Positions 1 to 64,000 of a stretch of DNA of 64,000 nucleotides are shown here, one piece after another. Source of the stretch: an uncultured Lachnospiraceae bacterium (lineage in GTDB: Bacteria; Bacillota; Clostridia; Lachnospirales; Lachnospiraceae). Position 1 is the first letter of the stretch; every line of letters starts with the position of its first letter. The stretch covers positions 62,001 through 126,000 of the forward strand of contig ONKG01000002.1 in the NCBI GenBank assembly GCA_900318375.1. The letters run 5' to 3'. The notes below the pieces were generated by a model, which made no database searches, was not told where the DNA came from, and saw only the letters and a list, made by a program, of their open reading frames with translations. A program made the translations under genes and the position numbers.

Positions 1-819
1 CTCGACATTCAGATACCGCGTCCCCGTGATCAGGTTCTTTTCGTTGGCGTCCTGGCCCGTGAGCTGAAATCCGATCAGATGGCAGCGGTTATAGAGGTAG
101 TTTCCCTCAATACCGTCATATTTTACAGTATGCCAGCCGGTCGGCTTGATCATGCCGATATTTCCCCGTTCCTCCCGGGGCAGGGTCTCGGGTCCCACGA
201 GCGCACAGGCACCGGTGCATCGCCCAAGTTCATCCAGATCTCCGTAAACCTGACAGACCTCCGACTTCTGTCTTTCTTCCGCATCTGCAGTTTTGGCTGC
301 TGCATCTTCTGCCGTATCGTCTGCCGCAGGATCTGCCGTTTGGTCGTCCGGACCCTGAGCCAGGGCAGTCACCATCCTGCGGGCGGCTTCCATCTCTGTT
401 TCTTCAAAAAACGGGACATCCCCATTGACATCCGCCCAGACAGTCCCCGAAAACGGGGCCACTGCCGCCAGTTCAAAGGCGTCCGGAATTCCCGACTTCA
501 GTGCGTTTCCTGCTTCTGCCAGCCCTGTTTCCGGATCTGAATAGTCCAGGTCTGAATAATCTATTTCTGAATTGCCCGGAGCTGAATTCAGTGCATCTGC
601 ATTGAGTGTATCTGAATTGAGTGCATCTGAATTGTCCGGATCCGAACTGTCTGTTTCTGAATAATCTGTCTCTGAATAACCTGTTTCTGAATAATCTGTC
701 TCTGCAGCTTCTGTTTTGCCGGATTGTCCATGCTCGTTTGAAATGCCGCATCCCGCGGCCAGAGCAGCAGCCAGAAAAAGCGTCAGCAGCCTTCGGAAAA
801 AATGGTCAGATATTTTCAT
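1..819 (-). CDS. Secreted DNA/RNA non-specific endonuclease lipoprotein (3' end outside window)
   Basis: Reading leftwards from an ATG at 819, the first 273 codons stay open to the window edge. The N-terminus is a lipoprotein signal (RRLL, hydrophobic core, lipobox LAAGC at about residue 22-26). Next comes an Asp/Ser/Asn-rich linker with repeated DYSET/NSDAL units (residues 38-85), then a folded part holding GWHTVKYDGI, YLYNRCHLIGFQL and ANEKNLITGTRYLNV. The RCHL and ANEKNL motifs are typical of the Firmicutes DNA-entry nuclease family, in which the His is catalytic and the Asn binds metal. Inference: a surface-anchored nuclease for scavenging or DNA uptake. No ribosome binding site better than a weak GGAGAGG at about 826-832 was seen. 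The C-terminal part of the domain is missing only because of the window edge. Confidence 0.85.
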   Translation of the reverse strand, partial: MKISDHFFRRLLTLFLAAALAAGCGISNEHGQSGKTEAAETDYSETGYSETDYSETDSSDPDNSDALNSDTLNADALNSAPGNSEIDYSDLDYSDPETGLAEAGNALKSGIPDAFELAAVAPFSGTVWADVNGDVPFFEETEMEAARRMVTALAQGPDDQTADPAADDTAEDAAAKTADAEERQKSEVCQVYGDLDELGRCTGACALVGPETLPREERGNIGMIKPTGWHTVKYDGIEGNYLYNRCHLIGFQLTGQDANEKNLITGTRYLNVE

Positions 820-854
820 TTGCTGTGCCTCTCCGGATTCTTATCGTAAAACAA

Positions 855-896
855 GACCGGTTTTCCCATTAAATACGGGGAAACCGGTCCTTTTTT
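855..896 (-). terminator. Bidirectional hairpin terminator
   Basis: A 13-bp stem (GACCGG-TTTTCCC at 855-867 with its complement at 877-889) is followed by T-rich tracts on both sides, TTTTTT on the plus side and TCTTGTTTTA on the minus side. It separates the small membrane peptide gene from the nuclease gene. Confidence 0.7.
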
Positions 897-945
897 CACA
901 GCACAAATAATCCTGTACGGATACAGCTGTCACTTTTGTGTTGCA

Positions 946-1074
946 TCAGTCTCCTTCATTGTCCCGCGTGTCAATACCTGAAACGGCGGAAACCGCCGCG
1001 ATTATTCCCACCAGAACTCCAATCAGCGCCATGACGCCGAACGCTGCAAGGCCAATAACAGCTCCAATCTCCAT
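946..1074 (-). CDS. Small membrane peptide, 42 aa
   Basis: The ATG at 1074 is preceded by a clear GGGAGGAAG ribosome binding site, and the frame closes with TGA at 946-948. The product starts MEIGAVIGLAAFGVMALIG and is one hydrophobic helix (residues 4-33) followed by an acidic tail ending NEGD. It lies alone between asnB and the nuclease, with its own terminator downstream. I do not recognise a family. Single-helix peptides of this size may be regulators of membrane proteins, but nothing here shows the partner. The strong ribosome binding site and intact hydrophobic segment are the only evidence that it is real. Confidence 0.6.
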   Translation of the reverse strand: MEIGAVIGLAAFGVMALIGVLVGIIAAVSAVSGIDTRDNEGD

Positions 1075-1413
1075 GTCTTCCTCCCTGCTTTTGCGGACTG
1101 CCCGCACTCCCTGCAGACTGCTGCAGAATCAAACTTTCCGAATATGCCGCCCGCACCGGCGGCATCTGCGAAGAGAAATCGCGAAGGTGCTTTCGCACCG
1201 CTCTTCAATTTTCTCATACAATCCCCTAAAAGGCAACCGTGTTTTCCCGCGACATGGATCTGCGGCATGGCTGCCGCATGGCTCTGCGGAAAGGCTGCTG
1301 CACGGTTCTGCGGAAGGGCGGAGCTGCCGCATGGTTGAACTGCGGCATGGTTGTGACGTGTTTATGCGGCATGGCTGCCGCATATTTCTGCTGCGCGTTC
1401 ACTATTTCATAGC
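1075..1413. repeat. Gene-free stretch with degenerate GC-rich repeats
   Basis: No credible gene is present. Between about 1254 and 1385 a roughly 10-12 bp unit related to TGCCGCATGG recurs about eight times in both orientations with irregular spacing (for example around 1267, 1277, 1329, 1347 and 1370). The arms are mutually complementary, so the RNA downstream of asnB could fold into several alternative hairpins. Confidence 0.5.
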
Positions 1414-3525
1414 TCAGGCATTCAAGGCTTCGCGGTTCTTGTCCTCATGCATGTGCTCCATGGCAAGCTCATCTTCAATCGTCACGGCGCAGGCGCCCGG
1501 GACAAAGTATTGACGATACCAGACAAGGAAAGTATAGACATTCCAGATATGGCGGCTGTAGTCCTCCTTTCCGGCACGGTGCGCATCCAGAAGCTTCATG
1601 AGTTCATCTGTGTGGAAAAACATTTCCGCCTCCTTGCTGCAGAAGGCTTTTTTCACGATGTCATAGTACTTGTCCTGACGCAGCCAGATACGGATGGGGA
1701 CCGGGAAGCCCAGCTTTTTCTTCTCTGCTGCCGCGGCAGGCATATAGCGATGCGCCGCCTCGCGGAAAGCGGTCTTTGTATTGGTCTCGCTGATTTTCTC
1801 CTCCAGAGGCAGATCCTTTGCGACCATGTATACACCTCGGTCAAGGAAAGGGACACGGCTCTCCAGTCCGTGGGCCATGCTCATTTTGTCAGCCTTGAGG
1901 AGAATATCTCCCTGCAGCCAGAAATTCAGGTCGATATACTGCATTTTTTCCGTGTCCGTCAGGCCCTTTACTCTCCTGTAGAAAGGGGCTGTCAGATATT
2001 TTGGATCGGAATGAGCAGATGTATATTTGAGAACCTTGTTTCTCTGTTTAACAGTAAAAACATTGGCATTGCCGATAAACCGCTCCTCGACGGATTTGGA
2101 TCCGCGCAGGATAAATCCCTTGCCCTTGGGATGACCGGGGATCATGGAGACAGCTTTTGCCAGTGCCCGGCGCAGACCCCGCGGCAGCTTCTGGTAGGCA
2201 TCCAGGGAAAGGGGCTCATGGTAGATCACATAACCGCCGAAGAGCTCATCGGAGCCCTCACCGGATAGGATTACCTTGACATGCTTTGATGCCTCGCGGT
2301 CGACAAAATAGAGGGCTGCCGCAGAGGCATCCGCCAGCGGCTCGTCCATAAAATACTGGATCCGGGGAAATTCCTCCCAGTATTCCTTCGTCGTGATGAT
2401 CTTGCTGTAATTCTCGATTCCCACCTCTTTGGAGAGGGCCTCCGCATAGGGAATCTCATTATAGGTCTCGTAATCAAAGCCGACTGTGAAGGTCTTTGCT
2501 CCGCCGAAATTTGCCGCGACATAGGAGGAATCCACGCCGCTGGACAAAAGGGAGGCCACCTCCACGTCACTTACCATATGGTATTTAATAGATTCCTGCA
2601 CTGCGCTGTCGATCCGGTTGACCAGCCGCTTGTGCGCTTGTTCCGCGCTCTTCTTCTCCCCGGCCAGGCCGGCATTCTTTGTCCGGTCTTTGCTCTCGGC
2701 CCCGAATAATCCCGAAGATGCTGCAGCATTTGTCTTCTCTCCTGTCGGGCGGGGAGTCAGCATTGGATCAAAATATCTGCGGGTCCTGAGTTTCCCGTTT
2801 TTCCAGACCATGTAATGGCCTGCCGGCAGTCTGTAAATGCCTCTGAAAAAGGTCTCCGGCAGCACCGAATACTGGAAGGACATGTACTGCTCCAGGGCCT
2901 GCAGATTGACCTGACGGTCATATCCGGGATAGTCCAGGATACTCTTGATTTCAGAGCCGTATACCAGGTTTCCTTCAATCTCCGCATAGTAAAAGGGCTT
3001 GATTCCGAACATGTCCCGGGCGGCGAAAAGCTCTTTTTTGCGCGCGTCCCAGATCACGAAGGCAAACATGCCGCGGAGCCTGTTCAGGATCCTGGGGCCA
3101 TACTCGGTGTAGCCGTGCAGCAGGACCTCGGTATCCGAGTTGGTCAGGAAGGTATGGCCTTTGATCTTAAGATCCTCGCGAAGTTCACGGTAGTTGTAGA
3201 TCTCGCCGTTGAAGGTGATGATCCTTCTCCCGTCTGCTGTCGCCATAGGCTGGTCGCCTCCCTTGAGGTCGATGATCGACAGCCGGCGAAATCCCATAGA
3301 GATTCCGCTGTCAATATACTGCCCCGCACCGTCCGGTCCGCGGTGAATGATCCGATTCATCATGTTGGTCAGTACCCGGCTGCAGCTTTCTGCGTTCTCA
3401 GGGTGCCCGACGATTTTTACTTTTCCCTTTTGGTCCGGTCTGCCCGGCAGCGACGCGCCTGCACCGGCTGTTTCACCTATATTCCATCCGTTTAAATTTC
3501 CGGTAAATCCGCAAATACCACACAT
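1414..3525 (-). CDS. asnB: Asparagine synthetase, glutamine-hydrolysing
   Basis: Converts aspartate plus glutamine to asparagine, using ATP. The N-terminal Cys2 (MCGICGF) is the glutaminase nucleophile. IIHRGPDG, FNGEIYNYRELR and SDTEVLLHGY follow for the class II amidotransferase domain. The synthetase domain carries the PP-loop SSGVDSS near residue 335 and SGEGSDELFGGY. At 703 residues it is longer than usual (about 500-640) because of two low-complexity insertions: about 30 residues directly after the N-terminal CGFTG, and an Ala/Lys/Glu-rich block of about 45 residues before the PP-loop. The ATG at 3525 follows AGGAGAAG about 8 nt upstream. The gene is monocistronic, with three 20-bp direct repeats in its leader. 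Confidence 0.96.
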   Translation of the reverse strand: MCGICGFTGNLNGWNIGETAGAGASLPGRPDQKGKVKIVGHPENAESCSRVLTNMMNRIIHRGPDGAGQYIDSGISMGFRRLSIIDLKGGDQPMATADGRRIITFNGEIYNYRELREDLKIKGHTFLTNSDTEVLLHGYTEYGPRILNRLRGMFAFVIWDARKKELFAARDMFGIKPFYYAEIEGNLVYGSEIKSILDYPGYDRQVNLQALEQYMSFQYSVLPETFFRGIYRLPAGHYMVWKNGKLRTRRYFDPMLTPRPTGEKTNAAASSGLFGAESKDRTKNAGLAGEKKSAEQAHKRLVNRIDSAVQESIKYHMVSDVEVASLLSSGVDSSYVAANFGGAKTFTVGFDYETYNEIPYAEALSKEVGIENYSKIITTKEYWEEFPRIQYFMDEPLADASAAALYFVDREASKHVKVILSGEGSDELFGGYVIYHEPLSLDAYQKLPRGLRRALAKAVSMIPGHPKGKGFILRGSKSVEERFIGNANVFTVKQRNKVLKYTSAHSDPKYLTAPFYRRVKGLTDTEKMQYIDLNFWLQGDILLKADKMSMAHGLESRVPFLDRGVYMVAKDLPLEEKISETNTKTAFREAAHRYMPAAAAEKKKLGFPVPIRIWLRQDKYYDIVKKAFCSKEAEMFFHTDELMKLLDAHRAGKEDYSRHIWNVYTFLVWYRQYFVPGACAVTIEDELAMEHMHEDKNREALNA

Positions 3526-3540
3526 ATATTTATCTTCTCC

Positions 3541-3600
3541 TGGTCATGTGTTTTTCTTCTGATCATGTGTTTTTACTTATGATCACGTGTTTTTTTTCTT
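3541..3600 (-). repeat. Three 20-bp direct repeats in the asnB leader
   Basis: Three copies of a 20-bp unit (core on the plus strand GATCATGTGTTTTT) start at 3541, 3561 and 3581 with exact 20-bp phasing and few mismatches. They lie between the putative asnB promoter and the ribosome binding site. Helically unfavourable but regular spacing and partly palindromic cores (TGATCA, CACGTG) suggest protein binding or repeat slippage. Their role is not shown by sequence. Confidence 0.6.
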
Positions 3601-3609
3601 TATTGCGTT

Positions 3610-3638
3610 AATATAACAGATTTACGCTTCAATGAAAA
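3610..3638 (-). promoter_or_regulatory. Putative asnB promoter
   Basis: On the minus strand TTTTCA (3638-3633), a 17-nt spacer and TATATT (3615-3610) make a plausible sigma-A promoter about 85 bp before the asnB start. It immediately follows the suggested 3' end of the large RNA. Confidence 0.5.
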
Positions 3639-4490
3639 CAACACGACCGTGTAATTTCAGCGAATCTTGTGTGAACGATTGCAGCAGATTCTGCTCACAC
3701 AGCAACAGAGAAGGGATGCTGTCCGGCTTAATCTGCCTGCGATCAACATCCCTTCTCAGGAATTCTTGTCCAATGGTGCTTACCTCCGTATTCAGTTATT
3801 TTTTTGAGAGACTGGATACTGTATCAGTTAATTTCTCTCCTGCATTTCTCGTCTGCAGAAGGTACCCGGAACTAATTTCATCACTCTGGATGTTCTTGTT
3901 CTCTTACTACTGACATATTATTCAGTTACTCTCTTGAAAACCATCCTCTCTTGCAGATTTATCTATCTTCTTCATCTTCCGAATTCACACCAGTGGATTT
4001 GTCTAAGACTAATCACTTCTTCACAAATACCTATTGTGATTCTCTGATGTTACTATACAAATATCATTGCGGGGTTTACATCCCGTCAGTGAAATTCGTT
4101 TTTGAAAAATACATAAACCACATTTCTGTTGCAAATACTACGTTACTATTGCTTATTCTGCCCCTTCACGAACTATCTGCAGTAATCGGATGATTTCCGA
4201 TACGAACTTTATAGAGCTAAGATTTGTTAGATAATTGGTCCGTACCTTCCTTTCATAATTTCCAACAGTTCAGATTCTGGTTTGTTTGGTGGAAAAAGTT
4301 TAGTTGTACTTCGGTCCGTACCTCCTTTACCCAGATTCCTTCGCTACCGGCCAGGTCGATCGAAATCAACCTTATGAAATTAAATAAAATACTTCAAGAC
4401 GTTTACAACAACCAACTGCTCCTAGACTTGACATCAGTTTCAATCGACGATTGTATTATTTGTACCCGGGTAACGTCTATCTATTTGATG
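3632..4490 (-). ncRNA. Candidate large structured non-coding RNA (about 860 nt)
   Basis: No open frame of gene quality exists on either strand, but a near-consensus promoter faces into the region. The predicted transcript has many perfect or wobble-closed hairpins. These include GGTTGAT-TTCG-ATCGACC (a 7-bp stem with a UUCG loop), ATCGGA-AATCA-TCCGAT, CTTCTGCA closing with TGCAGGAG, and a 14-bp stem GAGAAGGGATGTTG/CAGCATCCCTTCTC. A long-range helix pairs AGACGTT at 4478-4472 with AACGTCT at 4403-4397. GGTACGGACC occurs twice, about 76 nt apart. The 3' end is put at ACACGGTCGTGT followed by TTGTTTTC (about 3652-3632). Length and ornateness recall the GOLLD/ROOL/OLE type of giant RNAs, but I cannot assign it to one. 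An 860-nt asnB leader is the alternative. Confidence 0.55.
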
Positions 4491-4495
4491 TAACT

Positions 4496-4523
4496 ATTAT
4501 ACCATTTAGGGGCGAATTGTCAA
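4496..4523 (-). promoter_or_regulatory. Near-perfect sigma-A promoter of the large RNA
   Basis: TTGACA (4523-4518), a 16-nt spacer and TATAAT (4501-4496) read on the minus strand. Start of transcription is expected near 4490. No coding sequence follows until asnB almost 1 kb away. Confidence 0.75.
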
Positions 4524-4788
4524 TAAATTCAACGCATCTAGATAAATTGTTGGATATTTCAGACTTTTCCGACATTTTGTTCCTGGCTTATTTGACATTC
4601 GCCGCAGGTCCGTTACAATTAGACAATATACTTTTAGAAGATACAGCGGACAGTTCTGTGTCCCCTTCCCGCATCCTGTTTATTCCACAAGAAAGGAACT
4701 TTCCGGCATGCCTAGTACTTTGTTATCCTATGATAATCTCCCCGACATCCGGGATCCGGGCAGATGCACGCTCGCGGATGCACGATAA

Positions 4789-4864
4789 ATGAGTCAGGCA
4801 GAACCGTCCCCGGTGACTCATACCGGGAGAAATGAGTCAGGCAGAACCGTCCCTCGTGACTCAT
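4789..4864. repeat. Two copies of a 33-bp palindromic repeat overlapping a stop codon
   Basis: Copies at 4789-4821 and 4832-4864 begin ATGAGTCAGGCAGAACCGTC and end GTGACTCAT, with ATGAGTCA/TGACTCAT as inverted ends. The second copy contains the TGA stop codon (4861-4863, minus strand) of the symporter gene. The same unit recurs at 50967-51133 behind hemB. The GGGACGGTTCT core resembles REP-type repeats linked to Y1 (RAYT) transposases in other bacteria; no such transposase is in the window. Confidence 0.85.
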
Positions 4865-6258
4865 TTGTCTTTCCAGACATCCGTATCATTGAGTCCGATG
4901 CTGCCCTCGTAAAAGACGGGGTCGAGGCCCTCACTCTTCTGTTTCTCGTAGTCATCGAGAGCTGCGAAGGCAATGCGGCCGAGGAGGACGATCGCGATGA
5001 TATTGACGACAGCTTCCAGGCCCATTGTGATATCTGCAAGGCTCCATGCGACGTCAAGGCTGTTGCCGGCGCCTATAAAGACCATGACGGCAGCAGCGAT
5101 GCGGAAGATGATCATGGCAGTCTTGTTCTTTGTAATAAAGAGGATATTGGCCTCCGCATAAAAGTAGTTGCCGATGATGGATGTGAAAGCAAAGAGGCAG
5201 ACGATCACTGTCACAAAGTGAATCCCGACAGGGCCTATGACCCTGGCGACACACTGCTGCAAAAGCGGAATGCCCGAATATTTACCGTCTGACCAGTCGC
5301 CGGTGAGCAGGATCAGGAAGACAGTCGTGGAACAGATCAGCAGGGTGTCTATGTAGACCGAAATAATCTGAGCAAGACCCTGCTTGGCGGGATGAGAGAC
5401 CGTCGCAGATGCGCTGGCATTGGGGGCGGAGCCCATGCCGGCCTCGTTGGAGAAGAGTCCCCGCTTGATGCCGAGCACCATGCAGGATCCGGTAAAACCT
5501 CCGAAGACTGCCTTGAAGTCAAAAGCGTCTGCCAGAATGATTCCCAGCACAGAGGGGATCCTGGTGATATTACTGATGATAACAAAGATGCCGATCAGAA
5601 TATAGAGGCCGGCCATGACAGGCACCAGGACAGAGGAGATTTTGCCGATAACGTCGCCCGCAAAGAAGATCACCAGCGCACAGACTGCTAGGATGACACC
5701 GATCACAGTGGGAACTATGCTGGCTGAAAGATCCTCCACATAGACGTCAAAGGCGGAGACTATGTTATAGGCCTGCAGGCCGTTGAAGCCGAAGGCAAAG
5801 GTGGCGATCAGGGAAATAGCAAAAATGATGCCCAGCCAGCGCGCATGGAGCGCTCGCTCGATATAGTAGGCGGGGCCTCCCTTGAAGGTATCGCCCTCTT
5901 TCTTTTTATAAATCTGGGCAAGGGTACTCTCTATGAACGCAGATGCAGAACCGAGTACCGCCATAAGCCACATCCAGAATGCCGCGCCGGGACCGCCCAT
6001 AATAATGGCAGTAGCGACACCAGCCATGTTGCCCGTACCTACACGGGAAGCAGTGGCGATCATCAGCGCCTGGAAGGAGGAAACGCCTTTGTCGCCCTCC
6101 TTCTTTTCCATCATACAGTTCAATGCATCCTTAAAACGTCTGATCTGCACAAACCGTGTTCGGATGGAAAAATAGATGCCGCTCCCGGCCAGCAGATAAA
6201 TCAGCAGCCAGGTATATAAGACATCGTCAATCTTTACCAGCATTGTTGCAAGATCCAT
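4861..6258 (-). CDS. Sodium:alanine/glycine symporter (AGCS family)
   Basis: A 465-residue integral membrane protein with about 10-11 hydrophobic segments, the usual length for the alanine-or-glycine:cation symporter family. Recognisable blocks are GIYFSIRTRFVQIRRF, SSFQALMIATASRVGTGNMAGVATAI (the signature region), GPGAAFWMW, GGPAYYIERAL, KRGLFSNEAGMGSAPNA and the C-terminal EAVVNI. It should import alanine or glycine with sodium. The ATG at 6258 lies behind GGGAGGGG. Its last residues and stop lie inside a palindromic repeat. Confidence 0.93.
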   Translation of the reverse strand: MDLATMLVKIDDVLYTWLLIYLLAGSGIYFSIRTRFVQIRRFKDALNCMMEKKEGDKGVSSFQALMIATASRVGTGNMAGVATAIIMGGPGAAFWMWLMAVLGSASAFIESTLAQIYKKKEGDTFKGGPAYYIERALHARWLGIIFAISLIATFAFGFNGLQAYNIVSAFDVYVEDLSASIVPTVIGVILAVCALVIFFAGDVIGKISSVLVPVMAGLYILIGIFVIISNITRIPSVLGIILADAFDFKAVFGGFTGSCMVLGIKRGLFSNEAGMGSAPNASASATVSHPAKQGLAQIISVYIDTLLICSTTVFLILLTGDWSDGKYSGIPLLQQCVARVIGPVGIHFVTVIVCLFAFTSIIGNYFYAEANILFITKNKTAMIIFRIAAAVMVFIGAGNSLDVAWSLADITMGLEAVVNIIAIVLLGRIAFAALDDYEKQKSEGLDPVFYEGSIGLNDTDVWKDK

Positions 6259-6415
6259 GGAACCCCTCCCGATTATCAGATTATTTCAAACATATCATTT
6301 CAATTCATCGATAATTATAGCATTAAAACTGTCGTCATGCGCATAAGAGTATACAAAACAGGGCATATACCCTGTTGAGAAGTTCCAAGTGAAGCCCGCC
6401 TGAAACGCAGGAAAA

Positions 6416-6449
6416 GAACAACCGCCGCTTTGTCAGGCGGCGGTTGTTC
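6416..6449 (-). terminator. Terminator of the AP2-domain gene
   Basis: A 13-bp perfect stem (GAACAACCGCCGC at 6416-6428, complement at 6437-6449) with an 8-nt loop. On the minus strand it is followed by TTTTCC. A smaller palindrome ACAGGG-CATATA-CCCTGT lies just beyond, at 6358-6375. Confidence 0.8.
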
Positions 6450-6468
6450 TCTTAAAATGCTGTTCGAT

Positions 6469-7378
6469 TCAGACAGGGATCTTTCCGGCGCCGATGTCTG
6501 AATGCAATATATGTACAATGTGTCTGGTCTCTGCCCGGATCTCTTCATGCGGGATTTTCCCGCTCTTTTGTTCGGGATGTGCCATGTCGAAGCGCGCCAG
6601 GAACTCGTCAAAAAGCTGCTCTCCTTTTTTGCGTGCCTCGGCTGCCTCTTCCAGAGTTGAAAAGCTGCCCAGGTAACGGGTCCTGCCCTGGAAGGTGATC
6701 TGGGCGCACCACTTGCCGCTGCGCTCGGATTTATAGACGCCGCGGACACCGCTGGTATTGTTTTTGGCGATCCGTCTGCTGCGGATATTCTCCACACATG
6801 TTCCCTCGATGAAGTGCTTGGCTGCAAAGGGCGTATTGCGGCAGCCGCAGCTGGTGGTGTGTCCGCTCATGAGACTGGACTGACAAACACTTGTCTCATT
6901 CCCGCAGCTGCACCTGCATTTCCAGTAGTGTTTTTTTTTCACGTTTTCCGTCATAGGCGGTCACCGTCAGTTCTCCGAATTGCCTGCCTACCCAGTCCTT
7001 GAGCGGCGGACGACTCAGGCACCCGCAGCTGCGCCGGTAACCGTTGACCAGCTGACCGGCAGGCACAAGGATTGTGTTCCCGCAGTCGCAGACGCAATTC
7101 CACAATATCCGGCCGTGCGCATCCCGCTCCTGAGCTATAGAAAGGACCTGCAGTTTTCCGAAACGTCTTCCGGTCAGGTCCTCATAGCGGGGCTTTTTCT
7201 CCTCGCAGCCGCAGGAAGTCATCCAGCCGTTTTTAAGAAATCGCGACGCGGCGTGCACGGTATTACCGCAGTCACACCTGCAAATCCACACGGTATAGCC
7301 GTTTTTTCTTTCATTGGTCGATTTTATGGCAGTCAATCTGCCAAAGCGCATGCCTGTAAGATCGCTCTTTTTGCTCAT
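6469..7378 (-). pseudogene. AP2-domain protein with Cys repeats, frameshifted at an A9 run
   Basis: The ATG at 7378 follows AGGAGG by 11 nt. The first frame (to a stop at 6896) holds two complete copies of a module LTGxRFGxL ... WxCxCDCGN ... SCGC and the start of a third. The third copy continues in the next frame (6954 to 6469) with WKCRCSCGNETSV and SCGC, then an AP2/ERF-like DNA-binding domain (NTSGVRGVYKS, GKWCAQITFQGRTRYLGSF, EEAAEARK). The frame change falls at nine consecutive T on the plus strand (6931-6939). Removal of one base joins the frames into about 302 residues. AP2 modules with such ribbons are common in phage and homing-type proteins of Lachnospiraceae. Either the gene is dead, or polymerase slippage on A9 makes a fraction of full-length protein. 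Confidence 0.75.
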
Positions 7379-7532
7379 GTCTATATCTACCTCCTGCCGA
7401 CCGCTTTCAGGGCGCACGTATAAATCATACTGCACGCCCGGAAAGAAGTTGGGTTGGTAATTATCAATTACGTATTAAGTGATTATTGAATTTAGAATAA
7501 TGGATTTAGGGCAGAAAAAGCGAAGAATTGAA

Positions 7533-7561
7533 TTGACTTCGAATATTCGATCTGATATATT
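7533..7561 (+). promoter_or_regulatory. Promoter of the small peptide gene
   Basis: TTGACT (7533-7538), a 17-nt spacer and TATATT (7556-7561). A leader of about 70 nt with small hairpins (around GCAGAGGAGCACTGC) precedes the ribosome binding site. Confidence 0.75.
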
Positions 7562-7638
7562 GGTAACGCTCGAAAGAGCAGAGGAGCACTGCTATAGCGC
7601 AGGCGGTTGACCATCATCTTCGAAAGGAGGTGATGTGT

Positions 7639-7728
7639 ATGCCAATTACTCTGACATTCCATGTGTTAGGTTTCACCTTCACATTAAGAATTATGAGAAA
7701 AAGCAACAACCGCCACTCGGCCAAGTGA
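7639..7728 (+). CDS. 29-aa hydrophobic/basic peptide, putative type I toxin
   Basis: The ATG at 7639 is preceded by AAAGGAGGTGATGTGT, an almost perfect ribosome binding site. The product starts MPITLTFHVLGFTFTLRI and ends RKSNNRHSAK: a short hydrophobic stretch (residues 2-19) followed by a basic tail, the usual plan of membrane-acting type I toxins. Its own consensus promoter lies upstream, and its last codons form the left arm of a terminator hairpin. A second, perfect promoter on the opposite strand (7802-7830) drives an RNA that would overlap its 3' end. I do not recognise a named family; the toxin role is inference from architecture. Confidence 0.7.
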   Translation: MPITLTFHVLGFTFTLRIMRKSNNRHSAK

Positions 7729-7795
7729 CGGTTGTCTGTTTAGATAAATCTTAACTTCCGAGGTCAGCCGCTTGTCGCAGTGTTTCCTCTTTTGT
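7697..7795 (-). ncRNA. Putative antisense antitoxin RNA
   Basis: From the perfect promoter at 7830-7802, transcription would start near 7795 and run leftwards into the 3' end of the 29-aa peptide gene. It would stop at the shared hairpin followed by TTGCTTTTT (about 7697), giving an RNA of about 100 nt. No open frame lies in it. Overlap at the 3' ends with a common bidirectional terminator is the arrangement known for TxpA/RatA and BsrG/SR4 in Bacillus. Confidence 0.65.
7706..7735. terminator. Shared bidirectional terminator of toxin mRNA and antisense RNA
   Basis: A 12-bp stem with one mismatch (7706-7717 with 7724-7735, loop CGGCCA). The minus side continues TTGCTTTTTC, a good terminator for the antisense RNA. 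The plus side continues TCTGTTTAGAT, weaker. The left arm and loop encode the last residues and the stop codon lies in the right arm. Confidence 0.75.
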
Positions 7796-7801
7796 ACCGT
7801 C

Positions 7802-7830
7802 ATTATAAAGCCAAGATCAATTCCTGTCAA
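7802..7830 (-). promoter_or_regulatory. Perfect consensus promoter of the antisense RNA
   Basis: Minus strand: TTGACA (7830-7825), exactly 17 nt, TATAAT (7807-7802). It faces the peptide gene and no gene lies on that strand before it. Confidence 0.8.
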
Positions 7831-7897
7831 TGTACACCGCTGCTCCTGCCTTTGAGCTGCAGTAATTCTGTCCCGTATAATATCTTTGTAAACAAGT

Positions 7898-7923
7898 GGA
7901 GCCTGGCCTGTCGGCCAGGCTCC
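7898..7923 (-). terminator. Terminator of the pilin gene
   Basis: An 11-bp perfect stem GGAGCCTGGCC/GGCCAGGCTCC with a TGTC loop. The minus-strand tail ACTTGTTTAC is weak in T. It closes the pilus operon, so no sortase gene follows. Confidence 0.7.
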
Positions 7924-8011
7924 AGGTATAAAGCCTAATTAAGTATTAATGCTTTAAGCTGTAATGCTGCGATGCCGTATTCCGGCATTCTGCTCTTTAC
8001 TTTTAGGTGAT

Positions 8012-9598
8012 TTACTGTACATCCATGCGGCGGCGGGTTACAAGAACAACACCTGCGCCGATGACGAGAATCGCACCAACAACGTAGAAGATAGTTGTGC
8101 CGATGCCGCCGGTGGAAGGAAGCTCAGTGCCACTGTTATTGCCAATTTCGCTGGTAACTGTCAGAGTACTTACATCTTCGGGATCACCGGCAATTACAAC
8201 TTCTACAGGGTCTGTCAGCAGGTTATATCCATCCGGTGCAACAATTTCAATAAGCTCATATGTGCCATCTTCAAGGCCGTCAAAGCTTGCTTCACCATTA
8301 TCATTTGTAGTGACAACAGTAATTTTATCTGCCTCTCCGGCAGCAATCAGATCTGTGACTGCATCAGGATCAACTTCAATCCACTCTGTCTTGGCTTTCG
8401 TCTCTCCTTCTGCAGCGGTAAACTTGTAGTAGTTGCCGGCTACAGCAGTTGCATTATCAGTTGTATTGGGAGTCTTGCAACGAAGGACAAACTGTGCTCC
8501 TGCAAGTTTTGTGTCCTTATTTTTGTTATCAACCTTCAGAATCTGAATCTTTGCAGAATAGGTCTCGACTTCTACAGGGGGAGTTGTTCCTGTGGATTCC
8601 TCATCCTTAGGATTGTTATTATATGTCAGGGTTGCAGTGTTATTGTCAATCTTAGTAACCGCATCGCTATTTACAGTTGCAGTATAGGTGATTGTAATAG
8701 CATCGCCGTATGTATACTTAGCGACTTTCTTTTCACCTTCTGTCTTCAGCATATCAATGGTGAGCTCGAAGTCAGGATTTGTTGTAGAAACGGTATAATC
8801 TGCTGCACCCAAAGTTGTTTCGCCAATCTTGACAGTAATACTGTTAGTTCCATCAAAGGTCAGACCAGTACTTGTTGTATCAGCAAACATCATCTCATAT
8901 TTGGTGTAGCCAGTGGTGTCCGGAACAGAACTTGTCAGTGTATAAGTAACTGTCTGTCCAACTTCTACAGAAATATCATCTGCTTCCTTATCAAGTGTAG
9001 GGTACTTGGCTTTCTGAGCGATTTCTGCATCAGGATTGGTGCTTGTGATAGAGACAATGCTTGTATAATCATCAATGTTAATGCTTGCACCTACAGGGTA
9101 TACCATGTAGTAACCGAGATCGAGATCACTGAAAGTCACCTCCTCAGTTCCTTTCGCTACTTCCTGAGAAGCTGTTGCATCAACGGGAGTAGTCATTGCA
9201 TACTCATAAGCCGCCTTTGCAAATGCTGCAACATTCGTCTCCGTAATGTTGATATACTTTGTTGTGCCATCAACAGCAATCTGATTAAGATCACCAGGAT
9301 TTTCATCAACAATATATTCTGCTCCAGGGCCGCCTGCCGCAAAGAAGCCAGTCCAGTCAGCATTAATTGTGTATGCAACAGCGGTATATTTCCCGTCATC
9401 ATCTTTGTTGCCATCGGTGGTCATATCAAAGATTCTGTAAGCTTCATAGGTAGTCGTATCTGCCTGAGGGTCTGTTTTTGCACCTGTCACTTTGATGCTT
9501 CCTTTAGGAGCCTCATCCGCAGCAAAGGCGCTGATACTCATGCTCATAACCATTGCCACAGCAATAAGCAGAGCGAAGATTTTTTTCATTCTCTTCAT
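8012..9598 (-). CDS. LPxTG-anchored isopeptide-forming pilin (major subunit type)
   Basis: 528 residues. A Sec signal (MKRMKKIFALLIAVAMVMS...SAFA, residues 1-26) is followed by pilin Ig-like domains. A region around YPTLDKEADD resembles the lysine-bearing pilin motif of Gram-positive shaft pilins. A SpaA-type domain near the C-terminus has the E-box YELIEIVAPDGYN. The protein ends with LPSTGG, a transmembrane segment and RRR. It should be polymerised by a class C sortase and attached to peptidoglycan. The ATG at 9598 follows GGAAG by 7 nt. It is the last gene of a two-gene pilus operon behind the large adhesin; no sortase lies in this window. Confidence 0.9.
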   Translation of the reverse strand: MKRMKKIFALLIAVAMVMSMSISAFAADEAPKGSIKVTGAKTDPQADTTTYEAYRIFDMTTDGNKDDDGKYTAVAYTINADWTGFFAAGGPGAEYIVDENPGDLNQIAVDGTTKYINITETNVAAFAKAAYEYAMTTPVDATASQEVAKGTEEVTFSDLDLGYYMVYPVGASINIDDYTSIVSITSTNPDAEIAQKAKYPTLDKEADDISVEVGQTVTYTLTSSVPDTTGYTKYEMMFADTTSTGLTFDGTNSITVKIGETTLGAADYTVSTTNPDFELTIDMLKTEGEKKVAKYTYGDAITITYTATVNSDAVTKIDNNTATLTYNNNPKDEESTGTTPPVEVETYSAKIQILKVDNKNKDTKLAGAQFVLRCKTPNTTDNATAVAGNYYKFTAAEGETKAKTEWIEVDPDAVTDLIAAGEADKITVVTTNDNGEASFDGLEDGTYELIEIVAPDGYNLLTDPVEVVIAGDPEDVSTLTVTSEIGNNSGTELPSTGGIGTTIFYVVGAILVIGAGVVLVTRRRMDVQ

Positions 9599-9689
9599 GA
9601 TTTTCTTCCTTTCATGTAAATCCGTCCTTACAGGAACCAGAGAACAAATCAGGCACCTGAAGGGTATTCTGTCATACTGTTCAAATCAA

Positions 9690-9767
9690 CAGCCGGTTCC
9701 ATTTTTACCTGTTGGATCAGGTCCCGGCTGCCTTCCGGCCATCTCGACCGACTACCGTCAGGCAGCC
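9690..9767 (-). promoter_or_regulatory. Mutually exclusive RNA hairpins between adhesin and pilin genes
   Basis: Stem A pairs 9726-9733 with 9760-9767 (8 perfect bp, GGCTGCCT/AGGCAGCC). Stem B pairs 9690-9696 with 9724-9730 (CAGCCGG/CCGGCTG) around an inner ACCTG/CAGGT helix. The stems share 9726-9730, so both cannot form at once. No T-run follows, so this is more likely an RNA-processing or stability element than a terminator. Confidence 0.5.
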
Positions 9768-9834
9768 ATTTATGCGATTTGTCTATTTCGGTTTCAGTCT
9801 TCGGCGTCAGTTTTTTCGTCGAGATCAGAGGCTG

Positions 9835-12800
9835 TTAGTTTAACCTCCTTTCTCTACGCCTCATCCTGAAGCCGTACATTAAAGCGGATACCATGATCAG
9901 GGCTATGCCGCCTAATGTATAAAGGAATGTTCCGGGTCCGCCCGTGTGGGGAAGTTCATAGCCGGTACTGTTTCTGACCCATACAACGTAATTGCCATTT
10001 GCATCTTTTTGTGCAGTCTGCGGAGCTCCGCCGTCGTATTCAGCCTGTATATACGTCACGCCTCTTGAAGAAACAGTTACTTTGACAGCACTTGTCAATT
10101 GATTATATCCATCAGGAGGTGCTGTCTCGGTAAGGTCGTATGCTGTATCGCTAACAGGCAGTTCGATCACTTGCGTGTAGCCATCCTCGCCTGATGTCAG
10201 TGTTTCATTATTAATTGTAAATACTGCATCTGACAACGGTTTTGGCGTACTCTCAGAGTCTGTCTTATAGACAATTACTTTTCGATTAATGATCTTATTA
10301 GTTACACGAATATTGTTTTCTGCATTGCCAATAACTATTTTTTCATCTGATTGAGCATTGTCGTGCCAGAACTCGTAACTGGGCTGCATACCAAGCGTTC
10401 CCGTTTCTGTCAAATCATAGGTAGTTCCCGCAGCCATATTTGTGAAACGCAGTGTATACTGTGATGTAATTTTGACAGTTCCGGTTACAGTACCTGTCGT
10501 ATCATCAAAGTCAAGATAGAACCAACCGCCTCCATCGTAGTTTTCACCCTGACCGATTCTGCCATACTCTGAAGTCTCGCCAGAATCCTCAAGAATACCT
10601 GCATCGATCAGAGCATCATCATAGATTACGTTGTTCTCTTCATCGTAGTATCGGTACCAGGCTACGCTCGGTATAAGTACCGTTTCCTCATCGTCATCGT
10701 AATAGTTTTCTACATGCGAGAAATCAGGCACTCCGTCCTTCATCGGGACTGTCAATGTAACTTCTGCATCAAATACATCGGTGTTGTCTTCCACTTCGAT
10801 GTCATCTTCGTCGACGACTTTTTTATAAATATTGATACCGCCTCGAAGGGTATTCTCGCCCTCAAATGTAACCAGTGGAACATTGCCGACAACAGAAGCT
10901 GTACTGCCGCTCACGATCTTTCCATCATCATCAACCTGGAATGATACATTCTTTAAAACACCATTCACTAATGCAGGGTGATACGTGATTGTGTTGAACT
11001 CAAAGTGTGAATCCGTTTTGGTTTCTTCTAAAACATACTCATGTCCATCGTTCAGAACATAATATTGAACTCCATCAATAGTAACCGTTCTATAGGAACC
11101 GCCACCCGGATAGTTAGATGTCAGCAGTGCCGGCGCTATATTAATTGTTTTTGCCGGCCATTCGTATTCACCTGTTGATTCATTCAATACCGGTGTGAAG
11201 GTATATGCTTTATAGAACTCTCCGTCTTCAAGAAGATTCAGCGTTACACCATATATTTCTCCTTGCGCTGCTGCATCCTCGATTAGTTTTTTCAGCTGTG
11301 AAGGATCAAGACTATCGGACCACGACTTTCGCACCTGGAAATTGGAGCCGGTAAGCACCATGGGATCCGGAATATCCAGTGCAATCGGTACACCTTTTTC
11401 ATAAGTTGTGGTAGTTGTACCGCCGCTCTCCTCTGTGCTGGCAACGTAATAATCCGCCGTCTGATACGTATTAGACATTGCTGCAAAGGTACCGTTCGGA
11501 TATTTCACAATATTCGGATACTGAGATACACCATTACGGTAATACGCCACCGTTGTACCGTCCGGCATATAAACAGGATCCTGTGAGCCTTCATCCCAAG
11601 TAACGCCATCAATGCCATTGTTCAGATTAGTTACATAATCATAGGCATCCTGATCAGGCCAAACCTCAAAACTGACAGTATAAGTGGCATTATTTTCCAG
11701 TGTTCCCAACGGTCCGAGATCCCATTCGAAATCGCCGTCATTTGAGAGTGTTGCAATCGGCATGTAATAGGTAATGCCGTTATAAGCAGCAGCATACACT
11801 TCTGCACTTGCATCTTGTTCTGTAGGCGGATTCCCATCTACAACTTTTTTGTAATTGATTGTAGTTATACTTCCTGGAACAGTATCCGAGCCAAACTTAA
11901 ACGTTGCAGCTCCACTGCTATCCACCGTAACCGTATAACCGCTCGAAGTACCCCCGGATTTCTTATAAGTAAGGCCGCCAAGCTTTCCAGCTCCGATATT
12001 AGCAGTTAAAGCCGTGTGTGTTACATCCTGAGCAATACCATCCTGGATATCAACCCCTGCAAGGGCAAGGCTGTTTGAAATAACATCAGCAATGTCGTTA
12101 AGTGCCTGAATCAATGCACTTGTTTCTGCCGCAGGATAATAATATGTTCCTTTAGTATCTTTGTTTTCCGTTTGATTAACACTGCGTCCGTAGTATGCAA
12201 AGTTTGTCAGATAATTCAGAACATCTACGTTACCGTACATACCGATAGAATAGAAATTCCATCCATTTTGAACAATCTGGCGTGCTTCATCAGTTGCGGA
12301 CATATAGTTGTCGGAAATCCGGTAATAGTATGGACTGGTTGTAGTTGCGTTTGCTTCGTTATCATAGCGAGAAGTCTTTGTAGCATTTGTACTCGGATTA
12401 CCATCTGTCAGGAAGATAATGTATGTAGCATCGCCGTCCTGATGCCCATTAGCTGCAGTAATTGCAGTCTGAAGTGCACCCTCCCAGTTTGTACCGCTAT
12501 TACGTGCCGCATCTGCAATTAATCTGTTAAAAGATCCTTCCGGATAAATTCCCTGTGCGTCTGCCGTGCCGGCCGATGAATACCACGAACTTGTAGTTAA
12601 GTCTTTATTAAATGTCACAAGACACATTTCAACAAGATCAGGGTTATCTTCGGTATTCAATCTCATCAGGTTGTTAGAAACATTCTGAGCCGCACTCACA
12701 GCATTTGAAAAACGTGTTCCTCCTCCAGTAACACTAGTATTCATACTGTTGGATGTATCTAATATCAGAACAATGTTTGCACCGTGAGACTCGGTCCCTG

Positions 12801-15800
12801 TATCTGCCTCGCCAGTAATAGAAAGGTTCAGTGTAAATGTACCATCTGTATTAGGCGTAACTGATTTTCCTGCAGATGGAACACCTATACTAGGCTCATC
12901 TCCACCTCCGCCTCCGCCGGAACCGCCTCCGCTGCTGCCATAGGCATCACCATATACAACATAAATATCCGTATCACTGGTGAATTGCGTGTATTCATGT
13001 TGTCCATATACCTGATACTCCCAGGAACCGCCGCCTGCTCCGCGCAGCTCCGGAACGATCTGCGTTCCGGAAGTGCTGTTAAGATAGGTATTGTGATAGG
13101 TATATCCCGCCAAAGGCTGAACAATATCAGTGATAGCAGTCACACCGCTTGAAGTACTGTCCGCCAGAGTTGTGCTCGGGATAATATCTTCGCCCGACTC
13201 TTTCACATAGTGAATAGTGATGGTTGCAGGTTCCGCTATTTTTGCAAGATAGATTGTGGCGTTATTTGTCTGGTTGCTCAGTGAAAAATTGTTATTATTG
13301 TACTGCAGATACCTTGTCCCGGTTCCCGTGCCAGTACTTAATCTATTATTACTATATGACCAGGTAGACGCCTCATTAACGCTTGTTGTAGTAGCAAGTG
13401 ATCCATTGTTGTTTCGAAGATAATATGTCGTGTTACCAACCGCATAACTAAGTCGATATCCACCTGTAACAGCAGTAAATGTCCAAACAACATTGTCATT
13501 TTCTGAAGTCACATTATCGTTAGCTATTGAAACACTCTGCCTCCCCAAAGTACCATTATTATAATTAAGAGCGTAGTCACTATACCCATCTCTGTAGATG
13601 ATATAATCACCTTCACCCACAGCACTCCTTGCTGTGCCATAAACGGAAAAACTCTCAGCCTCGTATACAATCTCTGTCCCGGCATCGTTGACAGCTACAT
13701 TTTCAACAATTTCCGTTCCTTCATCTGAAAAATGAATGACATCCAGAACGCTTCCGTCATCAGTATTCATCGGCTCCATATAAGTAATAACAACTTCTAC
13801 CGGAGCCTTCGGCTCGATCTCTTCCTCACCATGCATGATACTGATGTCAAAAAAGCGGATAAAGGTAAGTCCCGATTGAGCATTTCCCGCCACTTGATAT
13901 GTGACAGTATTGGATGCTCCATCACCTTCATCTGTCCTTTCAGAATCCACTTCTTCCGCAGCTGCATCAGCCTCTTCAGAATCCGCTTCTTCCGCAGACG
14001 CATCTTTGTCGCTTTCAATTTCTGCTATCGGAACATCACTTGTCCCTAACGCTTCCTGCGTCTTGGCTCTGTAATCATCATATTCAGATGTACCGCGCAG
14101 AATCTCTCGCACCACCAGTTCGGATCCATTCGGAATGTCTGCCTCTTTCGTATAATTGACAGAAATCCTGTATGATTCTCCATCAGAGGTAGTTAATGTG
14201 GTTTCAAGTGTCTCCACTCCGACAATGCCGTATACAGAGAATCCGTCCGCTTCAAACTGGACGGTATCGACTGCTTTCGCCTCGTCCTGAGATTCCTCAG
14301 ACTTGCTGAACTCAGCCTTGTCCATAATTTCGACTTCTTTATCGTCTTTATAATGGAGAAGCTGGGTGTCATCTGTATTGGTCTGCTCAATACCTGTAAA
14401 GGTAATCTGTACGTTCACCGGAGCCTGGGGCTCAACCTTCTCGCCATCAACAAGGATGGTGATGTCAAAGAATCTTGCCTCGTTGACAGATTTATGCTCG
14501 TCAACAGCACCCTTTGCCTGCTCGAGATAAGATGCGTATTCCTCGGTACCTTTTTCAATCTCACGGACTGCAAGTTCTGCGTTATCCGGGATCTGCGCAG
14601 CCTCTGTATAGGATACAGTGACGGTGTAGTCAGAGCCCTCACTTGTAAGGGCCTTCGGCTCCTCTTTCTCGACAGGCGCAGCCAATGTAAGTGTGCGGCT
14701 GATCTCGTCGATATTCCTGTCGTTGTTCTCTTTTACGAAAACAACTTCCGCTTTGCTGTATTGGATCTCTTCTGCTGTGCCGTCTTCCTTTTCAACTGTC
14801 TCTTTTTCGGTCTTCTCAAAATCAATCTGTGCTGTTGTCAGGTCAAAGGTGAAGAAGCCTTTGACATTCCTTCCTTCCGAGGCAAGTTTGCCCGCCTCGT
14901 CATAGGAGATCTGGTTCTTCTCGACGGTATAAGGAATGAAGGTGAAGATCAGGTCCTGCCCTCCATCGTTGGTCTTCTCCACCTTGACAGTCGCGGAGAT
15001 ATATTCGTCACCCGCCTTCTCGTCGGGGGTGCGGCCGCCTTCAATGGCTTCCGCGCCGAGATATTTGTCGTGCTCGCTGCCGTACTTGGAGGCTGCGATG
15101 CCGTTCTCATATTTATTGATATCCTTGATCTGCTTGTCACTCAGTTCCAGGCCTGCAGGCAGCCTGTAGCGTGCTTCCGCATTGGTCTCGTTGAGAGAGC
15201 CTGCAGGGATCTCATAGGAAAGATAGACGCGAACGAAATCTTCCGGAGCAAGGACAGTATCAGAACTAACCTTCTTCCAGTCATCAACTGAATCGGAAGT
15301 GATGTTCTCATCCTCTTCTGTTTTTTCTACATGGTAAAAATAGAAGTCTGTCTTGCCTGTGAGGATCTCATCGAAGTCAATGGGATCAAGTGTGGGAATC
15401 TGGAACTCCGCAGCTGTTTCTTCTGTTGAGGCAGCTGCAGCTGCCTCTGTCGCCTGGGTGCCGGATTTACCGGACTGGTCAACAGCAGCCTGGTCTGCAG
15501 ACTTCTGTGTCTCGGCAGTCTGAGCTTCCTCCTGGGCAGGCTCAGACGAAGGCTCTGCATCAGCCTTTCCTTCTGCGCTCTTATCTTCCTCTTCCTGAAC
15601 CTCTTCAGCCTCTGCGGCGGGAGCTTCTTCCCGTGCAGACTCGGCCGGAGCTTCTTCTACAACCTGCTCCGCTTCTTCTTTCTCATTCTCATCAGAAACA
15701 GACGAGCTCTCCTCTTCGGGGATCTCAGCAGCTTCTTCCTTTATAGTCTCTTCCTCTGCAGCTTCTTCGGCGGCAGGTTCCTCCACCTGAGCCTCTTCCA

Positions 15801-16026
15801 CAGTGCTGTCCGCCGCGGTCACAGAGGCGGCAGAAGCAGTCGCCTTGAACTGCATCTGCTCATATGCGATGCCCGGCTCCCGGCTGGCTCTGGAAACATC
15901 CAGTGTGATTGCAGGAAGCACCAGGGCATAAGTCGTGATGAACACGACTATTGCCGAAATCACGGAAATAATCTTCTTTCTGGTCTCTCTGGTTTTTTTC
16001 TTTTTGAGATAATCTGAATGTTTCAA
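9835..16026 (-). CDS. Giant von Willebrand-A, LPxTG-anchored pilus tip adhesin
   Basis: About 2063 residues. After a short cytoplasmic Lys-rich start comes one membrane segment (IISVISAIVVFITTYALVLPAITLD), then a Glu/Ala-rich low-complexity region (about residues 45-210). Several repeated domains follow (three share FSVYGI/FSVYGT and FDISI blocks), then a Gly-rich linker near residue 1035. The VWA domain at about 1085-1300 has an intact MIDAS (DTSNS). SpaA-like domains carry E-boxes YDLTETGTLG and YDLTETAPPDGYN, and the tail is LPHTGG-transmembrane-RRRERR. It should sit at the pilus tip and bind host or bacterial ligands. I chose the TTG at 16026 because GAGGAAG lies 9-10 nt upstream; a TTG at 16074 is the alternative. 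Upstream lies a probable invertible region. Confidence 0.88.
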   Translation of the reverse strand: MKHSDYLKKKKTRETRKKIISVISAIVVFITTYALVLPAITLDVSRASREPGIAYEQMQFKATASAASVTAADSTVEEAQVEEPAAEEAAEEETIKEEAAEIPEEESSSVSDENEKEEAEQVVEEAPAESAREEAPAAEAEEVQEEEDKSAEGKADAEPSSEPAQEEAQTAETQKSADQAAVDQSGKSGTQATEAAAAASTEETAAEFQIPTLDPIDFDEILTGKTDFYFYHVEKTEEDENITSDSVDDWKKVSSDTVLAPEDFVRVYLSYEIPAGSLNETNAEARYRLPAGLELSDKQIKDINKYENGIAASKYGSEHDKYLGAEAIEGGRTPDEKAGDEYISATVKVEKTNDGGQDLIFTFIPYTVEKNQISYDEAGKLASEGRNVKGFFTFDLTTAQIDFEKTEKETVEKEDGTAEEIQYSKAEVVFVKENNDRNIDEISRTLTLAAPVEKEEPKALTSEGSDYTVTVSYTEAAQIPDNAELAVREIEKGTEEYASYLEQAKGAVDEHKSVNEARFFDITILVDGEKVEPQAPVNVQITFTGIEQTNTDDTQLLHYKDDKEVEIMDKAEFSKSEESQDEAKAVDTVQFEADGFSVYGIVGVETLETTLTTSDGESYRISVNYTKEADIPNGSELVVREILRGTSEYDDYRAKTQEALGTSDVPIAEIESDKDASAEEADSEEADAAAEEVDSERTDEGDGASNTVTYQVAGNAQSGLTFIRFFDISIMHGEEEIEPKAPVEVVITYMEPMNTDDGSVLDVIHFSDEGTEIVENVAVNDAGTEIVYEAESFSVYGTARSAVGEGDYIIYRDGYSDYALNYNNGTLGRQSVSIANDNVTSENDNVVWTFTAVTGGYRLSYAVGNTTYYLRNNNGSLATTTSVNEASTWSYSNNRLSTGTGTGTRYLQYNNNNFSLSNQTNNATIYLAKIAEPATITIHYVKESGEDIIPSTTLADSTSSGVTAITDIVQPLAGYTYHNTYLNSTSGTQIVPELRGAGGGSWEYQVYGQHEYTQFTSDTDIYVVYGDAYGSSGGGSGGGGGGDEPSIGVPSAGKSVTPNTDGTFTLNLSITGEADTGTESHGANIVLILDTSNSMNTSVTGGGTRFSNAVSAAQNVSNNLMRLNTEDNPDLVEMCLVTFNKDLTTSSWYSSAGTADAQGIYPEGSFNRLIADAARNSGTNWEGALQTAITAANGHQDGDATYIIFLTDGNPSTNATKTSRYDNEANATTTSPYYYRISDNYMSATDEARQIVQNGWNFYSIGMYGNVDVLNYLTNFAYYGRSVNQTENKDTKGTYYYPAAETSALIQALNDIADVISNSLALAGVDIQDGIAQDVTHTALTANIGAGKLGGLTYKKSGGTSSGYTVTVDSSGAATFKFGSDTVPGSITTINYKKVVDGNPPTEQDASAEVYAAAYNGITYYMPIATLSNDGDFEWDLGPLGTLENNATYTVSFEVWPDQDAYDYVTNLNNGIDGVTWDEGSQDPVYMPDGTTVAYYRNGVSQYPNIVKYPNGTFAAMSNTYQTADYYVASTEESGGTTTTTYEKGVPIALDIPDPMVLTGSNFQVRKSWSDSLDPSQLKKLIEDAAAQGEIYGVTLNLLEDGEFYKAYTFTPVLNESTGEYEWPAKTINIAPALLTSNYPGGGSYRTVTIDGVQYYVLNDGHEYVLEETKTDSHFEFNTITYHPALVNGVLKNVSFQVDDDGKIVSGSTASVVGNVPLVTFEGENTLRGGINIYKKVVDEDDIEVEDNTDVFDAEVTLTVPMKDGVPDFSHVENYYDDDEETVLIPSVAWYRYYDEENNVIYDDALIDAGILEDSGETSEYGRIGQGENYDGGGWFYLDFDDTTGTVTGTVKITSQYTLRFTNMAAGTTYDLTETGTLGMQPSYEFWHDNAQSDEKIVIGNAENNIRVTNKIINRKVIVYKTDSESTPKPLSDAVFTINNETLTSGEDGYTQVIELPVSDTAYDLTETAPPDGYNQLTSAVKVTVSSRGVTYIQAEYDGGAPQTAQKDANGNYVVWVRNSTGYELPHTGGPGTFLYTLGGIALIMVSALMYGFRMRRRERRLN

Positions 16027-16153
16027 TTTAGCCACTTCCTCTTTTCTCACACTTGTGGTCAATTCCGTAGTCAAACAGAATACTCACATGGACAGTTCTA
16101 TAGCTCACCAGGCAGTCCGAAAATCCTGAAGGGTTTTCTGCCGCTCTGCTGTT

Positions 16154-16179
16154 TACCGCAAAATTACTATTATGCAGTA
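16154..16179 (+). other. Left recombinase-type site (inverted repeat of a putative invertible segment)
   Basis: Two 11-bp arms, TACCGCAAAAT and ATTATGCAGTA, flank a TACT core. Reading the opposite strand at 17157-17132 gives TACCCCATAAT, TACT, ATTATGCGGTA: 23 of 26 positions identical and extending by GA at the right. Arm length and short core are those of tyrosine recombinase core sites. It lies about 130 bp before the adhesin start codon. Confidence 0.75.
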
Positions 16180-16431
16180 GAACGGGCTGTCCCTTTGATG
16201 CAGCAACTGTTATGACAGCAAATCGTTCACAGACAGTATTCATTCGCAAAGGTGAGCTTTATATATAAGGAAGAAATGCTTCACTGATCGTGTTCATTAG
16301 AATCAAATACAGTCCCGGCAGCCGACAGTACTTTTTGAAAGGATATGGCGGCGGGGACTATTTGTTGTATACAAAAATATTTAAGAAATGGGTATTTTAT
16401 AAATAGATCGGAACAAAACCCGGCGGGAGAT

Positions 16432-16697
16432 AATTATGCGGTAATCCTTTTCTCCGCAATGATTCGAAGGGACAAGGCCGGCATATTATGAGGTTTTGTG
16501 AGTTGGGACAAGACTGCCGGTCGGTGAATTATGAGGTATTTAGAGAGGAGAAACGTTGAGGGGAGGGTCGGGAGAAAATGATTATGCGGTAAAAAGATCA
16601 AAGATGAGGCCGGGCTCAATCCCGGGCAAATAATTATGCGGTAATCAAGAGATGTGAAAGATCCCGGCAGAGTTCCGGGGCAAGGATTATGCGGTAA
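16432..16697 (+). repeat. Array of six short ATTATGCGGTA motifs
   Basis: Motif copies begin at about 16432, 16484, 16527, 16581, 16632 and 16686 (spacings 52, 43, 54, 51, 54). Cores are ATTATGCGGTA or ATTATGAGGT, usually preceded by a CCGGG-rich block (for example CCCGGGCAAATA). The core equals one arm of the recombinase-type sites. All copies point the same way. Intervening DNA is unique, partly hairpin-forming and non-coding. Confidence 0.7.
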
Positions 16698-16736
16698 AGC
16701 TTGTGCGAACAGAAACGAGATAATGGTTTCGGGCAT

Positions 16737-16757
16737 AAAAAAAGCCCTTTCGGGCAG
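16737..16757 (-). terminator. Intrinsic terminator inside the invertible segment
   Basis: On the minus strand GCCC-GAAA-GGGC is followed by seven T. In the present orientation it would stop transcription coming from the recombinase gene before it reaches the adhesin gene. Confidence 0.7.
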
Positions 16758-17131
16758 ACGTTTCTTCTATAATTTAGTAATCGATTTAGTGATCACAAGA
16801 CCTGAGCTCCGGCCAGGCCGGATGTCTGGCTGCCGGAACAGGCACACAAAGAGCGGCAGTCCTGTCCGAACTGCAAAAAAGTCAGAGTTTTACTGTTATA
16901 GATTTGCCTTTTGACGGTTATTGTGACACAAAGGGCTTTATAATTGGCTCATGATACGAAAATTGGATTTAGATTGCGCTTTTGTGCATTTTTTGATATC
17001 CTTGTGTCTATATCTCTATTCCAATTTCTATATCTATTTTAAATTTCAATAATCTTGAGCTGTAAAATGTTCCGAAGAAGCGGATCTGCCGGAGACGGCA
17101 GAAGAGGGCATGCACTGCAAGAGTTTTCATC

Positions 17132-17157
17132 TACCGCATAATAGTAATTATGGGGTA
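17132..17157 (-). other. Right recombinase-type site (inverted repeat)
   Basis: TACCGCATAAT (17132-17142), AGTA, ATTATGGGGTA (17147-17157): two 11-bp arms with one mismatch around a 4-bp core. It is in opposite orientation to the site at 16154 and 46 bp behind the recombinase stop codon. Confidence 0.75.
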
Positions 17158-17202
17158 TTTTTTATTGTTCAAAATCCGGCCGTGTATGTAATTAACGGTC
17201 AG

Positions 17203-18054
17203 CTATACTGCATGCAGGCTTTTTTCAACTTTGTCTAATATATCCAACTGACTCTCACAGCTGATCAGTGTGTAAATCCGTGTTGTATTAATGTTGGCAT
17301 GTCCGAGTAAGTCAGCAAGACGGACAATGTCCTTTTCCGTCTTGTAATAATTGACAGCGAAGAAATGTCTTAAATTATGGGGGAATATCTTCTCCCGGTT
17401 CACTTTGGCAGCTTCACTAAGCGCTTTCATACGGTGAAGTATGTTGCTGCGGTCAATAGGCCGCCCGGTTCTGGTAACAAAGATGCTGCCTGAAGTGATT
17501 TTCCGTTCCCTGCAGTAACGGCGGAGTTTTTTGCACAACTCCGCAGGAATCAGCACCTGCCGTGTCTTTCCCTTGAGGGATACCAGCGCACGCCGGGTAC
17601 TTACCGAAGCAACTGTAATAAACTGAAGCTCACTGATGCGAATTCCTGTTGAAGCAATGGTCTCCATGATGTTGAGGATCTGCAGATCTCCCTTTTCCTT
17701 CGCAGCTTTCAGAAGTCTCCGATATTCCTCTATAGAGAGCTCTCGCTCCTCATTTCTGAAAGAAGCGCGCTGTGTTTTGAAGGTCCTGATCCGGCAGTCC
17801 TCCCACCCCATCAGTTGAAAAAATTTATTTAGTGCCGAGAGCATGGAATTTGCACTGCTCAGCCTGTATTTTTCCCGGAGCATCTGCTTGAAACGGATCA
17901 CATTGCTTTTGTCAAAGCGCCCGTCTGATCCAAGCCATCTCCAGAATGTCGTGACGTCCCGAACGTATTTCTCCACGGTCAAGGAACTTCTCTCAAGTTC
18001 CGTCAGTTTTTCAGTAAATAACGCGATAGTCCTTCCATCGATACAGTGTTCCAT
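17203..18054 (-). CDS. Tyrosine recombinase (XerC/D-like, likely DNA invertase)
   Basis: 283 residues from the ATG at 18054, which has GGAGGG 4 nt upstream (an ATG at 18066 is in frame but has a poor site). The N-terminal SAM-like core-binding domain covers residues 5-90. The catalytic domain has the full set: Arg in TGIRISEL, Lys in SLKGKTRQ, HNLRH, GHANINTT and the nucleophile Tyr in RIYTLIS. Size is that of XerC/XerD or FimB-type enzymes without a phage-integrase arm-binding domain. It transcribes toward a pair of inverted 26-bp sites placed between it and the pilus operon, so local inversion is its most likely job. Integration of a lost element is the alternative. Confidence 0.9.
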   Translation of the reverse strand: MEHCIDGRTIALFTEKLTELERSSLTVEKYVRDVTTFWRWLGSDGRFDKSNVIRFKQMLREKYRLSSANSMLSALNKFFQLMGWEDCRIRTFKTQRASFRNEERELSIEEYRRLLKAAKEKGDLQILNIMETIASTGIRISELQFITVASVSTRRALVSLKGKTRQVLIPAELCKKLRRYCRERKITSGSIFVTRTGRPIDRSNILHRMKALSEAAKVNREKIFPHNLRHFFAVNYYKTEKDIVRLADLLGHANINTTRIYTLISCESQLDILDKVEKSLHAV

Positions 18055-18576
18055 GATACCCTCCATAAATAACCTGAAGGCAGTATAAATATACGCTTCT
18101 CGAATGGATAAGGTATTGTCATGGCAGTAATTACTTCAGTATTATTTCTCCCGCATTGCAGAGATAATAATGCTAATCCTGTGATGTTGCAGTGCTATCA
18201 CACACCTTAAATGTTATGTATTCTTGGCGTATATTATATGGAAGCTATGGCTTTCGAACAATGTTTAATCAATCACCTCCCGTTTATACTTTCTTACTAT
18301 TGTGTACAGACATATTGCATTATACAAGCGCAGACAAAATTTATCCATATTAATTTACTTATTAACGTATTTTTTATCCCATTTAGCATATGTGCAGAGA
18401 AGATTTGACTTTCACAAACAGCTCCGGCATTCAGATTCATGAAGGTATTCCTGACAGAACCGGTCATGAGACATGACATTCCGGTACAGAAAAAAAGAAG
18501 TGAAAAAAGCGGTATTCTTTTGTGCACACGGCGATTTTTTGTACACGTTTGATGTGTACAGGAAATCTTTCTCAAA
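18055..18576. other. Gene-free, AT-rich spacer
   Basis: No frame here has a ribosome binding site and a plausible protein. A 6-bp hairpin GTACAC-GTTTGAT-GTGTAC lies at about 18541-18559. The recombinase promoter presumably lies at 18060-18250 but I could not fix it. Confidence 0.4.
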
Positions 18577-18612
18577 AAAAACCTCTCCCTTCATCAGAAG
18601 AGAGAGGTTTCC
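18577..18612 (-). terminator. Terminator of the CoA-transferase gene
   Basis: Stem AACCTCTC (18580-18587) with GAGAGGTT (18602-18609). The minus-strand tail is TTTTTTTT. Confidence 0.8.
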
Positions 18613-18709
18613 ATATCAGATATCGGCTAAAACAGATCAGATCAATCAGACAGCAGATTTACCATTGAGAGTCTGCCCTCAAGAAAATCCGTCAATCACG
18701 GATCCCTGA

Positions 18710-20053
18710 TCAGCGCTTGTTGCTGCGTCTCCAGATGTGCATCTTCTCTGCTTCGGCGATCAGCTGATCGCGGAAATCAGGATGCGCAATGCTGATCAGA
18801 GCCTCGGCGGTCTGCCAGGAACTGAGGCCTTTGAGGTTGACTGCGCCGTACTCGGTCACGACATACATGGTGTTGGGACGCGCGTCGGTCACGATGCTGC
18901 CGGGAGCAAGAGTGGGACGGATGCGGCTTGCAAGGCTGCCGTCCTTGTTCTTGAAAGTGGAGGACATGCAGATGAAGGTCTTGCCGCCCTTGGAGCCGTA
19001 TGCGCCCAGAACGAAGTCAAGCTGGCCGCCGGCACCGGAGATCTGTCTTGTGCCTGCGCTCTCTGCGTTGACCTGACCATAGAGGTCGATATCGATCGCG
19101 TTGTTGATGGAAATAAATTTATCGAGACTGGCGACTCTGTCATAGTGGTTGACATAGTCGACGGAAGCGGACTTGATCTCGGGGTTATTGTCGAGATAGT
19201 CGTACATCTTCTTTGTGCCTGCGGCGAATGCGAAGGTCTGCAGACCGCGGTCGAAGTTCTTTTTGGCACCGGTGATCCTGCCGGCCTCTGCCATGTCGAC
19301 AAATGCATCAACATACATCTCTGTGTGGATACCCAGATCCTTGAGGTCGGACTCCGCGATCATCTTGCCGATGGCATTGGGCATACCGCCGATGCCGAGC
19401 TGGAGGCATGCGCCGTCCGGGATGCGCTCAACAACAAGTTTGGCAACAGCCTGATCGACCTCTGTGCCGGGTGCTGCAGGCGGTAATGTGTAGATAGGCT
19501 CGTTATCTGTCTCAACGATCATATCTACCTGATCAATATGGATATAGGCACTGCGGTCACCGAGACAGATGGGCATACTCTCGTTGACTTCGACAATAAC
19601 CTTCTTTGCCACCCCAATGGCAGCGTAAGCATGGCTGGCGCTGGGGCCCAGGTTGAAGTAGCCCTTGTCATCCATGGGACCGACCTGCATGATCGCCACA
19701 TCGACAGACTTCACATTCTCGAAATAGTAGCGGGGAAGCTCGGAATACTTCAGATGGCAATAGAAGCTGAACCCCTTTGCGATTGCCTTGCGCTCGAAAC
19801 CGGCCATATGCCAGCTGTTCCATGTCATATGTGCTGCCGGATCCTCGATCTTGAAGATCTCAGGCTCACGCAGCAGAATTCCGCCGTAGAAGTTGACATC
19901 ATAGAGATCCGGAAGGCGCTTTGCCAGCTCCCTGTCCACTGCCCTGGGAGTCGTGGCTGTCCACGCGTAGTCGACCCAGTCACCGGATTTAACGACCGCA
20001 GCCGCTGTTGCTGCGCTCACGAGCTTCTGTCTGTACTGATCCTGATAACTCAT
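18710..20053 (-). CDS. Acetyl-CoA hydrolase/transferase family CoA-transferase (butyryl-CoA:acetate or 4-hydroxybutyrate type)
   Basis: 447 residues from the ATG at 20053, six bases behind AAGGAGAG. It moves CoA between an acyl-CoA and acetate through a glutamyl-CoA intermediate; the Glu lies in [15 protein letters not shown] near residue 320. [23 protein letters not shown] and [14 protein letters not shown] match the family used for the last step of butyrate formation in Lachnospiraceae. Butyryl-CoA, 4-hydroxybutyryl-CoA and propionyl-CoA transferases cannot be told apart with confidence here. It is monocistronic, with its own promoter, a nearby palindrome and a terminator. An in-frame ATG at 20071 lacks a good ribosome binding site. 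Confidence 0.9.
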
Positions 20054-20188
20054 GCTTTCTCTCCTTTTCATTATATTGGTTTATAAGATACATCCGGTTT
20101 CCGACCGCAGCACGCAAATGTGAAAAATGATAGATAATCTGCGTTCTACAGGCAGAAACTTGTTAAAAATATACAGATTCTATATTGA

Positions 20189-20236
20189 ATTATACTGAAA
20201 AAATGTCTCTGAAACAACTTGTGTTTCCCGAAACAC
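20189..20236 (-). promoter_or_regulatory. CoA-transferase promoter with a 16-bp palindromic operator
   Basis: Minus strand: TTGTTT (20217-20212), 17 nt, TATAAT (20194-20189). Directly upstream lies the perfect inverted repeat GTGTTTC-CC-GAAACAC (20221-20236), a candidate activator or repressor site. Confidence 0.6.
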
Positions 20237-20305
20237 ACAATATAATGCAAATATTATTCCCGGGTTTTTCTCTCATGGGAAATCGCGGCTTCCCTTGAGA
20301 GAAAA

Positions 20306-20352
20306 AGCCGGCTGACTCATATATAAAGACACAAGTCAGCCGGCTGCTTTTT
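20306..20352. terminator. Bidirectional terminator behind the lysozyme-like gene
   Basis: A 12-bp perfect stem AGCCGGCTGACT (20306-20317) with its complement at 20334-20345, flanked by TTTTTCTC on the minus side and GCTTTTTT on the plus side. Confidence 0.85.
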
Positions 20353-20398
20353 TAAATAATACACTTATCCCCGGATGGTCTGCATAAAGATCTTCCGG

Positions 20399-21211
20399 TC
20401 ACATATAGGACTCCACAATAGCCTCATAGAACATGTTGCCGAATTTATAGATCCATCCGCCATTCTTTTTGATCGCGTACAGGTGCATGAAGCGGACCTT
20501 CTCTCCGCCGGAATGCTCCTTCGCATACTCAATCGCCAGATTCTCCGTATGCTTTTTGCCATTATTTGCAATATAGGTCAGATAGCCGGGACCGTAATTG
20601 TAAGACTGGATCAGTGCTTTGTCATCTTTTATGTCCAGATTGTGCGCTATTTCAATCAGCGCGGCATAATAGATACAGGCTTGTTCAATGGACTCCTCCG
20701 GCCCGAGGGAATTCCTCTCAAGGCCCTTGGATTCACTGGACTGCATGACATCGCTTCCCTCGCCCTTGGTCTCTGCCATCATGATCGCCAGCAGGGTGTC
20801 CGTATACTTCTCTATTTTTTCCTGCTTGGCATATTTTTTGACCAGATCTTTATAGCCTAGCACTTTTTCGGAGAGGGTACTCTGCGCCCAGGCCTGGTGA
20901 TTTATAACCTGTCTGCCTGCAAAAACAAAAGCAAGAACGAGGATCAGGACCAGAGCAGCCGCAAGGATTCTCTGCCGCCTGGCGATCCGGATCCGCTCCT
21001 CGCGCATCTGCGCACGGCGCTTTCTGCGCTCCGCCTGTTTGCGCGCTTCCAGCCTGTCCTGCTCATCCGGATCTCTGTTCAATTTTTCTGTTTTTCCTAT
21101 TGTATTCTGATCCGGTTTCGCGGTCCCCGCATCTGTTGTTTTTCTCAGGACCTCATTTGTTTTCCCCGCTCTTTTGGTATTCCCCTGAGCGGAGCTCTCT
21201 TTTATTGCCAT
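20399..21211 (-). CDS. Membrane-anchored lysozyme-like muramidase (CwlT/PvaA type)
   Basis: 270 residues. The cytoplasmic N-terminus is long and very basic (Lys/Arg/Gln-rich, residues 1-90), followed by one membrane helix (ILAAALVLILVLAFVFAG, about 92-110) and an extracellular lysozyme-like domain. The domain contains LLAIMMAETKGEGSDVMQSSES with the probable catalytic Glu, SIEQACIYYAALIE and SYNYGPGYLTYI, the pattern of the phage-lysozyme-like domain also found in CwlT and pneumococcal PvaA. It should cut peptidoglycan glycan strands. The ATG at 21211 follows GGAAAGAG; an ATG at 21292 has no site. Confidence 0.85.
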   Translation of the reverse strand: MAIKESSAQGNTKRAGKTNEVLRKTTDAGTAKPDQNTIGKTEKLNRDPDEQDRLEARKQAERRKRRAQMREERIRIARRQRILAAALVLILVLAFVFAGRQVINHQAWAQSTLSEKVLGYKDLVKKYAKQEKIEKYTDTLLAIMMAETKGEGSDVMQSSESKGLERNSLGPEESIEQACIYYAALIEIAHNLDIKDDKALIQSYNYGPGYLTYIANNGKKHTENLAIEYAKEHSGGEKVRFMHLYAIKKNGGWIYKFGNMFYEAIVESYM

Positions 21212-21342
21212 ATTGAAATCTCTTTCCGTTGATTTTAGCCGGTGAACTGTTTCCTTCGCTGTGCTGCCGTCTCCCGGAATAATATTTTCCATTGCTGTAC
21301 GAATTTCAAATCATCATATCTGCAAATCACAGCGTCAACGGA

Positions 21343-21630
21343 TCAAAACTCCACTTCTGTCATTATAGTAAGGTCCGAATCCTCTCTCATATCGCGCATC
21401 ATCGGTACGAGCCTCCGGAAATGCTCGGTTGCATTGTGCTTGTCAATCGCTTCCTGGTCACGCCAGAACTCGACAAAAGTAAACATCCGGGGATTATCCC
21501 TGCTCACGTTCAGGGAGTAGTGGATATTGCCTTCCTCCGCGGCAGATTTCTCTACCAGTTCCTTCATAAGTTTTTTAAACTCTTCGACTTTATCTTCTTT
21601 AATCAGGTTTTTTGAAACAATCTTGATCAT
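21343..21630 (-). CDS. Antibiotic-biosynthesis-monooxygenase-fold protein (YgiN-like)
   Basis: 95 residues from an ATG six bases behind AGGAGG. The pattern MIKIVSKNLIKEDKVEEFKK ... EEGNIHYSLNVSRDNP ... FTFVEFWRDQEAIDKHNATEHFRRL is that of the dimeric ferredoxin-like ABM domain (quinol monooxygenase and heme-degrading relatives). The exact substrate cannot be read from sequence. It lies 131 bp upstream of the lysozyme-like gene on the same strand, so cotranscription is possible. Confidence 0.85.
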   Translation of the reverse strand: MIKIVSKNLIKEDKVEEFKKLMKELVEKSAAEEGNIHYSLNVSRDNPRMFTFVEFWRDQEAIDKHNATEHFRRLVPMMRDMREDSDLTIMTEVEF

Positions 21631-21700
21631 GATCAACCTCCTTTCACGTCGTCTTCATTCAGGGTGTAATAAAGATTATATCACAATCAAGTGCATCAGG

Positions 21701-23146
21701 CTATTCCATCATATTGTCCGCCCCTGTTTCTTCTGCCGCACCCTTCACAGGCGGAATGATCTCTTCTTTCTGCCGTTCTTCTGCCTCGGGGACAGGCGGG
21801 ATCTGCTCTGCTTTCTGCTGTTCTTCTGCCGCAGGGACAGGCGGGATCCGCTCTGCTTTCTGCTGTTCTTCTGCCGCAGGGACAGGCGGGATATTATGAT
21901 TCTTCTTTTTGCGATGGAAAAATCCCTTTTCACGGACTTCTCCGCCGGCAGGGACGTTTGCGGCACCGGGAACACTGCCTGCGCCGCCCGGTGCGCCGTT
22001 CATTCCTCCGGGAAAGCCGGGTCCGGGGAAGGCACCGGGGAAGGGCGCGCGGCCGGGTCCGGGACCGGCGGGAATTCCTGACGGTCCTGCCATGGCTGCT
22101 GCCCTGCGCGCCGCCTCCATAGCCGCGCGTTTTTCTTCACCGCGTCTGATGCTGCGGCGGGAAACCTTCACAATCACAAAGATCAGAATCGCCAGCATGA
22201 TCAGGAAGGGGAAAGAACCGACGATAAACAGGAGCACATCCTGCCAGAATTTCACAAATCCGTCAATGGCTCTTCCGAAGGCACGCTGCAGTTTTTCGCC
22301 GTAAGTGGTCTCCACTACGGTCTCGGAATATTCGAAGACTTCTTCAAGGCTTATGTAAACAGTGGAAAAATTGACATCCCTGTCCATACCCGTGAGAGTC
22401 GTCGTCTCATTTCCCAGCTCACGTTCCACTTCTGTCAGGCGTTCCTCAACCGCGATCATCTCCTCGATCGTCTCCGCCTTATCCATCATCTCCAGCAGAC
22501 GGTCACGTTCAATTTCCAGGGCTTTTTTGGATGCGTCGTGTGTCGCATAGGAAACACTGATGTTTTGGGCGTTGATCGAAGTATTGATCACCTGTCCGTC
22601 ATTTTCCAGATCCTTCATAAAGGCATCAAACTGTTCCGCAGGGATTCTCGCCGTAATGTTGAGCGAACGGCGTGTGCGCTCCGCGCTTGAACCGCTCCTC
22701 TCCCGATAATACCAGTAGGGATCTTCGTTTCTGCTGTCCTCGCTCTCTATAAAGCCTCCGTATTTCTCGATTTTTTCATGTACGCTCTGAGAGGATTTGT
22801 CATACTCAAGGGTCTGGAGAGAAATATTGCCTGTGTAGACGATTTTACGGTTTGAGGACTCCAGGTCTGCCTGCTCTACGCCTCCTGCTCCTGCGTCAGA
22901 GTCCTCCCCGCCGTATTCGCCCTCAGCATAAACTTCTTCATCACTGTCTTCCGCCGCAGCCGCATAATCATAGTTGTCTTCAGCATACGCTCCCTGCTCC
23001 GATGCATTTTCTCTATAGGAGCTTTCAGTCGCCGCGCTGTTATTCTTTGCCGCCCCGCAGGCGCTGAGCAAAAAGACAAGCGCCAGGGCACAGGCGGCTG
23101 CCTTTTTAAGTGACCTGATTCTTCTGCTGTCCTGTTTCTTTCTCAT
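21701..23146 (-). CDS. DUF4349 membrane lipoprotein with 15-residue C-terminal repeats
   Basis: 481 residues. Lipoprotein signal with lipobox LLSAC near residue 28, then an acidic Tyr/Ala/Asp linker. The DUF4349 domain (about 100-300) contains RKIVYTGNISLQT, a coiled-coil segment ALEIERDRLLEMMDKAETIEEMI and DVNFSTVYISLEEV. A membrane helix (DVLLFIVGSFPFLIMLAILIFVIV, about 305-328) leads to a cytoplasmic Pro/Gly/Ala-rich tail. The tail ends in three 15-residue repeats (IPPVPAAEEQQKAER), encoded by exact 45-bp units at 21751-21885. Function of DUF4349 is unknown; a cell-envelope role is likely. The ATG at 23146 is six bases behind GGGAG. Confidence 0.85.
   Translation of the reverse strand: MRKKQDSRRIRSLKKAAACALALVFLLSACGAAKNNSAATESSYRENASEQGAYAEDNYDYAAAAEDSDEEVYAEGEYGGEDSDAGAGGVEQADLESSNRKIVYTGNISLQTLEYDKSSQSVHEKIEKYGGFIESEDSRNEDPYWYYRERSGSSAERTRRSLNITARIPAEQFDAFMKDLENDGQVINTSINAQNISVSYATHDASKKALEIERDRLLEMMDKAETIEEMIAVEERLTEVERELGNETTTLTGMDRDVNFSTVYISLEEVFEYSETVVETTYGEKLQRAFGRAIDGFVKFWQDVLLFIVGSFPFLIMLAILIFVIVKVSRRSIRRGEEKRAAMEAARRAAAMAGPSGIPAGPGPGRAPFPGAFPGPGFPGGMNGAPGGAGSVPGAANVPAGGEVREKGFFHRKKKNHNIPPVPAAEEQQKAERIPPVPAAEEQQKAEQIPPVPEAEERQKEEIIPPVKGAAEETGADNMME
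21751..21885 (-). repeat. Three 45-bp in-frame tandem repeats
   Basis: Units at 21751-21795, 21796-21840 and 21841-21885; units 2 and 3 are nearly identical. They encode the IPPVPAAEEQQKAER repeats and can change copy number without breaking the frame. Confidence 0.85.
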
Positions 23147-23378
23147 AAGCATCTCCCTTCCGGAAATCCGGAGAACAAAATTCCGTTTTCCTGTCTCTTT
23201 CCGGGGAAAGTCTGATCCCCTCCCGACACATTGTAACTATGCTCTGTGATTTTTGATCATCTATGTTCAGCGCTTTTGTCTGTCTTCTATAATTATAAGA
23301 CGAAAGCCCGGAAAAATAGTTACACAGACATGAAATTGTTATAAATTATCAGATAAATCTATCCCGGATCCGTGTACA

Positions 23379-23407
23379 TTGCCATTTGGCATTTATTCGG
23401 GTATAAT
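23379..23407 (+). promoter_or_regulatory. Promoter of the DUF3048 lipoprotein gene
   Basis: TTGCCA (23379-23384), 17 nt, TATAAT (23402-23407). A leader of about 200 nt follows before the ATG at 23612. The rest of the 23147-23611 gap holds nothing else I can name. Confidence 0.7.
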
Positions 23408-23611
23408 TAATATCGATTTAACGTAACTTAGGGATTTCAGACAGAATGTACGCATTTGCTGCAGGTTTATTCCTCTTTACAGGATTTCCTGTCTCATGTC
23501 TTATCAAGCGTTTTCTCTATGAATCCTCTATTTGTCCATTTCAGACAACAGAAAATCAGGATTTCAGACAAACACTCGAAAATCAGTGACATCGAAAAGA
23601 GGAGTGACCAC

Positions 23612-24856
23612 ATGAAAAGAACAAGGACAATTATACTCGCTCTCTCTGCCGCACTATGTTTATCCATATCCGGCTGCGGCGGGTATAAGACGATGACCGC
23701 GGATCCTTCCGAAGTCAAGGCAAAGCAGGCAGCCGAGGATAAAAAAGCCGTCGCAGAGGCACAGGCAGATGACAGTGTTTCCGCCGAAGACAAATCCACC
23801 CCCTCTACCGCCGCAGAACCCGCAGAGTCAAAGAAGAAAGAAAAAGCCGATACAACGATCCGCAGTATTCTGACAAACGAAGAAATCGACCCCGAGGTCA
23901 AAAAGCAGAGGCCTCTCGCCGTCATGTATCCCATCAACTATGAGGCACAGCCCCAGTACGGTCTGAGCAATGTGGACGTCTTCTATGAGATGATCGAAGA
24001 AGGCAATATGAGCCGTCAGATGGGTATCATTCAGGACTGGCAGAATCTGGACCTGATCGGCAACATCCGCAGTACCCGCTCCTATTTCTGCGTCGAGGCC
24101 ATGCGCTACGACGCGATCATGATTCATTTCGGCGGCCCGATCGACTGGCTGAAATGGGTCACAGACCGTGATGATTTCGACAATCTCAACGGTGTCGGCG
24201 GTGTCCTGGGCGGAGACTACGGCGCATATTTCCGGATCGACAACGGCAAAGCCATGGAGCACACCGCTTTCACCAATGCGGAATCTGTCAAAAACGCCTG
24301 CGCAGCTGCCGGATATTCTCTGGAAATCCGTCCGCAGTATTATGACGAGCGTCAGTTCTATTTCAATGATCCCGACGACCGCAACACGCTGGAACAGTAT
24401 AAGGACTCCATTCCCGCAAAGAACATCGATATGAGCGGTGCCTTCCCTGTGACACAGTCCAGCCTGGTCTACAACGAAGAAGACCATAAATACTATAAAT
24501 ATCTCTACGGCGAACCGCAGTGTGACGCTGTGACCGGCGAACAGATGGCCTTCGACAATGTCATCATTCAGGAAGCACGTTTCAAATACGTCGGCAACCA
24601 CGGTTACGTGGATCTGGATACCATTTCCCGCGGCCGCAACGCCTATGTCCTCACCGAAGGCCGCTGCGTACCCGCCCACTGGTGGCGCAAGGACTACCAC
24701 AAGCACACAACTTATTACTACGAGGATGATTCCCGCATCCATCTGAACACCGGCAAGACAATGATCTTCATCATCCGGGATCACATGGATACCTTCGCCA
24801 TCGACGGTGTCTCCTACATGACCGAGGGTGCTCCGCTCACCCCCGTCTCCTATTGA
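23612..24856 (+). CDS. DUF3048 lipoprotein (YerB-like)
   Basis: 414 residues. Signal and lipobox (SISGC, Cys near residue 23), then a Lys/Ala/Glu-rich linker (30-85) and the two-part DUF3048 region with RPLAVMYPINYEAQPQYGLSNVDVFYEMIEEGNMSR, IGNIRSTRSYFC, GPIDWLKWVTDRDDF and, in the C-terminal half, GRNAYVLTEGRCVPAHWWRKD and HLNTGKTMIFI. YerB-type proteins are widespread, surface-attached and of unknown biochemical function. The start ATG follows GAGGAG by 7 nt. Monocistronic with its own promoter and a downstream hairpin. Confidence 0.88.
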   Translation: MKRTRTIILALSAALCLSISGCGGYKTMTADPSEVKAKQAAEDKKAVAEAQADDSVSAEDKSTPSTAAEPAESKKKEKADTTIRSILTNEEIDPEVKKQRPLAVMYPINYEAQPQYGLSNVDVFYEMIEEGNMSRQMGIIQDWQNLDLIGNIRSTRSYFCVEAMRYDAIMIHFGGPIDWLKWVTDRDDFDNLNGVGGVLGGDYGAYFRIDNGKAMEHTAFTNAESVKNACAAAGYSLEIRPQYYDERQFYFNDPDDRNTLEQYKDSIPAKNIDMSGAFPVTQSSLVYNEEDHKYYKYLYGEPQCDAVTGEQMAFDNVIIQEARFKYVGNHGYVDLDTISRGRNAYVLTEGRCVPAHWWRKDYHKHTTYYYEDDSRIHLNTGKTMIFIIRDHMDTFAIDGVSYMTEGAPLTPVSY

Positions 24857-24999
24857 TCATCCCGATCATCCGATCATCCCGATGATCAGCCGGTCCAGAA
24901 TTGATTATCAGCCTTTACAGATCTGTCCCTATAAATATTTGTTCAGATATATTTTTAAACAGGCCATATTTGAAAACAAATGATAACAGGGCATACAGC

Positions 25000-25037
25000 A
25001 AAAGCCTGCCGAAGCAAAACTGCTTTGGCAGGCTTTT
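25000..25037. terminator. Bidirectional terminator between DUF3048 and nudC genes
   Basis: Stem AAAAGCCTGCC (25000-25010) with GGCAGGCTTTT (25027-25037), extended inward by GAAGCA/TGCTTT. It serves the two convergent genes. Confidence 0.8.
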
Positions 25038-25127
25038 CAGGTTCAATCGGGCCGTTTTCAGCCCCGATCAGCTTGTTTGCAAGTTCAAATGATCGTTCTC
25101 AGATCCGGCAGGACCGGCCGGGCATGA

Positions 25128-26072
25128 TCAGCACTCGAGTCCCTTCTTGAATCTGGTCATCATCTCGTTGGTGAGGCTGTGGCTCGTGGGCTGCAGAACA
25201 ATCTCGTCGCGTGTATGCCATCCCGCCTCTTTGAGTTCTGTTTTATCCATATGAATTGTCGGATCTCCGTCAACGTCACAGAAGAATCCGGCCAGGAGAT
25301 CGTCCACGATTCCCCAGGGCTGAGATTTGTAGTAGCGGATATTTTTGACGCGGATTCCGGCCTCTTCCATAACTTCCCGCTGTACAGTCTCCTCAAAGGT
25401 CTCCCCGATCTCGGTAAATCCGGCAATAAGGGCATAGAAGGGGACATCCCTGCCAGCATATTTGGTCAGAAGGATCTTATCTCCATTGATGACACCCACG
25501 ATGACCGCGGGAATGATACGGGGATAGATCGTCCTCCCGCAGGAAGGGCAGCGGACGGCGCGTTCTGTCTCGGAATGGACAGTGCGGCTGCCGCAGGTAC
25601 CGCAGAAGCGATTGTCCCGGTACCAGTTGGAGAGCTGGTATGCGGTGATCGCCGCAAACAGGCGGTGCTGGGGGCCATAGGCCTCGGCGCGCATGGTGCG
25701 GATATTTTTGAACTGATAGCCCTGAGGGATATCAGCATCGTCAAGCTCATCCCGCAGCAGGAAGAAAGCACTGCCGTCCATGGTGAACAGGAAGGTGTAC
25801 TCCCGATCCTCACCGAGTTCCTTCACAGTGGGAAGACGCAGGTAACGGCCTCTTTCCTTATAAAAGCCTTTTTCGTTCTCATCCTTGCCCGGCATACTGA
25901 TCTTGCCGTGTTCACCGGACTGATCAATATCCTCCAGCCGCGCATCTTCCCTGCTCTCCACGACCAGAAGGTCTGCCCGGCGGAAAACATAGACGGGGCT
26001 CTCCGGGAGGGGATCCGACTTTTCTGTAAACTGGTTGTGCAATGAATGAGGGTAAATATCCTGTAGCATCAT
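25128..26072 (-). CDS. nudC: NAD+/NADH diphosphatase
   Basis: 314 residues. The N-terminal NudC-type domain is followed by a four-Cys zinc ribbon (FCGTCG ... RCPSCG) and the Nudix domain. The Nudix box GFTEIGETFEETVQREVMEEAG is complete (GX5EX7REVXEEXG). The NudC signature SQPW follows. It hydrolyses NADH to NMNH and AMP and may remove NAD caps from RNA. I prefer the ATG at 26072, with GGAGG 11 nt upstream, over one at 26090. Confidence 0.93.
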   Translation of the reverse strand: MMLQDIYPHSLHNQFTEKSDPLPESPVYVFRRADLLVVESREDARLEDIDQSGEHGKISMPGKDENEKGFYKERGRYLRLPTVKELGEDREYTFLFTMDGSAFFLLRDELDDADIPQGYQFKNIRTMRAEAYGPQHRLFAAITAYQLSNWYRDNRFCGTCGSRTVHSETERAVRCPSCGRTIYPRIIPAVIVGVINGDKILLTKYAGRDVPFYALIAGFTEIGETFEETVQREVMEEAGIRVKNIRYYKSQPWGIVDDLLAGFFCDVDGDPTIHMDKTELKEAGWHTRDEIVLQPTSHSLTNEMMTRFKKGLEC

Positions 26073-26121
26073 AGTCGCAGCATCCTCCATATTTCTACAT
26101 GTTCATCATCAGCAGTTATCG

Positions 26122-26175
26122 AAAAAAATACCATCAAAAGGCTTTCTAATCAAGTTAAAAGAGCATTTTGATGGT
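26122..26175 (-). terminator. Terminator of the metal-ATPase operon
   Basis: Stem ACCATCAAAA (26130-26139) with TTTTGATGGT (26166-26175). The minus strand continues with TATTTTTTTC. Confidence 0.8.
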
Positions 26176-26225
26176 GTTTGTTTTATGTTTTTCAGATTTC
26201 CGGCAAAGATGCGGGACATTCCTAT

Positions 26226-28355
26226 TCATACCAGGGCACGGATGGCGTTGAGGACACAGAGTACCATAACACCGACATCCGCAAAAATAGCAAGCCACAT
26301 GTTGGCAATTCCCAGAGCTCCGAGCAGGAGGCAGGCAAACTTGACACCGATCGCGAACCAGATATTCTCGTTGACGATCCGGATACACTTGCGGGCCAGG
26401 CGGATCGCGCTGGATATTTTCAGGGGATCATCGTCCATGAGGACGACATCTGCCGCCTCGATCGCCGCGTCAGAGCCCAGAGCTCCCATGGCTATACCGA
26501 TATCCGCACGCGAAAGGACAGGAGCGTCGTTGATTCCATCACCCACAAAAGCAAGGGTACCGGCCTTTCCTCCCTTTGAAGAAGCCCTTCCGGATGTTTC
26601 TGACAGAAGTTTTTCCAGGCGTGTAACCTTGTCCGCCGGCAAAAGTCCGGCGTGATATTCATCGATCCCAAGTTTTTCCGCGACACGGCAAGCGATTGCC
26701 TCCGCGTCTCCGGTGAGCATGACCGTTTTGGAAACACCTGCCTCCCTAAGCTCCCTCACAGCCTCGGCGGCATGCGGCTTGATCTCATCCGCGATCACAA
26801 TGTGGCCCAGATATTCGCTGCCGGCACAGACATGCACAAGAGTTCCGGTCTCCACGTCGGAATGATCGTTCTCTTCCGTGATCAGAACACCCAGTTCCTG
26901 CATCAGCTTCAGGTTGCCGGCTCCGATCCTGAGGCCGTCAACTTCAGTGATCACTCCCTTCCCGCTGATTTCCTCCGTGTCGCCGACACGGGATGCGCTC
27001 TTTCCGCAGTCAGCTGCCGGTCCGAAGCCTCCTTTTTCCAGGTTCTTTTCGGGAGCAGCTGTCAGTGCGGCCTCCTTGTTTTCCGGAGCCTTTCCGCAGG
27101 CAGCTGTCAATCCGGCGCCCTTGTTTTCCGGAGCCTTTCCAGTCAAACCCTTATCCAGAGCAGCAGCGCGGTTTTCATATGCCTCCTTGAGACTTCTGCT
27201 GATCGGATGCGATGAATAGCTCTCCGCAAGAGCAGCATATTCCAGCAGCCGGTCCGCAGCTTCCCCGTCTCCTGCCTGAAGCGCAGCTGCGGTTGAACCG
27301 CCCTCCATGGCAGGGCAGATCTTCGTGACCGCAAAATTGCCCTTTGTGAGAGTGCCGGTCTTGTCAAAGACAATGGTCCGGACGTTCGCCAGGGTCTCCA
27401 TGAAGTTTGCGCCCTTGATCAGTATACCCTTACTGCCTGCGCCGCCGATTCCTCCGAAAAAGGTGAGGGGAATGCTGACAACGATCGCGCAGGGGCAGCT
27501 GATAACAAGGAATGTCAGGGCTCTGTAGATCCAGTCAGACCACAGTTCCCGGCCGCCCGGCTGCTTCAGAAGAAGCATACTGACGACAGGTCCCAATATG
27601 GCCAGCGCCAGAGCACTGTAACAGACGGCGGGCGTATACCAGCGCGCAAATTTTGAGATGAACTGCTCGGATCTGGCCTTGCGTGTGCCGGCGTTTTCGA
27701 CCAGGTCAAGAATCCGGGACGCAGTGGATTCCTCGAATTCTTTTGTCGTCTTCACGCGCAGAAGGCCGGACAGATTGATCGATCCGCTCAGGATCGTCTC
27801 TCCCGCGGCAACATCTCTGGGAAGGGATTCCCCGGTGAGCGCAGCCGTGTCCAGGGAGGATGTTCCCTCCACGATCACGCCGTCGATCGGCACACGCTCG
27901 CCCGGCCTGATCTGGATGATACTTCCCACTTCGATGTCATCGGGATCTGCCTCTTCAACGCCTTCCTCTGTCTCAAGGTTTGCGTAGTCCGGACGTATAT
28001 CCATCAGATCGCTGATATTTCGTCTGCTCTTTCCGACCGCATAGCTCTGGAAAAGCTCACCGATCTGGTAAAACAGCATGACTGCGACGCCTTCTGTGTA
28101 TTCACCGAGCGCCATAGCGCCCACGGTCGCCGCTGCCATCAGGAAGTTTTCGTCAAATACCTGCCGGTTTTTAATTCCCTTGACAGCCTTGCGCAGGATA
28201 TCATTTCCTACAGTAAAATACGGCACAAGGAAGAGGACGAACCGCAGCAGGGGGTACTGCCTGAGTGGCAGGATGGAGAGCACCGCCATCAGCACGGCTG
28301 CCGCTATGATTCGAAAAAAGAGGTCTTTCTGTTTTTTGGTCATAGTTTTCATCAT
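26226..28355 (-). CDS. Heavy-metal P1B-type ATPase (Zn/Cd/Pb exporter type)
   Basis: 709 residues with the P1B plan: membrane helices, TGES phosphatase loop (ALTGESLPR), the metal-binding CPC in SCPCAIVVSIPL, phosphorylation DKTGTLTKG, the HP motif (SSHPISRSL) and the hinge GDGINDAPVLSRADIGIAMG. CPC with these flanks fits zinc/cadmium exporters better than copper exporters. There is no N-terminal HMA domain; a separate HMA protein is encoded just upstream. The nucleotide-binding domain holds an insertion of about 70 residues with 15-residue units (GKAPENKGAGLTAAC). The ATG follows AGGAGG by 7 nt. Confidence 0.93.
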   Translation of the reverse strand: MMKTMTKKQKDLFFRIIAAAVLMAVLSILPLRQYPLLRFVLFLVPYFTVGNDILRKAVKGIKNRQVFDENFLMAAATVGAMALGEYTEGVAVMLFYQIGELFQSYAVGKSRRNISDLMDIRPDYANLETEEGVEEADPDDIEVGSIIQIRPGERVPIDGVIVEGTSSLDTAALTGESLPRDVAAGETILSGSINLSGLLRVKTTKEFEESTASRILDLVENAGTRKARSEQFISKFARWYTPAVCYSALALAILGPVVSMLLLKQPGGRELWSDWIYRALTFLVISCPCAIVVSIPLTFFGGIGGAGSKGILIKGANFMETLANVRTIVFDKTGTLTKGNFAVTKICPAMEGGSTAAALQAGDGEAADRLLEYAALAESYSSHPISRSLKEAYENRAAALDKGLTGKAPENKGAGLTAACGKAPENKEAALTAAPEKNLEKGGFGPAADCGKSASRVGDTEEISGKGVITEVDGLRIGAGNLKLMQELGVLITEENDHSDVETGTLVHVCAGSEYLGHIVIADEIKPHAAEAVRELREAGVSKTVMLTGDAEAIACRVAEKLGIDEYHAGLLPADKVTRLEKLLSETSGRASSKGGKAGTLAFVGDGINDAPVLSRADIGIAMGALGSDAAIEAADVVLMDDDPLKISSAIRLARKCIRIVNENIWFAIGVKFACLLLGALGIANMWLAIFADVGVMVLCVLNAIRALV

Positions 28356-28391
28356 GATGCTGCCTCCTATGTGACAGCAGGATCCCTGCCC

Positions 28392-28610
28392 TTAAAGGAA
28401 GATCTGGCAGTCATCCTCTACAATCTTGCAGTTTTCGATGACTTTCTGCATGACACTGTCGACATCTGCGCCGTCCTCAAACTCCACTTTCATCTTGAGC
28501 GCCATAAAGTTTACGACAGCGTCCTTGACGCCGGGAGTCTTCTTTGCCGCTTCTTCCATCTTGTTGGCGCAATTTGCACAGTCGACGTCAATCTTGTAGG
28601 TCTTTTTCAT
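28392..28610 (-). CDS. Small HMA-domain metal chaperone
   Basis: 72 residues, one ferredoxin-like HMA domain starting MKKTYKIDVDCANCANKMEE with the metal-binding CxxC (DCANC) and later a CKIVEDDC motif. It starts behind AGGAGG and lies 36 bp before the ATPase. It most likely hands metal to the ATPase, or replaces that protein's missing N-terminal domain. Confidence 0.9.
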   Translation of the reverse strand: MKKTYKIDVDCANCANKMEEAAKKTPGVKDAVVNFMALKMKVEFEDGADVDSVMQKVIENCKIVEDDCQIFL

Positions 28611-28691
28611 GATCTTCTCCTCCTGAGAATATTAGGTTGAGTTATTGTGATTGTGTTTTTCGTTTGCGTTTTCAGGTTGAGTTTTTCAGAT

Positions 28692-29195
28692 TCAGCTTTC
28701 CTCTTTCAGTGTTTTCAGATACTCCTCATTCCATGATGTTGAGGTCAAAAGGTGGCTAAGGGAACACCGTCTCGTCAAGTTGCACAAACGCCTTGGGCAC
28801 GCTCTCGCTCTGCCCTCGCTGGCAGCGGTACGCTGAATGATGGTCCTGACATGGTCGTCGGCCAGGAAATAGACGATCTGCTTTCCTTCCCTGCGCCCGC
28901 TCACAAGCCTGGCCTGTTTCAGAAGCCTGAGCTGGTGAGAGATCGCGGACTGGGTCATTCCCAGAGAGGCCGCCAGATCACAGACGCAGATATCCGCTTC
29001 AAAAAGAGCAAACAGAATCCGGATGCGGGTGGTGTCTCCGAAAGCCTTGAACAGCTCTGCCAGGTCATAAAGCCTGTCTTCCGGAGGCATCTGCTCACTC
29101 ACCATCTGTACCTTGTCTGCATGGACCTCTTCTATCTCACAACATTCGATGTCGTGCATCATTTTTCTGCTTTCTTTTTCCATTTTCAGCCCCAT
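28692..29195 (-). CDS. ArsR/SmtB-family metal-sensing repressor (CadC-like)
   Basis: 167 residues. The winged helix-turn-helix covers about residues 40-125: LAELFKAFGDTTRIRILFALF, the metal-site helix ADICVCDLA and the recognition helix MTQSAISHQLRLLKQARLVSGRREG. N-terminal HDIECCEIEEVH adds Cys and His ligands as in CadC. After DDHVRTIIQ, where relatives end soon, there is an unusual basic tail of about 40 residues (RARACPRRLCNLTRRC), perhaps after an old frameshift. It heads the operon with the HMA protein and the ATPase and should repress it until metal binds. The ATG at 29183 is an equally good start. Confidence 0.9.
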   Translation of the reverse strand: MGLKMEKESRKMMHDIECCEIEEVHADKVQMVSEQMPPEDRLYDLAELFKAFGDTTRIRILFALFEADICVCDLAASLGMTQSAISHQLRLLKQARLVSGRREGKQIVYFLADDHVRTIIQRTAASEGRARACPRRLCNLTRRCSLSHLLTSTSWNEEYLKTLKEES

Positions 29196-29231
29196 TAAAA
29201 ACAGTGTTTACTCCTCTTGCTTTGTTTTAAC

Positions 29232-29251
29232 ATATGAACATTTATTCATAC
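29232..29251. promoter_or_regulatory. CadC/SmtB-type operator
   Basis: TATGAACA-TT-TATTCATA (29233-29250) is an 8-2-8 imperfect palindrome of the form bound by ArsR/SmtB repressors, placed about 40 bp before the repressor gene. Confidence 0.65.
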
Positions 29252-29295
29252 GTTTGCTTAAAGGATACTCCCGTTTTCCTCTCCCGTCAATAGAA

Positions 29296-29335
29296 AAGAG
29301 CGAAAAATCTTGTCGATACAAAATTTTTCGCTCTT
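29296..29335 (-). terminator. Terminator of the PAP2 operon
   Basis: A 13-bp stem AAGAGCGAAAAAT (29296-29308) with ATTTTTCGCTCTT (29323-29335), then TTTTC on the minus strand. Confidence 0.8.
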
Positions 29336-29396
29336 GAGATTCATGGGCCAGCGTCCCGCCCGGTGTCCAGACCCATCTTTCATGGTCCGGATTCTT

Positions 29397-29945
29397 TCAG
29401 CTGGTTTTTCGTCTGCTGTAAATATATTCCACGATCCGCGGCGCCAGAATTCCGAACAGGATTCCCATCAGGGTTCCGACAAGTACATCCGTGGGAAAGT
29501 GAACGTACAGGTAAAGGCGTGAAAACGCGATCAATGCCGCGAGGATGATCGCAGGTATGCCTATGCGCTTGTCGTATTGCAGCAGTACAACTGCGGAAGC
29601 AAAGCTTACCATCGAATGCCCCGAGGGGAAGGAGTAATCGGTCGGTATCCTGACCAGCATGTCTATATTGGTATTGATCCAGCATGGTCGGGAACGTGCG
29701 ACAAGGTGCTTGAGAAGAACATTTCCAAACAGTCCGCAGAGGATCAGGCCTGCCGCCATACTAAACCCGCACCGCCGGTGCTTTTTCCAAATCATGCACA
29801 GAAGTGCAATGGCAATCCATAACCATCCCGCTTTACACAGAAAGGTGATCTTAGGCATGAGCCAGTCCAGCCAGGATGTCCGAATGTCTGCCTGTATCCA
29901 GTCTAAAATCTGAAAGTCTGTCTGCTGAATCACTTCTGTCATCAC
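29397..29945 (-). CDS. PAP2-family membrane phosphatase
   Basis: 182 residues, about five membrane helices, and all three phosphatase motifs: KHLVARSRP (KX6RP), YSFPSGHSM and SRLYLYVHFPTD (SRX5HX3D). It likely dephosphorylates undecaprenyl diphosphate or a phosphatidyl phosphate at the outer membrane face. Last gene of a three-gene operon with a four-helix protein and a phosphodiester glycosidase; the start lies 27 bp behind the previous stop. Confidence 0.9.
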   Translation of the reverse strand: MMTEVIQQTDFQILDWIQADIRTSWLDWLMPKITFLCKAGWLWIAIALLCMIWKKHRRCGFSMAAGLILCGLFGNVLLKHLVARSRPCWINTNIDMLVRIPTDYSFPSGHSMVSFASAVVLLQYDKRIGIPAIILAALIAFSRLYLYVHFPTDVLVGTLMGILFGILAPRIVEYIYSRRKTS

Positions 29946-29972
29946 ACTCTCCTTCTAAACATGCTGTTCTGT

Positions 29973-30554
29973 TCAGACCGCCGACGCTTTTACGTTTTTG
30001 CATGTCTTTTTCATCGCCGCATAGGACATTGAAAAAGAAAATGCTGAGACGCACAGCAGGACAGCTGCCGCGATCGGGTAAACTGCAATCAGCTTATTTG
30101 TTGTTCCATAAATGTCCAGTACGCCCTTGAAGATTGAGCCGATTGTCAGAGCTGCAAGGCCTGAATTCCAGCTATGCCGGGTGAAAGGTCCCGGGAAAAA
30201 GACTCCTGCGCCGGCCTGTGCTTCTGTTCCAGCGCTTATACCGCCACGCTCTTCCGAATCTTCATAGGGCTCTGCTTCAGCTGCCTTCATTGCTCTTCGC
30301 TCTGCGTCCTCTTTATTCCGAAGGTACTTTTCCTTCCTGACCGCGCGCCATACAATCACCAGATTCAGAAGCGTTCCCGGTACAAGAGGAATCAGGAAGG
30401 CGTAGATCATATAAAAAGAATAGACCTCGTGACTGAAAAACTCGTAAATCAGACCAAAGGCCGCGCTTGCAATTCCTGCAATAAGGAAAAGAAAAGCATC
30501 GTGCAGCATGTCGTCAGCATAATGTATTATCTCATTTTTATCCAATGTATACAA
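29973..30554 (-). CDS. Four-helix membrane protein of unknown function
   Basis: 193 residues, two pairs of membrane helices (about 20-42, 47-70, 130-150, 158-182) separated by a charged Lys/Arg/Glu-rich cytoplasmic loop (75-120). I do not recognise the family. Its start overlaps the end of the phosphodiester glycosidase gene by 17 bp, with AGGTGAG 8 nt upstream, so translation is probably coupled. A cell-envelope role is suggested by its neighbours only. Confidence 0.75.
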   Translation of the reverse strand: MYTLDKNEIIHYADDMLHDAFLFLIAGIASAAFGLIYEFFSHEVYSFYMIYAFLIPLVPGTLLNLVIVWRAVRKEKYLRNKEDAERRAMKAAEAEPYEDSEERGGISAGTEAQAGAGVFFPGPFTRHSWNSGLAALTIGSIFKGVLDIYGTTNKLIAVYPIAAAVLLCVSAFSFSMSYAAMKKTCKNVKASAV

Positions 30555-31698
30555 TATCGCTCACCTCTCTTTCACGGTCGCCGAAACCGCCGGTCGGATT
30601 GTTGATGATCTGATTCCGGAAAACCATTGTCGAGGAGCCGCCGCCGTCCAGGTTATAGGCAGTCTGTACGCCGAGCTGGTCCATGAAGCTTGCCAGTTCG
30701 TAAAGAGAAAGGCCCTCGCTGTCATCGGTGCGTCCGTCAGAAACCACAAAAACATAGTGCAGATCATCGATGACTCCGATCGCGGTGCGGGGATTGCTCG
30801 CTTTGGCCCTGCCGACCTCTGAATCCAAGGAAACGGAAATCTCACTGTTTTCCACCAGTCCCGGTCCGAAGGAAAAGGCCTGCCAGACTCCCTGGTCCGC
30901 CAGCTCCTGTGCAGTCACGGTGGATGGATCCACAATCTTCATGCTTCCGTCAGCATAAATGCACAGTACCTCGCTCTCCCCGGCCTGATCCCGATAAACA
31001 ATTCCGTTCCGGATGACATAACCCTTTTCCTGAACACCGTAATAGTCTCCGTTAATAGCCAGGATTGCGTCGTGTGCCTCCGCTATTTCCGAGGTTGCCT
31101 CTGTCACGTTTTTGCCGTAGGTATCCTCCGCAAATGCTGTCTTCAGATACTCGGCGGAGCTCAGCTGTACATCCGCGACATGGATCGTCGTCCCGTTTGT
31201 AGTGTACTGCGTATAGGTAATCTTAACATTCTCATCCTCATAAGTATCAGAGCTTCCGGCATTGTCTGTTGTCACCGATGCCGCTCTTTCCTCAGCTTCT
31301 TCCTCGTCAAAAGAGCTTCCGCTCTTCGATGATCCGTCTGAACTGTGGTTCGAAGGACTGCCGGATCTTCGCTTCCGTGAACTCCCGGAGCTGCTGTCAG
31401 CGTCTCCGGAAGAAGAACTGCCGGGCTTTTTCCTTTGAGAAGTCGCGCCGGAGACGGAATCGGACCTGCTGTCTTCGGAGTCTTCGTCCTCTTCACCTTC
31501 TCCGTTTTCTGCAGCCTTCTCCTCCTGATCTTGTCCGGTCTTGCCTGCGCTGACCTCTGCCCGGGCAAACATCTCAGTGTTCATCCCTGTGGCATCTGTC
31601 TGATAGGCACTGGAAAGAATGAAGGTGTCCATGCCCAGAAAAACTGTAAATGCCAACAGGCAGGAGGCAAACGCAACCGTCCAGGTATGCTTTTTCAT
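30538..31698 (-). CDS. Membrane-anchored phosphodiester glycosidase (NAGPA domain)
   Basis: 386 residues. N-terminal signal anchor (residues 5-28), a Ser/Glu/Lys-rich linker (45-140), then the NAGPA domain with AILAINGDYYG, GYVIRNGIVYR, RTAIGVIDDLHYVFVVSDGR and the closing LDGGGSSTMVFRN. The domain cleaves phosphodiesters linked to sugars, as in N-acetylglucosamine-1-phosphodiester glycosidase, and is common in Firmicutes surface proteins. Likely substrate: a wall-linked glycopolymer or an exopolysaccharide. The ATG follows GAGGTGAG by 6 nt; the gene diverges from thyA. Confidence 0.88.
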   Translation of the reverse strand: MKKHTWTVAFASCLLAFTVFLGMDTFILSSAYQTDATGMNTEMFARAEVSAGKTGQDQEEKAAENGEGEEDEDSEDSRSDSVSGATSQRKKPGSSSSGDADSSSGSSRKRRSGSPSNHSSDGSSKSGSSFDEEEAEERAASVTTDNAGSSDTYEDENVKITYTQYTTNGTTIHVADVQLSSAEYLKTAFAEDTYGKNVTEATSEIAEAHDAILAINGDYYGVQEKGYVIRNGIVYRDQAGESEVLCIYADGSMKIVDPSTVTAQELADQGVWQAFSFGPGLVENSEISVSLDSEVGRAKASNPRTAIGVIDDLHYVFVVSDGRTDDSEGLSLYELASFMDQLGVQTAYNLDGGGSSTMVFRNQIINNPTGGFGDREREVSDIVYIG

Positions 31699-31885
31699 GA
31701 CTGTCTCACCTCTTTTCTAACTTGCTTCTATTATTTGGAAACTTCTGTCTACTGCACAGGGGTTCCTGTCCACAGTTTGAGTCTATCCGGTCAACTTCAA
31801 ATGAACCTTAGAAAATGCAGATCAAAAGTGAACTATCTGTGAAAGCGGCATCCGGAAACCGCGTTCAGCATCTGCGAAGCGTTTC

Positions 31886-31914
31886 TTGACCCTACCACGG
31901 GAAACAGTTAATAT
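31886..31914 (+). promoter_or_regulatory. Promoter of thyA
   Basis: TTGACC (31886-31891), 17 nt, TAATAT (31909-31914), about 45 bp before the start codon. Confidence 0.65.
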
Positions 31915-31958
31915 TATGTGAAACAAATGAAGAAGAGGGACAGGAGGAAAATCCATTT

Positions 31959-32837
31959 ATGATGACAAAAGCAGACAAGTATCTTGCAGATGATATTAAG
32001 AATATTCTGGACAACGGCTATATGGATGAGAATCCGAGGCCCCGCTATGAGGACGGTACTCCTGCCCACACGATCAGTGTAAATCATGTGATGAGGAAAT
32101 ATGATCTGTCGAAAGGAGAGTTTCCAATCTGCACGCTGCGGCATCAGGCCTGGAAGACGGGCATAAGGGAAATCTTTACGATCTATCAGCATCCCACAAA
32201 CGTGCTGTCAGAGATGAAGGAATACGGTGTGACCTGGTGGGATCCGTGGGATATCGGCGACGGGACGATCGGGCAGCGCTACGGAGCAACCGTCAAGCGC
32301 TATGATCTGATCCACAATCTGATCGAGGACATCAAAAAAGATCCCTATGGCCGGCGAAAAGTGGTCTCCCTCTGGCAGGAGACAGACCTTCACGAGACAC
32401 CGGGTCTTGCCCCCTGTGCTTTTCTCACCATGTGGAATGTGCGCGGCAAGTATCTGGATATGAGCATGATCCAGCGCAGCGGCGATATGCTGACAGCTTC
32501 AGGCGCCGGCGGAATCAACGAAATCCAGTACGCGGCTCTTTTGATGATGATCGCCCGTGTGACCGGCCTGGAACCCGGCGTTTTCACCCACTTTGTCGCC
32601 AACGAGCAGATTTATGACCGCCACATCGATAACGCCCGCGAGATGCTGCGGCGCGCGGAAGAACTCGCGGCGCAGGACAGCGGCAGTTCCAGTGACAGCG
32701 GGGACGAAAACAGGCTGCCTGTTCTCCTTCTTCACAGGGAAAAGGGATGCAGCTTTGAGGAAATCACCATCGATGATTTCGAAATGCGCGGCTATACGCC
32801 CATGAAGCCGCAGCTGAAATTCGAACTCGGAATATAA
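31959..32837 (+). CDS. thyA: Thymidylate synthase
   Basis: 292 residues. Makes dTMP from dUMP with methylene-tetrahydrofolate. The catalytic Cys lies in GLAPCAFLTMWNV, followed by the dUMP-binding QRSGDMLTASGAGGINEIQYA and the C-terminal HFVANEQIYDRHIDNAREML. An acidic/Ser insertion of about 15 residues (SGSSSDSGDENRLP) lies before the last helix. AGGAGG is 11 nt before the first of two adjacent ATG codons. No dihydrofolate reductase gene follows. Confidence 0.95.
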   Translation: MMTKADKYLADDIKNILDNGYMDENPRPRYEDGTPAHTISVNHVMRKYDLSKGEFPICTLRHQAWKTGIREIFTIYQHPTNVLSEMKEYGVTWWDPWDIGDGTIGQRYGATVKRYDLIHNLIEDIKKDPYGRRKVVSLWQETDLHETPGLAPCAFLTMWNVRGKYLDMSMIQRSGDMLTASGAGGINEIQYAALLMMIARVTGLEPGVFTHFVANEQIYDRHIDNAREMLRRAEELAAQDSGSSSDSGDENRLPVLLLHREKGCSFEEITIDDFEMRGYTPMKPQLKFELGI

Positions 32838-32937
32838 GCTTTCCACAGAACTTTTAAGCTTTTACAGCAAAACTTCCAGGCTTTCACACCTGGAAGTATC
32901 AGCACTCAAAATTCAGTATTATACTCACAAATATAAA

Positions 32938-32999
32938 GACATCTGCATGGAGACAGGTCAATTGATCCGGCCTTTCTCCGGGCAGATGTCTTTTTTTAC
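32938..32999 (+). terminator. Terminator downstream of thyA
   Basis: GACATCTGC/GCAGATGTC stem enclosing about 35 nt, then seven T. A smaller hairpin CTTCCAGG/CCTGGAAG at 32873-32896 precedes it. The remainder of the 32838-33184 gap holds no gene. Confidence 0.7.
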
Positions 33000-33184
33000 T
33001 TTTTCCAATCGCAATCCTATCGCAATAATCCCACTGGTCAAGGACATGGGCGGCAAAAGAATGATATTCCGGCGAAATGTCAGATTTCCGACAGATGATT
33101 CCCACCGCAGCGGTGGGAACAAACAGGAGAGCAACCTGCTATAATCGTGACAGTTATCGCCATATAATATAGAGGAGGTTCTTT

Positions 33185-34258
33185 ATGTTTTGTCCAGAAT
33201 GCAGAACTGAATTTAACGGAAAGTTTTGTCCAAACTGCGGAACACCGGCTCCAAATTATACAGCTGGAACATCGGCTGTATCTCCTGCAGATCCTGCTCC
33301 CTCTGCTCAGCCGCATATGTCCGCACAGGCACCGGTCCCTCCTCCGCCTGTGGGCGGAAACGGGACTGGCGATGTAAGAATTCCCGGGAAGAAGAAAAAA
33401 GGCAAAGGTATTCTGATTCCGGTCATTGTCGTAATTGTACTGCTCTTTTCATGTTCTGCACTGTTCGGAAAAGGATCGAAAGAAGATAGCAGTTCCAAAT
33501 CGCAGGAGGAGACACAGGAAGAAACTCCAAAGGCTTTGCAGGAAGATTCAGAGGAAGATGCTGTCGCAGCAGAATCTGAAAGCAATGATGAGAGCGAGGA
33601 AAATGCAGCATCTGCTCCCGCAGCGGAGGAGAAGACTCCTTCCAAAACAGTAGATTACAAAGTGAAGCAGGAATACTTCAATGATTACGTAGATTCGATT
33701 GGTATGCATGTCGCCAAAGCTTTTGTCGAAATAGAGAATACAGGAAATGTCCCTCTTTATCTGCACGACGCAAAATTCGACATTGAAGATAACGATGGAC
33801 ATCTGCTGAAGACAGAAAGCCTGGTCAGCACATGTCCGGATGCAATTCTCCCCGGCGAATTCGGCTATTTTTATGCGGATTATATCGATCTGGATGATGT
33901 AGATGATTCTAATGGACTCAAGTTTGTACCCAACTACAAAATTGATGAAGCCAAACACGAAATTGTGGATTACGAAACCAGTGATGTCAGTATCAGAGAA
34001 GATGATATGTGGAAATGCATGATCTCCGGTCGTCTTACAAATACTACAGATGAAAAAATCGGACTCATCTATGTCAGTGCAATCTACTATGATGCGGATG
34101 GTAATGTACTTGGAATCTCCGGAACAAATCTTACAGATGTGGAGGCGGGTGCTACAGAAAGCTTCGAAATCATCGGTCAGTTCTTCAGTGATGACGTGAG
34201 CTATTCTGACATTGCGGATTACAAGGTCATTCCGAGAGCATGGTATATTCAGTTTTAA
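33185..34258 (+). CDS. Zinc-ribbon membrane protein with extracellular Ig-like domains
   Basis: 357 residues. N-terminal zinc ribbon (FCPECRTEFNGKFCPNCG), a Pro/Ala-rich linker, one membrane helix (ILIPVIVVIVLLFSCSALFG, about 78-97), an acidic Ser/Glu-rich spacer to about 155, then two beta-rich domains of the FxLYD/DUF kind (VAKAFVEIENTGNVPLYL; CMISGRLTNTTDEKIGLIYV). The ribbon should be cytoplasmic and the beta domains outside. AGGAGG is 5 nt from the ATG. Function unknown. Confidence 0.75.
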   Translation: MFCPECRTEFNGKFCPNCGTPAPNYTAGTSAVSPADPAPSAQPHMSAQAPVPPPPVGGNGTGDVRIPGKKKKGKGILIPVIVVIVLLFSCSALFGKGSKEDSSSKSQEETQEETPKALQEDSEEDAVAAESESNDESEENAASAPAAEEKTPSKTVDYKVKQEYFNDYVDSIGMHVAKAFVEIENTGNVPLYLHDAKFDIEDNDGHLLKTESLVSTCPDAILPGEFGYFYADYIDLDDVDDSNGLKFVPNYKIDEAKHEIVDYETSDVSIREDDMWKCMISGRLTNTTDEKIGLIYVSAIYYDADGNVLGISGTNLTDVEAGATESFEIIGQFFSDDVSYSDIADYKVIPRAWYIQF

Positions 34259-34494
34259 TCTGTGGTATTGAAATGCCCGGTAAGACCAATAGGATAATAC
34301 CAGGATTATCAGAGTAAAGATACCAGACAATAACTGTTTATTCCAATTCCTGAGTATCCAGGCGCAATGTTTTTCAGTGCAATGCGTTTCAGTATAAAAA
34401 AGCAAAAGCGGCCAGATTCAACACTGACCGCTTTTACTGCGCTGTAATTCGCTGCTGGCACCGCCCTTTCCGGGGCGTGGATGCAATCCGGGCA

Positions 34495-34959
34495 TCAATC
34501 ATTCTGCATCTCTTCTGAGCCGCGAAGTAGTGGCTGACCGTTGCGGGCAAGAAGGTTGTTGATTTCGGGAATCTCGTATATCTTAGCGCTGATGGCGGAA
34601 ATGAAAACCGCATCCCGCGGAAAACGCGCATAGAGCGGAGACATTCCGTAAATCTTCAAGGCACGCTGTGTCTCCTGCAGGGAGAAAGCGGCACCCAGGC
34701 AGAGTTTGAGGATCGTGTCCCGCTGGCGGGTATGTTTCTCCCCGGAAATCAGCTTATATCCGTAGCCTTCTGAAAGATCGGCCCGCAGAAAGATTTCCTG
34801 AAAGCGCAGGCCTTTTTCTTTGACACATTGTCTCATATAGATCGAAAAAGGATTCTCCTGTGTGAAGACGTCCTCCGCGTTTGCCTTTATGTATTCCCCT
34901 ATTGAGTCGGGATTCGTTTTTTTCAATATATTGGTCAGGGTGTTGGTCGTTTTTTCCAT
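34495..34959 (-). CDS. XRE-type helix-turn-helix protein
   Basis: 154 residues from the ATG at 34959 with AGGAG upstream. The segment YMRQCVKEKGLRFQEIFLRADLSEGYGYKLISGEKHTRQRDTILKLCLG (about 45-95) fits a lambda-repressor-like HTH, although the usual QxxLA start is degenerate. The C-terminal part ends LLARNGQPLLRG. Proteins of this kind often accompany Hanks-type Ser/Thr kinases in Lachnospiraceae, and such a kinase lies 4 kb away. A long upstream extension of this frame has no start signal and is ignored. Confidence 0.75.
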   Translation of the reverse strand: MEKTTNTLTNILKKTNPDSIGEYIKANAEDVFTQENPFSIYMRQCVKEKGLRFQEIFLRADLSEGYGYKLISGEKHTRQRDTILKLCLGAAFSLQETQRALKIYGMSPLYARFPRDAVFISAISAKIYEIPEINNLLARNGQPLLRGSEEMQND

Positions 34960-35155
34960 ATCTGCTCTCCTGCCTGTGGGTGCAATCCATATGCTGCGGC
35001 CGCCCGCATCAGCTTTCCGTCCATGGTATTCCTGCAAGTTCCGAGTGTACTGAACAGGATGACAAGCGGAGCCGGACAGGCGAAATCGGGCCTTCTCCCT
35101 GATTATACACTTTTCCCTTGCAGAAAAGACGATAATAAAACGATTTTCCACATAT

Positions 35156-35923
35156 TTACACCTGCGGAATGAACATGATATTGGGTCTGCCGGTTGCTTT
35201 GTTGATTGTGATGGAAGAATCAATTCCAAAAAGATTCCGGATCTTGTCGGGGACAAAGACTTGCTCCGGAGTTCCTGCGTCGACGATCCTGCCTTTTTTC
35301 ATCAAAAGAATCCGGTCGCAGTAGCAGGCCGCAACATTCAGGTCGTGGATGGAGGAAAAAACAGTGAGATTCTGCCTTTTGAGGATATTCATGATCTGAT
35401 ACTGATATCCGATATCCAGATGATTGGTGGGCTCGTCCAGAATAATGAGCTTTGCCTGCTGGACAAGTGCGCGGGCGACCAGAGTCCTCTGTTTTTCACC
35501 GCCTGAAAGCGAGAGGAAGCTGCGCTCTTCGAAGCCCTCCATGCCCACCTCCCGGATTCCGGCCAGGACCTTCTCTCTTTCACTCACCATGTCGGTCCCG
35601 AACATTTTCTGGTGTGCATAGCGGCCCAGCATGACCATGTCATAGACGGTCATGTCGAACTCCACGTTGTTTTCCTGCTGCATGACAGACATCTCTCTTG
35701 CAGTCTCCCTGCTGCTCATGTCCGCCGTGCTTTTTCCGTCGATAAACACCGCTCCGGCGTCGGGCTTGTAAACCTTGTAGATATTTTTAAGCAGGGTGGA
35801 TTTGCCGCAGCCGTTGGGGCCGACCAGGCCGACGAAATCACCCTCCCTGATGCCCAGGCTGACGCCGTCCACGATGAGCTTTCCGTCTATTGAGTACGTG
35901 ATGTCTTTTACTTCCAGCTTCAT
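35156..35923 (-). CDS. btuD: Cobalamin ABC importer, ATP-binding protein
   Basis: 255 residues. Walker A GPNGCGKST, signature LSGGEKQR, Walker B KLIILDEPTNHLD and the switch His (SSIHDLN) show a FecE/BtuD-type ATPase. The ATG at 35923 has GGGGGGTG 6 nt upstream and lies 5 nt behind the permease stop; a GTG at 35932 is the alternative. Substrate assignment comes from the cobalamin riboswitch that heads the operon. Confidence 0.9.
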   Translation of the reverse strand: MKLEVKDITYSIDGKLIVDGVSLGIREGDFVGLVGPNGCGKSTLLKNIYKVYKPDAGAVFIDGKSTADMSSRETAREMSVMQQENNVEFDMTVYDMVMLGRYAHQKMFGTDMVSEREKVLAGIREVGMEGFEERSFLSLSGGEKQRTLVARALVQQAKLIILDEPTNHLDIGYQYQIMNILKRQNLTVFSSIHDLNVAACYCDRILLMKKGRIVDAGTPEQVFVPDKIRNLFGIDSSITINKATGRPNIMFIPQV

Positions 35924-35928
35924 CCTTT

Positions 35929-37005
35929 TCACCCCCCAAATGTTCCGTGGGATTTCCTGATCAGATACAGGAAAAACGGTGCTCCGAAAAAGGCGGATAC
36001 AACGCCGATCGGCAGTTCCTCCGGGGCTACAGCCACACGGGATATGATATCGGCTGCGACAAGAAATGTGCCGCCCACCAGAACAGAGGCAGGAATCAGC
36101 CGTTTGTGCTTTGTCCCCACAATCGATCTGGTGATGTGAGGGATCGTCAGGCCGACAAAGCCGATGGTTCCGCTGATGGAAACGATGACGCCTGTCAGAA
36201 GAGTTGCCAGAATGATGATTCCCATTTTCAGCCGCTCTGTATTGACACCGACAGTGACCGCCACGTCATCCCCCAGAAGCAGGACATCCAGCCCCTTTGA
36301 GAGAAAAAGAATGAGAATCAGACAGATCACGAAAGCGATCGTGGCGTACTTCAGCTTTTCCCAGGAAGCACCGCTGAGCGAACCCATCATCCAGTAGGTC
36401 GCGGTTTTCACCTTATCCGAACCTGTTTTGGTGTGGTAGATCATGAAATTGGTAATGGCGCCGAAGAGGGCGGAAACCGCGATTCCTGCCAGGACCAGCT
36501 GTGTCGCAGTAACCTTGTTGCGGATGGCGGCAATCTTAAGCGCCAGCGCAATGGAAATGACCGCTCCGCAGAAAGCGCCCACCATTGTCCCGTAACCGCC
36601 CAGGAACTTCAGATAGCCGTACATGATGACAGACACTGCGCCTGCGGATGCGCCGTGGGAAATGCCCAGTACATAGGGATCCGCCAGAGGATTCTTGGTC
36701 AGAGCCTGCATCAGGATTCCGCATAGTGTCAGTCCCGCGCCCACGATGAAGGCTGTGAGAATTCTGGGAATACGGATCCCCAGCAGGATCGTCTCGGCGC
36801 TCTCCTCCCAGGTCACCGGATAAACTTCTTTTTTCATTACCGTATTGACAATGATCGACCGGATCGTCTCAAAAGGAAGCGAGACACTTCCCAGACCTGC
36901 CGCAAGTATCAGCAGCACAAAAAGAACAGCCAGCATGACCGCACAAAAGAGCAGATACCGGGACCTTTTTCGAAGAGGAAATAAAGCATCCTTAATTCTT
37001 GGCAT
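35929..37005 (-). CDS. btuC: Cobalamin ABC importer, FecCD/BtuC-type permease
   Basis: 358 residues with about ten membrane helices and the family blocks GIRIPRILTAFIVGAGLTLCGILMQALTKNPLADPYVLGISHGASAGAV, GGDD-equivalent LLGDDVAVTVGV, and GLTIPHITRSIVGTKHKRLIPAS. It forms the channel with BtuD. The ATG at 37005 is behind AAGGAG; an upstream extension to 37113 lacks a site and overlaps a hairpin. Confidence 0.92.
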   Translation of the reverse strand: MPRIKDALFPLRKRSRYLLFCAVMLAVLFVLLILAAGLGSVSLPFETIRSIIVNTVMKKEVYPVTWEESAETILLGIRIPRILTAFIVGAGLTLCGILMQALTKNPLADPYVLGISHGASAGAVSVIMYGYLKFLGGYGTMVGAFCGAVISIALALKIAAIRNKVTATQLVLAGIAVSALFGAITNFMIYHTKTGSDKVKTATYWMMGSLSGASWEKLKYATIAFVICLILILFLSKGLDVLLLGDDVAVTVGVNTERLKMGIIILATLLTGVIVSISGTIGFVGLTIPHITRSIVGTKHKRLIPASVLVGGTFLVAADIISRVAVAPEELPIGVVSAFFGAPFFLYLIRKSHGTFGG

Positions 37006-37097
37006 GGATTGAATCTCCTTATCAACAGCCTTGCAGAAAATGTCTGTTCGGAAAATCCTGTGCAGATATCTATACAGATCAGCATCAATCAACTGAC

Positions 37098-37142
37098 TCC
37101 CCGGGAGTTCCATCAGGCTTCCATGTGGAGTACTCCCGGGGA
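37098..37142 (-). other. Stem-loop between btuF and btuC
   Basis: An 11-bp stem TCCCCGGGAGT/ACTCCCGGGGA without a T-run. Such hairpins commonly stabilise the upstream message, giving more binding protein than permease. Confidence 0.6.
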
Positions 37143-37169
37143 CTATAGGCTGAATGACCTTCTGTCAGT

Positions 37170-38264
37170 TTATTTTTCGAATTTCTCAGGGTAGAACTGC
37201 CTGGCCATAATCTCGACAGCCTTTGCGGAACCCGCAGATCCCTGCATGTCAGAGCAGCACGCGGAATAGATCCTTCCCTCTTTGACAGCGCGAAGGTTTT
37301 TTGTGAAATCATTGGTCTTCAGGAATTCGGTCTTCTCTTCGGTGTCGTAGTCATAATCGAGGATCAGGATAACATCAGGATCTCTCTCCACGACTTCCTC
37401 CCAGGAAGGTGTCGCCCAGCCCTTGTCGATATCGTCAAAAATGGAGATCCCGCCGGCCTTTTTGATCATATCTCCGGGCACACCCTGGCAGGCCGTAAAG
37501 GGAGCTTCCTCGCCGGAATCATAGACAAATACCCTGATCGGATCTGCGTAGACCTCTTCGCCCAGTGTTTCCTCGACAGATGCCAGTGTGTCCTTCATAG
37601 TCTGGACGCGCTCAGCTGCAAGATCCTGGACACCGAAAACATTGCCCAGCACCTCGTAATCCTTATAAATATCATCAAAGGTCGCGGAATCCGAGCAGCA
37701 GTAAGGGAAGTAGGGAATAATACCGTTCTGCAGGCAGAAATCCACGGAAAAATGGTCTTCCGAAAACAGGGAATCCCACCCCATCATGAAGTCACATCCC
37801 GTTGCCAGAATCTGCTCTTTGGATGCATTGGAAAGGTTGACGCCGTCATCCGTGATCTTTGTGACTTTGTCTCTCGCCGGGTATTCATTGACCGTCGACC
37901 AGCAGGCGCCGCGGGTAAAGCCCGCCATATGGTCCTCCAGGCCCAGGTCAAAGAAAAAGTCTGCCATCTGGTCGCCGTCCGCAATGACCTTCTCCGGAGC
38001 GGAAGTAAAAGTCTCTTCCATGTTCTGGCCGATTCCGGAGCGCTCCAGATTCAAGGTGATCGTGTAGGGCTCATAGTCACTCTTGGAAGAATCCGTTTCG
38101 ACTGTCTTTGCTTCCTTGTCGACGACATATTCGTCACCCTTTGAGCCGGTGACGGTTGTCGTGCTCTCCGATGCGTTGGAAGAAGCGCTGTTTCCTCCAC
38201 CGCATCCTGCCATCACCACTGACATTGCCACACACAAGATTGCCGCTGCTGCCTTCTTTTTCAT
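37170..38264 (-). CDS. btuF: Cobalamin-binding lipoprotein of the ABC importer
   Basis: 364 residues. Lipoprotein signal with lipobox VMAGC near residue 21, a Ser/Thr linker, then a class III periplasmic-binding fold: APEKVIADGDQMADFFFDLGLEDHMAG, LSNASKEQILATGCDFMMGW, VVERDPDVILILDYDY and the C-terminal AVKEGRIYSACCSDMQG. The fold serves cobalamin, heme and siderophores; the cobalamin riboswitch upstream decides for corrinoids. AGGAGG precedes the ATG by 6 nt. Confidence 0.9.
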   Translation of the reverse strand: MKKKAAAAILCVAMSVVMAGCGGGNSASSNASESTTTVTGSKGDEYVVDKEAKTVETDSSKSDYEPYTITLNLERSGIGQNMEETFTSAPEKVIADGDQMADFFFDLGLEDHMAGFTRGACWSTVNEYPARDKVTKITDDGVNLSNASKEQILATGCDFMMGWDSLFSEDHFSVDFCLQNGIIPYFPYCCSDSATFDDIYKDYEVLGNVFGVQDLAAERVQTMKDTLASVEETLGEEVYADPIRVFVYDSGEEAPFTACQGVPGDMIKKAGGISIFDDIDKGWATPSWEEVVERDPDVILILDYDYDTEEKTEFLKTNDFTKNLRAVKEGRIYSACCSDMQGSAGSAKAVEIMARQFYPEKFEK

Positions 38265-38343
38265 GCCGTTCCTCCTTATTGCTGCATGGTGATCTACAGA
38301 CAGGCGCCGCAGGAATCCCTGGTGAAAAGAGATATTTACCGCA

Positions 38344-38383
38344 GAAAAAAAGCCGGATCATCCCGCATAGAGATAATTCCGGC
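38344..38383 (-). terminator. Intrinsic terminator in the btu leader (riboswitch expression platform)
   Basis: GCCGGA (38383-38378, minus) pairs with TCCGGC (38357-38352) and is followed by seven T. It sits between the riboswitch and the btuF start, so it can stop the transcript when cobalamin is bound. Confidence 0.7.
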
Positions 38384-38545
38384 CGCAGCTAAAGAGCACG
38401 CAGCAGATCTGTAAAAAAGCTGCATTGTTTCATTCAGACAAAGCAGGCATATTTCAGCCGCAGAGTGAAAACCGATCAGACAATGATCAGCTGCTGAGAA
38501 CGGTATTTATTATCTTCCCTTGTCTCGAGGGTGCAGGATAATACA

Positions 38546-38731
38546 CAGCCGGCAGGTCTCCTGGCTCATGGATTTCATCAGACTGCAGCCTTCCCGTTTC
38601 CAGTGACCGGAATTTCTCCCGATGCAGTCCGCATTTCCATTTACAGTGACGAGTTCGCACAGGTCTCTCACCTGTTTCCCTTTTCACCGGACGCCGCAGT
38701 CCCGTGACTGCTGTCCGGCACCGTCTGGTTT
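38546..38731 (-). promoter_or_regulatory. Cobalamin riboswitch
   Basis: On the minus strand the hallmarks appear in order: GGTGCCGGAC, AAAAGGGAAACAGGTG, CACTG, GGGAAGGCTGCAG and the 3' box GAGCCAGGAGACCTGCC. A TATAAT (38748-38743) sits just upstream. It controls btuFCD. Confidence 0.95.
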
Positions 38732-38803
38732 TGAGTTAGTATATTATATCACGATACAGTTTTTGTACTTTGTAATTATTTTATCTATTTGGTGTTTTCT
38801 CAG

Positions 38804-38848
38804 GACGTTGAAGTACGCGCCCTATCGAGGGCGTGTACATGTAACGTC
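38804..38848 (+). other. Strong hairpin in the region before the kinase gene
   Basis: GACGTT (38804-38809) and AACGTC (38843-38848) enclose a second 10-bp helix GTACGCGCCC/GGGCGTGTAC with loop TATCGA. AGGACGTT recurs at about 39047. The rest of 38750-39092 is non-coding. It could be a small RNA or part of the kinase leader. Confidence 0.45.
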
Positions 38849-39092
38849 GCGCAAAGCGCATTGGAATAGCAGAGTGCAACGTTTCATATCCACGCCTTCG
38901 AGATTGCGCGGACAGCAGCTATGCGCCTGATTGATTCCTGCCGGGAGTGTATATATGTATCTCTAACCATATCCTTTGTGATACACTTTAGTTACTACAG
39001 CGGGCATGCAGCGGAGACAGAGCCATATGTGCCTTTACGGCTTTCAGGACGTTGCCCTCTCAAAACCCGTATATTTGTCTGGAGGAAATTTA

Positions 39093-40190
39093 ATGACAAC
39101 TACTGACGCGTGTATACTGTCCTGTTACCAGGAAATAGCAGTACTCAATCCGCAGCATGGCATCACACTTGTACAGCACTCTGCAAACGGGACTGTCTAT
39201 GTCAAAAAAATACTGGAAACCTATAACGCGGATGTCTATGAGTATCTGTACCGTCACCATGTAAAGGGAACGCCCGAGATCGTGGAGATTGCAGAACAGG
39301 GCGGGCGTCTGATCGTCATAGAGGAATATATCAGCGGGCAGACCCTGCGCACGATACTCGACAACGGCAACATTTTCACAGAAGATGCTGCCATTACCAT
39401 TGTCGAGGAACTATGCCGAATCCTGCTGGAGCTGCACAGCGCAAATCCGCCGATCCTGCACCGGGATATCAAGCCCTCTAATATCATACGGACAGCCGAC
39501 GGCAGTATCAGGCTGCTCGACATGAATGCCGCCCGACAGGCAGATCCGCTGAAAAAAGAAGACACCGAACTGATCGGAACCGTGGGATACGCTGCCCCCG
39601 AGCAGTACGGCTTCGGTGCCTCCGGCGTACAGACCGATATATATGCTGTCGGCGTCCTTCTGAATGAGCTTGTGACCGGCGTCCTCCCCAAGGAAAGAGT
39701 GCCCCGCGGAAAACTCGGAAAAATCATCAAAAAATGCACGCGCATCGATCCCAAAGACCGCTATAAATCTGTGAGGGAACTGCTGAGCGCGCTGGCCTCC
39801 TGCCGCAGCCACCCCGGCGACTATGAGCACAATACCTACAGAAACAACTTTTTGCCCCCGGGCTTTCGCAGCAGAAAACCCATGAATATACTCATGGCAC
39901 TGTTTATATATGCTTTTGCCTTCTCCGTCTGCCTGAGTTTTACGGCAAAAGGCATAGAGCCGGGTTTCCAGACCTGGGCTGAAAGGATAATTTATTTATT
40001 TTTCACCTTGCTTATGCTGCTGTTTACCGGAAACTATCTGGATATCTGGTCATTCATGGGGATCAGCAGAATCCGCAATGCCTTGCTCCGCTTCATCGCG
40101 GTCATTGCTTTCGACGCCCTTCTGGCTGCAATCATGCTTCTCATCATGATCTTCGCAGCGCTCATAATGGGAGCCTATCATTTCGTTTAG
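39093..40190 (+). CDS. Hanks-type Ser/Thr protein kinase with C-terminal membrane helices
   Basis: 365 residues from an ATG behind GGAGG. The kinase domain (about 10-255) has YVKKILE (likely VAIK Lys), HRDIKPSNII, GTVGYAAPEQYG and DIYAVGVLLNELVTG. The metal-binding DFG is DMN here (LLDMNAAR): the Asp is kept, Phe-Gly are not. The C-terminal 100 residues form three membrane helices, so catalysis is cytoplasmic. No PASTA domain and no PP2C partner gene are present. Substrate unknown. Confidence 0.88.
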   Translation: MTTTDACILSCYQEIAVLNPQHGITLVQHSANGTVYVKKILETYNADVYEYLYRHHVKGTPEIVEIAEQGGRLIVIEEYISGQTLRTILDNGNIFTEDAAITIVEELCRILLELHSANPPILHRDIKPSNIIRTADGSIRLLDMNAARQADPLKKEDTELIGTVGYAAPEQYGFGASGVQTDIYAVGVLLNELVTGVLPKERVPRGKLGKIIKKCTRIDPKDRYKSVRELLSALASCRSHPGDYEHNTYRNNFLPPGFRSRKPMNILMALFIYAFAFSVCLSFTAKGIEPGFQTWAERIIYLFFTLLMLLFTGNYLDIWSFMGISRIRNALLRFIAVIAFDALLAAIMLLIMIFAALIMGAYHFV

Positions 40191-40321
40191 GAGCCCCTGC
40201 TCCTGCGATCCCCCGCGATCCGTATCCTTCTGCCCCCGGCCTGCCCATGTCCTTGGTAAGGCAGAAAAAATCCATCACATGTGCTCTGTCATAAATAGTC
40301 ATAATGTATCATAAATAGAAG

Positions 40322-40361
40322 CAGGCTGCCGAACCATCCCTGATACGGCAGCCTGTTTTTT
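40322..40361 (+). terminator. Terminator of the kinase gene
   Basis: A 10-bp perfect stem CAGGCTGCCG (40322-40331)/CGGCAGCCTG (40346-40355) followed by TTTTTT. Confidence 0.85.
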
Positions 40362-40399
40362 CATGTGCATTTATTTTGCGGGAACTGTGTTCCCCTTTC

Positions 40400-40996
40400 T
40401 TACTCGCTGATCATTTCTTTATATTTTTTAATGATATCCACAATAATATAGGAAATATCGTTTTTGGAGGTGTCGTAGTAGAGATCATAGTTCTCCGGAA
40501 CACCCCATGTCCTGCCTGTGTGCTTTTCATAATACGCTTTGCGGGAAGTGTCCTTGCGTTCGGTCAGGGCTTCGCACTCCTCCCGGCTGATTCCCTGCAG
40601 GCGGCAGGTTCTGGCGATCCTCTGCTTGAGGGGCGCGGAAATAAAGATACTGAGCACTTTGTATCCGGCCTTCCGGAGCGCCTCGTCCGCGCACCTTCCT
40701 ACAAAAACAGCGCTCTCCTTCTCTGCCAGCTGCCGGATCACCTCCTGCTGAAGCTGAAACACAGTTTCTTCCAGAGTATCTTCAACGACCGTCTCTTGCT
40801 TTTCATACAGGAAGGGATTCTGGATCATCTCATCCATTTCCTGGATGTGCTCGACCTTTAAATCTCCGCGCCGGGCGGCAAGAAGTATCAATTCATTATC
40901 ATAATAGGACATCCCCAGACGATTGGAAAGGTACTCGCCGATCTTATGTCCTCCGCTGCCGAACTGCCTGCCGATTGTAATCATGACTCTGTTCAT
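40400..40996 (-). CDS. Cytidylate-kinase-like P-loop protein
   Basis: 198 residues from the ATG behind GGAGG. MITIGRQFGSGGHKIGEYLSNRLGMSYYDNELI matches the cytidylate-kinase-like family (AAA_26) that is widespread in Clostridia. The P-loop is GRQFGSGGHKI, with His in place of the usual Lys/Ser arrangement. VFVGRCADEALR, APLKQRIAR and the LID-like SRKAYYEKHTGRTWG follow. Family members are often fused to or near transporters and kinases; substrate is not established. Confidence 0.85.
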   Translation of the reverse strand: MNRVMITIGRQFGSGGHKIGEYLSNRLGMSYYDNELILLAARRGDLKVEHIQEMDEMIQNPFLYEKQETVVEDTLEETVFQLQQEVIRQLAEKESAVFVGRCADEALRKAGYKVLSIFISAPLKQRIARTCRLQGISREECEALTERKDTSRKAYYEKHTGRTWGVPENYDLYYDTSKNDISYIIVDIIKKYKEMISE

Positions 40997-41050
40997 CCGC
41001 GTCCTCCTTTCCGGTGCCTCTTCTGCTATTCTCAGTATCAAGACTTTCAC

Positions 41051-41507
41051 GCGAGTCTTGCGGGCCTGACAGGATTGTATGATTGATGATAATATTCTAC
41101 CAAATCAACAGCAATTCATCTATAACAACTTTAAAGGACGTTTTTGAGCGTTTTTAAGTGATGTTTTGCATCGCCGGGCATCGCGGCGCCGGGCACTGTT
41201 ACTGATTGCGGGCGCTTACAGAAAATCCTGTCCATTCTGCAAAGCAGATGCAGAATTCCTCATCAATGCCGTACAGGCAAAGTTCAACTCCTTCATCGCA
41301 TCCATCAGCGTATGTTCCTCCCTCTGATAATTAAATATTTTTTTTAACTGATTTTAAATCACTTTTAATTATTAAATTCTTTCCTTTAAAGTCATTGCTA
41401 CAGACCATGGATTGCTGCATGGTATGCTCAAAACATAAAATACCGACACGGTTTTCGGAAAAGACAACAGAAAAGATCAACAAAGGATTAAAAGGAGGAA
41501 TGAGAGT
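41051..41507. other. Spacer with no gene; possible promoter
   Basis: No coding signal. TTGCTG, 18 nt and TAAAAT around 41414-41443 may be the promoter of the next gene. A GC-rich block with repeated CGCCGGGCA lies near 41173-41198. Confidence 0.35.
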
Positions 41508-41999
41508 ATGTCCGGAGAAGGAATGATTATCATTGTAGTTGCATTTTTGATTCTCGGTGTAGTAATTGCCGCGAATAGCGCCCACACCAATGAACTGATC
41601 AGAGAGGGAAAGGCAATCAAAAGAGAAACTGAGTTTTATAAAAACGAGGAATTCTTTACCGCTGCCATTCCTGCAAACACAGCAATCGAAAAGGTCAGCC
41701 AGGTGAATGTGAACGGAATCAAGGCGTCGGCCGGCAGACTTCGCAGCGGTCACATCGGAGTGGGCTTTGGATTTAAAGGATACTGGACTGCCACCTTTGC
41801 TTATCTGGGAGCAAAGGATGAAAAAGCGCTTTACAGATTTGCCTTTACCGGGTGGAAAACAAGAAATGGGGGAGTATACGGATATTCCGAAATGAATATG
41901 CTGATCACGGCTGTCGAAAAAGCTCTCCTGGCCATCGACCCTGATGCTGTCGTGGAGACACACAGGATGAAGGTTAAATCGAAGATGTCCATCGTGTGA
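41508..41999 (+). CDS. Membrane-anchored protein of unknown function
   Basis: 163 residues. One N-terminal membrane helix (MIIIVVAFLILGVVIAAN, residues 6-23), a charged stalk, then a soluble domain with AAIPANTAIEKVSQVNVNGI, GHIGVGFGFKGYWTATFAYLG and YGYSEMNMLITAVEKALLAIDPDAVVETHR. AGGAGG is present upstream. I do not recognise the family. The next small gene has the same plan of a single anchor helix, so they may act together. Confidence 0.75.
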   Translation: MSGEGMIIIVVAFLILGVVIAANSAHTNELIREGKAIKRETEFYKNEEFFTAAIPANTAIEKVSQVNVNGIKASAGRLRSGHIGVGFGFKGYWTATFAYLGAKDEKALYRFAFTGWKTRNGGVYGYSEMNMLITAVEKALLAIDPDAVVETHRMKVKSKMSIV

Positions 42000-42133
42000 C
42001 CTCTCTAAAGATCACTTTACCCGGCACAAACACACCCTGATGTCAACGGGAAATCGTCTCCGCAAATTTGTCTGGACTATGCCTGCGCACGAAAGTGCTC
42101 CGGCATGGCCGGAAGAATAAAACGATTACGATC

Positions 42134-42217
42134 AGTGAGTACTTTTAAGTAAATACTATGAAGTGAATGCTATTAAGTAAATACTATTAAGTGAGTACTA
42201 TTATGTAAATACCAATG
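42134..42217 (+). repeat. Six 14-bp tandem repeats
   Basis: Units starting AGTGAGTACTTTTA, AGTAAATACTATGA, AGTGAATGCTATTA and so on recur with exact 14-bp phase from 42134 to 42217, alternating GTGAGT and GTAAAT. They end 16 bp before the next start codon. Confidence 0.8.
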
Positions 42218-42233
42218 GATAAAAGGAGAAAAC

Positions 42234-42413
42234 ATGGAATACATTGTTTTTATTGCCGGAAGTCTGGTAATCGTATTGATCATCATGGCCATTCATTCCG
42301 CACTGTATGCCGGGGCCATGAACGGAATCGAAGCAATCGAGGAAGCAAACCGGAAAAAATCCGGGAAGGATCAGAAATCTGCTCCGGAAAAGCTGCAGGA
42401 CCGCTACAAGTGA
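42234..42413 (+). CDS. Small single-helix membrane protein, 59 aa
   Basis: ATG at 42234 with AAAAGGAG 5 nt upstream; stop at 42411-42413. Residues 3-27 form one hydrophobic helix (YIVFIAGSLVIVLIIMAIHSAL), followed by AMNGIEAIEEANRKK and a Lys-rich tail. No family recognised. A 14-bp tandem repeat lies directly in front. Confidence 0.7.
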   Translation: MEYIVFIAGSLVIVLIIMAIHSALYAGAMNGIEAIEEANRKKSGKDQKSAPEKLQDRYK

Positions 42414-42599
42414 TCTCTGTATCCAGAACAGAATACCATAAAACCGAAACGGGCTGCTGCATCCGCTGAATATCCAAGATTCGCAAGTGTATCCCCTGAC
42501 TGAAGTCACAGGCATTGCGCGATGAAGAATAAACAGCAGATGCAGCAGCCCTGCTTTTGACAAATGGCCGCCCAAAGACTTATTGCTGACAATTTTGCA

Positions 42600-42758
42600 G
42601 CTATTCAGCTTCACCGGAATTTGTCTCAAAACCGGAACGGGAAGCTTGCTTACCGTACAGGTTTGAAACAAATTCCGGTGAAGGCCTGGGGGCGGAGCCC
42701 CCCGGGCTTTCCACAGCGGGCAATGCTGTGCATTGCGAGCCGGGGAAAGCTGAATAGT
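42600..42758. repeat. Large branched inverted-repeat element
   Basis: Outer arms CTATTCAGCTT (42601-42611) and AAGCTGAATAG (42747-42757) are perfect complements. Inside, TTCACCGGAATTTGT (42610-42624) pairs with ACAAATTCCGGTGAA (42668-42682). Two further hairpins follow (GGGGGC-GGA-GCCCCC; GCAATGC-TGT-GCATTGC). About 160 bp, no coding potential: a MITE-like element or structured RNA at the 3' end of thiE-thiM. Confidence 0.75.
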
Positions 42759-42780
42759 TTCACAATTTCTATTAAATATT

Positions 42781-44286
42781 CTAATCAATGCTGCCGGACA
42801 GGGCATCCATGAGGCAGATGTGGAAGGTGCCGGTGCCTCCCCGCCTGCGCACTGTCTCCCCGAGGGCCTTTTCTGCGCAGGCATTCATCATAGCACAGCA
42901 GGCTGCGGCGCTCAATGCGGAATTCTCAACGGCAAGAAATGCGCCGAGGAGGGAACTGAGCATGCAGCCTGTGCCGGTCACTCTGGACATCCAGGCTGTA
43001 CCTCCCTTTACTTCATAGAGACGGGTTCTGTCGGCGACGTAATCTGTCTCGCCGGACGCAATGACAATAGCGCCGGTCTTGCGCGCCAGATCCATGGCAG
43101 AGCGGGCTGCATCAGGAGTCTCCGCTTCCAGGTCATCCACACCCCGGCCTGTATCGTGATCGGTCGCAAGCGCCCTGATCTCCGCAGCATTTCCGCGGAT
43201 GCAGGATGGCTGTACCGCCTTGATCAGTTCCAGACATTTTCCGCGGCGGAATGACGAAGAAGCACATCCCACAGGGTCAATGACAATAGGACGGCCTGCT
43301 TTTCCTGCTCTTCCGGTCTCCGGGGTTTTTCCAATATTATCTGCTTTTTCTGCTCTTCCGGTCTCCGGGCTTTTCCCGGTATTTTCTGCTTTTCCCTCAC
43401 CTCTGATACACGATGCCAGGCCAGCTGTCATCATGGCGTCCAGAGATTCCGTGGCTCCCATGTTGCAGACAAGCGCATCGCTGACAGCCGCAAAATCAGC
43501 CATCTCCTCCGGGTGATGCGCCATCGTGGGAGATCCGCCGATTGCCAGCAGAGCATTTGCACAGTCATTTACAGTCACAATGTTGGTGATGCACTGGACG
43601 ACCGGCCGGCACTTTTCTATCCTGCCCCGAAGCCTTTCGGGCTGGCCCAGCAGGCACAGGTCCTGTGCCGTCTTCCAGAGCTTCTTTGTCTGTGCCTCAA
43701 TATCGTCTGCCGCAAAAATTCCGCTGACGATGGCAAAGCCGGTCATCTTCCGGCCTTCAAGCTGCCGGATATTGTCAGCTGTGATCCCGCCGATCGCGAC
43801 GACAGGAATAGACACGCTCTCGCAGATCTGCTGAAAGTATGCGGGATCCATTGGTTTTGCGTCTTTTTTTGTAGAAGTGCCGAATACCGCGCCGCTGCCC
43901 AGATAGTCCGCACCCGCCTTCTCCGCAGCCTGCGCCTGCTCGATCGTTCTTGCCGTGACACCGATAATGGCATCCGGGCCGAGAATTTCCCTGGCCTGTG
44001 ACGCCGCCATGTCACTCTGACCTACATGCACACCTTCTGCGCCGATTTTTTTTGCCAGCATGACATCGTCATTGATGAGAAGGGGCACCCCGTACTGACG
44101 GCAGACAGCAAGGATTTCCCTCGCCTCCTGCTCAAGTGCCTCACCCCGGAGTTCCTTCTCCCTGAGCTGGACCATGGTAACTCCGCCCCGCAGGGCTGCC
44201 TCCACCTGCTGAACCAGTGTCTGCCCGCGCAGCCAGCTCGTATCCGTGACCGCATATAAAACGCAGTCTTCCAGTTTCAAACCCAT
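42781..44286 (-). CDS. thiEM: Fused thiamine-phosphate synthase and hydroxyethylthiazole kinase
   Basis: 501 residues. ThiE (about 1-210) couples HMP-PP and HET-P; it shows MVQLREKEL, VPLLINDDVMLAKKIGAEGVHVGQSD, YLGSGAVFGTSTKKDA and VAIGGIT. ThiM (about 215-501) phosphorylates hydroxyethylthiazole; it shows VQCITNIVTVNDCANALLAIGGSPTMAHHPEE, PIVIDPVGCASSSFR and VTGTGCMLSSLLGAF. ThiM carries an inserted pair of 15-residue repeats (KAENTGKSPETGRAE) before DPVG. The fusion joins salvage and condensation. ATG at 44286 with TTGGAG upstream. It lies behind thiW under a TPP riboswitch. Confidence 0.93.
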   Translation of the reverse strand: MGLKLEDCVLYAVTDTSWLRGQTLVQQVEAALRGGVTMVQLREKELRGEALEQEAREILAVCRQYGVPLLINDDVMLAKKIGAEGVHVGQSDMAASQAREILGPDAIIGVTARTIEQAQAAEKAGADYLGSGAVFGTSTKKDAKPMDPAYFQQICESVSIPVVAIGGITADNIRQLEGRKMTGFAIVSGIFAADDIEAQTKKLWKTAQDLCLLGQPERLRGRIEKCRPVVQCITNIVTVNDCANALLAIGGSPTMAHHPEEMADFAAVSDALVCNMGATESLDAMMTAGLASCIRGEGKAENTGKSPETGRAEKADNIGKTPETGRAGKAGRPIVIDPVGCASSSFRRGKCLELIKAVQPSCIRGNAAEIRALATDHDTGRGVDDLEAETPDAARSAMDLARKTGAIVIASGETDYVADRTRLYEVKGGTAWMSRVTGTGCMLSSLLGAFLAVENSALSAAACCAMMNACAEKALGETVRRRGGTGTFHICLMDALSGSID

Positions 44287-44407
44287 GATGTACTCCAATT
44301 CATGCCTTGCCTTCGTCCCTTCTTTTTAAAGCAGGATTCACAGGCACCGGATCATTCCCGACTCTCAGATTTGTTTAGAATTCCCTTGCAAAATATGTGC
44401 AGTATTC

Positions 44408-44929
44408 TCACTCGATCTGCTCGCGCAGTAGGCCGATCACGCCGCGGCTCTGCAGTGCCATGGTGATAACTGCCGCAATAATGGTTCCGCCGACGGTGCT
44501 GATCAGGAAAGGCACTACGAATATGAAGAGGGTTGCGCTTGTATTTCCCATGATCAGGGAGGCGATGGGGTAAGCCAGCATTCCGCCGATCACAGCCGTG
44601 CCGAACACCTCTCCGACCCACGCTGCGGGAAGAGTTTTAAACTTCTTATAGAGAAGTCCCGAAAGCAGAGCGCCGCACATACTTCCCGGAAATGCCAGGA
44701 GTGTTCCCAGGCCGGTTATATTGCGGATCACGCTCGCGATGAAAGCTGCTGCCAGGCCCCAGCCGGGTCCCAGAAAGACCGCGCACAGAACATTCACCAG
44801 ATGCTGTACCGGCGCGCATTTCGATCCGAAAACCGGGAAGGAAAACATGGAACCGACGACTGCCACAGCGGCAAAAATCGCCGTGAGCGCAAGTTTTTTT
44901 GTATTTACAGATTCGTTATTCATTTTCAC
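44408..44929 (-). CDS. thiW: ThiW, thiazole-precursor transporter (ECF S component type)
   Basis: 173 residues, about five membrane helices, with KLALTAIFAAVAVVGS, the conserved GSKCAPVQHLVNVLCAVFLGPGWGLAAAFIASVIRNITGLGTLLAFPGSMCGALLSG and the TAVIGGMLAYPIA block typical of ThiW. It should take up hydroxyethylthiazole or a relative for ThiM, using shared ECF ATPases encoded elsewhere. Start is GTG at 44929 or ATG at 44923, both behind GAGGAG. Confidence 0.9.
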   Translation of the reverse strand: MKMNNESVNTKKLALTAIFAAVAVVGSMFSFPVFGSKCAPVQHLVNVLCAVFLGPGWGLAAAFIASVIRNITGLGTLLAFPGSMCGALLSGLLYKKFKTLPAAWVGEVFGTAVIGGMLAYPIASLIMGNTSATLFIFVVPFLISTVGGTIIAAVITMALQSRGVIGLLREQIE

Positions 44930-45002
44930 TGCTTCTCCTCTTCCAATAGTAAATTTCGTGTGTCCAGGATAACTGTCTCAAGTCTTCAGGAATAATGATA
45001 AA

Positions 45003-45026
45003 CGGGATACCTGTCAGGGTATCCCG
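45003..45026 (-). terminator. Terminator hairpin of the TPP leader
   Basis: CGGGATACC/GGTATCCCG stem with a 6-nt loop, followed on the minus strand by GTTTATCATTATT. It lies between the TPP aptamer and thiW and can act as the expression platform. Confidence 0.65.
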
Positions 45027-45039
45027 CTTTCCATGCGAA

Positions 45040-45128
45040 ATCATTTCCCTTCGTTGGCATTATCCAAATCAGGTTACGGGTCGAGACAGCTGCAGTCTCC
45101 TCTCAGCCGGCTTTCTGCCAGCTCCCCT
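45040..45128 (-). promoter_or_regulatory. TPP riboswitch (THI element)
   Basis: Minus strand: GGGGAGCTGG, GGCTGAGAGGAG, CGACCCG, TAACCTGATTTGGATAATGCC and AACGAAGGGAA, in the canonical order. It controls thiW and thiE-thiM. Confidence 0.95.
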
Positions 45129-45262
45129 CTTATCGAAAAAGATTTAAAAGACCTTGATCCTCTTTAAATAATGTCGATCATCTTTTCACAGCAGATTATA
45201 AACAAATTGCACATACAATTCAACAGTAAAGTGTATGGTGAATGTTATTCCTATGCGCGGCC

Positions 45263-46180
45263 TCAGGCTTCGAGCAGGTAGCGCTGGACACTGGTGACGG
45301 CATTTGCGCCGTCAGCAACTGCGGTCACAACCTGGCGGAGCTGTTTGGCGCGGACATCGCCTGCGGCAAAAATGCCCGGGATGCTGGTCTCGCAGGTCTC
45401 GCCTGCCACAATGTAGCCGCCCGCATTGGTCTCGATGCCGGTTCCGACAAAACCGGAACGGGGGGTGATGCCGACTGCGATGAAAACGCCGTCGGTATCG
45501 ATGACGCGCTCGGACTGGTCGTATTTGTTGACGACCGTCACAGAGGTAACTTTTCCATTGCCGCCGTCATTGATGGATTTGAGGTTGGAATCCCAGACCA
45601 TCTCGACATTGGGAAGGGTAAAGAGGGCAGTCTGCAGGGTCTTCACTGCGCGAAGTTCGTCGCGGCGGTGAACAACATAGACCTTCTCGCAGCCGCGGGC
45701 CAGGAAGATGGCATCCTCGACAGCGACATCGCCGCCGCCCACCACGACGGTGGTCTTTCCGCGGTAAAAAGCGCCGTCACAGGTCGCGCAATAGGAAACG
45801 CCGCGGCCTGAGAGGGATTCCTCACCGGGAACGCCCAGATGGCTGTGGGAAGCGCCGGAAGCAATGATGACTGCCTTTGCTTCAAAAGTGCCTTCGTCGG
45901 TCATGACCTTCTTGACATCTCCTGTCAGGTCAAGTCCTTCCACAGCGGCGTTGACTACTTCCGCACCCAGTTTCTCTGCGTGATCGGCCATCTTCTGTGC
46001 CAGATCCATGCCGCTGATTCCGGGAAGGCCGGGATAGTTATCAATTTCATAGGTGTCAATAATCTGGCCGCCGTTCACGAAGTTCTCTTCGATCAGGACA
46101 TAATCGAGTTCCGCGCGCGCGGCGTAGATGGCGGCGGCAAGACCCGCAGGGCCTGCGCCGATGATGATCAAATCATGCAT
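45263..46180 (-). CDS. trxB: Thioredoxin reductase
   Basis: 305 residues. FAD site IIGAGPAGLAAAIYAARA, redox pair CATC (SYCATCDGAFY), NADPH site VVGGGDVAVEDA and C-terminal GIFAAGDVRAKQLRQVVTAVADGA. Reduces the thioredoxin encoded directly upstream. The ATG at 46180 follows GAAAGGAG; an earlier in-frame ATG at 46207 overlaps trxA and is unlikely. Confidence 0.97.
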   Translation of the reverse strand: MHDLIIIGAGPAGLAAAIYAARAELDYVLIEENFVNGGQIIDTYEIDNYPGLPGISGMDLAQKMADHAEKLGAEVVNAAVEGLDLTGDVKKVMTDEGTFEAKAVIIASGASHSHLGVPGEESLSGRGVSYCATCDGAFYRGKTTVVVGGGDVAVEDAIFLARGCEKVYVVHRRDELRAVKTLQTALFTLPNVEMVWDSNLKSINDGGNGKVTSVTVVNKYDQSERVIDTDGVFIAVGITPRSGFVGTGIETNAGGYIVAGETCETSIPGIFAAGDVRAKQLRQVVTAVADGANAVTSVQRYLLEA

Positions 46181-46199
46181 TTCTTTCTCCTTTCGAAGA

Positions 46200-46517
46200 T
46201 CAGACATTTGCCTCGAATTTTGCCTTCATAGCTGCCTTCGGGATTGCGCCGACAACTTCGTCGACCACTTTGCCGCCCTTGAAGAACTTCATGTTCGGGA
46301 TGCTCATGATACCGAACTGTGCTGCGATCTCGGACTCATCGTCAACATTGATCTTGCCGACCTTGATCCTGCCCTCAAACTCATCCGCGAGTTTGTCGAT
46401 CACGGGAGACATCATCTTGCAGGGGCCGCACCAGTCTGCGTAGAAATCCACGAATACGGGAATGTCGCTGTTGAGAACTTCAGTTGCAAAATTATCAGCT
46501 GTGAATGTATGGACCAT
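46200..46517 (-). CDS. trxA: Thioredoxin
   Basis: 105 residues with the active site WCGPCK (FYADWCGPCKMMSPVIDKLA) and cis-Pro region GIMSIPNMKFFKGG. Reduces protein disulfides. First gene of a trxA-trxB operon; 19 bp separate it from trxB. Confidence 0.97.
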   Translation of the reverse strand: MVHTFTADNFATEVLNSDIPVFVDFYADWCGPCKMMSPVIDKLADEFEGRIKVGKINVDDESEIAAQFGIMSIPNMKFFKGGKVVDEVVGAIPKAAMKAKFEANV

Positions 46518-46730
46518 AATGTACCTTTCCTTTCTTTTGGTTTAGTTTGGTTTGATTATCCGCCTGCCCTTGCAGGCTGTCTTGTGATTCGTTTTTTGTT
46601 TTTGTTATTTGTTTTTCTAAATATTTTTATCAAGAACATTTTTATAAAGCGCGCATGTCCTGCATCTGCGCTATTTGATTGTGTACAATTTAATTATACA
46701 CAATCTCCTCTTCTTGTCAATACTTCTTTT

Positions 46731-48182
46731 TTATGATTGATCATTCATCAAAGCATCGCCGCCTTCCGGATGGGCATCTATGTCTGTCTCTTCCCTGTCA
46801 AAGGGAAAATACACTGTAATCGTGGTCCCGATGTCCGGTTCGCTTTTCATTTCGACGGAGGCATTCTGGACTTGCGCGGCATGTTTGACAATAGAAAGAC
46901 CGAGCCCGGTGCCGCCCAGTGTGCGGGAGTGGCTCTTGTCCACGCGGTAGAACCTCTCAAAGACGCGATCCTGTTCCGATTCGGGGATTCCGATGCCTGT
47001 GTCCGCAAAGGAAATCATGGCATTATCATCATCTTCCCTGATCGTGACATAGATTTTCCCGCCGTCATGGTTATATTTTACGGCGTTATCACACAGGTTG
47101 TAAAACATTTCTCTGATCAGATAGTCCGAACCGACAACTCGGACGGGAAGGCAGGAGCCGTCTTCACCGGAAGGAGCCTGCAGAGAAATGGAGATCCCGC
47201 GTTTGTCCGCGGAAGACTGCAGAATATCGATCGTGTCCTGAGCGGCTTTTACAATGTCCACTTTCTCTGTTGTAGTTAGAATCGCGCCCTCATCGAGCTC
47301 GGAGATCCGGATGATGTCATTGACCAGTGCGATGAGGCGCTGGCTCTCCCTGTATATATCACCGGCAAATTCAATCATTTTTTCCTCATCGCAGAGTCCG
47401 CTGCGCATGAGTTCGGCAAAGCCGTTGATCGATGTCAGAGGAGTCTTTAATTCGTGGGAAACATTGGCCGAAAACTCCCGGCGCATCCTTTCCTGTTCCT
47501 GCGCCTGCTGTTCCATTGTCTCCCGGCGCAGCTGTTCTCTTTCCACAGCCTGGCTGGCAATTTCCTCTTTCTGTTCCTCGAAGCGTTCCACCAGCGGCTG
47601 CAGTTCCGGATATGGATTGGAATGCGGAAGGTCATCCAGGTCCATCTCGTTGATCGGTTCCGCAATTGTTTTGGCAATCCGGAAGGCGATCAGGGCTGAA
47701 ATAAGGATCAGTACCAGCACCGTCACGGAGCTCATAAGGCTGACAACCGCAAAGGCATGCCTTACCACACTGACAGGACGTGACAGGCGCACGACCGTCC
47801 CATCCTCACACAAAAGTCCGTAATACATTGTCTGTGTCCTGCCGGATGAGGACCGGCGTATTCCGCTTCCGCTCCCGGTCTCCAGCGCCTGGCGCACTTC
47901 CTTGAAGTCTCCCTGATTTGCGGTCAGATCCGGGTACTCACTGTCGTACAGAACACTGCCGTCCGCTCCGATCCATGTGATGCGGTTTGTGTTGTCCAGG
48001 CTCTTCAGGTACTCGATTCCGCCGATCTTCACTCCGCTCTCCACATAGGAAGCTTCTCCCCGCAGAGTCTCATAGGCATCATCCATGGTCTGCCTGTACT
48101 GCAGCCCGAAAAAAATACCGCCCGAAATCAGCAGGACCATAGCCCCGAGCAGGAAGGCATAGAAAAATACTTTTTTAGCCAT
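46731..48182 (-). CDS. PhoR-like sensor histidine kinase, orphan
   Basis: 483 residues. Membrane helix (7-28), extracellular domain of about 115 residues, second helix (145-167), short HAMP-like linker and coiled coil, then the HisKA domain (EFSANVSHELKTPLTSINGFAELM). The HATPase has N box YNLCDNAVKYN, G1 FADTGIGIPES and G2 LGGTGLGLSIVKHA. No response regulator lies on either side, although such kinases normally follow their regulator gene. Upstream is a hairpin-rich repeat region. Confidence 0.92.
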   Translation of the reverse strand: MAKKVFFYAFLLGAMVLLISGGIFFGLQYRQTMDDAYETLRGEASYVESGVKIGGIEYLKSLDNTNRITWIGADGSVLYDSEYPDLTANQGDFKEVRQALETGSGSGIRRSSSGRTQTMYYGLLCEDGTVVRLSRPVSVVRHAFAVVSLMSSVTVLVLILISALIAFRIAKTIAEPINEMDLDDLPHSNPYPELQPLVERFEEQKEEIASQAVEREQLRRETMEQQAQEQERMRREFSANVSHELKTPLTSINGFAELMRSGLCDEEKMIEFAGDIYRESQRLIALVNDIIRISELDEGAILTTTEKVDIVKAAQDTIDILQSSADKRGISISLQAPSGEDGSCLPVRVVGSDYLIREMFYNLCDNAVKYNHDGGKIYVTIREDDDNAMISFADTGIGIPESEQDRVFERFYRVDKSHSRTLGGTGLGLSIVKHAAQVQNASVEMKSEPDIGTTITVYFPFDREETDIDAHPEGGDALMNDQS

Positions 48183-48424
48183 ACTTGCCTCTTATATCGA
48201 AGCGCTCTGCGCCGAGACACCCGGGGAGAAATTCGCGTAGGCGATTTCTCCGACGGGATAAACGAAGTTTGCGGCGCTTCGACGCAAACTTCGAGTATGA
48301 CAAAAAACGCTATCGATCGTTTTTGTCATACTTGCGGTTATGACCTCCCGTTCGCAAACATGTATGAATAAACTACTCGTTCTATCGCGCTGCTCATTCC
48401 GCCGCGTTTACCTCTCATTCCGCT
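48183..48424. repeat. Hairpin-rich intergenic repeat region
   Basis: Contains a 60-bp segment (48195-48254) repeated at 55057-55115. It also holds a 10-bp stem CGAAGTTTGC/GCAAACTTCG (about 48263-48293), a long stem AGTATGACAAAAA/TTTTTGTCATACT (about 48294-48332) and a CGCAAACATGTATGAATAAA motif (48353-48372) shared with 49621-49662 and 53924-54010. No gene. Confidence 0.7.
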
Positions 48425-48826
48425 TTATCGCTCTTGTTCTGCTTTATCGCTCTCGGTCTGCTTTATCGCTCCGCGATTCTCCATCATCGTCTCTCCTCCC
48501 TTGAGGAAACGCGGCAGTCCGCAGCACACCCGGATGACTGTGTCCGCGCGCTCTGCCAGCAGACAGGCAAGCCGTCCCGCCGCCTCCCGGCTTTGTCTCT
48601 GTGCAGGGTCAATGGGGACGACTCCCCCGCCGACTTCCGTCGCAATCACAACCTTTTTCTCCGCAAGCGTATCTGCAAGAGCGCGGAGCTGCTCTGTGTT
48701 CAGTTCCGCCGCCAGATCCTGGACGTCACGGACCGCAGAGGCCTCGAACTGCGCATCATCCCAGCCGAGGGCTTCCATGATATATTCCTGTTTGCCCGCA
48801 AACAAGGGGCCGGTCACAAAAATCAT
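48425..48826 (-). CDS. CobU-like paralogue with altered P-loop
   Basis: 133 residues. MIFVTGPLFAGKQEYI resembles the CobU P-loop but has Gln instead of Ser/Thr after GK. The rest follows CobU: VIATEVGGGVVPIDPAQRQSREAAGRLACLLAERADTVIRVCCGLPRFLKG. The protein lacks the middle part with the guanylylated His region. Its start overlaps the end of the full-length cobU by ATGA, so both are translated together. It may be an accessory subunit or a decaying copy. Confidence 0.75.
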   Translation of the reverse strand: MIFVTGPLFAGKQEYIMEALGWDDAQFEASAVRDVQDLAAELNTEQLRALADTLAEKKVVIATEVGGGVVPIDPAQRQSREAAGRLACLLAERADTVIRVCCGLPRFLKGGETMMENRGAIKQTESDKAEQER

Positions 48827-49395
48827 CTTCCTGTCTCCGTACTTTTCAGTATCTCCGGCAGTCCGCAGACCACTTCCACAACGAGGTCCGCCCTTGCTGC
48901 CAGTTTTCTGTTGAGTGCTGCGAGCACACGCAGGTAGGTGAGGGTTTCGCCCTCATATTCTTTCCCCCCTGAAAACACTTCATTTGTCACGATCGTCAGA
49001 TGGCTGCATTTTGTGAGCAGTCTTTCAATCCCCGCTGCGATCCGATCCGACAGGTCTGCAGCAATATGCTCTGTGTTCAGGTTTCCGTATGCATCTGCCT
49101 GCGGCAGGTCTGCGCCGAACAGTTCGTTGGCTGTAAGATTTCCCAGATCTTCGAGAAGCACCTTGCTTTTTTCCGGAAGGCAGACATCTCCTATATTCCG
49201 ATAGCATTCAATTGTTTCAAAGCCGCGGTCTCTGCGCATAGCGTGGTGACGTGCGATCCGGGCCTGTGCCTCCTCCCCGAAGGGCTCCATGGCCGCAATG
49301 TAAATCCTGGGACCATCTCCTTTTAATGACAGCACATGACGTTCCGCATAATCGCTTTTCCCGCTGGCGCTCCCGCCGATCACCAAAGTAAACAA
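48823..49395 (-). CDS. cobU: Adenosylcobinamide kinase / adenosylcobinamide-phosphate guanylyltransferase
   Basis: 190 residues, the usual CobU length. P-loop VIGGSASGKSDYAE, then YIAAMEPFGEEAQARIARHHAMRRDRGFETIE with the His region for GMP transfer, VLLEDLGNLTANELF, VTNEVFSGGKEYEGETLTYLRVLAALNRKLAARADLVVEVVCGLPEILK. It phosphorylates and GMP-activates adenosylcobinamide in nucleotide-loop assembly. I start it at TTG 49395 because AGGGAG lies 6 nt upstream and the P-loop follows at once. Confidence 0.88.
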   Translation of the reverse strand: MFTLVIGGSASGKSDYAERHVLSLKGDGPRIYIAAMEPFGEEAQARIARHHAMRRDRGFETIECYRNIGDVCLPEKSKVLLEDLGNLTANELFGADLPQADAYGNLNTEHIAADLSDRIAAGIERLLTKCSHLTIVTNEVFSGGKEYEGETLTYLRVLAALNRKLAARADLVVEVVCGLPEILKSTETGR

Positions 49396-49677
49396 ATTCT
49401 GCTCCCTGCCGCAACAGGCATGTAATTCAATGGGTTTCTTATCACAATTATGAATAAACAGCGAGTCAAGCGGCCGCAAATGCCGGGCTGGCTCGAGCAT
49501 TTGCGGACATTTGACGAGCGTCCAAACATGGGGAAGGAGCCGTTTTGCGCATGCTTTACGCGCAAAACGAGCGGATTCCGAATGGTTGGAGCGGGCTGAG
49601 AGCGTGTAAGCGCGACAGCACGCGTAGTTTATTCATACATGTTTGCGGGCACTTGCCCATGGCCGCAAATAGGATCA
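49396..49677. repeat. Intergenic region with perfect palindromes and a dispersed repeat
   Basis: 10-bp perfect inverted repeats CCGCAAATGC/GCATTTGCGG (about 49473-49505) and CGTTTTGCGC/GCGCAAAACG (about 49542-49571), then an inverted copy (49621-49662) of the CCATGGGC...GCAAACATGTATGAAT element. No gene seen. Confidence 0.65.
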
Positions 49678-50919
49678 TCAAAGAGATGTGAAAAGGAAAA
49701 TACCGTAGTAGTTCCCAATCACATATCCCAGCGTGCCGACCAGGATCGCCGGAAAAATCAGGCTGTGCCAGCCCTTTGCGATGGCAAAAGCCGCCGCTGT
49801 TGTCGGGCCTCCGATATTGGCATTGGAAGCAACCGTGATCTCCTCGATGGAATACCTGAATATTTTACCGAAGACAAGTGAAAAAACAAGGTTCATGAGG
49901 ACAATGATCGCGGCAAACAGAAGAAGAATGGGCGCATCCCTGATAATCAGCGCGATTGAGGCAGGCGCTCCGATGACCGCAAAAAAAATGTGGATCAGGA
50001 AGGTCCCGACCTCCTGGGCACCGGAAATGTTCCCGAAAAACTTCGGAAAAAAGGAGGCCAGCGCAGTGGTGATCGTCGTGATCAGCAGATACTGATTTCC
50101 CAGAAGTCCCCGAAGAAGGGAGATCGCAAAGCCGTCACCCGCGATGGCACCCTCAAAAAAGCCGGCAAGCATTTTGGAGACCGCGACGATCATGCAGGCC
50201 GCCGCGAATCCGGTCGCAAGATCCGCCAGGGAAACCGGGCGCGCCTTCCAGTACTCTGCCGCCCTGCTCTTATGAGTCTGATGATGTTTTTTTACTTCTG
50301 CCATCTCTTCTTGGGATGACTCTATTTTCAATCGCCGGTCGATAATGGGATGCCTGTAGTGTTTAAGGATCCATCCGGATGCCGGAAGTGCTGCCAGAAC
50401 GAAAAAGTAGAGCACCATGAGCAGATTATCGGCGACAATAGAGGCGGAAACAAGATTCTTTCCGGCTCCTGCGGCGTCGGCCATGGCAACCAGATTGACG
50501 GACCCTCCGACATAGGTGCCGACAAACATGGCAAGAGCAGACTTTGCGTCTGCCGCGCCGATCCTGTTTTTTAAGAGCAGATAGGCGAGGATCCCGCCTG
50601 CGGCAGTCCCGATACTGGCCAGCAGATAAATACCGAACATCCTGCCGCTCTCCCGCCAGATTTTGCGAAAATCCGCTTTAAACAGGAGAAAGGGAATCGC
50701 GAGAGGCACCAGATAGGACCATATGAAGTCATAGGCAGGCGCATCCGTCGGAATGATGCGCAGGTTTGCGAGAACCATGGCAAAGACGAGACAGAGCACG
50801 CAGGCGGATACTTTGGCAGCCCACAGGAAGCGCTGCTCGAGTCGGATGGAAACCGCTGCGATCACAACCAGGATTGCAAACAGCATCCAGGTATTCTCGG
50901 CTGAAATTAACGTTGACAT
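49678..50919 (-). CDS. DUF819-family membrane protein
   Basis: 413 residues and about eleven hydrophobic helices. Blocks such as YDFIWSYLVPLAIPFLLFKADFRKIWRESGRM, FVGTYVGGSVNLVAMADAAG, SASIVADNLLM and the C-terminal ASNANIGGPTTAAAFAIAKGWHSLIFPAILVGTLGYVIGNYYG define DUF819 (YjcL-like), putative transporters of unknown substrate. The start at ATG 50919 is uncertain: GGAGG lies 14 nt upstream, and a TTG at 50940 is in frame. Confidence 0.85.
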   Translation of the reverse strand: MSTLISAENTWMLFAILVVIAAVSIRLEQRFLWAAKVSACVLCLVFAMVLANLRIIPTDAPAYDFIWSYLVPLAIPFLLFKADFRKIWRESGRMFGIYLLASIGTAAGGILAYLLLKNRIGAADAKSALAMFVGTYVGGSVNLVAMADAAGAGKNLVSASIVADNLLMVLYFFVLAALPASGWILKHYRHPIIDRRLKIESSQEEMAEVKKHHQTHKSRAAEYWKARPVSLADLATGFAAACMIVAVSKMLAGFFEGAIAGDGFAISLLRGLLGNQYLLITTITTALASFFPKFFGNISGAQEVGTFLIHIFFAVIGAPASIALIIRDAPILLLFAAIIVLMNLVFSLVFGKIFRYSIEEITVASNANIGGPTTAAAFAIAKGWHSLIFPAILVGTLGYVIGNYYGIFLFTSL

Positions 50920-50966
50920 AAAAGGGTCTTTTGCCTCCAATCTACAGGTTATGTGAAAAACTCGGG

Positions 50967-51133
50967 ATGAGTCGCAGGGGACGGTTCTTTCTGACTCATC
51001 AGTACCGACCTTGTCAACTCAAATGAGTCAGGCAGAACTGTCCCTCATGACTCAAACTTAAATGAGTCAGGCAGAACTGTCCCTCATGACTCAAACTTAA
51101 ATGAGTCAGGCAGAACCGTCCCTCGTGACTCAT
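50967..51133. repeat. Palindromic repeat cluster: one inverted copy and three 39-bp tandem copies
   Basis: An inverted copy lies at 50967-50999. Tandem units begin at 51023, 51062 and 51101 (exact 39-bp period), each ATGAGTCAGGCAGAAC...TGACTCA plus an AACTTAA spacer. The last unit contains the hemB stop codon TGA (51130-51132). Same family as 4789-4864. Confidence 0.88.
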
Positions 51134-52113
51134 CCGATCTTTCCGCTGCGGATGCAGGCGGCGAGTTCTTTCGCGTAGTAGGTCAGGAGCACAGAGGCTC
51201 CTGCGCGGAAGACAGACACTGCTGCTTCACACATAACTTTTTCTTCATCGATCCAGCCGTTTGCGGCGGCTGCTTTGATCATGGCATATTCTCCGCTCAC
51301 GCTGTAGGCGGCTACGGGAACCTCCACTCTCTCACGGACATCACGGACAATGTCAAGGTAGGACATGGCGGGCTTCACCATGATAATATCCGCGCCTTCC
51401 TCCACATCGAGAAGAGCTTCCCGGATTGCCTCATGGCGGTTGTGGAAATCCATCTGGTAGCTCTTGCGGTCACCGAAGGAGGGGGCGGAGCCTGCCGCTT
51501 CACGAAAAGGTCCGTAGAAGGAGGAAGCGTATTTGACGGCGTAGGACATGATCGGTGTCGCGGTATGTCCGGCTGCATCAAGTGTCTCGCGGATGGCTCG
51601 CACGCGGCCGTCCATCATGTCAGAAGGTGCCACCATATCCGCGCCGGCCTCCACATGGGAGAGGGCGGTCATGGAGAGCAGTTCCAGTGTCTTGTCATTG
51701 TCCACATCGCATCCGCACAGCATACCGCAGTGGCCGTGGGAAGTGTATTCGCACATACAGACATCGGTGATCAGGTAGAGGTTGGGAAAATCTTTTCTGG
51801 CTTTGCGCAATGCCCGCTGGACAATACCTTCTGCGTTATAGGCCTGGGACCCGATCTCATCCTTGACGGCAGGGATTCCGAAAAACATGACTTTATCGAC
51901 GCCGGCATCCGCCAGCCGGATCAGTTCCTCTTCCATGCGGTCGACTGTATATCTGTACTGCCCCGGAAGAGCCGAGATCTCTTCAACAGTATTTTCCCCG
52001 TCCATCACAAACATCGGATAGATCAGCGAAGCGGGATCAAGCCGTGTCTCGCGCACCATGCGCCGCAGTGTGTCGCTTCCCCGAAGTCTTCTGGGTCTGA
52101 TCGTTAAATCCAT
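51130..52113 (-). CDS. hemB: Porphobilinogen synthase (delta-aminolevulinate dehydratase)
   Basis: 327 residues. Zinc site DVCMCEYTSHGHCG, Schiff-base lysines in SYAVKYAS and MVKPAMSYLD. Condenses two 5-aminolevulinate molecules to porphobilinogen. The ATG at 52113 lies behind GGAGGAAAG. The product feeds HemC, encoded 2 kb upstream on the same strand. Confidence 0.97.
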   Translation of the reverse strand: MDLTIRPRRLRGSDTLRRMVRETRLDPASLIYPMFVMDGENTVEEISALPGQYRYTVDRMEEELIRLADAGVDKVMFFGIPAVKDEIGSQAYNAEGIVQRALRKARKDFPNLYLITDVCMCEYTSHGHCGMLCGCDVDNDKTLELLSMTALSHVEAGADMVAPSDMMDGRVRAIRETLDAAGHTATPIMSYAVKYASSFYGPFREAAGSAPSFGDRKSYQMDFHNRHEAIREALLDVEEGADIIMVKPAMSYLDIVRDVRERVEVPVAAYSVSGEYAMIKAAAANGWIDEEKVMCEAAVSVFRAGASVLLTYYAKELAACIRSGKIG

Positions 52114-52167
52114 GTTTCTTTCCTCCCTCTGTTAATGTCCTGAAAATATCCTGTTCCAATTATTCTT

Positions 52168-52208
52168 ATTCTGATTCTTGTTTTGATTCTTGTTATGATT
52201 CTTGTTCT
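52168..52208 (+). repeat. Three 12-bp tandem repeats upstream of hemB
   Basis: GATTCTTGTTTT, GATTCTTGTTAT and GATTCTTGTTCT follow one another directly. A hairpin CCTGC/GCAGG with ATTTTTC lies just beyond, at about 52229-52258. Confidence 0.6.
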
Positions 52209-52268
52209 TCCGAACATGCCGAAGCCCTCCTGCTGTGAAAGCATCGGCAGGATTTTTCACTTTTATAA

Positions 52269-53873
52269 TTATTTCCTGTCTTCCGCAGCGCATTGCACGA
52301 CTGCATCCAGCAGCGCGTCCAGTGTCGCTTTCTCCGCCATCCGTGTCTCCATGCCCAGTGTCTCCGCGGCCGCCCTGGTCTGACGTCCTATGCAGATTGC
52401 CTTGATTCCGGACAGGTCCGCGTCCTTCATCACTGCGCTGAAACCGCGCACCGTGGAAGCACTGGTAAAAACAGCATAGTGGATCTCTCCATTCTCGATC
52501 TGCCCGCGGGCATCGACGATTCCCTCCGTCACATATTCTGTCGTGTAGGTCGGAATATCCAGAATATCGATGTCTCCGGCTTTTTTCAGTTCCTCGACCA
52601 GTTCCCTGCTGCCGATGGCGGCGCGGGGAATCAGTACACGAACCGCTGCGGGAATGCCGCTGCTGTTTTCTCTCTCCGGCCGGATTTTCTGTGCAAGTTC
52701 GCGGCCGAGCGTCTCTCCGTCATATACAGTGGGCAAAAAATCGGGGCGGATCCCATACTGGCGAAGCTTTTTGGCGCTGCCTTCTCCGATGACGGCAAAC
52801 CGTATGCCCGCCAGGGCGCGGATATCATAGTCTGACAAAAACCAGTCCATAAAAATGCGCACGCCGGAGGGAGATGTGAAAACCATCCAGTCGATCTTGC
52901 CGGGTGTTTTCCGCGGATCGCAGGATCCGACCGGATCTTTTTTTATGCAATCATCAAAACCATCTGTAAAACAATCCTCCAGCAAGGGATTGGGTTCAAT
53001 CGGCACGGTCTCGATGGCCGGCATCTCCAGCACCTCGGCGCCCATTTTACGCAGGCGTCCGGCCATCCCGGAGATCAGCTCTTTTGGTCTGGTGAGCAGA
53101 ACCTTCCTGCCTGCCAGGGGGAGTTTTTCCACCCAGGAAAAAGATTCTGCCAGGCGGCAGACCTCTCCGACGACAATGATCGCCGGCGCCTTGATCCGGG
53201 CGCGCTCTGTTTCCTCTTCCAGTGTGGAGACTGTCGCCAGGACCCGTCTCTGCCCTGCTGTCGTTCCTCTTTCCAGAACTGCCGCAGGAATCTCGGGACT
53301 GATTCCCGCATTGAGAAGGCCTCGCATAATGACCGGCAGTGTCGACAATCCCATCAGGAAAATCAAAGTGCCTCCGGTTCGGACAAGTGCCTCATAGTCT
53401 ATACCGACGCTGTCAGCATCAGCAGAAGAGCGTCGATGACCTGTGATGATGTGTACGGAGGACGTGAAATCGCGGTGCGTGACGGGGATGCCGTTATAAG
53501 CGGGCACGGCGAAAGCACTGCTGACTCCCGGCACGATCTCATAAGGTATATTGTTTTCAACAAGCAGCTCCAGTTCCTCTCCGCCGCGGCCGAACAGGAA
53601 GGGATCCCCTCCTTTGAGACGCACAACTCTTTTTCCCGCGAGCGCCTGCTCCAGAAGTGTCCGATTGATTTGTTCCTGCGTCATCCGGTGATTGCCGGCC
53701 CTCTTTCCGACATTGATTTTTTCTGCCCGGTCCGAGATCAATGTCAGCACAGCGTCGCCGATGAGAGCATCATAGACGACAACCTCCGCATTCTGCAGGA
53801 CTTCCAGTCCCTTGATCGTAAAAAGTCCCAGGTCTCCCGGACCGGCTCCCACGAGCCACACTTTTCCAGTCAT
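52269..53873 (-). CDS. cobA-hemD: Fused uroporphyrinogen-III C-methyltransferase and uroporphyrinogen-III synthase
   Basis: 534 residues. The SUMT half (1-245) has VWLVGAGPGDLGLFTIKG, VVRLKGGDPFLFGRGGEE, VPGVSSAFAVPAYNGIPVTHR and LMGLSTLP, and makes precorrin-2. The HemD half (about 255-534) cyclises hydroxymethylbilane; it has VLLTRPKE, DWMVFTSPSGVRIF and AVFTSASTVRGF. An insert of about 20 residues (CIKKDPVGSCDPRKTPG) lies in HemD. I chose the ATG at 53873 (AGAGG 9 nt upstream, MTGKVWLVGAGPGD at once). The open frame extends 45 codons further upstream, but those codons come from a dispersed repeat. Confidence 0.93.
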   Translation of the reverse strand: MTGKVWLVGAGPGDLGLFTIKGLEVLQNAEVVVYDALIGDAVLTLISDRAEKINVGKRAGNHRMTQEQINRTLLEQALAGKRVVRLKGGDPFLFGRGGEELELLVENNIPYEIVPGVSSAFAVPAYNGIPVTHRDFTSSVHIITGHRRSSADADSVGIDYEALVRTGGTLIFLMGLSTLPVIMRGLLNAGISPEIPAAVLERGTTAGQRRVLATVSTLEEETERARIKAPAIIVVGEVCRLAESFSWVEKLPLAGRKVLLTRPKELISGMAGRLRKMGAEVLEMPAIETVPIEPNPLLEDCFTDGFDDCIKKDPVGSCDPRKTPGKIDWMVFTSPSGVRIFMDWFLSDYDIRALAGIRFAVIGEGSAKKLRQYGIRPDFLPTVYDGETLGRELAQKIRPERENSSGIPAAVRVLIPRAAIGSRELVEELKKAGDIDILDIPTYTTEYVTEGIVDARGQIENGEIHYAVFTSASTVRGFSAVMKDADLSGIKAICIGRQTRAAAETLGMETRMAEKATLDALLDAVVQCAAEDRK

Positions 53874-53923
53874 ATTCTGAATCCTCTGTAAATCAGATCT
53901 GTTTTTTCTTTTCATATTCAGTG

Positions 53924-54010
53924 CCATGGGCGGATGCCGCAAACATGTTTGAATAAATTGCGCATTGCTCCGCTCCATGGGCAGGTGCCGCAAACATGTA
54001 TGAATCAACA
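53924..54010. repeat. Two direct copies of a dispersed repeat
   Basis: CCATGGGC(G/A)G(A/G)TGCCGCAAACATGT(T/A)TGAAT at 53924-53960 and 53975-54010, about 51 bp apart. Further copies lie at 48353-48376 and, inverted, 49621-49662. The second copy includes the hemC stop codon (54005-54007). Confidence 0.8.
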
Positions 54011-54985
54011 GTTTTTCCGTGATTCAGCTTCTGCCAGAATTGCGGCGGCGAGTTCTCTTCCGGCGGCGCGCCCTTCTCCGGGGGTCGCTGCCTTCACAGT
54101 GATTTTTTTTCGATAGATCCTGCAGGTTTCTTCGTCATAATAAAACCCTCGCAGGGTCATCGGGACGAAGTCATCCGCCTCACTGACCGCGGAAACCGTG
54201 TCCCCGCCGCAAGCGGCAGATTCTCCAAATTCAGCGTGGGCGGCAATGGGCGAGGTGCATCCTCCGCCGAGGGCGCTGACAAAGCCCCTCTCCGCCGCCG
54301 CAGCAATGGCAGACCGGGCGCTGACAAAGCCGTCCAGGCAAGAGTAATCCATCCCTTTTCTGCCCTGCAGAGCAAGGATCCCCTGACCGGCGGACGGGAT
54401 CATTTCCTCTGTTGAAAAAGTTCTGCTGATCCTGTTTTCCAGCCCCAGGCGGCGCAGTCCCGCAGCAGCCAGGATAACAGCGCTGTACTGTCCCTCATCA
54501 AGCTTGCGCAGTCTTGTGAGAACATTGCCCCGTACACTTTCAAATCGCGCCTTCGGAAAGAGTTCCTGCGCCTGCAGGGCGCGCCGACGCGAAGACGTCC
54601 CTATGGGTTTTTCAAAATCCATCTCCGAGATATCGGAAACTCCCTCAGGAAGCACCAGCACGTCGCGGGGATCCTCCCGCCCGGAAAAACCAATGACGGG
54701 CAGGTCCTCTGGAATCTCCGCCGGCAGATCCTTCAGGCTGTGGACGGAAAGATCTGTCCGCCCGTCCCGCAGCGCCTGATCCAGTTCCTTGACAAAAAGG
54801 CCTTTTCCGCCGATCTCATCCAGGCGCTTATGGAGGATTTTGTCTCCCGTCGTCTTCATCGTTACCAGTTCAAACTGCATCTGCGGATAATTTTTCCTCA
54901 GATAATCCAGTACAATATCCGATTGTCTGACAGCCAGAAGACTCTCCCGGCTGCCGATGATCAGTTTTTTCTCATCCTGTGCCAA
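54005..54985 (-). CDS. hemC: Hydroxymethylbilane synthase
   Basis: 326 residues. LIIGSRESLLAVRQSDIV, HSLKDLPAE, IGTSSRRRALQ, RGNVLTRLRKLDEGQYSAVILAAAGLRRLG and the dipyrromethane-cofactor Cys in ALGGGCTSPIAAHA. Polymerises four porphobilinogens. A TTG at 54985 has AGGAG six bases upstream; a GTG at 55045 is the alternative start. A 59-bp repeat also found before the sensor kinase sits just upstream. Confidence 0.95.
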   Translation of the reverse strand: MAQDEKKLIIGSRESLLAVRQSDIVLDYLRKNYPQMQFELVTMKTTGDKILHKRLDEIGGKGLFVKELDQALRDGRTDLSVHSLKDLPAEIPEDLPVIGFSGREDPRDVLVLPEGVSDISEMDFEKPIGTSSRRRALQAQELFPKARFESVRGNVLTRLRKLDEGQYSAVILAAAGLRRLGLENRISRTFSTEEMIPSAGQGILALQGRKGMDYSCLDGFVSARSAIAAAAERGFVSALGGGCTSPIAAHAEFGESAACGGDTVSAVSEADDFVPMTLRGFYYDEETCRIYRKKITVKAATPGEGRAAGRELAAAILAEAESRKNC

Positions 54986-55056
54986 TCTAAACTCCTGTCT
55001 CCATGCAGATTCATTACATGCGGCTTTTTTTACACTATTCGTCACTCTTCCATACC

Positions 55057-55115
55057 TATCGAAGCGCTCTGCGCTGAGATACCCGAGGAGAAATATGCGA
55101 AGGCTTTTTCTCCGA
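55057..55115. repeat. Second copy of the 60-bp dispersed element
   Basis: TATCGAAGCGCTCTGCGC ... GGAGAAAT ... TTTCTCCGA matches 48195-48254 with roughly a fifth of positions changed. The inner hairpin GGAGAAA/TTTCTCC is kept in both copies although its loop differs. Confidence 0.75.
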
Positions 55116-55234
55116 TGCGATCACAGGATGTTTGCAGCCGCCCGCGGCAAAAACATCCGGATTGAAAAAAATAGCATCGGCAAATATTTTCAATTTTCTC
55201 TCATGAACGTCTCTTGAACATCTTTGGCCGTTTC

Positions 55235-55282
55235 CCGGTAGGGGGCTCAAAACCAGGCAGGTCTCCGCCTGTGCTCTACCGG
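55235..55282 (-). terminator. Palindrome containing the stop codon of the surface protein gene
   Basis: CCGGTAG (55235-55241) pairs with CTACCGG (55276-55282), enclosing CAGGC/GCCTG. The stop codon TAG (55278-55276, minus strand) is part of the arm. No T-run, so termination is uncertain. Confidence 0.5.
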
Positions 55283-56469
55283 CGTCTCTTCTTAATAAAA
55301 TGATTAATTATACCGCCGACAACAATAAAGACAGCCGCCCCTGCGAGCACCCGCAAAGCGCCTTCCTGGGGCACGCGGCTCTTACTGCCGATCGTGTCCT
55401 TGTAGAAAGTCAGCGTATACTCGATCTCCACGGGGTCACCCATGGCGGTGGTATCCGCAATGACCTTCATGGGCTCATCCATCGCTGTAACGGGAATGGT
55501 AAAAGACGAACTCCCGCCGTCTTCTGTCTCATTGAGATATTGTCTGCCGTCCAGGATCATATAGTCATAATAGGGACTGCTCCAGAGGAGTCTTGCATAT
55601 GCTCTGCCTTCCTGCACATTCATCCAGGTAGGCGTTGTGACTGAGGCTCTGCCGCTGCCCCCTGCCAGGCTCACTTCGACGGAATACTCCCCGTCGGGCA
55701 GGTCGATCTGAATGGCCTGAGGCTCCGTGTTCTGAACTGTCTCTTCGGTTTGGACCGTCTCTTCGGTTTGAGCTGTCTCTTCGATTTCATCGGCCTCGTC
55801 ATACAGGGCAAGTGCCTGGCTGATCCGGTCATAATCCGGATACTCAAAGAGCAGAGAGTCCGCCGGAATATCGGCTGCATGAAAGAGGATCTTCCGCGGA
55901 TACCATTTTTTCTTTTTCTTTGAAAAAGCAGCCAGATCCAGCTCCGCGTCGAGCGCCTGCACCGGGATCGTAAAGGTATCCCAGGTATCTATCTCCACGG
56001 AAGGAATATAGTCTTCGTAGGGGGCTGCAGCCGCTTGCTCTGCCGTTCCGGGATAGACCAGCAGGTAGCTCGAACTGGACATGGTCAGCAGCGCTGTCAT
56101 TTTTCCGTCTTTTACAGTGAGCTTTGCCTCCTCAATGTGAAAAAAAGAAGAGGAACACTCTGTACTGACAATGTATTCACCGTCTTTGATCATGTTTCCC
56201 GAGACAGGAGTCATCCCGTAGGGAGCCAGATCCTCATCGGTCTGTCCCATCGATGACGAGCCTGCAACTTCATCATATCCCTCTTCCGCACGGACATGCA
56301 TTGCCGGAAGGGAAAGCAGGATCAGAATGCATAATAAAGCAGAGAGCAAAGCGGAGACAATTCTCCCTGCTGCTGTTTTGTCCCCGGAATATGACAGCAA
56401 TTCCCGGAAATCACCGGGTTTCGCTGTTTTTTGAAATTTTGTTTTCGTCATTTCCCGATTCTCTGTCAT
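55276..56469 (-). CDS. Membrane-anchored surface protein with two NEAT-like modules
   Basis: 397 residues. Internal signal (about 38-60, ILILLSLPAMHVRA). Module 1 (about 90-205) starts DGEYIVSTECSSSFFHIEEAKLTVKDGKMTALL. A repeat linker follows (TEETVQ units, about 228-245). Module 2 (about 255-350) starts DGEYSVEVSLAGGSGRASVTTPTWMNV and continues YARLLWSSPYYDYMILDGRQYLNE and VIADTTAMGDPVEIEYTLTFY. A C-terminal membrane helix ends KKRRR. The YDYM-type modules resemble domains found with iron/heme or corrinoid uptake genes in Clostridia; I use NEAT-like only for the general plan. It sits next to an ABC-2 exporter and corrinoid genes. Confidence 0.65.
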   Translation of the reverse strand: MTENREMTKTKFQKTAKPGDFRELLSYSGDKTAAGRIVSALLSALLCILILLSLPAMHVRAEEGYDEVAGSSSMGQTDEDLAPYGMTPVSGNMIKDGEYIVSTECSSSFFHIEEAKLTVKDGKMTALLTMSSSSYLLVYPGTAEQAAAAPYEDYIPSVEIDTWDTFTIPVQALDAELDLAAFSKKKKKWYPRKILFHAADIPADSLLFEYPDYDRISQALALYDEADEIEETAQTEETVQTEETVQNTEPQAIQIDLPDGEYSVEVSLAGGSGRASVTTPTWMNVQEGRAYARLLWSSPYYDYMILDGRQYLNETEDGGSSSFTIPVTAMDEPMKVIADTTAMGDPVEIEYTLTFYKDTIGSKSRVPQEGALRVLAGAAVFIVVGGIINHFIKKRRR

Positions 56470-56615
56470 GATGTTTCTCTCAATGAGTGATCTGCAGAAG
56501 AAATACTTATCAGGCTCCTTCCGCGTATCTTCTCCGACTCTGTTTCAATGTCTCCCGCGGCTCCTTTTTTCAATTTCTTCCCGCAGTTCTTTCACAGCAT
56601 CTTCCCGCGGCTCTT

Positions 56616-57347
56616 TTACAATGTTTTCTTGCGGTAGATATATACCATCGCGATCAAAGAGAAGACCGCAAGATAAATGAGGAGAACAAGGAATCCCCTG
56701 GTCCCCGGGGACTCGCCGTGGGAAATCGCGCGGATCATGCCGCTGGCCTGGGAGAGGGGCAGAGCGCCGACGATCCTGCGGAAGACACCGGGCATCTGGT
56801 CCGTGGAGAAGAAAGTGTTGCAGAGGAAGGACATGGGCGTAATGATATAGGCATTGTAGCGCGGCGTGTCCGCATAGCTTTTTGACAGAAAAGACAGGAC
56901 GAGGGCAATGGTGGAGAAGACCATTCCGTTCAGGAACATGATCAGAAAGCTCCACCCGTTGAAAATAAGTCCGTTCTGCACCGGAAGAGTCAGAAGCAGG
57001 ATGACAATGCCTGCGTACATGCCGCGAAGGGCGCCGCCAAGGATCTGCCCGGTTATGAACTGCCAGAGCGGAGTCGGCGAGACCATGACCTGGTCAAGGG
57101 CTTTTTCATACAGCCGCTGTACGCTCATGTTCTGGGCAACCGCGCCAAAACTGCCCGTCATCGTTGACATGGCCACGATGCCGGGTATTAAAAACATCAG
57201 ATAAGGTTCTCCATGGGAGGTAGTCTGAATTCCGAATCCGAAAATAAGCAGATACATGAGCGGCGAGATCATAGCCGCCATTGTGATCTTATAAAAATCG
57301 CGTCGGAATTCGACCCATTTTTCCCAGAGGACTGTAATGATACCCAT
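56616..57347 (-). CDS. ABC-2 type exporter permease
   Basis: 243 residues, six membrane helices, ABC-2 family of the DrrB/NodJ kind: WVEFRRDFYKITMAAMISPLMYLLIFGFGI, PYLMFLIPGIVAMSTMTGSFGAVAQNMSVQRLYEKALDQVMVSPTPLWQFITGQILGG, PMSFLCNTFFSTDQMPGVFRRIVGALPLSQASGMIRAISHG. Works with the ATPase encoded upstream; substrate unknown. Confidence 0.9.
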   Translation of the reverse strand: MGIITVLWEKWVEFRRDFYKITMAAMISPLMYLLIFGFGIQTTSHGEPYLMFLIPGIVAMSTMTGSFGAVAQNMSVQRLYEKALDQVMVSPTPLWQFITGQILGGALRGMYAGIVILLLTLPVQNGLIFNGWSFLIMFLNGMVFSTIALVLSFLSKSYADTPRYNAYIITPMSFLCNTFFSTDQMPGVFRRIVGALPLSQASGMIRAISHGESPGTRGFLVLLIYLAVFSLIAMVYIYRKKTL

Positions 57348-57366
57348 GTTTTATGTTCCTGAACTG

Positions 57367-57466
57367 TTCTGAGTTCCTGTGAAGCTTTCTGTTTCTGAAT
57401 GGTCCGGTTATATTCCCGGATCCTTCTGAGTTCCTGCGAGAATTTCTGTTTCTGAATGGTCCGGTT
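57367..57466 (-). repeat. 42-bp direct repeat between the two ABC exporter genes
   Basis: TTCTGAGTTCCTG ... TTTCTGTTTCTGAATGGTCCGGTT occurs at 57367-57409 and again at 57424-57466, 57 bp apart with about five differences. Confidence 0.7.
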
Positions 57467-57532
57467 TCCGTTTTGCGCGCATCCCGAAGCTGTTGACTGA
57501 GTTCACGGGTACTGCGCAGTCAGGTATAAGAT

Positions 57533-58375
57533 TCATTTTTTCTCAAGCCGCCTGCCCAGGCGTTCGAGGAAGACGTCTTCCAGAGTGGTCTCGCGCATGC
57601 CGGCACCCGGTCCGGCTTCCCGCAAAAAGCGGATGGCTTCTTCTCTGTCGTGAAAGTAACTACTGACCGTCTTTTCATCAGTGATCTCGTCGATGGCAAA
57701 GCGGCCGAGACTGTCAATCAGCTCGCGGGGCGGAGCAACGGCGTTGATCCTGCCCCGGTCCATCAGAGCGACGCGCTCGCATAGTGTCTGTGCCTCTTCC
57801 ATGTAATGGGTGGTCAGGAGGACTGTCATGCCGCGGTTCTGGAGCCGGCGCAGCAGTGTCCATGTCTGGCGGCGCGACAGGGCGTCCATACCGGCCGTGG
57901 GCTCGTCCAGAAGCAGGATGTCGGGATCCGTCATAAGAGCCCTGCAGATCATCAGCTTGCGCTTCATTCCGCCGGACAGATGACGGACAGTGCGCCGGCG
58001 GTATTCCAGGAGCCCTGTGAAATCCAGCAGTTCTTCTGTCTTCTCCCTGATCTGGCGCCGCTTCATGAAATAGAGACGTCCCTGGTATTCCATGACTTCC
58101 TCCATGGTCATATCCTGGCGCATGGAATATTCCTGGGTGATCACGCTGAGCCGTCGTTTCTGGGCATGGGCGCGGCGGTCGAGCACATTTCCGTCCAGCA
58201 GGATCCTGCCCTCTGTGGGCAGAAGAACTGTCGACAGCATGCTGATCGTAGTCGTCTTACCCGCTCCGTTCGGACCCAGAAGACCGAAAAACTCTCCGTC
58301 TTTAATCGTCAGGTCGACATGGTCCACTGCCGTGAAAGTCCCGAATTTCTTTGTGAGTCCCTGTATCTCGATCAT
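57533..58375 (-). CDS. ABC exporter ATP-binding protein (DrrA/CcmA type)
   Basis: 280 residues. Walker A GPNGAGKTTT, Q loop VITQEYSMR, signature LSGGMKRKL, Walker B ILLLDEPTAGMD and switch TTHYMEEAQ. The C-terminal ETTLEDVFLERLGR is typical of DrrA-like exporters. Pairs with the ABC-2 permease downstream. Confidence 0.92.
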   Translation of the reverse strand: MIEIQGLTKKFGTFTAVDHVDLTIKDGEFFGLLGPNGAGKTTTISMLSTVLLPTEGRILLDGNVLDRRAHAQKRRLSVITQEYSMRQDMTMEEVMEYQGRLYFMKRRQIREKTEELLDFTGLLEYRRRTVRHLSGGMKRKLMICRALMTDPDILLLDEPTAGMDALSRRQTWTLLRRLQNRGMTVLLTTHYMEEAQTLCERVALMDRGRINAVAPPRELIDSLGRFAIDEITDEKTVSSYFHDREEAIRFLREAGPGAGMRETTLEDVFLERLGRRLEKK

Positions 58376-58465
58376 CTTTTTACCTGTTTTTCTCTCAAAG
58401 AGCGGCCGGAAAGCTATGTGTCAATCTTTGACCGCGAGAGCCTGAAGCTGCTCTGAAGCCGCTTC

Positions 58466-59155
58466 TCAGCTGTTTTTTTCCTCCGCGATCACAAGGGAAA
58501 AATACCCTGCGTCGTCGGGGATTTCCTCTGCGCAGTGATAGACTTTTTCGTTTTCCATTCCGCAGTTTTCCACACAGCTGACCCGGCGTCCGCTGGCAGC
58601 CAGGACTTCCTTGATCTCCTTCATATGGCTGGCGGATTTCATAAGTACGTATGTGCCGGGAAGATCCAGCGCCTCGTCTTTTTGGTGGGAAGCGGGAATC
58701 ACGTGAAGCGGCTCATTCCACTCGGTAAGGGACGTGTTCAGACGCGCGGCGGCGGCGCAGAATGAAGGAATGCCGCTGACAAGCTCCACCTGATAGCCGT
58801 CTTCTTCCAGGATGTGCTGCAGATAACTGAAGGTGCAGTAAATCGTTGAATCGCCCAGAGTCAGATAGACGACATTTTTGCCCTGGTCAAGATATTCTTC
58901 CAGCAGCTTTGCCCCCTTCCGGTGTTCCTCCGTAATCTTTGCCCGGTCCCTGATCATAGGCATATAGATAGGTACCAGGGTCTTTTCGGAAATTTCCGGC
59001 ACGGCTCCGGAGGCGATTTTATAGGCGGCCGATTCCTTCGCAACTTTCCCCGGAACGGCGATCACCTCGTTCTCCCGAATCAGGCGCACCGCCTTTAAAG
59101 TCATCAGTTCCGGATCTCCGGGTCCAACACCGACACCGTATGCTATTCCTCTCAT
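58466..59155 (-). CDS. cbiL: Precorrin-2/cobalt-factor II C20-methyltransferase
   Basis: 229 residues. AYGVGVGPGDPELMTLKAVRLIRENEVIAVPG, YLTLGDSTIYCTFSYLQHILEEDGYQVELVSGIPSFCAAAARL and ASHQKDEAL are characteristic of CbiL/CobI. Transfers a methyl from S-adenosylmethionine to C20 of the corrin precursor. ATG at 59155 behind AAAGGAC; a longer frame to 59221 has no site. Directly downstream of cbiK. Confidence 0.93.
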   Translation of the reverse strand: MRGIAYGVGVGPGDPELMTLKAVRLIRENEVIAVPGKVAKESAAYKIASGAVPEISEKTLVPIYMPMIRDRAKITEEHRKGAKLLEEYLDQGKNVVYLTLGDSTIYCTFSYLQHILEEDGYQVELVSGIPSFCAAAARLNTSLTEWNEPLHVIPASHQKDEALDLPGTYVLMKSASHMKEIKEVLAASGRRVSCVENCGMENEKVYHCAEEIPDDAGYFSLVIAEEKNS

Positions 59156-59267
59156 AATAAGTCCTTTCTGTCTAAAGCGCCAGCCAATTGCAGGGATTCC
59201 CTGCATGTGCATGATCCGCATCGGCGGTCACACACTGTCCCTGCGCAGATTTCTCTCAGATGCCGGA

Positions 59268-60125
59268 TTATTCCTGCATGCACTGTGCGGCATGGGCGGC
59301 GAAAAGATCCTGTACTTCCTCCCATTCCCCGATGCCGCGCAGAACGGTTTCAACTTCGAAACCGCTGCGGATGAAAATATTTTTCCAGGAATCTTTGCCC
59401 TCTCCGGCCAGGTCGTTTCTGGCATGGTCGCCGGCGACAACCATAAAGGGAGCAAGAATGACTTTCCTGAATCCTTTTTCTTTAATCAATGGGAGAATAT
59501 CACTGATTTCCGGCTCTCCCTCTACTGTCGCAACAAAGTAATTGTCCGCCCCTGCGCCGCGCAGAGTCTGCTGCAAAACCGCGAAAACCACGTTGTCATG
59601 AATGTCTCCCGAAGATGCCTTTTCAATCCTGACATCCCCTGAGAGGTGCTTCGCCTTTTTCTCATTTCCGTGTCCCATCAGGACAATCGCAGTATCCCGC
59701 TCCGGGGCAGGAAGATTGCGGCGGATCGCGTCTGCCATAGTACAGAAGTCGGCGTCTTCCGAAAGGAGCGGCTTTCCGACTGCAAGTCTGTCAAAAGAAG
59801 GGGCTGCCTCCCGGACGGACTCCATCAATCTGCGATGCTCGAAGCCATGCATCAGGTAAAGCGGCTGCAGGATCAATTCCCGAATCCCCTTTTCCTGTGC
59901 AATCTGCAGCGCCTCCTCCGGACTGTCTATTTTCAGGCCGTCGCGCTCCAGGAGTTTTTTCCGGATCATGCGGCTTGTAAAGCACCGCTGAACGGCACAG
60001 TCGGGAAATCTTTCCGCAAGACGCCGCTCGATGGCGCCGATCGTTTTTTCACGTGTATCGGCAAAAGAAGTGCCGAAGCTCACGGCAATCAGCAGTCTGT
60101 GATCATTATCTGAGGCAGTGTTCAT
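59268..60125 (-). CDS. cbiK: Anaerobic cobalt chelatase (sirohydrochlorin cobaltochelatase)
   Basis: 285 residues. LLIAVSFGTSFADTREKTIGAIE at the N-terminus, LILQPLYLMHGFEHRRLM, IVLMGHGNEKKAKH and FMVVAGDHARNDLAGEGKDSWKN. The His of MGHG and of GDHARND correspond to the two metal-handling His of Salmonella CbiK. Inserts cobalt into sirohydrochlorin, committing the window to the anaerobic route. The cbiL gene follows after 112 bp. Confidence 0.94.
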   Translation of the reverse strand: MNTASDNDHRLLIAVSFGTSFADTREKTIGAIERRLAERFPDCAVQRCFTSRMIRKKLLERDGLKIDSPEEALQIAQEKGIRELILQPLYLMHGFEHRRLMESVREAAPSFDRLAVGKPLLSEDADFCTMADAIRRNLPAPERDTAIVLMGHGNEKKAKHLSGDVRIEKASSGDIHDNVVFAVLQQTLRGAGADNYFVATVEGEPEISDILPLIKEKGFRKVILAPFMVVAGDHARNDLAGEGKDSWKNIFIRSGFEVETVLRGIGEWEEVQDLFAAHAAQCMQE

Positions 60126-60354
60126 AGTGTTTTTTCTCCGGGCTAAAAGCTTTCGGTGTTTTCACTCCGTTCGGTTTTGGCGCTTTTGCGGAAGATCCGA
60201 CTTGCAGGCAATCTCGTGTACGACAATCTTTCCCGATGGAAAACATTATTTCATGCAATCGTGCTACAATGGATATATGGATTCCGACTTCTCTCATTTT
60301 CTGCAATAACGCCTCAGGAAGCCGCTCTTGCGGGCGGCATGAAAGGAGAATGCA

Positions 60355-61605
60355 ATGGGCGCTTTAGACGGCTATAAAGTACTTGATTTTACAACCCTTC
60401 TCCCCGGTCCCTATGCCACGATGACGCTGGCGGATCTGGGCGCGGAAGTGCTCAAAGTGAGCGGGCGTGACAAATACGATCTGGTGGTCAACTGGCCTCC
60501 TGTGATCCGGGGAACACAGGTGACCGGCGCGCAGGCCTGGCTTGGCCGCAACAAGAAGACTATTTTCCTGAATCTGAAGAAGCCCGCCGCCGTAGAGGCA
60601 GTCAAAAAACTGGTCATGGAATATGACATCGTCGTCGAGCAGTTCCGGCCCGGCGTCATGGACAAGCTGGGCGTGGGCTATGAAGCGCTTCGCAAGATCA
60701 ACCCGCGCTTAATCTACTGTGCGATCACAGGCTACGGACAGAATGGTCCCTTTGCGATGAAGGCAGGCCACGATATCAATTACCTCTCCCGCGCCGGCAT
60801 CGCGTGGGCTGCCGGAAGGAAAGCAGGCGGCCCGGGCCTCTACAACTTCCAGATCGCGGACGTGGCCGGCGGCTCCATGAACGCTGTTTCCAGTATACTC
60901 GCGGCAATCATCTATCGTGAGCGCACGGGCCAAGGCCAGTTTATTGATGTCTCCATGCAGGACAGCGTTATTCCCTTTAATTCCATGGACGGCGCGAGCT
61001 ATTTCGCGGGAGGTCCCATGCCCATGCGTGAGAGCGGCATGCTGAACGGCGGAGGAATCTATGATTTCTACGAGACTTCCGACGGCAGATTTATGAGTGT
61101 CGGCTCCCTGGAGCCCAAGTTTTTCGCAGCTCTTTGTACGGGGCTCGGACATCCGGAATGGAAGGACGGGAAGATTCTGAAAACGGACGCCGCAATGGTC
61201 AAAGAAACATTCCGCGAGGTCTTTAAAACAAAGACACGCGACGAGTGGACCGCGATCTTCGGGGAACTCGATGCCTGCGTCGAGCCCGTCATGGATCTGA
61301 AGGAAGTCTCCGGGGATGATCACCTCGTGCAGCGCGGTATGTGGCCGTCTGTCGAGGTTCCTGTTTCCGCTTCCTCTGCCGTATCCGGTCAAACCGGCGC
61401 TTCCGGCCTGAGCGGATCCGGCGGCACCGCCAGCGGCAATGCTGGTGAATCAGGAGGAATCCGCATCACGCAGATGGGATGTCCGATGCATCTCTCCGCC
61501 TGCCCGCCGCGCTACGACCATGCGGGATATCCGGAAGGTTTCCACACCGAACAGATCCTGCAGTCGCTTGGCTATACAAAGGAAGAGATTGCCGAAATGA
61601 TCTGA
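60355..61605 (+). CDS. CaiB/BaiF-family CoA-transferase
   Basis: 416 residues. N-terminal LDGYKVLDFTTLLPGPYATMTLADLGAEVLKV, FLNLKKPAAVEAVKKLV, VVEQFRPGVMDKLGVGYE and YCAITGYGQNGPFAMKAGHDINYL with the catalytic Asp define class III CoA-transferases. Acceptor and donor cannot be told (formate, carnitine, bile acids and aryl-propionates occur in the family). A Gly/Ser/Ala-rich insert of about 30 residues (ASSAVSGQTGASGLSG) lies near residue 345. GGAG is 6 nt before the ATG. It stands alone between corrinoid genes. Confidence 0.92.
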   Translation: MGALDGYKVLDFTTLLPGPYATMTLADLGAEVLKVSGRDKYDLVVNWPPVIRGTQVTGAQAWLGRNKKTIFLNLKKPAAVEAVKKLVMEYDIVVEQFRPGVMDKLGVGYEALRKINPRLIYCAITGYGQNGPFAMKAGHDINYLSRAGIAWAAGRKAGGPGLYNFQIADVAGGSMNAVSSILAAIIYRERTGQGQFIDVSMQDSVIPFNSMDGASYFAGGPMPMRESGMLNGGGIYDFYETSDGRFMSVGSLEPKFFAALCTGLGHPEWKDGKILKTDAAMVKETFREVFKTKTRDEWTAIFGELDACVEPVMDLKEVSGDDHLVQRGMWPSVEVPVSASSAVSGQTGASGLSGSGGTASGNAGESGGIRITQMGCPMHLSACPPRYDHAGYPEGFHTEQILQSLGYTKEEIAEMI

Positions 61606-61626
61606 CAGATGCAGAAAGGAGTCCTG

Positions 61627-61650
61627 CTGCCGGGCAGACGGCAGTTTTTT
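61627..61650 (+). terminator. Terminator of the CaiB-like gene
   Basis: CTGCCG-GGCAGA-CGGCAG followed by TTTTTT. Confidence 0.85.
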
Positions 61651-61729
61651 CTCTCCTCCGCCTGAAAAAGCAATAAGCCTTGCTCATACTGTTCCGGATT
61701 CATAGAGGGTATATTGAAAAAGATTGATC

Positions 61730-61778
61730 AATACGCAAATTGCATTGTTTTTCCGTTTTTCAATGCAGTTTGCGTATT
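61730..61778. terminator. Terminator of the cbiA-cbiB operon
   Basis: An 18-bp stem with one mismatch, AATACGCAAATTGCATTG (61730-61747) with CAATGCAGTTTGCGTATT (61761-61778), T-rich on both sides. Confidence 0.8.
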
Positions 61779-61784
61779 TTTTCT

Positions 61785-62927
61785 TCATCCCAGAATTCCT
61801 GTCAGAAGCAGAATACTAATCCCGGTCACAAACATGAGAAATGCTGTCCGGTTCATCAGACTGACAGAGCGGGTGATGTCTTCAGCCTCCACGCTGCGGC
61901 CGCCGTCGCCGATTTCCGCTTTGTGATGCACCTCACCGAAATACCAGGTGTCTCCCAGAAGACGCAGATGAAGGGCTCCGGCGCAGACAGATTCTGTCTG
62001 GGCGGAGTTCGGGCTGGGACTCTTGAGACGGTCCCGGCGCCAGATGCGATACGCAGCGGTTCCGTCGGGAATCCGGACGGTTCTTCCTTCAACAGCGACA
62101 GAAGCTTTTCCAGGCAGATAACATGCCAGGATCATAAAGAGGGCTGTCAGCCTGGCGGGAATGAAATTCATCACATCATCCAGGCGCGCCGCCGCGGTTC
62201 CAAAATACATGTACCTCGCGTTTTTGTATCCCGTCATGGAATCCATGGTATTCACTGCTTTGTAGAAAATACCGCCGATCCCTCCCAGCAGGATCATGTA
62301 AAAGAGGGGAGCTGTCACTCCGTCAGATGTATTCTCTGCCACAGTTTCCACCGCGGCTTTAGCGATACCTTCTTTATCAAGACGTTGGGTGTCGCGGCCG
62401 ACGATCATGGAAACTGCTCTGCGTGCACCTTCAATATCGCCCTTCAGCAGCGGATCCCGCACAGAATACCCTGCCTCCCCGAGACTTCGCAGGGCAAGGA
62501 GACGTCCGCACAGGACTCCCTCAAACAGGAGCCGCAGCCGGGGATGAATCCGCCCGCACAATATCAGCAATAGAACGATCAGGCCGGTGCTCACTGCGAG
62601 CACAAGCAATACCATCAGCGCGCCCGCGATTCGTTCCCTGGTATGGAAGCTTCTGTCTTCTCTTTTTTCTCTATTGTCTTTTTCCTTTTTTTCTTCGCTT
62701 GCTCCCGTGTCAGAAAGCCCTTCCTTCCGGTCGGTTTTGCCGGGCTGCTCCATGCGGGGCCAGACAGCGAAAAGGCTGCGCAGAATCTTTTCAAAAGCAC
62801 TGATGAGAGTCCCGACTCCCTGCACAGGGTGCCAGAGCCCGTGAGGATCTCCGATCAGCAGGTCCACAGCAGCCGCGATAAAAAGCACGATTATTCTGTT
62901 TTGCACTGACTGCTGCAAATAGTCCAT
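61785..62927 (-). CDS. cbiB: Adenosylcobinamide-phosphate synthase
   Basis: 380 residues, about six membrane helices. LLIGDPHGLWHPVQGVGTLISAFEKILR at the N-terminus and AVSMIVGRDTQRLDKEGIAKAAVETVAENTSDGVTAPLFYMILLGGIGGIFYKAVNTMDSMTGYKN in the middle are diagnostic. Attaches aminopropanol to adenosylcobyrate. A Lys/Glu/Arg-rich insert of about 45 residues (TDRKEGLSDTGASEEKKEK) lies after the first block, unlike most relatives. Starts 3 bp behind the cbiA stop, so translation is probably coupled. Confidence 0.94.
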   Translation of the reverse strand: MDYLQQSVQNRIIVLFIAAAVDLLIGDPHGLWHPVQGVGTLISAFEKILRSLFAVWPRMEQPGKTDRKEGLSDTGASEEKKEKDNREKREDRSFHTRERIAGALMVLLVLAVSTGLIVLLLILCGRIHPRLRLLFEGVLCGRLLALRSLGEAGYSVRDPLLKGDIEGARRAVSMIVGRDTQRLDKEGIAKAAVETVAENTSDGVTAPLFYMILLGGIGGIFYKAVNTMDSMTGYKNARYMYFGTAAARLDDVMNFIPARLTALFMILACYLPGKASVAVEGRTVRIPDGTAAYRIWRRDRLKSPSPNSAQTESVCAGALHLRLLGDTWYFGEVHHKAEIGDGGRSVEAEDITRSVSLMNRTAFLMFVTGISILLLTGILG

Positions 62928-62930
62928 ATC

Positions 62931-64000
62931 TCATTTCCTCGAAAATTGTCTGCATTTATTTACAAATGAGGCTGCGAAATCCGGGTCGGATCGATAGTAG
63001 AGATGCGGAAATCCGGCCATGATATTGTCCTGCACGACCATGCAGTCCCAGAAGCGTCTGCGGCCGGGCTTATAGGCAGTGCAGATATGGCCGTTGTCCG
63101 TGGAATCAAAATAGTGGAATTCGTGTCCTCGAATGCGGTGTCCGTCCATAAGATACCCGGTTTCTTCGCTTTCGCCTTCCTTTTTCTCCAGTTCAATATA
63201 GCCGAAGCGGACGAGCCGGTCTGTCATGCGGCAGGTGCCGGGCAGAACGCCGCACATTTGGTAAGACTGCGGCGCTGAGTCCTTTTTACTGCCTTCCAGT
63301 ACCAGATTCTCCTGCAGGTACATAAACCCGCCGCATTCTGCAAGAACGGGCATACCTTTTGCGGCGCATTCGCGGATCTGTTTCTTCATGTCCCCGTTCT
63401 GCGCAAGCGCCTGCGCATGCAGTTCAGGGTAGCCGCCGCCAAGCAGCAGGCCGTCCGCTGCGGGAAGTTCCCTGTCGTGGACCGGTGAAAAAAAGACCAG
63501 CTCGGCGCCGCATTCCTGCAGCAGTTCCAGGTTGTCTTCGTAATAAAAACTGAAGGCTTCATCGCGGGCGACCGCAATGCGGGGAGCAGAGAAATCGTCC
63601 GTCTTTTTTTCGCTGCTTTCGGGAGGCATGAAAGCCATATCATCCTTATTTTCACCTGCCCCGGAAGGCAGCAGAACAGCGGGCGCCGCGGAGGCCAGAG
63701 CCAGCAGTTCCTCCCGGTCAATGGTTTTTTCCAACGTGTCCGCAAGACGATCGATCTGCTCCTGCAGGTCTGTGACTTCTTGGGGCTGCAGCAGTCCCAG
63801 ATGACGGCTTCCCCAGCAAAGACTGTCGTCCTGGGGCAGATAACCGATCACCTTGAGGCTGGTGTCCTCCTCGATCCATTTTTTCATCATGGGAAACATG
63901 CCCGCTGAGATCCGGTTCAGGATCACGCCGCGGATTCTCCGTGTAACTTTTTCATAATCCGCAAAGCCCCTGAGCAGGGGAACTGCGGAACGGCTCATCC
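62931..64000 (-). CDS. cbiA: Cobyrinic acid a,c-diamide synthase (5' part outside window)
   Basis: The frame is open to the right edge; about 356 codons are visible. The ATP-binding P-loop region lies beyond the window. Visible are RIRGVILNRISAG, VIGYLPQDDSL, then the class I glutaminase part with PRIAVARDEAFSFYYEDNLELL, FFSPVHDRELPAADGLLLGGGYPELHAQ and the nucleophile Cys in LAECGGFMYLQE. The triad His is in GHEFHYF. Amidates the a and c side chains with glutamine and ATP. A charged insert (MPPESSEKKTDD) joins the two domains. Confidence 0.94.
   Translation of the reverse strand, partial: MSRSAVPLLRGFADYEKVTRRIRGVILNRISAGMFPMMKKWIEEDTSLKVIGYLPQDDSLCWGSRHLGLLQPQEVTDLQEQIDRLADTLEKTIDREELLALASAAPAVLLPSGAGENKDDMAFMPPESSEKKTDDFSAPRIAVARDEAFSFYYEDNLELLQECGAELVFFSPVHDRELPAADGLLLGGGYPELHAQALAQNGDMKKQIRECAAKGMPVLAECGGFMYLQENLVLEGSKKDSAPQSYQMCGVLPGTCRMTDRLVRFGYIELEKKEGESEETGYLMDGHRIRGHEFHYFDSTDNGHICTAYKPGRRRFWDCMVVQDNIMAGFPHLYYRSDPDFAASFVNKCRQFSRK

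Follow-up and report, generated by a model that had tools for sequence, protein, structure and literature searches.

Is the DNA between a tyrosine recombinase gene and a giant adhesin gene of an uncultured Lachnospiraceae bacterium a phase-variation switch for pilus genes, and if so, which of its parts would do the switching? The initial annotation, made from the letters of the 64,000-nucleotide stretch analysed here (the window), had proposed such a switch. The window is part of contig C81 of an assembly of 3.9 Mb in 193 contigs.

Inverted sites between a recombinase gene and an adhesin-pilin pair

The features that define the locus are the following.

16154-16179, no strand assigned: recombination site L, adhesin-proximal and inverted relative to site R, TACCGCAAAAT-TACT-ATTATGCAGTA
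17132-17157, no strand assigned: recombination site R, recombinase-proximal, TACCGCATAAT-AGTA-ATTATGGGGTA
16180-17131, no strand assigned: putative invertible segment between the sites, 952 bp, with a reversed counterpart in G054:C108
17203-18066, minus strand: complete XerC/XerD-like tyrosine recombinase of 287 aa, assigned by domain and structure-sequence alignment
9835-16074, minus strand: giant adhesin with VWA, SpaA, DUF7604 and a C-terminal LPHTG anchor, the presumed switched gene
8012-9598, minus strand: SpaH/EbpB-type major pilin with an LPSTG anchor, the presumed second gene of the switched operon

The inverted site pair sits between the XerD-like recombinase gene and the adhesin-pilin pair. 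Both sites are 26 bp long and consist of two 11-bp arms around a 4-bp core, and repeat and consensus searches agree on the two positions that the initial annotation had given. The sites lie in a 28-nt inverted repeat (16154-16181 and 17130-17157) that is 89% complementary. Alignment also bore out the claimed agreement at 23 of 26 positions; the cores are identical and the three differences fall in the arms. With up to three mismatches allowed, the consensus TACCGCATAAT-AGTA-ATTATGCGGTA matched sites L and R and nothing else in the 64 kb, and it had no match in 100 shuffles. The distances needed small corrections. The segment measures 952 bp between the sites, or 978 bp from site start to site start, where about 980 bp had been given, and the distance from site R to the end of the recombinase gene is 45 bp and not 46 bp. 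Within the segment, which the initial annotation had called non-coding, the mechanical ORF list contains one ORF of 100 aa and one of 86 aa. An Rfam match to rli33 over 15900-18500 scored 18.4 against a gathering score of 46 (E 0.027) and was taken as chance. A search of viral contigs for the junction pattern gave no matches.

The recombinase gene is complete, as had been claimed. Its ORF is intact and both Xer-type domains are present, Phage_integrase (6e-27) and an N-terminal SAM-like domain. The protein aligns with XerD 1a0p through the GxR, HxLRH, LGH and IYT motifs, which we take to hold the catalytic residues, and also with XerA and with a XerC-like protein of known structure. Its similarity to FimB-type invertase models is weak. 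The closest named locus, in the uncultured Lachnospiraceae MAG RUG12566, encodes a recombinase that is 99% identical, and a search of a phage collection returned 83 records, every one below 60% identity. Matches at five clade loci in four of 62 genus genomes are 84-100% identical and lack internal stops. By its place and its domains, this recombinase is the presumed invertase of the two sites.

The pilin matched NF033902 (4.2e-41) and TIGR04226 (1.4e-19) and, with its LPSTG anchor, is an LPxTG major pilin with an isopeptide domain. Judging from an upstream AGAGGAAG, the true start of the adhesin is perhaps a TTG near 16026. No sortase was found in or beside the pilus operon; there are three sortase matches in the genome and none on the contig of the window. 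Weak AP2-domain matches below the Pfam cut-off lie at 6469-6954 of the window, near the pilus genes, and a similar one lies directly between switch and adhesin in a relative (L036:9977-10936, genome G018).

Site pairs beside related recombinases

In a family set of 397 genomes, 93 had a recombinase match at E 1e-30 or better, and among the matches listed, 20 were examined as long stretches and 14 as short loci. At 35 of 39 recombinase loci, an inverted pair of like architecture lies downstream, with the near site at most 130 bp from the end of the match. Pairs were selected by their arms without regard to the 4-bp core, which is identical within all 35; four of these pairs belong to the clade of the window and are not independent. 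Controls gave a pair in 1 of 114 distant windows (core agreeing at 2 of 4 positions) and in 3 of 780 shuffles. The identity of the cores supports strand exchange. This looser search was given 42 loci, three of them too short (L071, L089 and L091), and its misses among the 39 examined were L036, which has one degenerate arm and whose pair was read by eye, L041, L066 and L074; it ran without L032, L035, L037, L042, L043 and L076.

A strict search found a pair in 28 of 48 rows (47 loci), with 25 distinct cores and arms that differ at 69 of 616 positions. Its misses comprised contigs ending early (L032, L035, L037, L076, L089 and L091), a split recombinase (L042), four loci of G210 (L083, L084, L086 and L088) and L036 (two rows), L039, L041, L061, L066, L069, L072 and L074. 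Of the 28 strict pairs, 23 enclose segments of 173-420 bp; the segments in the clade of the window measure 752-965 bp and that of L038 1985 bp. In the locus G054:C8 both cores read AGTT where the rest of the clade has AGTA. Cores that stay identical within a pair while the arms drift, and two cores that changed together, are what active site-specific inversion leaves.

The genes behind these switches were scanned at 23 loci, L068 and L075 excepted, by means of a single selected ORF per locus that was not in every case the first. Nine of the 23 ORFs (L034, L036, L038, L040, L078, L079, L080, L081 and L082) encode a surface protein of pilin, LPxTG, VWA, SpaA or DUF7601 type, so the pairing with an adhesin is recurrent and not unique to the window. 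The others include GLUG-motif, M26-peptidase-like, TIR/TPR, PRD antiterminator and SIS proteins, a signal peptidase, a manganese pump, a GGDEF protein and one weak DUF2272 match, and five of the 23 scanned ORFs had no match in Pfam.

Some relatives have several such loci or several such genes. The genome G210 has at least six recombinase loci of this family (L083-L088), and all six have an inverted site pair; the six pairs have five different cores, one of them shared by L086 and L088. Two tandem recombinase genes precede a single switch in G018 (L036:7148-9393), which recalls the FimB/FimE pair. In L084 (G210) and L090 (G314), the switch contains or adjoins runs of N.

Orientation of the segment in related genomes

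The genus set of 62 genomes includes four that hold the five clade loci, namely the window, G043, G005, G054:C8 and G054:C108. The first four share one orientation and G054:C108 is reversed. In the alignment of G054:C108 with G005, the flank next to the recombinase is 91% identical on the plus strand, the inner part is 75% and 82% identical on the minus strand, and the 28-bp site is precisely where the plus and minus alignments overlap. The window, G043 and G054:C8 give short minus-strand matches to the inner part (28-70 bp), the one at the site included. Of the two arms at this junction, the outer one (GGGG type) is still in place and the inner one (CAG type) is displaced, which is the outcome expected of strand exchange within the core. 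The contig of G054:C108 ends inside the segment, so its promoter, adhesin and other junction are out of view, and apart from the C8 locus, the other contigs of G054 showed no further promoter-like block, outer L arm or second junction.

The initial annotation had named a single orientation in all relatives with the recombinase as part of what would speak against a switch. Instead, G054:C108 is reversed at the site, and a hairpin and a promoter-like block inside the segment are turned in G018 too. Together with the identity of the cores within pairs, the reversed related locus supports the phase-variation reading and an inversion of the segment that is seen between related genomes (MAGs).

An array of phased half-sites inside the segment

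Six copies of a recombination-site arm lie inside the segment.

16433-16443, plus strand: array half-site 1, ATTATGCGGTA
16485-16495, plus strand: array half-site 2, ATTATGAGGTT
16528-16538, plus strand: array half-site 3, ATTATGAGGTA
16581-16591, plus strand: array half-site 4, ATTATGCGGTA
16633-16643, plus strand: array half-site 5, ATTATGCGGTA
16686-16696, plus strand: array half-site 6, ATTATGCGGTA

The internal half-site array of the initial annotation is thus real. Its six members are direct repeats that lie mostly about 53 bp apart, which is five helical turns. With at most one mismatch, ATTATGCGGTA has 10 matches in the window against 0.62 expected; nine of the 10 fall in this locus, and five of these are array members, the sixth member having two mismatches. 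A further match to ATTATGCGGTA on contig C114 was taken as chance, as the reversed control also gave two in this genome.

Comparison of the clade separates what is kept from what drifts. The five clade loci, in four of the 62 genus genomes, contain 25 array units. Pairwise identity is 89% over the 11-bp half-sites, 37-38% over the 4 bp that flank them and 27-30% farther out, so half-site and spacing are conserved in DNA that otherwise diverges. Neighbouring half-sites are 43, 51-54 or 63-64 bp apart, close to 4, 5 and 6 turns of 10.5 bp. On seven distinct spacings, which come from related loci and do not make the test fully independent, the Rayleigh p is about 0.007, and whole turns appear only at a period near 10.5. 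The phasing of the array against site L was not relied on (five distances, p 0.04 at 10.5, sensitive to the period, with G043 off by 3.5 bp). Copy number ranges from 2 to at least 7, with six copies in the window, two in G043 and at least seven in G054:C108 before its contig ends. Near-identical loci differ in array length by whole units. Over 860 aligned bases, the window and G043 have 23 mismatches; their alignment also has four small gaps (1-3 bases) and a single gap of 200 bp, equal to four array units.

Arrays of this kind were found in this clade only. Of the 28 strict pairs, those of the four clade loci alone enclose more than one internal half-site. Half-site pairs 30-60 bp apart were found in four of the 62 genus genomes, all of this clade, with one place in the reversed control. 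Family-wide, they were found in five of 397 genomes, namely that of the window and four with single matches (G115, G106, G200 and G357); the reversed control gave six places in five genomes, so the four matches outside the clade look like chance. The pair in G115 was rejected as an array; it is intergenic and has no recombination site. The array is the unusual part of this switch.

Because each half-site is a match to a recombination-site arm, the likely ligand of the array is the same recombinase. What binding would achieve can be read in two ways. The array might be a decoy or a regulatory element that titrates the recombinase or acts as a transcriptional roadblock and takes no part in synapsis, which we regard as possible but not the likelier outcome. 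The half-sites have no partner arm or core and should therefore not recombine themselves, and a copy number that varies from 2 to at least 7 is easier to reconcile with titration than with a fixed architecture. A decoy, however, would need neither the spacing by nearly whole turns nor the constant direct orientation, both of which suggest an ordered complex. The array is probably a place where the recombinase is predicted to dock for loading or synapsis, which we prefer to titration. Taken further, this docking reading would make the array a recombinational enhancer built of the recombinase's own half-sites. Recombinase monomers would line one side of the helix at intervals of about five turns, and the resulting scaffold would synapse the sites and set the switching rate or the ON/OFF bias, which would turn array length into an evolvable dial on phase-variation frequency. 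We offer this extension as a conjecture that may well be wrong.

Two further observations concern the half-sites. Many of the 25 half-sites have a weak preference for AGR about 15-17 bp upstream. Its three positions have pairwise identities of 0.60, 0.41 and 0.40, where most other flank positions have 0.22-0.37, and it may mark an additional contact or the site of a partner protein. In G054:C108, another small pair of TTTATGCGGTA half-sites, spaced 51 bp apart, is located between ORFs about 7.5 kb away from the switch (L032:2989-3051).

A promoter-like block and putative terminators of the locus

Four elements of the locus bear on transcription.

16909-16959, plus strand: near-invariant promoter-like block, TTGACG at 16911-16916, N22, TATAAT at 16939-16944
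16737-16755, minus strand: intrinsic terminator GCCC-GAAA-GGGC-T7, between the promoter-like block and the array
16311-16364, plus strand: conserved hairpin AGTCCC...GGGGACTATTTG, which folds on both strands
17132-17163, plus strand: site R followed by T6, a fold whose run of at least five T is kept in four aligned loci

The 51-bp block is invariant but for one base in the four collinear loci, of which the window and G043 are nearly identical, while much of the remaining segment diverges among them. With up to three mismatches, it was found in these four clade loci only when the 62 genus genomes were searched. In the assembled window the block points away from the adhesin. The more distant G018, whose recombinase is 66% identical to that of the window over residues 51-280, keeps TTGACG-N22-TATAAT, and there the motif faces a 319-aa gene and a 2468-aa adhesin. 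The hairpin at 16311-16364 has the same pattern in G043, G054:C108 and G018 and a variant in G005, and in G018 both the hairpin and the block are oriented opposite to those of the window. With block and hairpin turned alike, G018 appears to be ON and the window OFF. We consider that the window was probably assembled in the OFF state, with the block as the candidate promoter.

Several observations weigh against these assignments. The hexamers of the block are 22 bp apart, which is nonstandard for sigma-70, and a consensus promoter scan missed the block. Two other candidates face the adhesin, one at 16658-16630 (9/12, spacer 17) downstream of the minus-strand terminator and one at 17066-17036 (10/12, spacer 19) upstream of it. 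The region has four promoter-like matches against 5.7 in shuffles, so these two candidates are probably chance, but they still weigh against the OFF assignment.

The promoter might need a regulator as well. Both in G018 (L036:9780-9835) and in the window (16909-16944), GAC motifs recur at intervals of about 11-12 bp up to a point 10 bp before TATAAT, and they resemble what we take to be boxes of OmpR/PhoB-type response regulators. The paired GAC repeats in front of the -10 element suggest that an activator acts at the block.

The relatives also speak to the promoter. Promoter pairs scoring at least 10 were found in 11 of 27 whole segments against 5.4 expected. Orientation was counted in 22 of the 28 strict pairs, after five segments above 450 bp and one with N had been dropped. 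At the near end of these segments, sigma-70-like pairs of at least 9/12 point outward in 16 cases and inward in 4, and at the far end outward (ON) pairs and the inward control are equal at 5 each, with no excess. The near-end excess supports an invertible promoter that was mostly assembled OFF.

The minus-strand terminator that had been annotated within the segment was confirmed as GCCC-GAAA-GGGC-T7. Its stem of four pairs is shorter than the five pairs that our terminator scan needs, hence it was unlisted there; counterparts exist in G005 and G054:C8. Such a terminator could itself be the switch. As in CwpV (described so in PMC2784873), the promoter would then lie outside the segment on the recombinase side, and the terminator would block read-through in one orientation only. 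The conserved terminator agrees with this, as does the shared direction of recombinase and adhesin, which makes read-through possible. A near-invariant promoter-like block inside the segment, its G018 counterpart facing the adhesin and the outward promoter-like pairs at the near end of the relatives' segments speak against it. The hairpin at 16311-16364, moreover, folds on both strands, and read-through may therefore be hindered either way. On balance, we consider a switch that works by its terminator unlikely, and favour the invertible promoter. Beside that promoter, the hairpin is possibly a weak two-way terminator, and the fold at 17132-17163 could end the OFF-phase transcript of the plus strand before it enters the recombinase gene in antisense.

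Proposed mechanism

The reading that we consider highly probable is an invertible-promoter phase switch that is flipped by the local XerD-like recombinase, with the array as extra docking sites. We infer that this recombinase would bind both inverted 26-bp sites and exchange strands within the 4-bp core, whereby the segment of about 980 bp would flip. The segment would carry an outward promoter in the block 16909-16959. In the assembled orientation, this promoter would point toward the recombinase and the switch would be OFF, with the minus-strand terminator stopping read-through from the recombinase toward the adhesin. After inversion, the promoter would lie upstream of the adhesin-pilin pair and the switch would be ON. 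The six direct, helically phased half-sites would serve the same recombinase for additional docking, and through the array it would probably be loaded or assembled into a nucleoprotein complex that governs how fast, or with what bias, the switch flips.

Two other explanations deny that the sites switch genes at all. They could be fossils, that is, remnants that recombine no longer; their arms differ at three positions and four of the five clade loci share an orientation. One locus is nevertheless inverted at the site, all 35 pairs have kept identical cores despite drift in the arms, and the other clade recombinases are 84-99% identical and free of internal stops, which makes this very improbable. 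Least credible is that the sites belong to a mobile element or a dif-like dimer-resolution system, which a Xer-like recombinase might suggest, as they are inverted and not direct and in the relatives sit between the recombinase and downstream genes, often surface-protein genes. Both explanations were rejected on the intact recombinases, the reversed locus and the core identity in pairs.

The invertible-promoter reading gives a testable pilus phase switch in an uncultured Lachnospiraceae. It also links a group of Xer-like recombinases that is found widely in the family with switches that adjoin the recombinase gene and have a common site architecture, in which the sites can be predicted from sequence alone by their similar arms and a core that is mostly private to the locus (25 distinct cores in 28 pairs). 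If the array tunes inversion, it would be a counterpart, built for a simple tyrosine recombinase, to the accessory-site synapsis known from resolvases, and the switching rate might be read from array length.

Comparison with known systems

Recombinase-linked invertible promoters are already known. In Clostridia, inverton group 139 and invertase group 35 have tyrosine recombinase genes nearby, and 32 of 33 members are in Clostridia (PMC11892184). The inverton of Clostridium sp. D5 in this group has 26-bp repeats about 205 bp apart (PMC11892184), a repeat length and spacing like those of the relatives described here; the likeness is one of layout. The window differs in its 952-bp segment and its half-site array, and the main text of PMC11892184 makes no mention of pilin, sortase or half-site.

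Switches on sortase-anchored surface proteins are not new either, given a precedent in Streptococcus zooepidemicus. SZO08560, described in 2009, encodes an LPXTG protein with an invertible promoter and an adjacent recombinase gene (PMC2654543). Reads show both orientations of its segment of about 115 bp, which is bounded by 10-bp repeats (PMC2654543). As in the window, a promoter segment between short inverted repeats lies upstream of an LPXTG surface protein, and the cargo of one relative studied here, L081, has the same Listeria-Bacteroides repeat domain as SZO08560. SZO08560 differs in its repeat sequence, its shorter segment and its single surface protein, and the passages of that source on the locus mention no pilin pair or half-site array.

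The fimS switch with FimB/FimE and the ipuS switch are invertible promoters of surface adhesion genes flipped by local tyrosine recombinases, with repeats of 9 bp and 7 bp, respectively (PMC6083910). Compared with these systems as outlined there, the window has a 287-aa Xer-type recombinase with a SAM-like domain and a Gram-positive LPxTG cargo. In Clostridioides difficile, the CwpV/RecV system has 21-bp repeats 195 bp apart, its promoter outside the segment and recV elsewhere (PMC2784873). It shares with the window the terminator logic and the placement of inverted repeats ahead of the gene for a giant clostridial surface protein, as far as that account describes them, but its recombinase is remote, whereas the gene in the window ends 45 bp from site R. 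In Bifidobacterium, sortase pili are phase-variable by a different route, replication slippage (PMC9187656).

The anatomy of the array has a parallel outside gene switches. In Tn4430, the direct repeats DR1 and DR2 act as accessory sites. The IRS of this transposon, at which TnpI acts, has a core site IR1-IR2 and the direct-repeat subsites DR1 and DR2 (PMC7157771). The likeness to the window, an inverted core site with direct repeats of the same half-site, is one of anatomy alone. In Tn4430 two repeats lie next to a transposon resolution site, whereas here 2 to at least 7 half-sites, mostly about 53 bp apart, lie inside an invertible gene switch. A search of titles and abstract openings in the open-licence literature found no case of a half-site array in a phase switch, which is weak evidence of absence. 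The initial annotation had called unfamiliar both the pairing of a local recombinase with a VWA/LPxTG pilus and the internal array. This was right only in part. The pairing has precedents in PMC11892184, PMC2654543 and nine of the 23 relatives, and it is the phased half-site array that sets this switch apart within a known kind.
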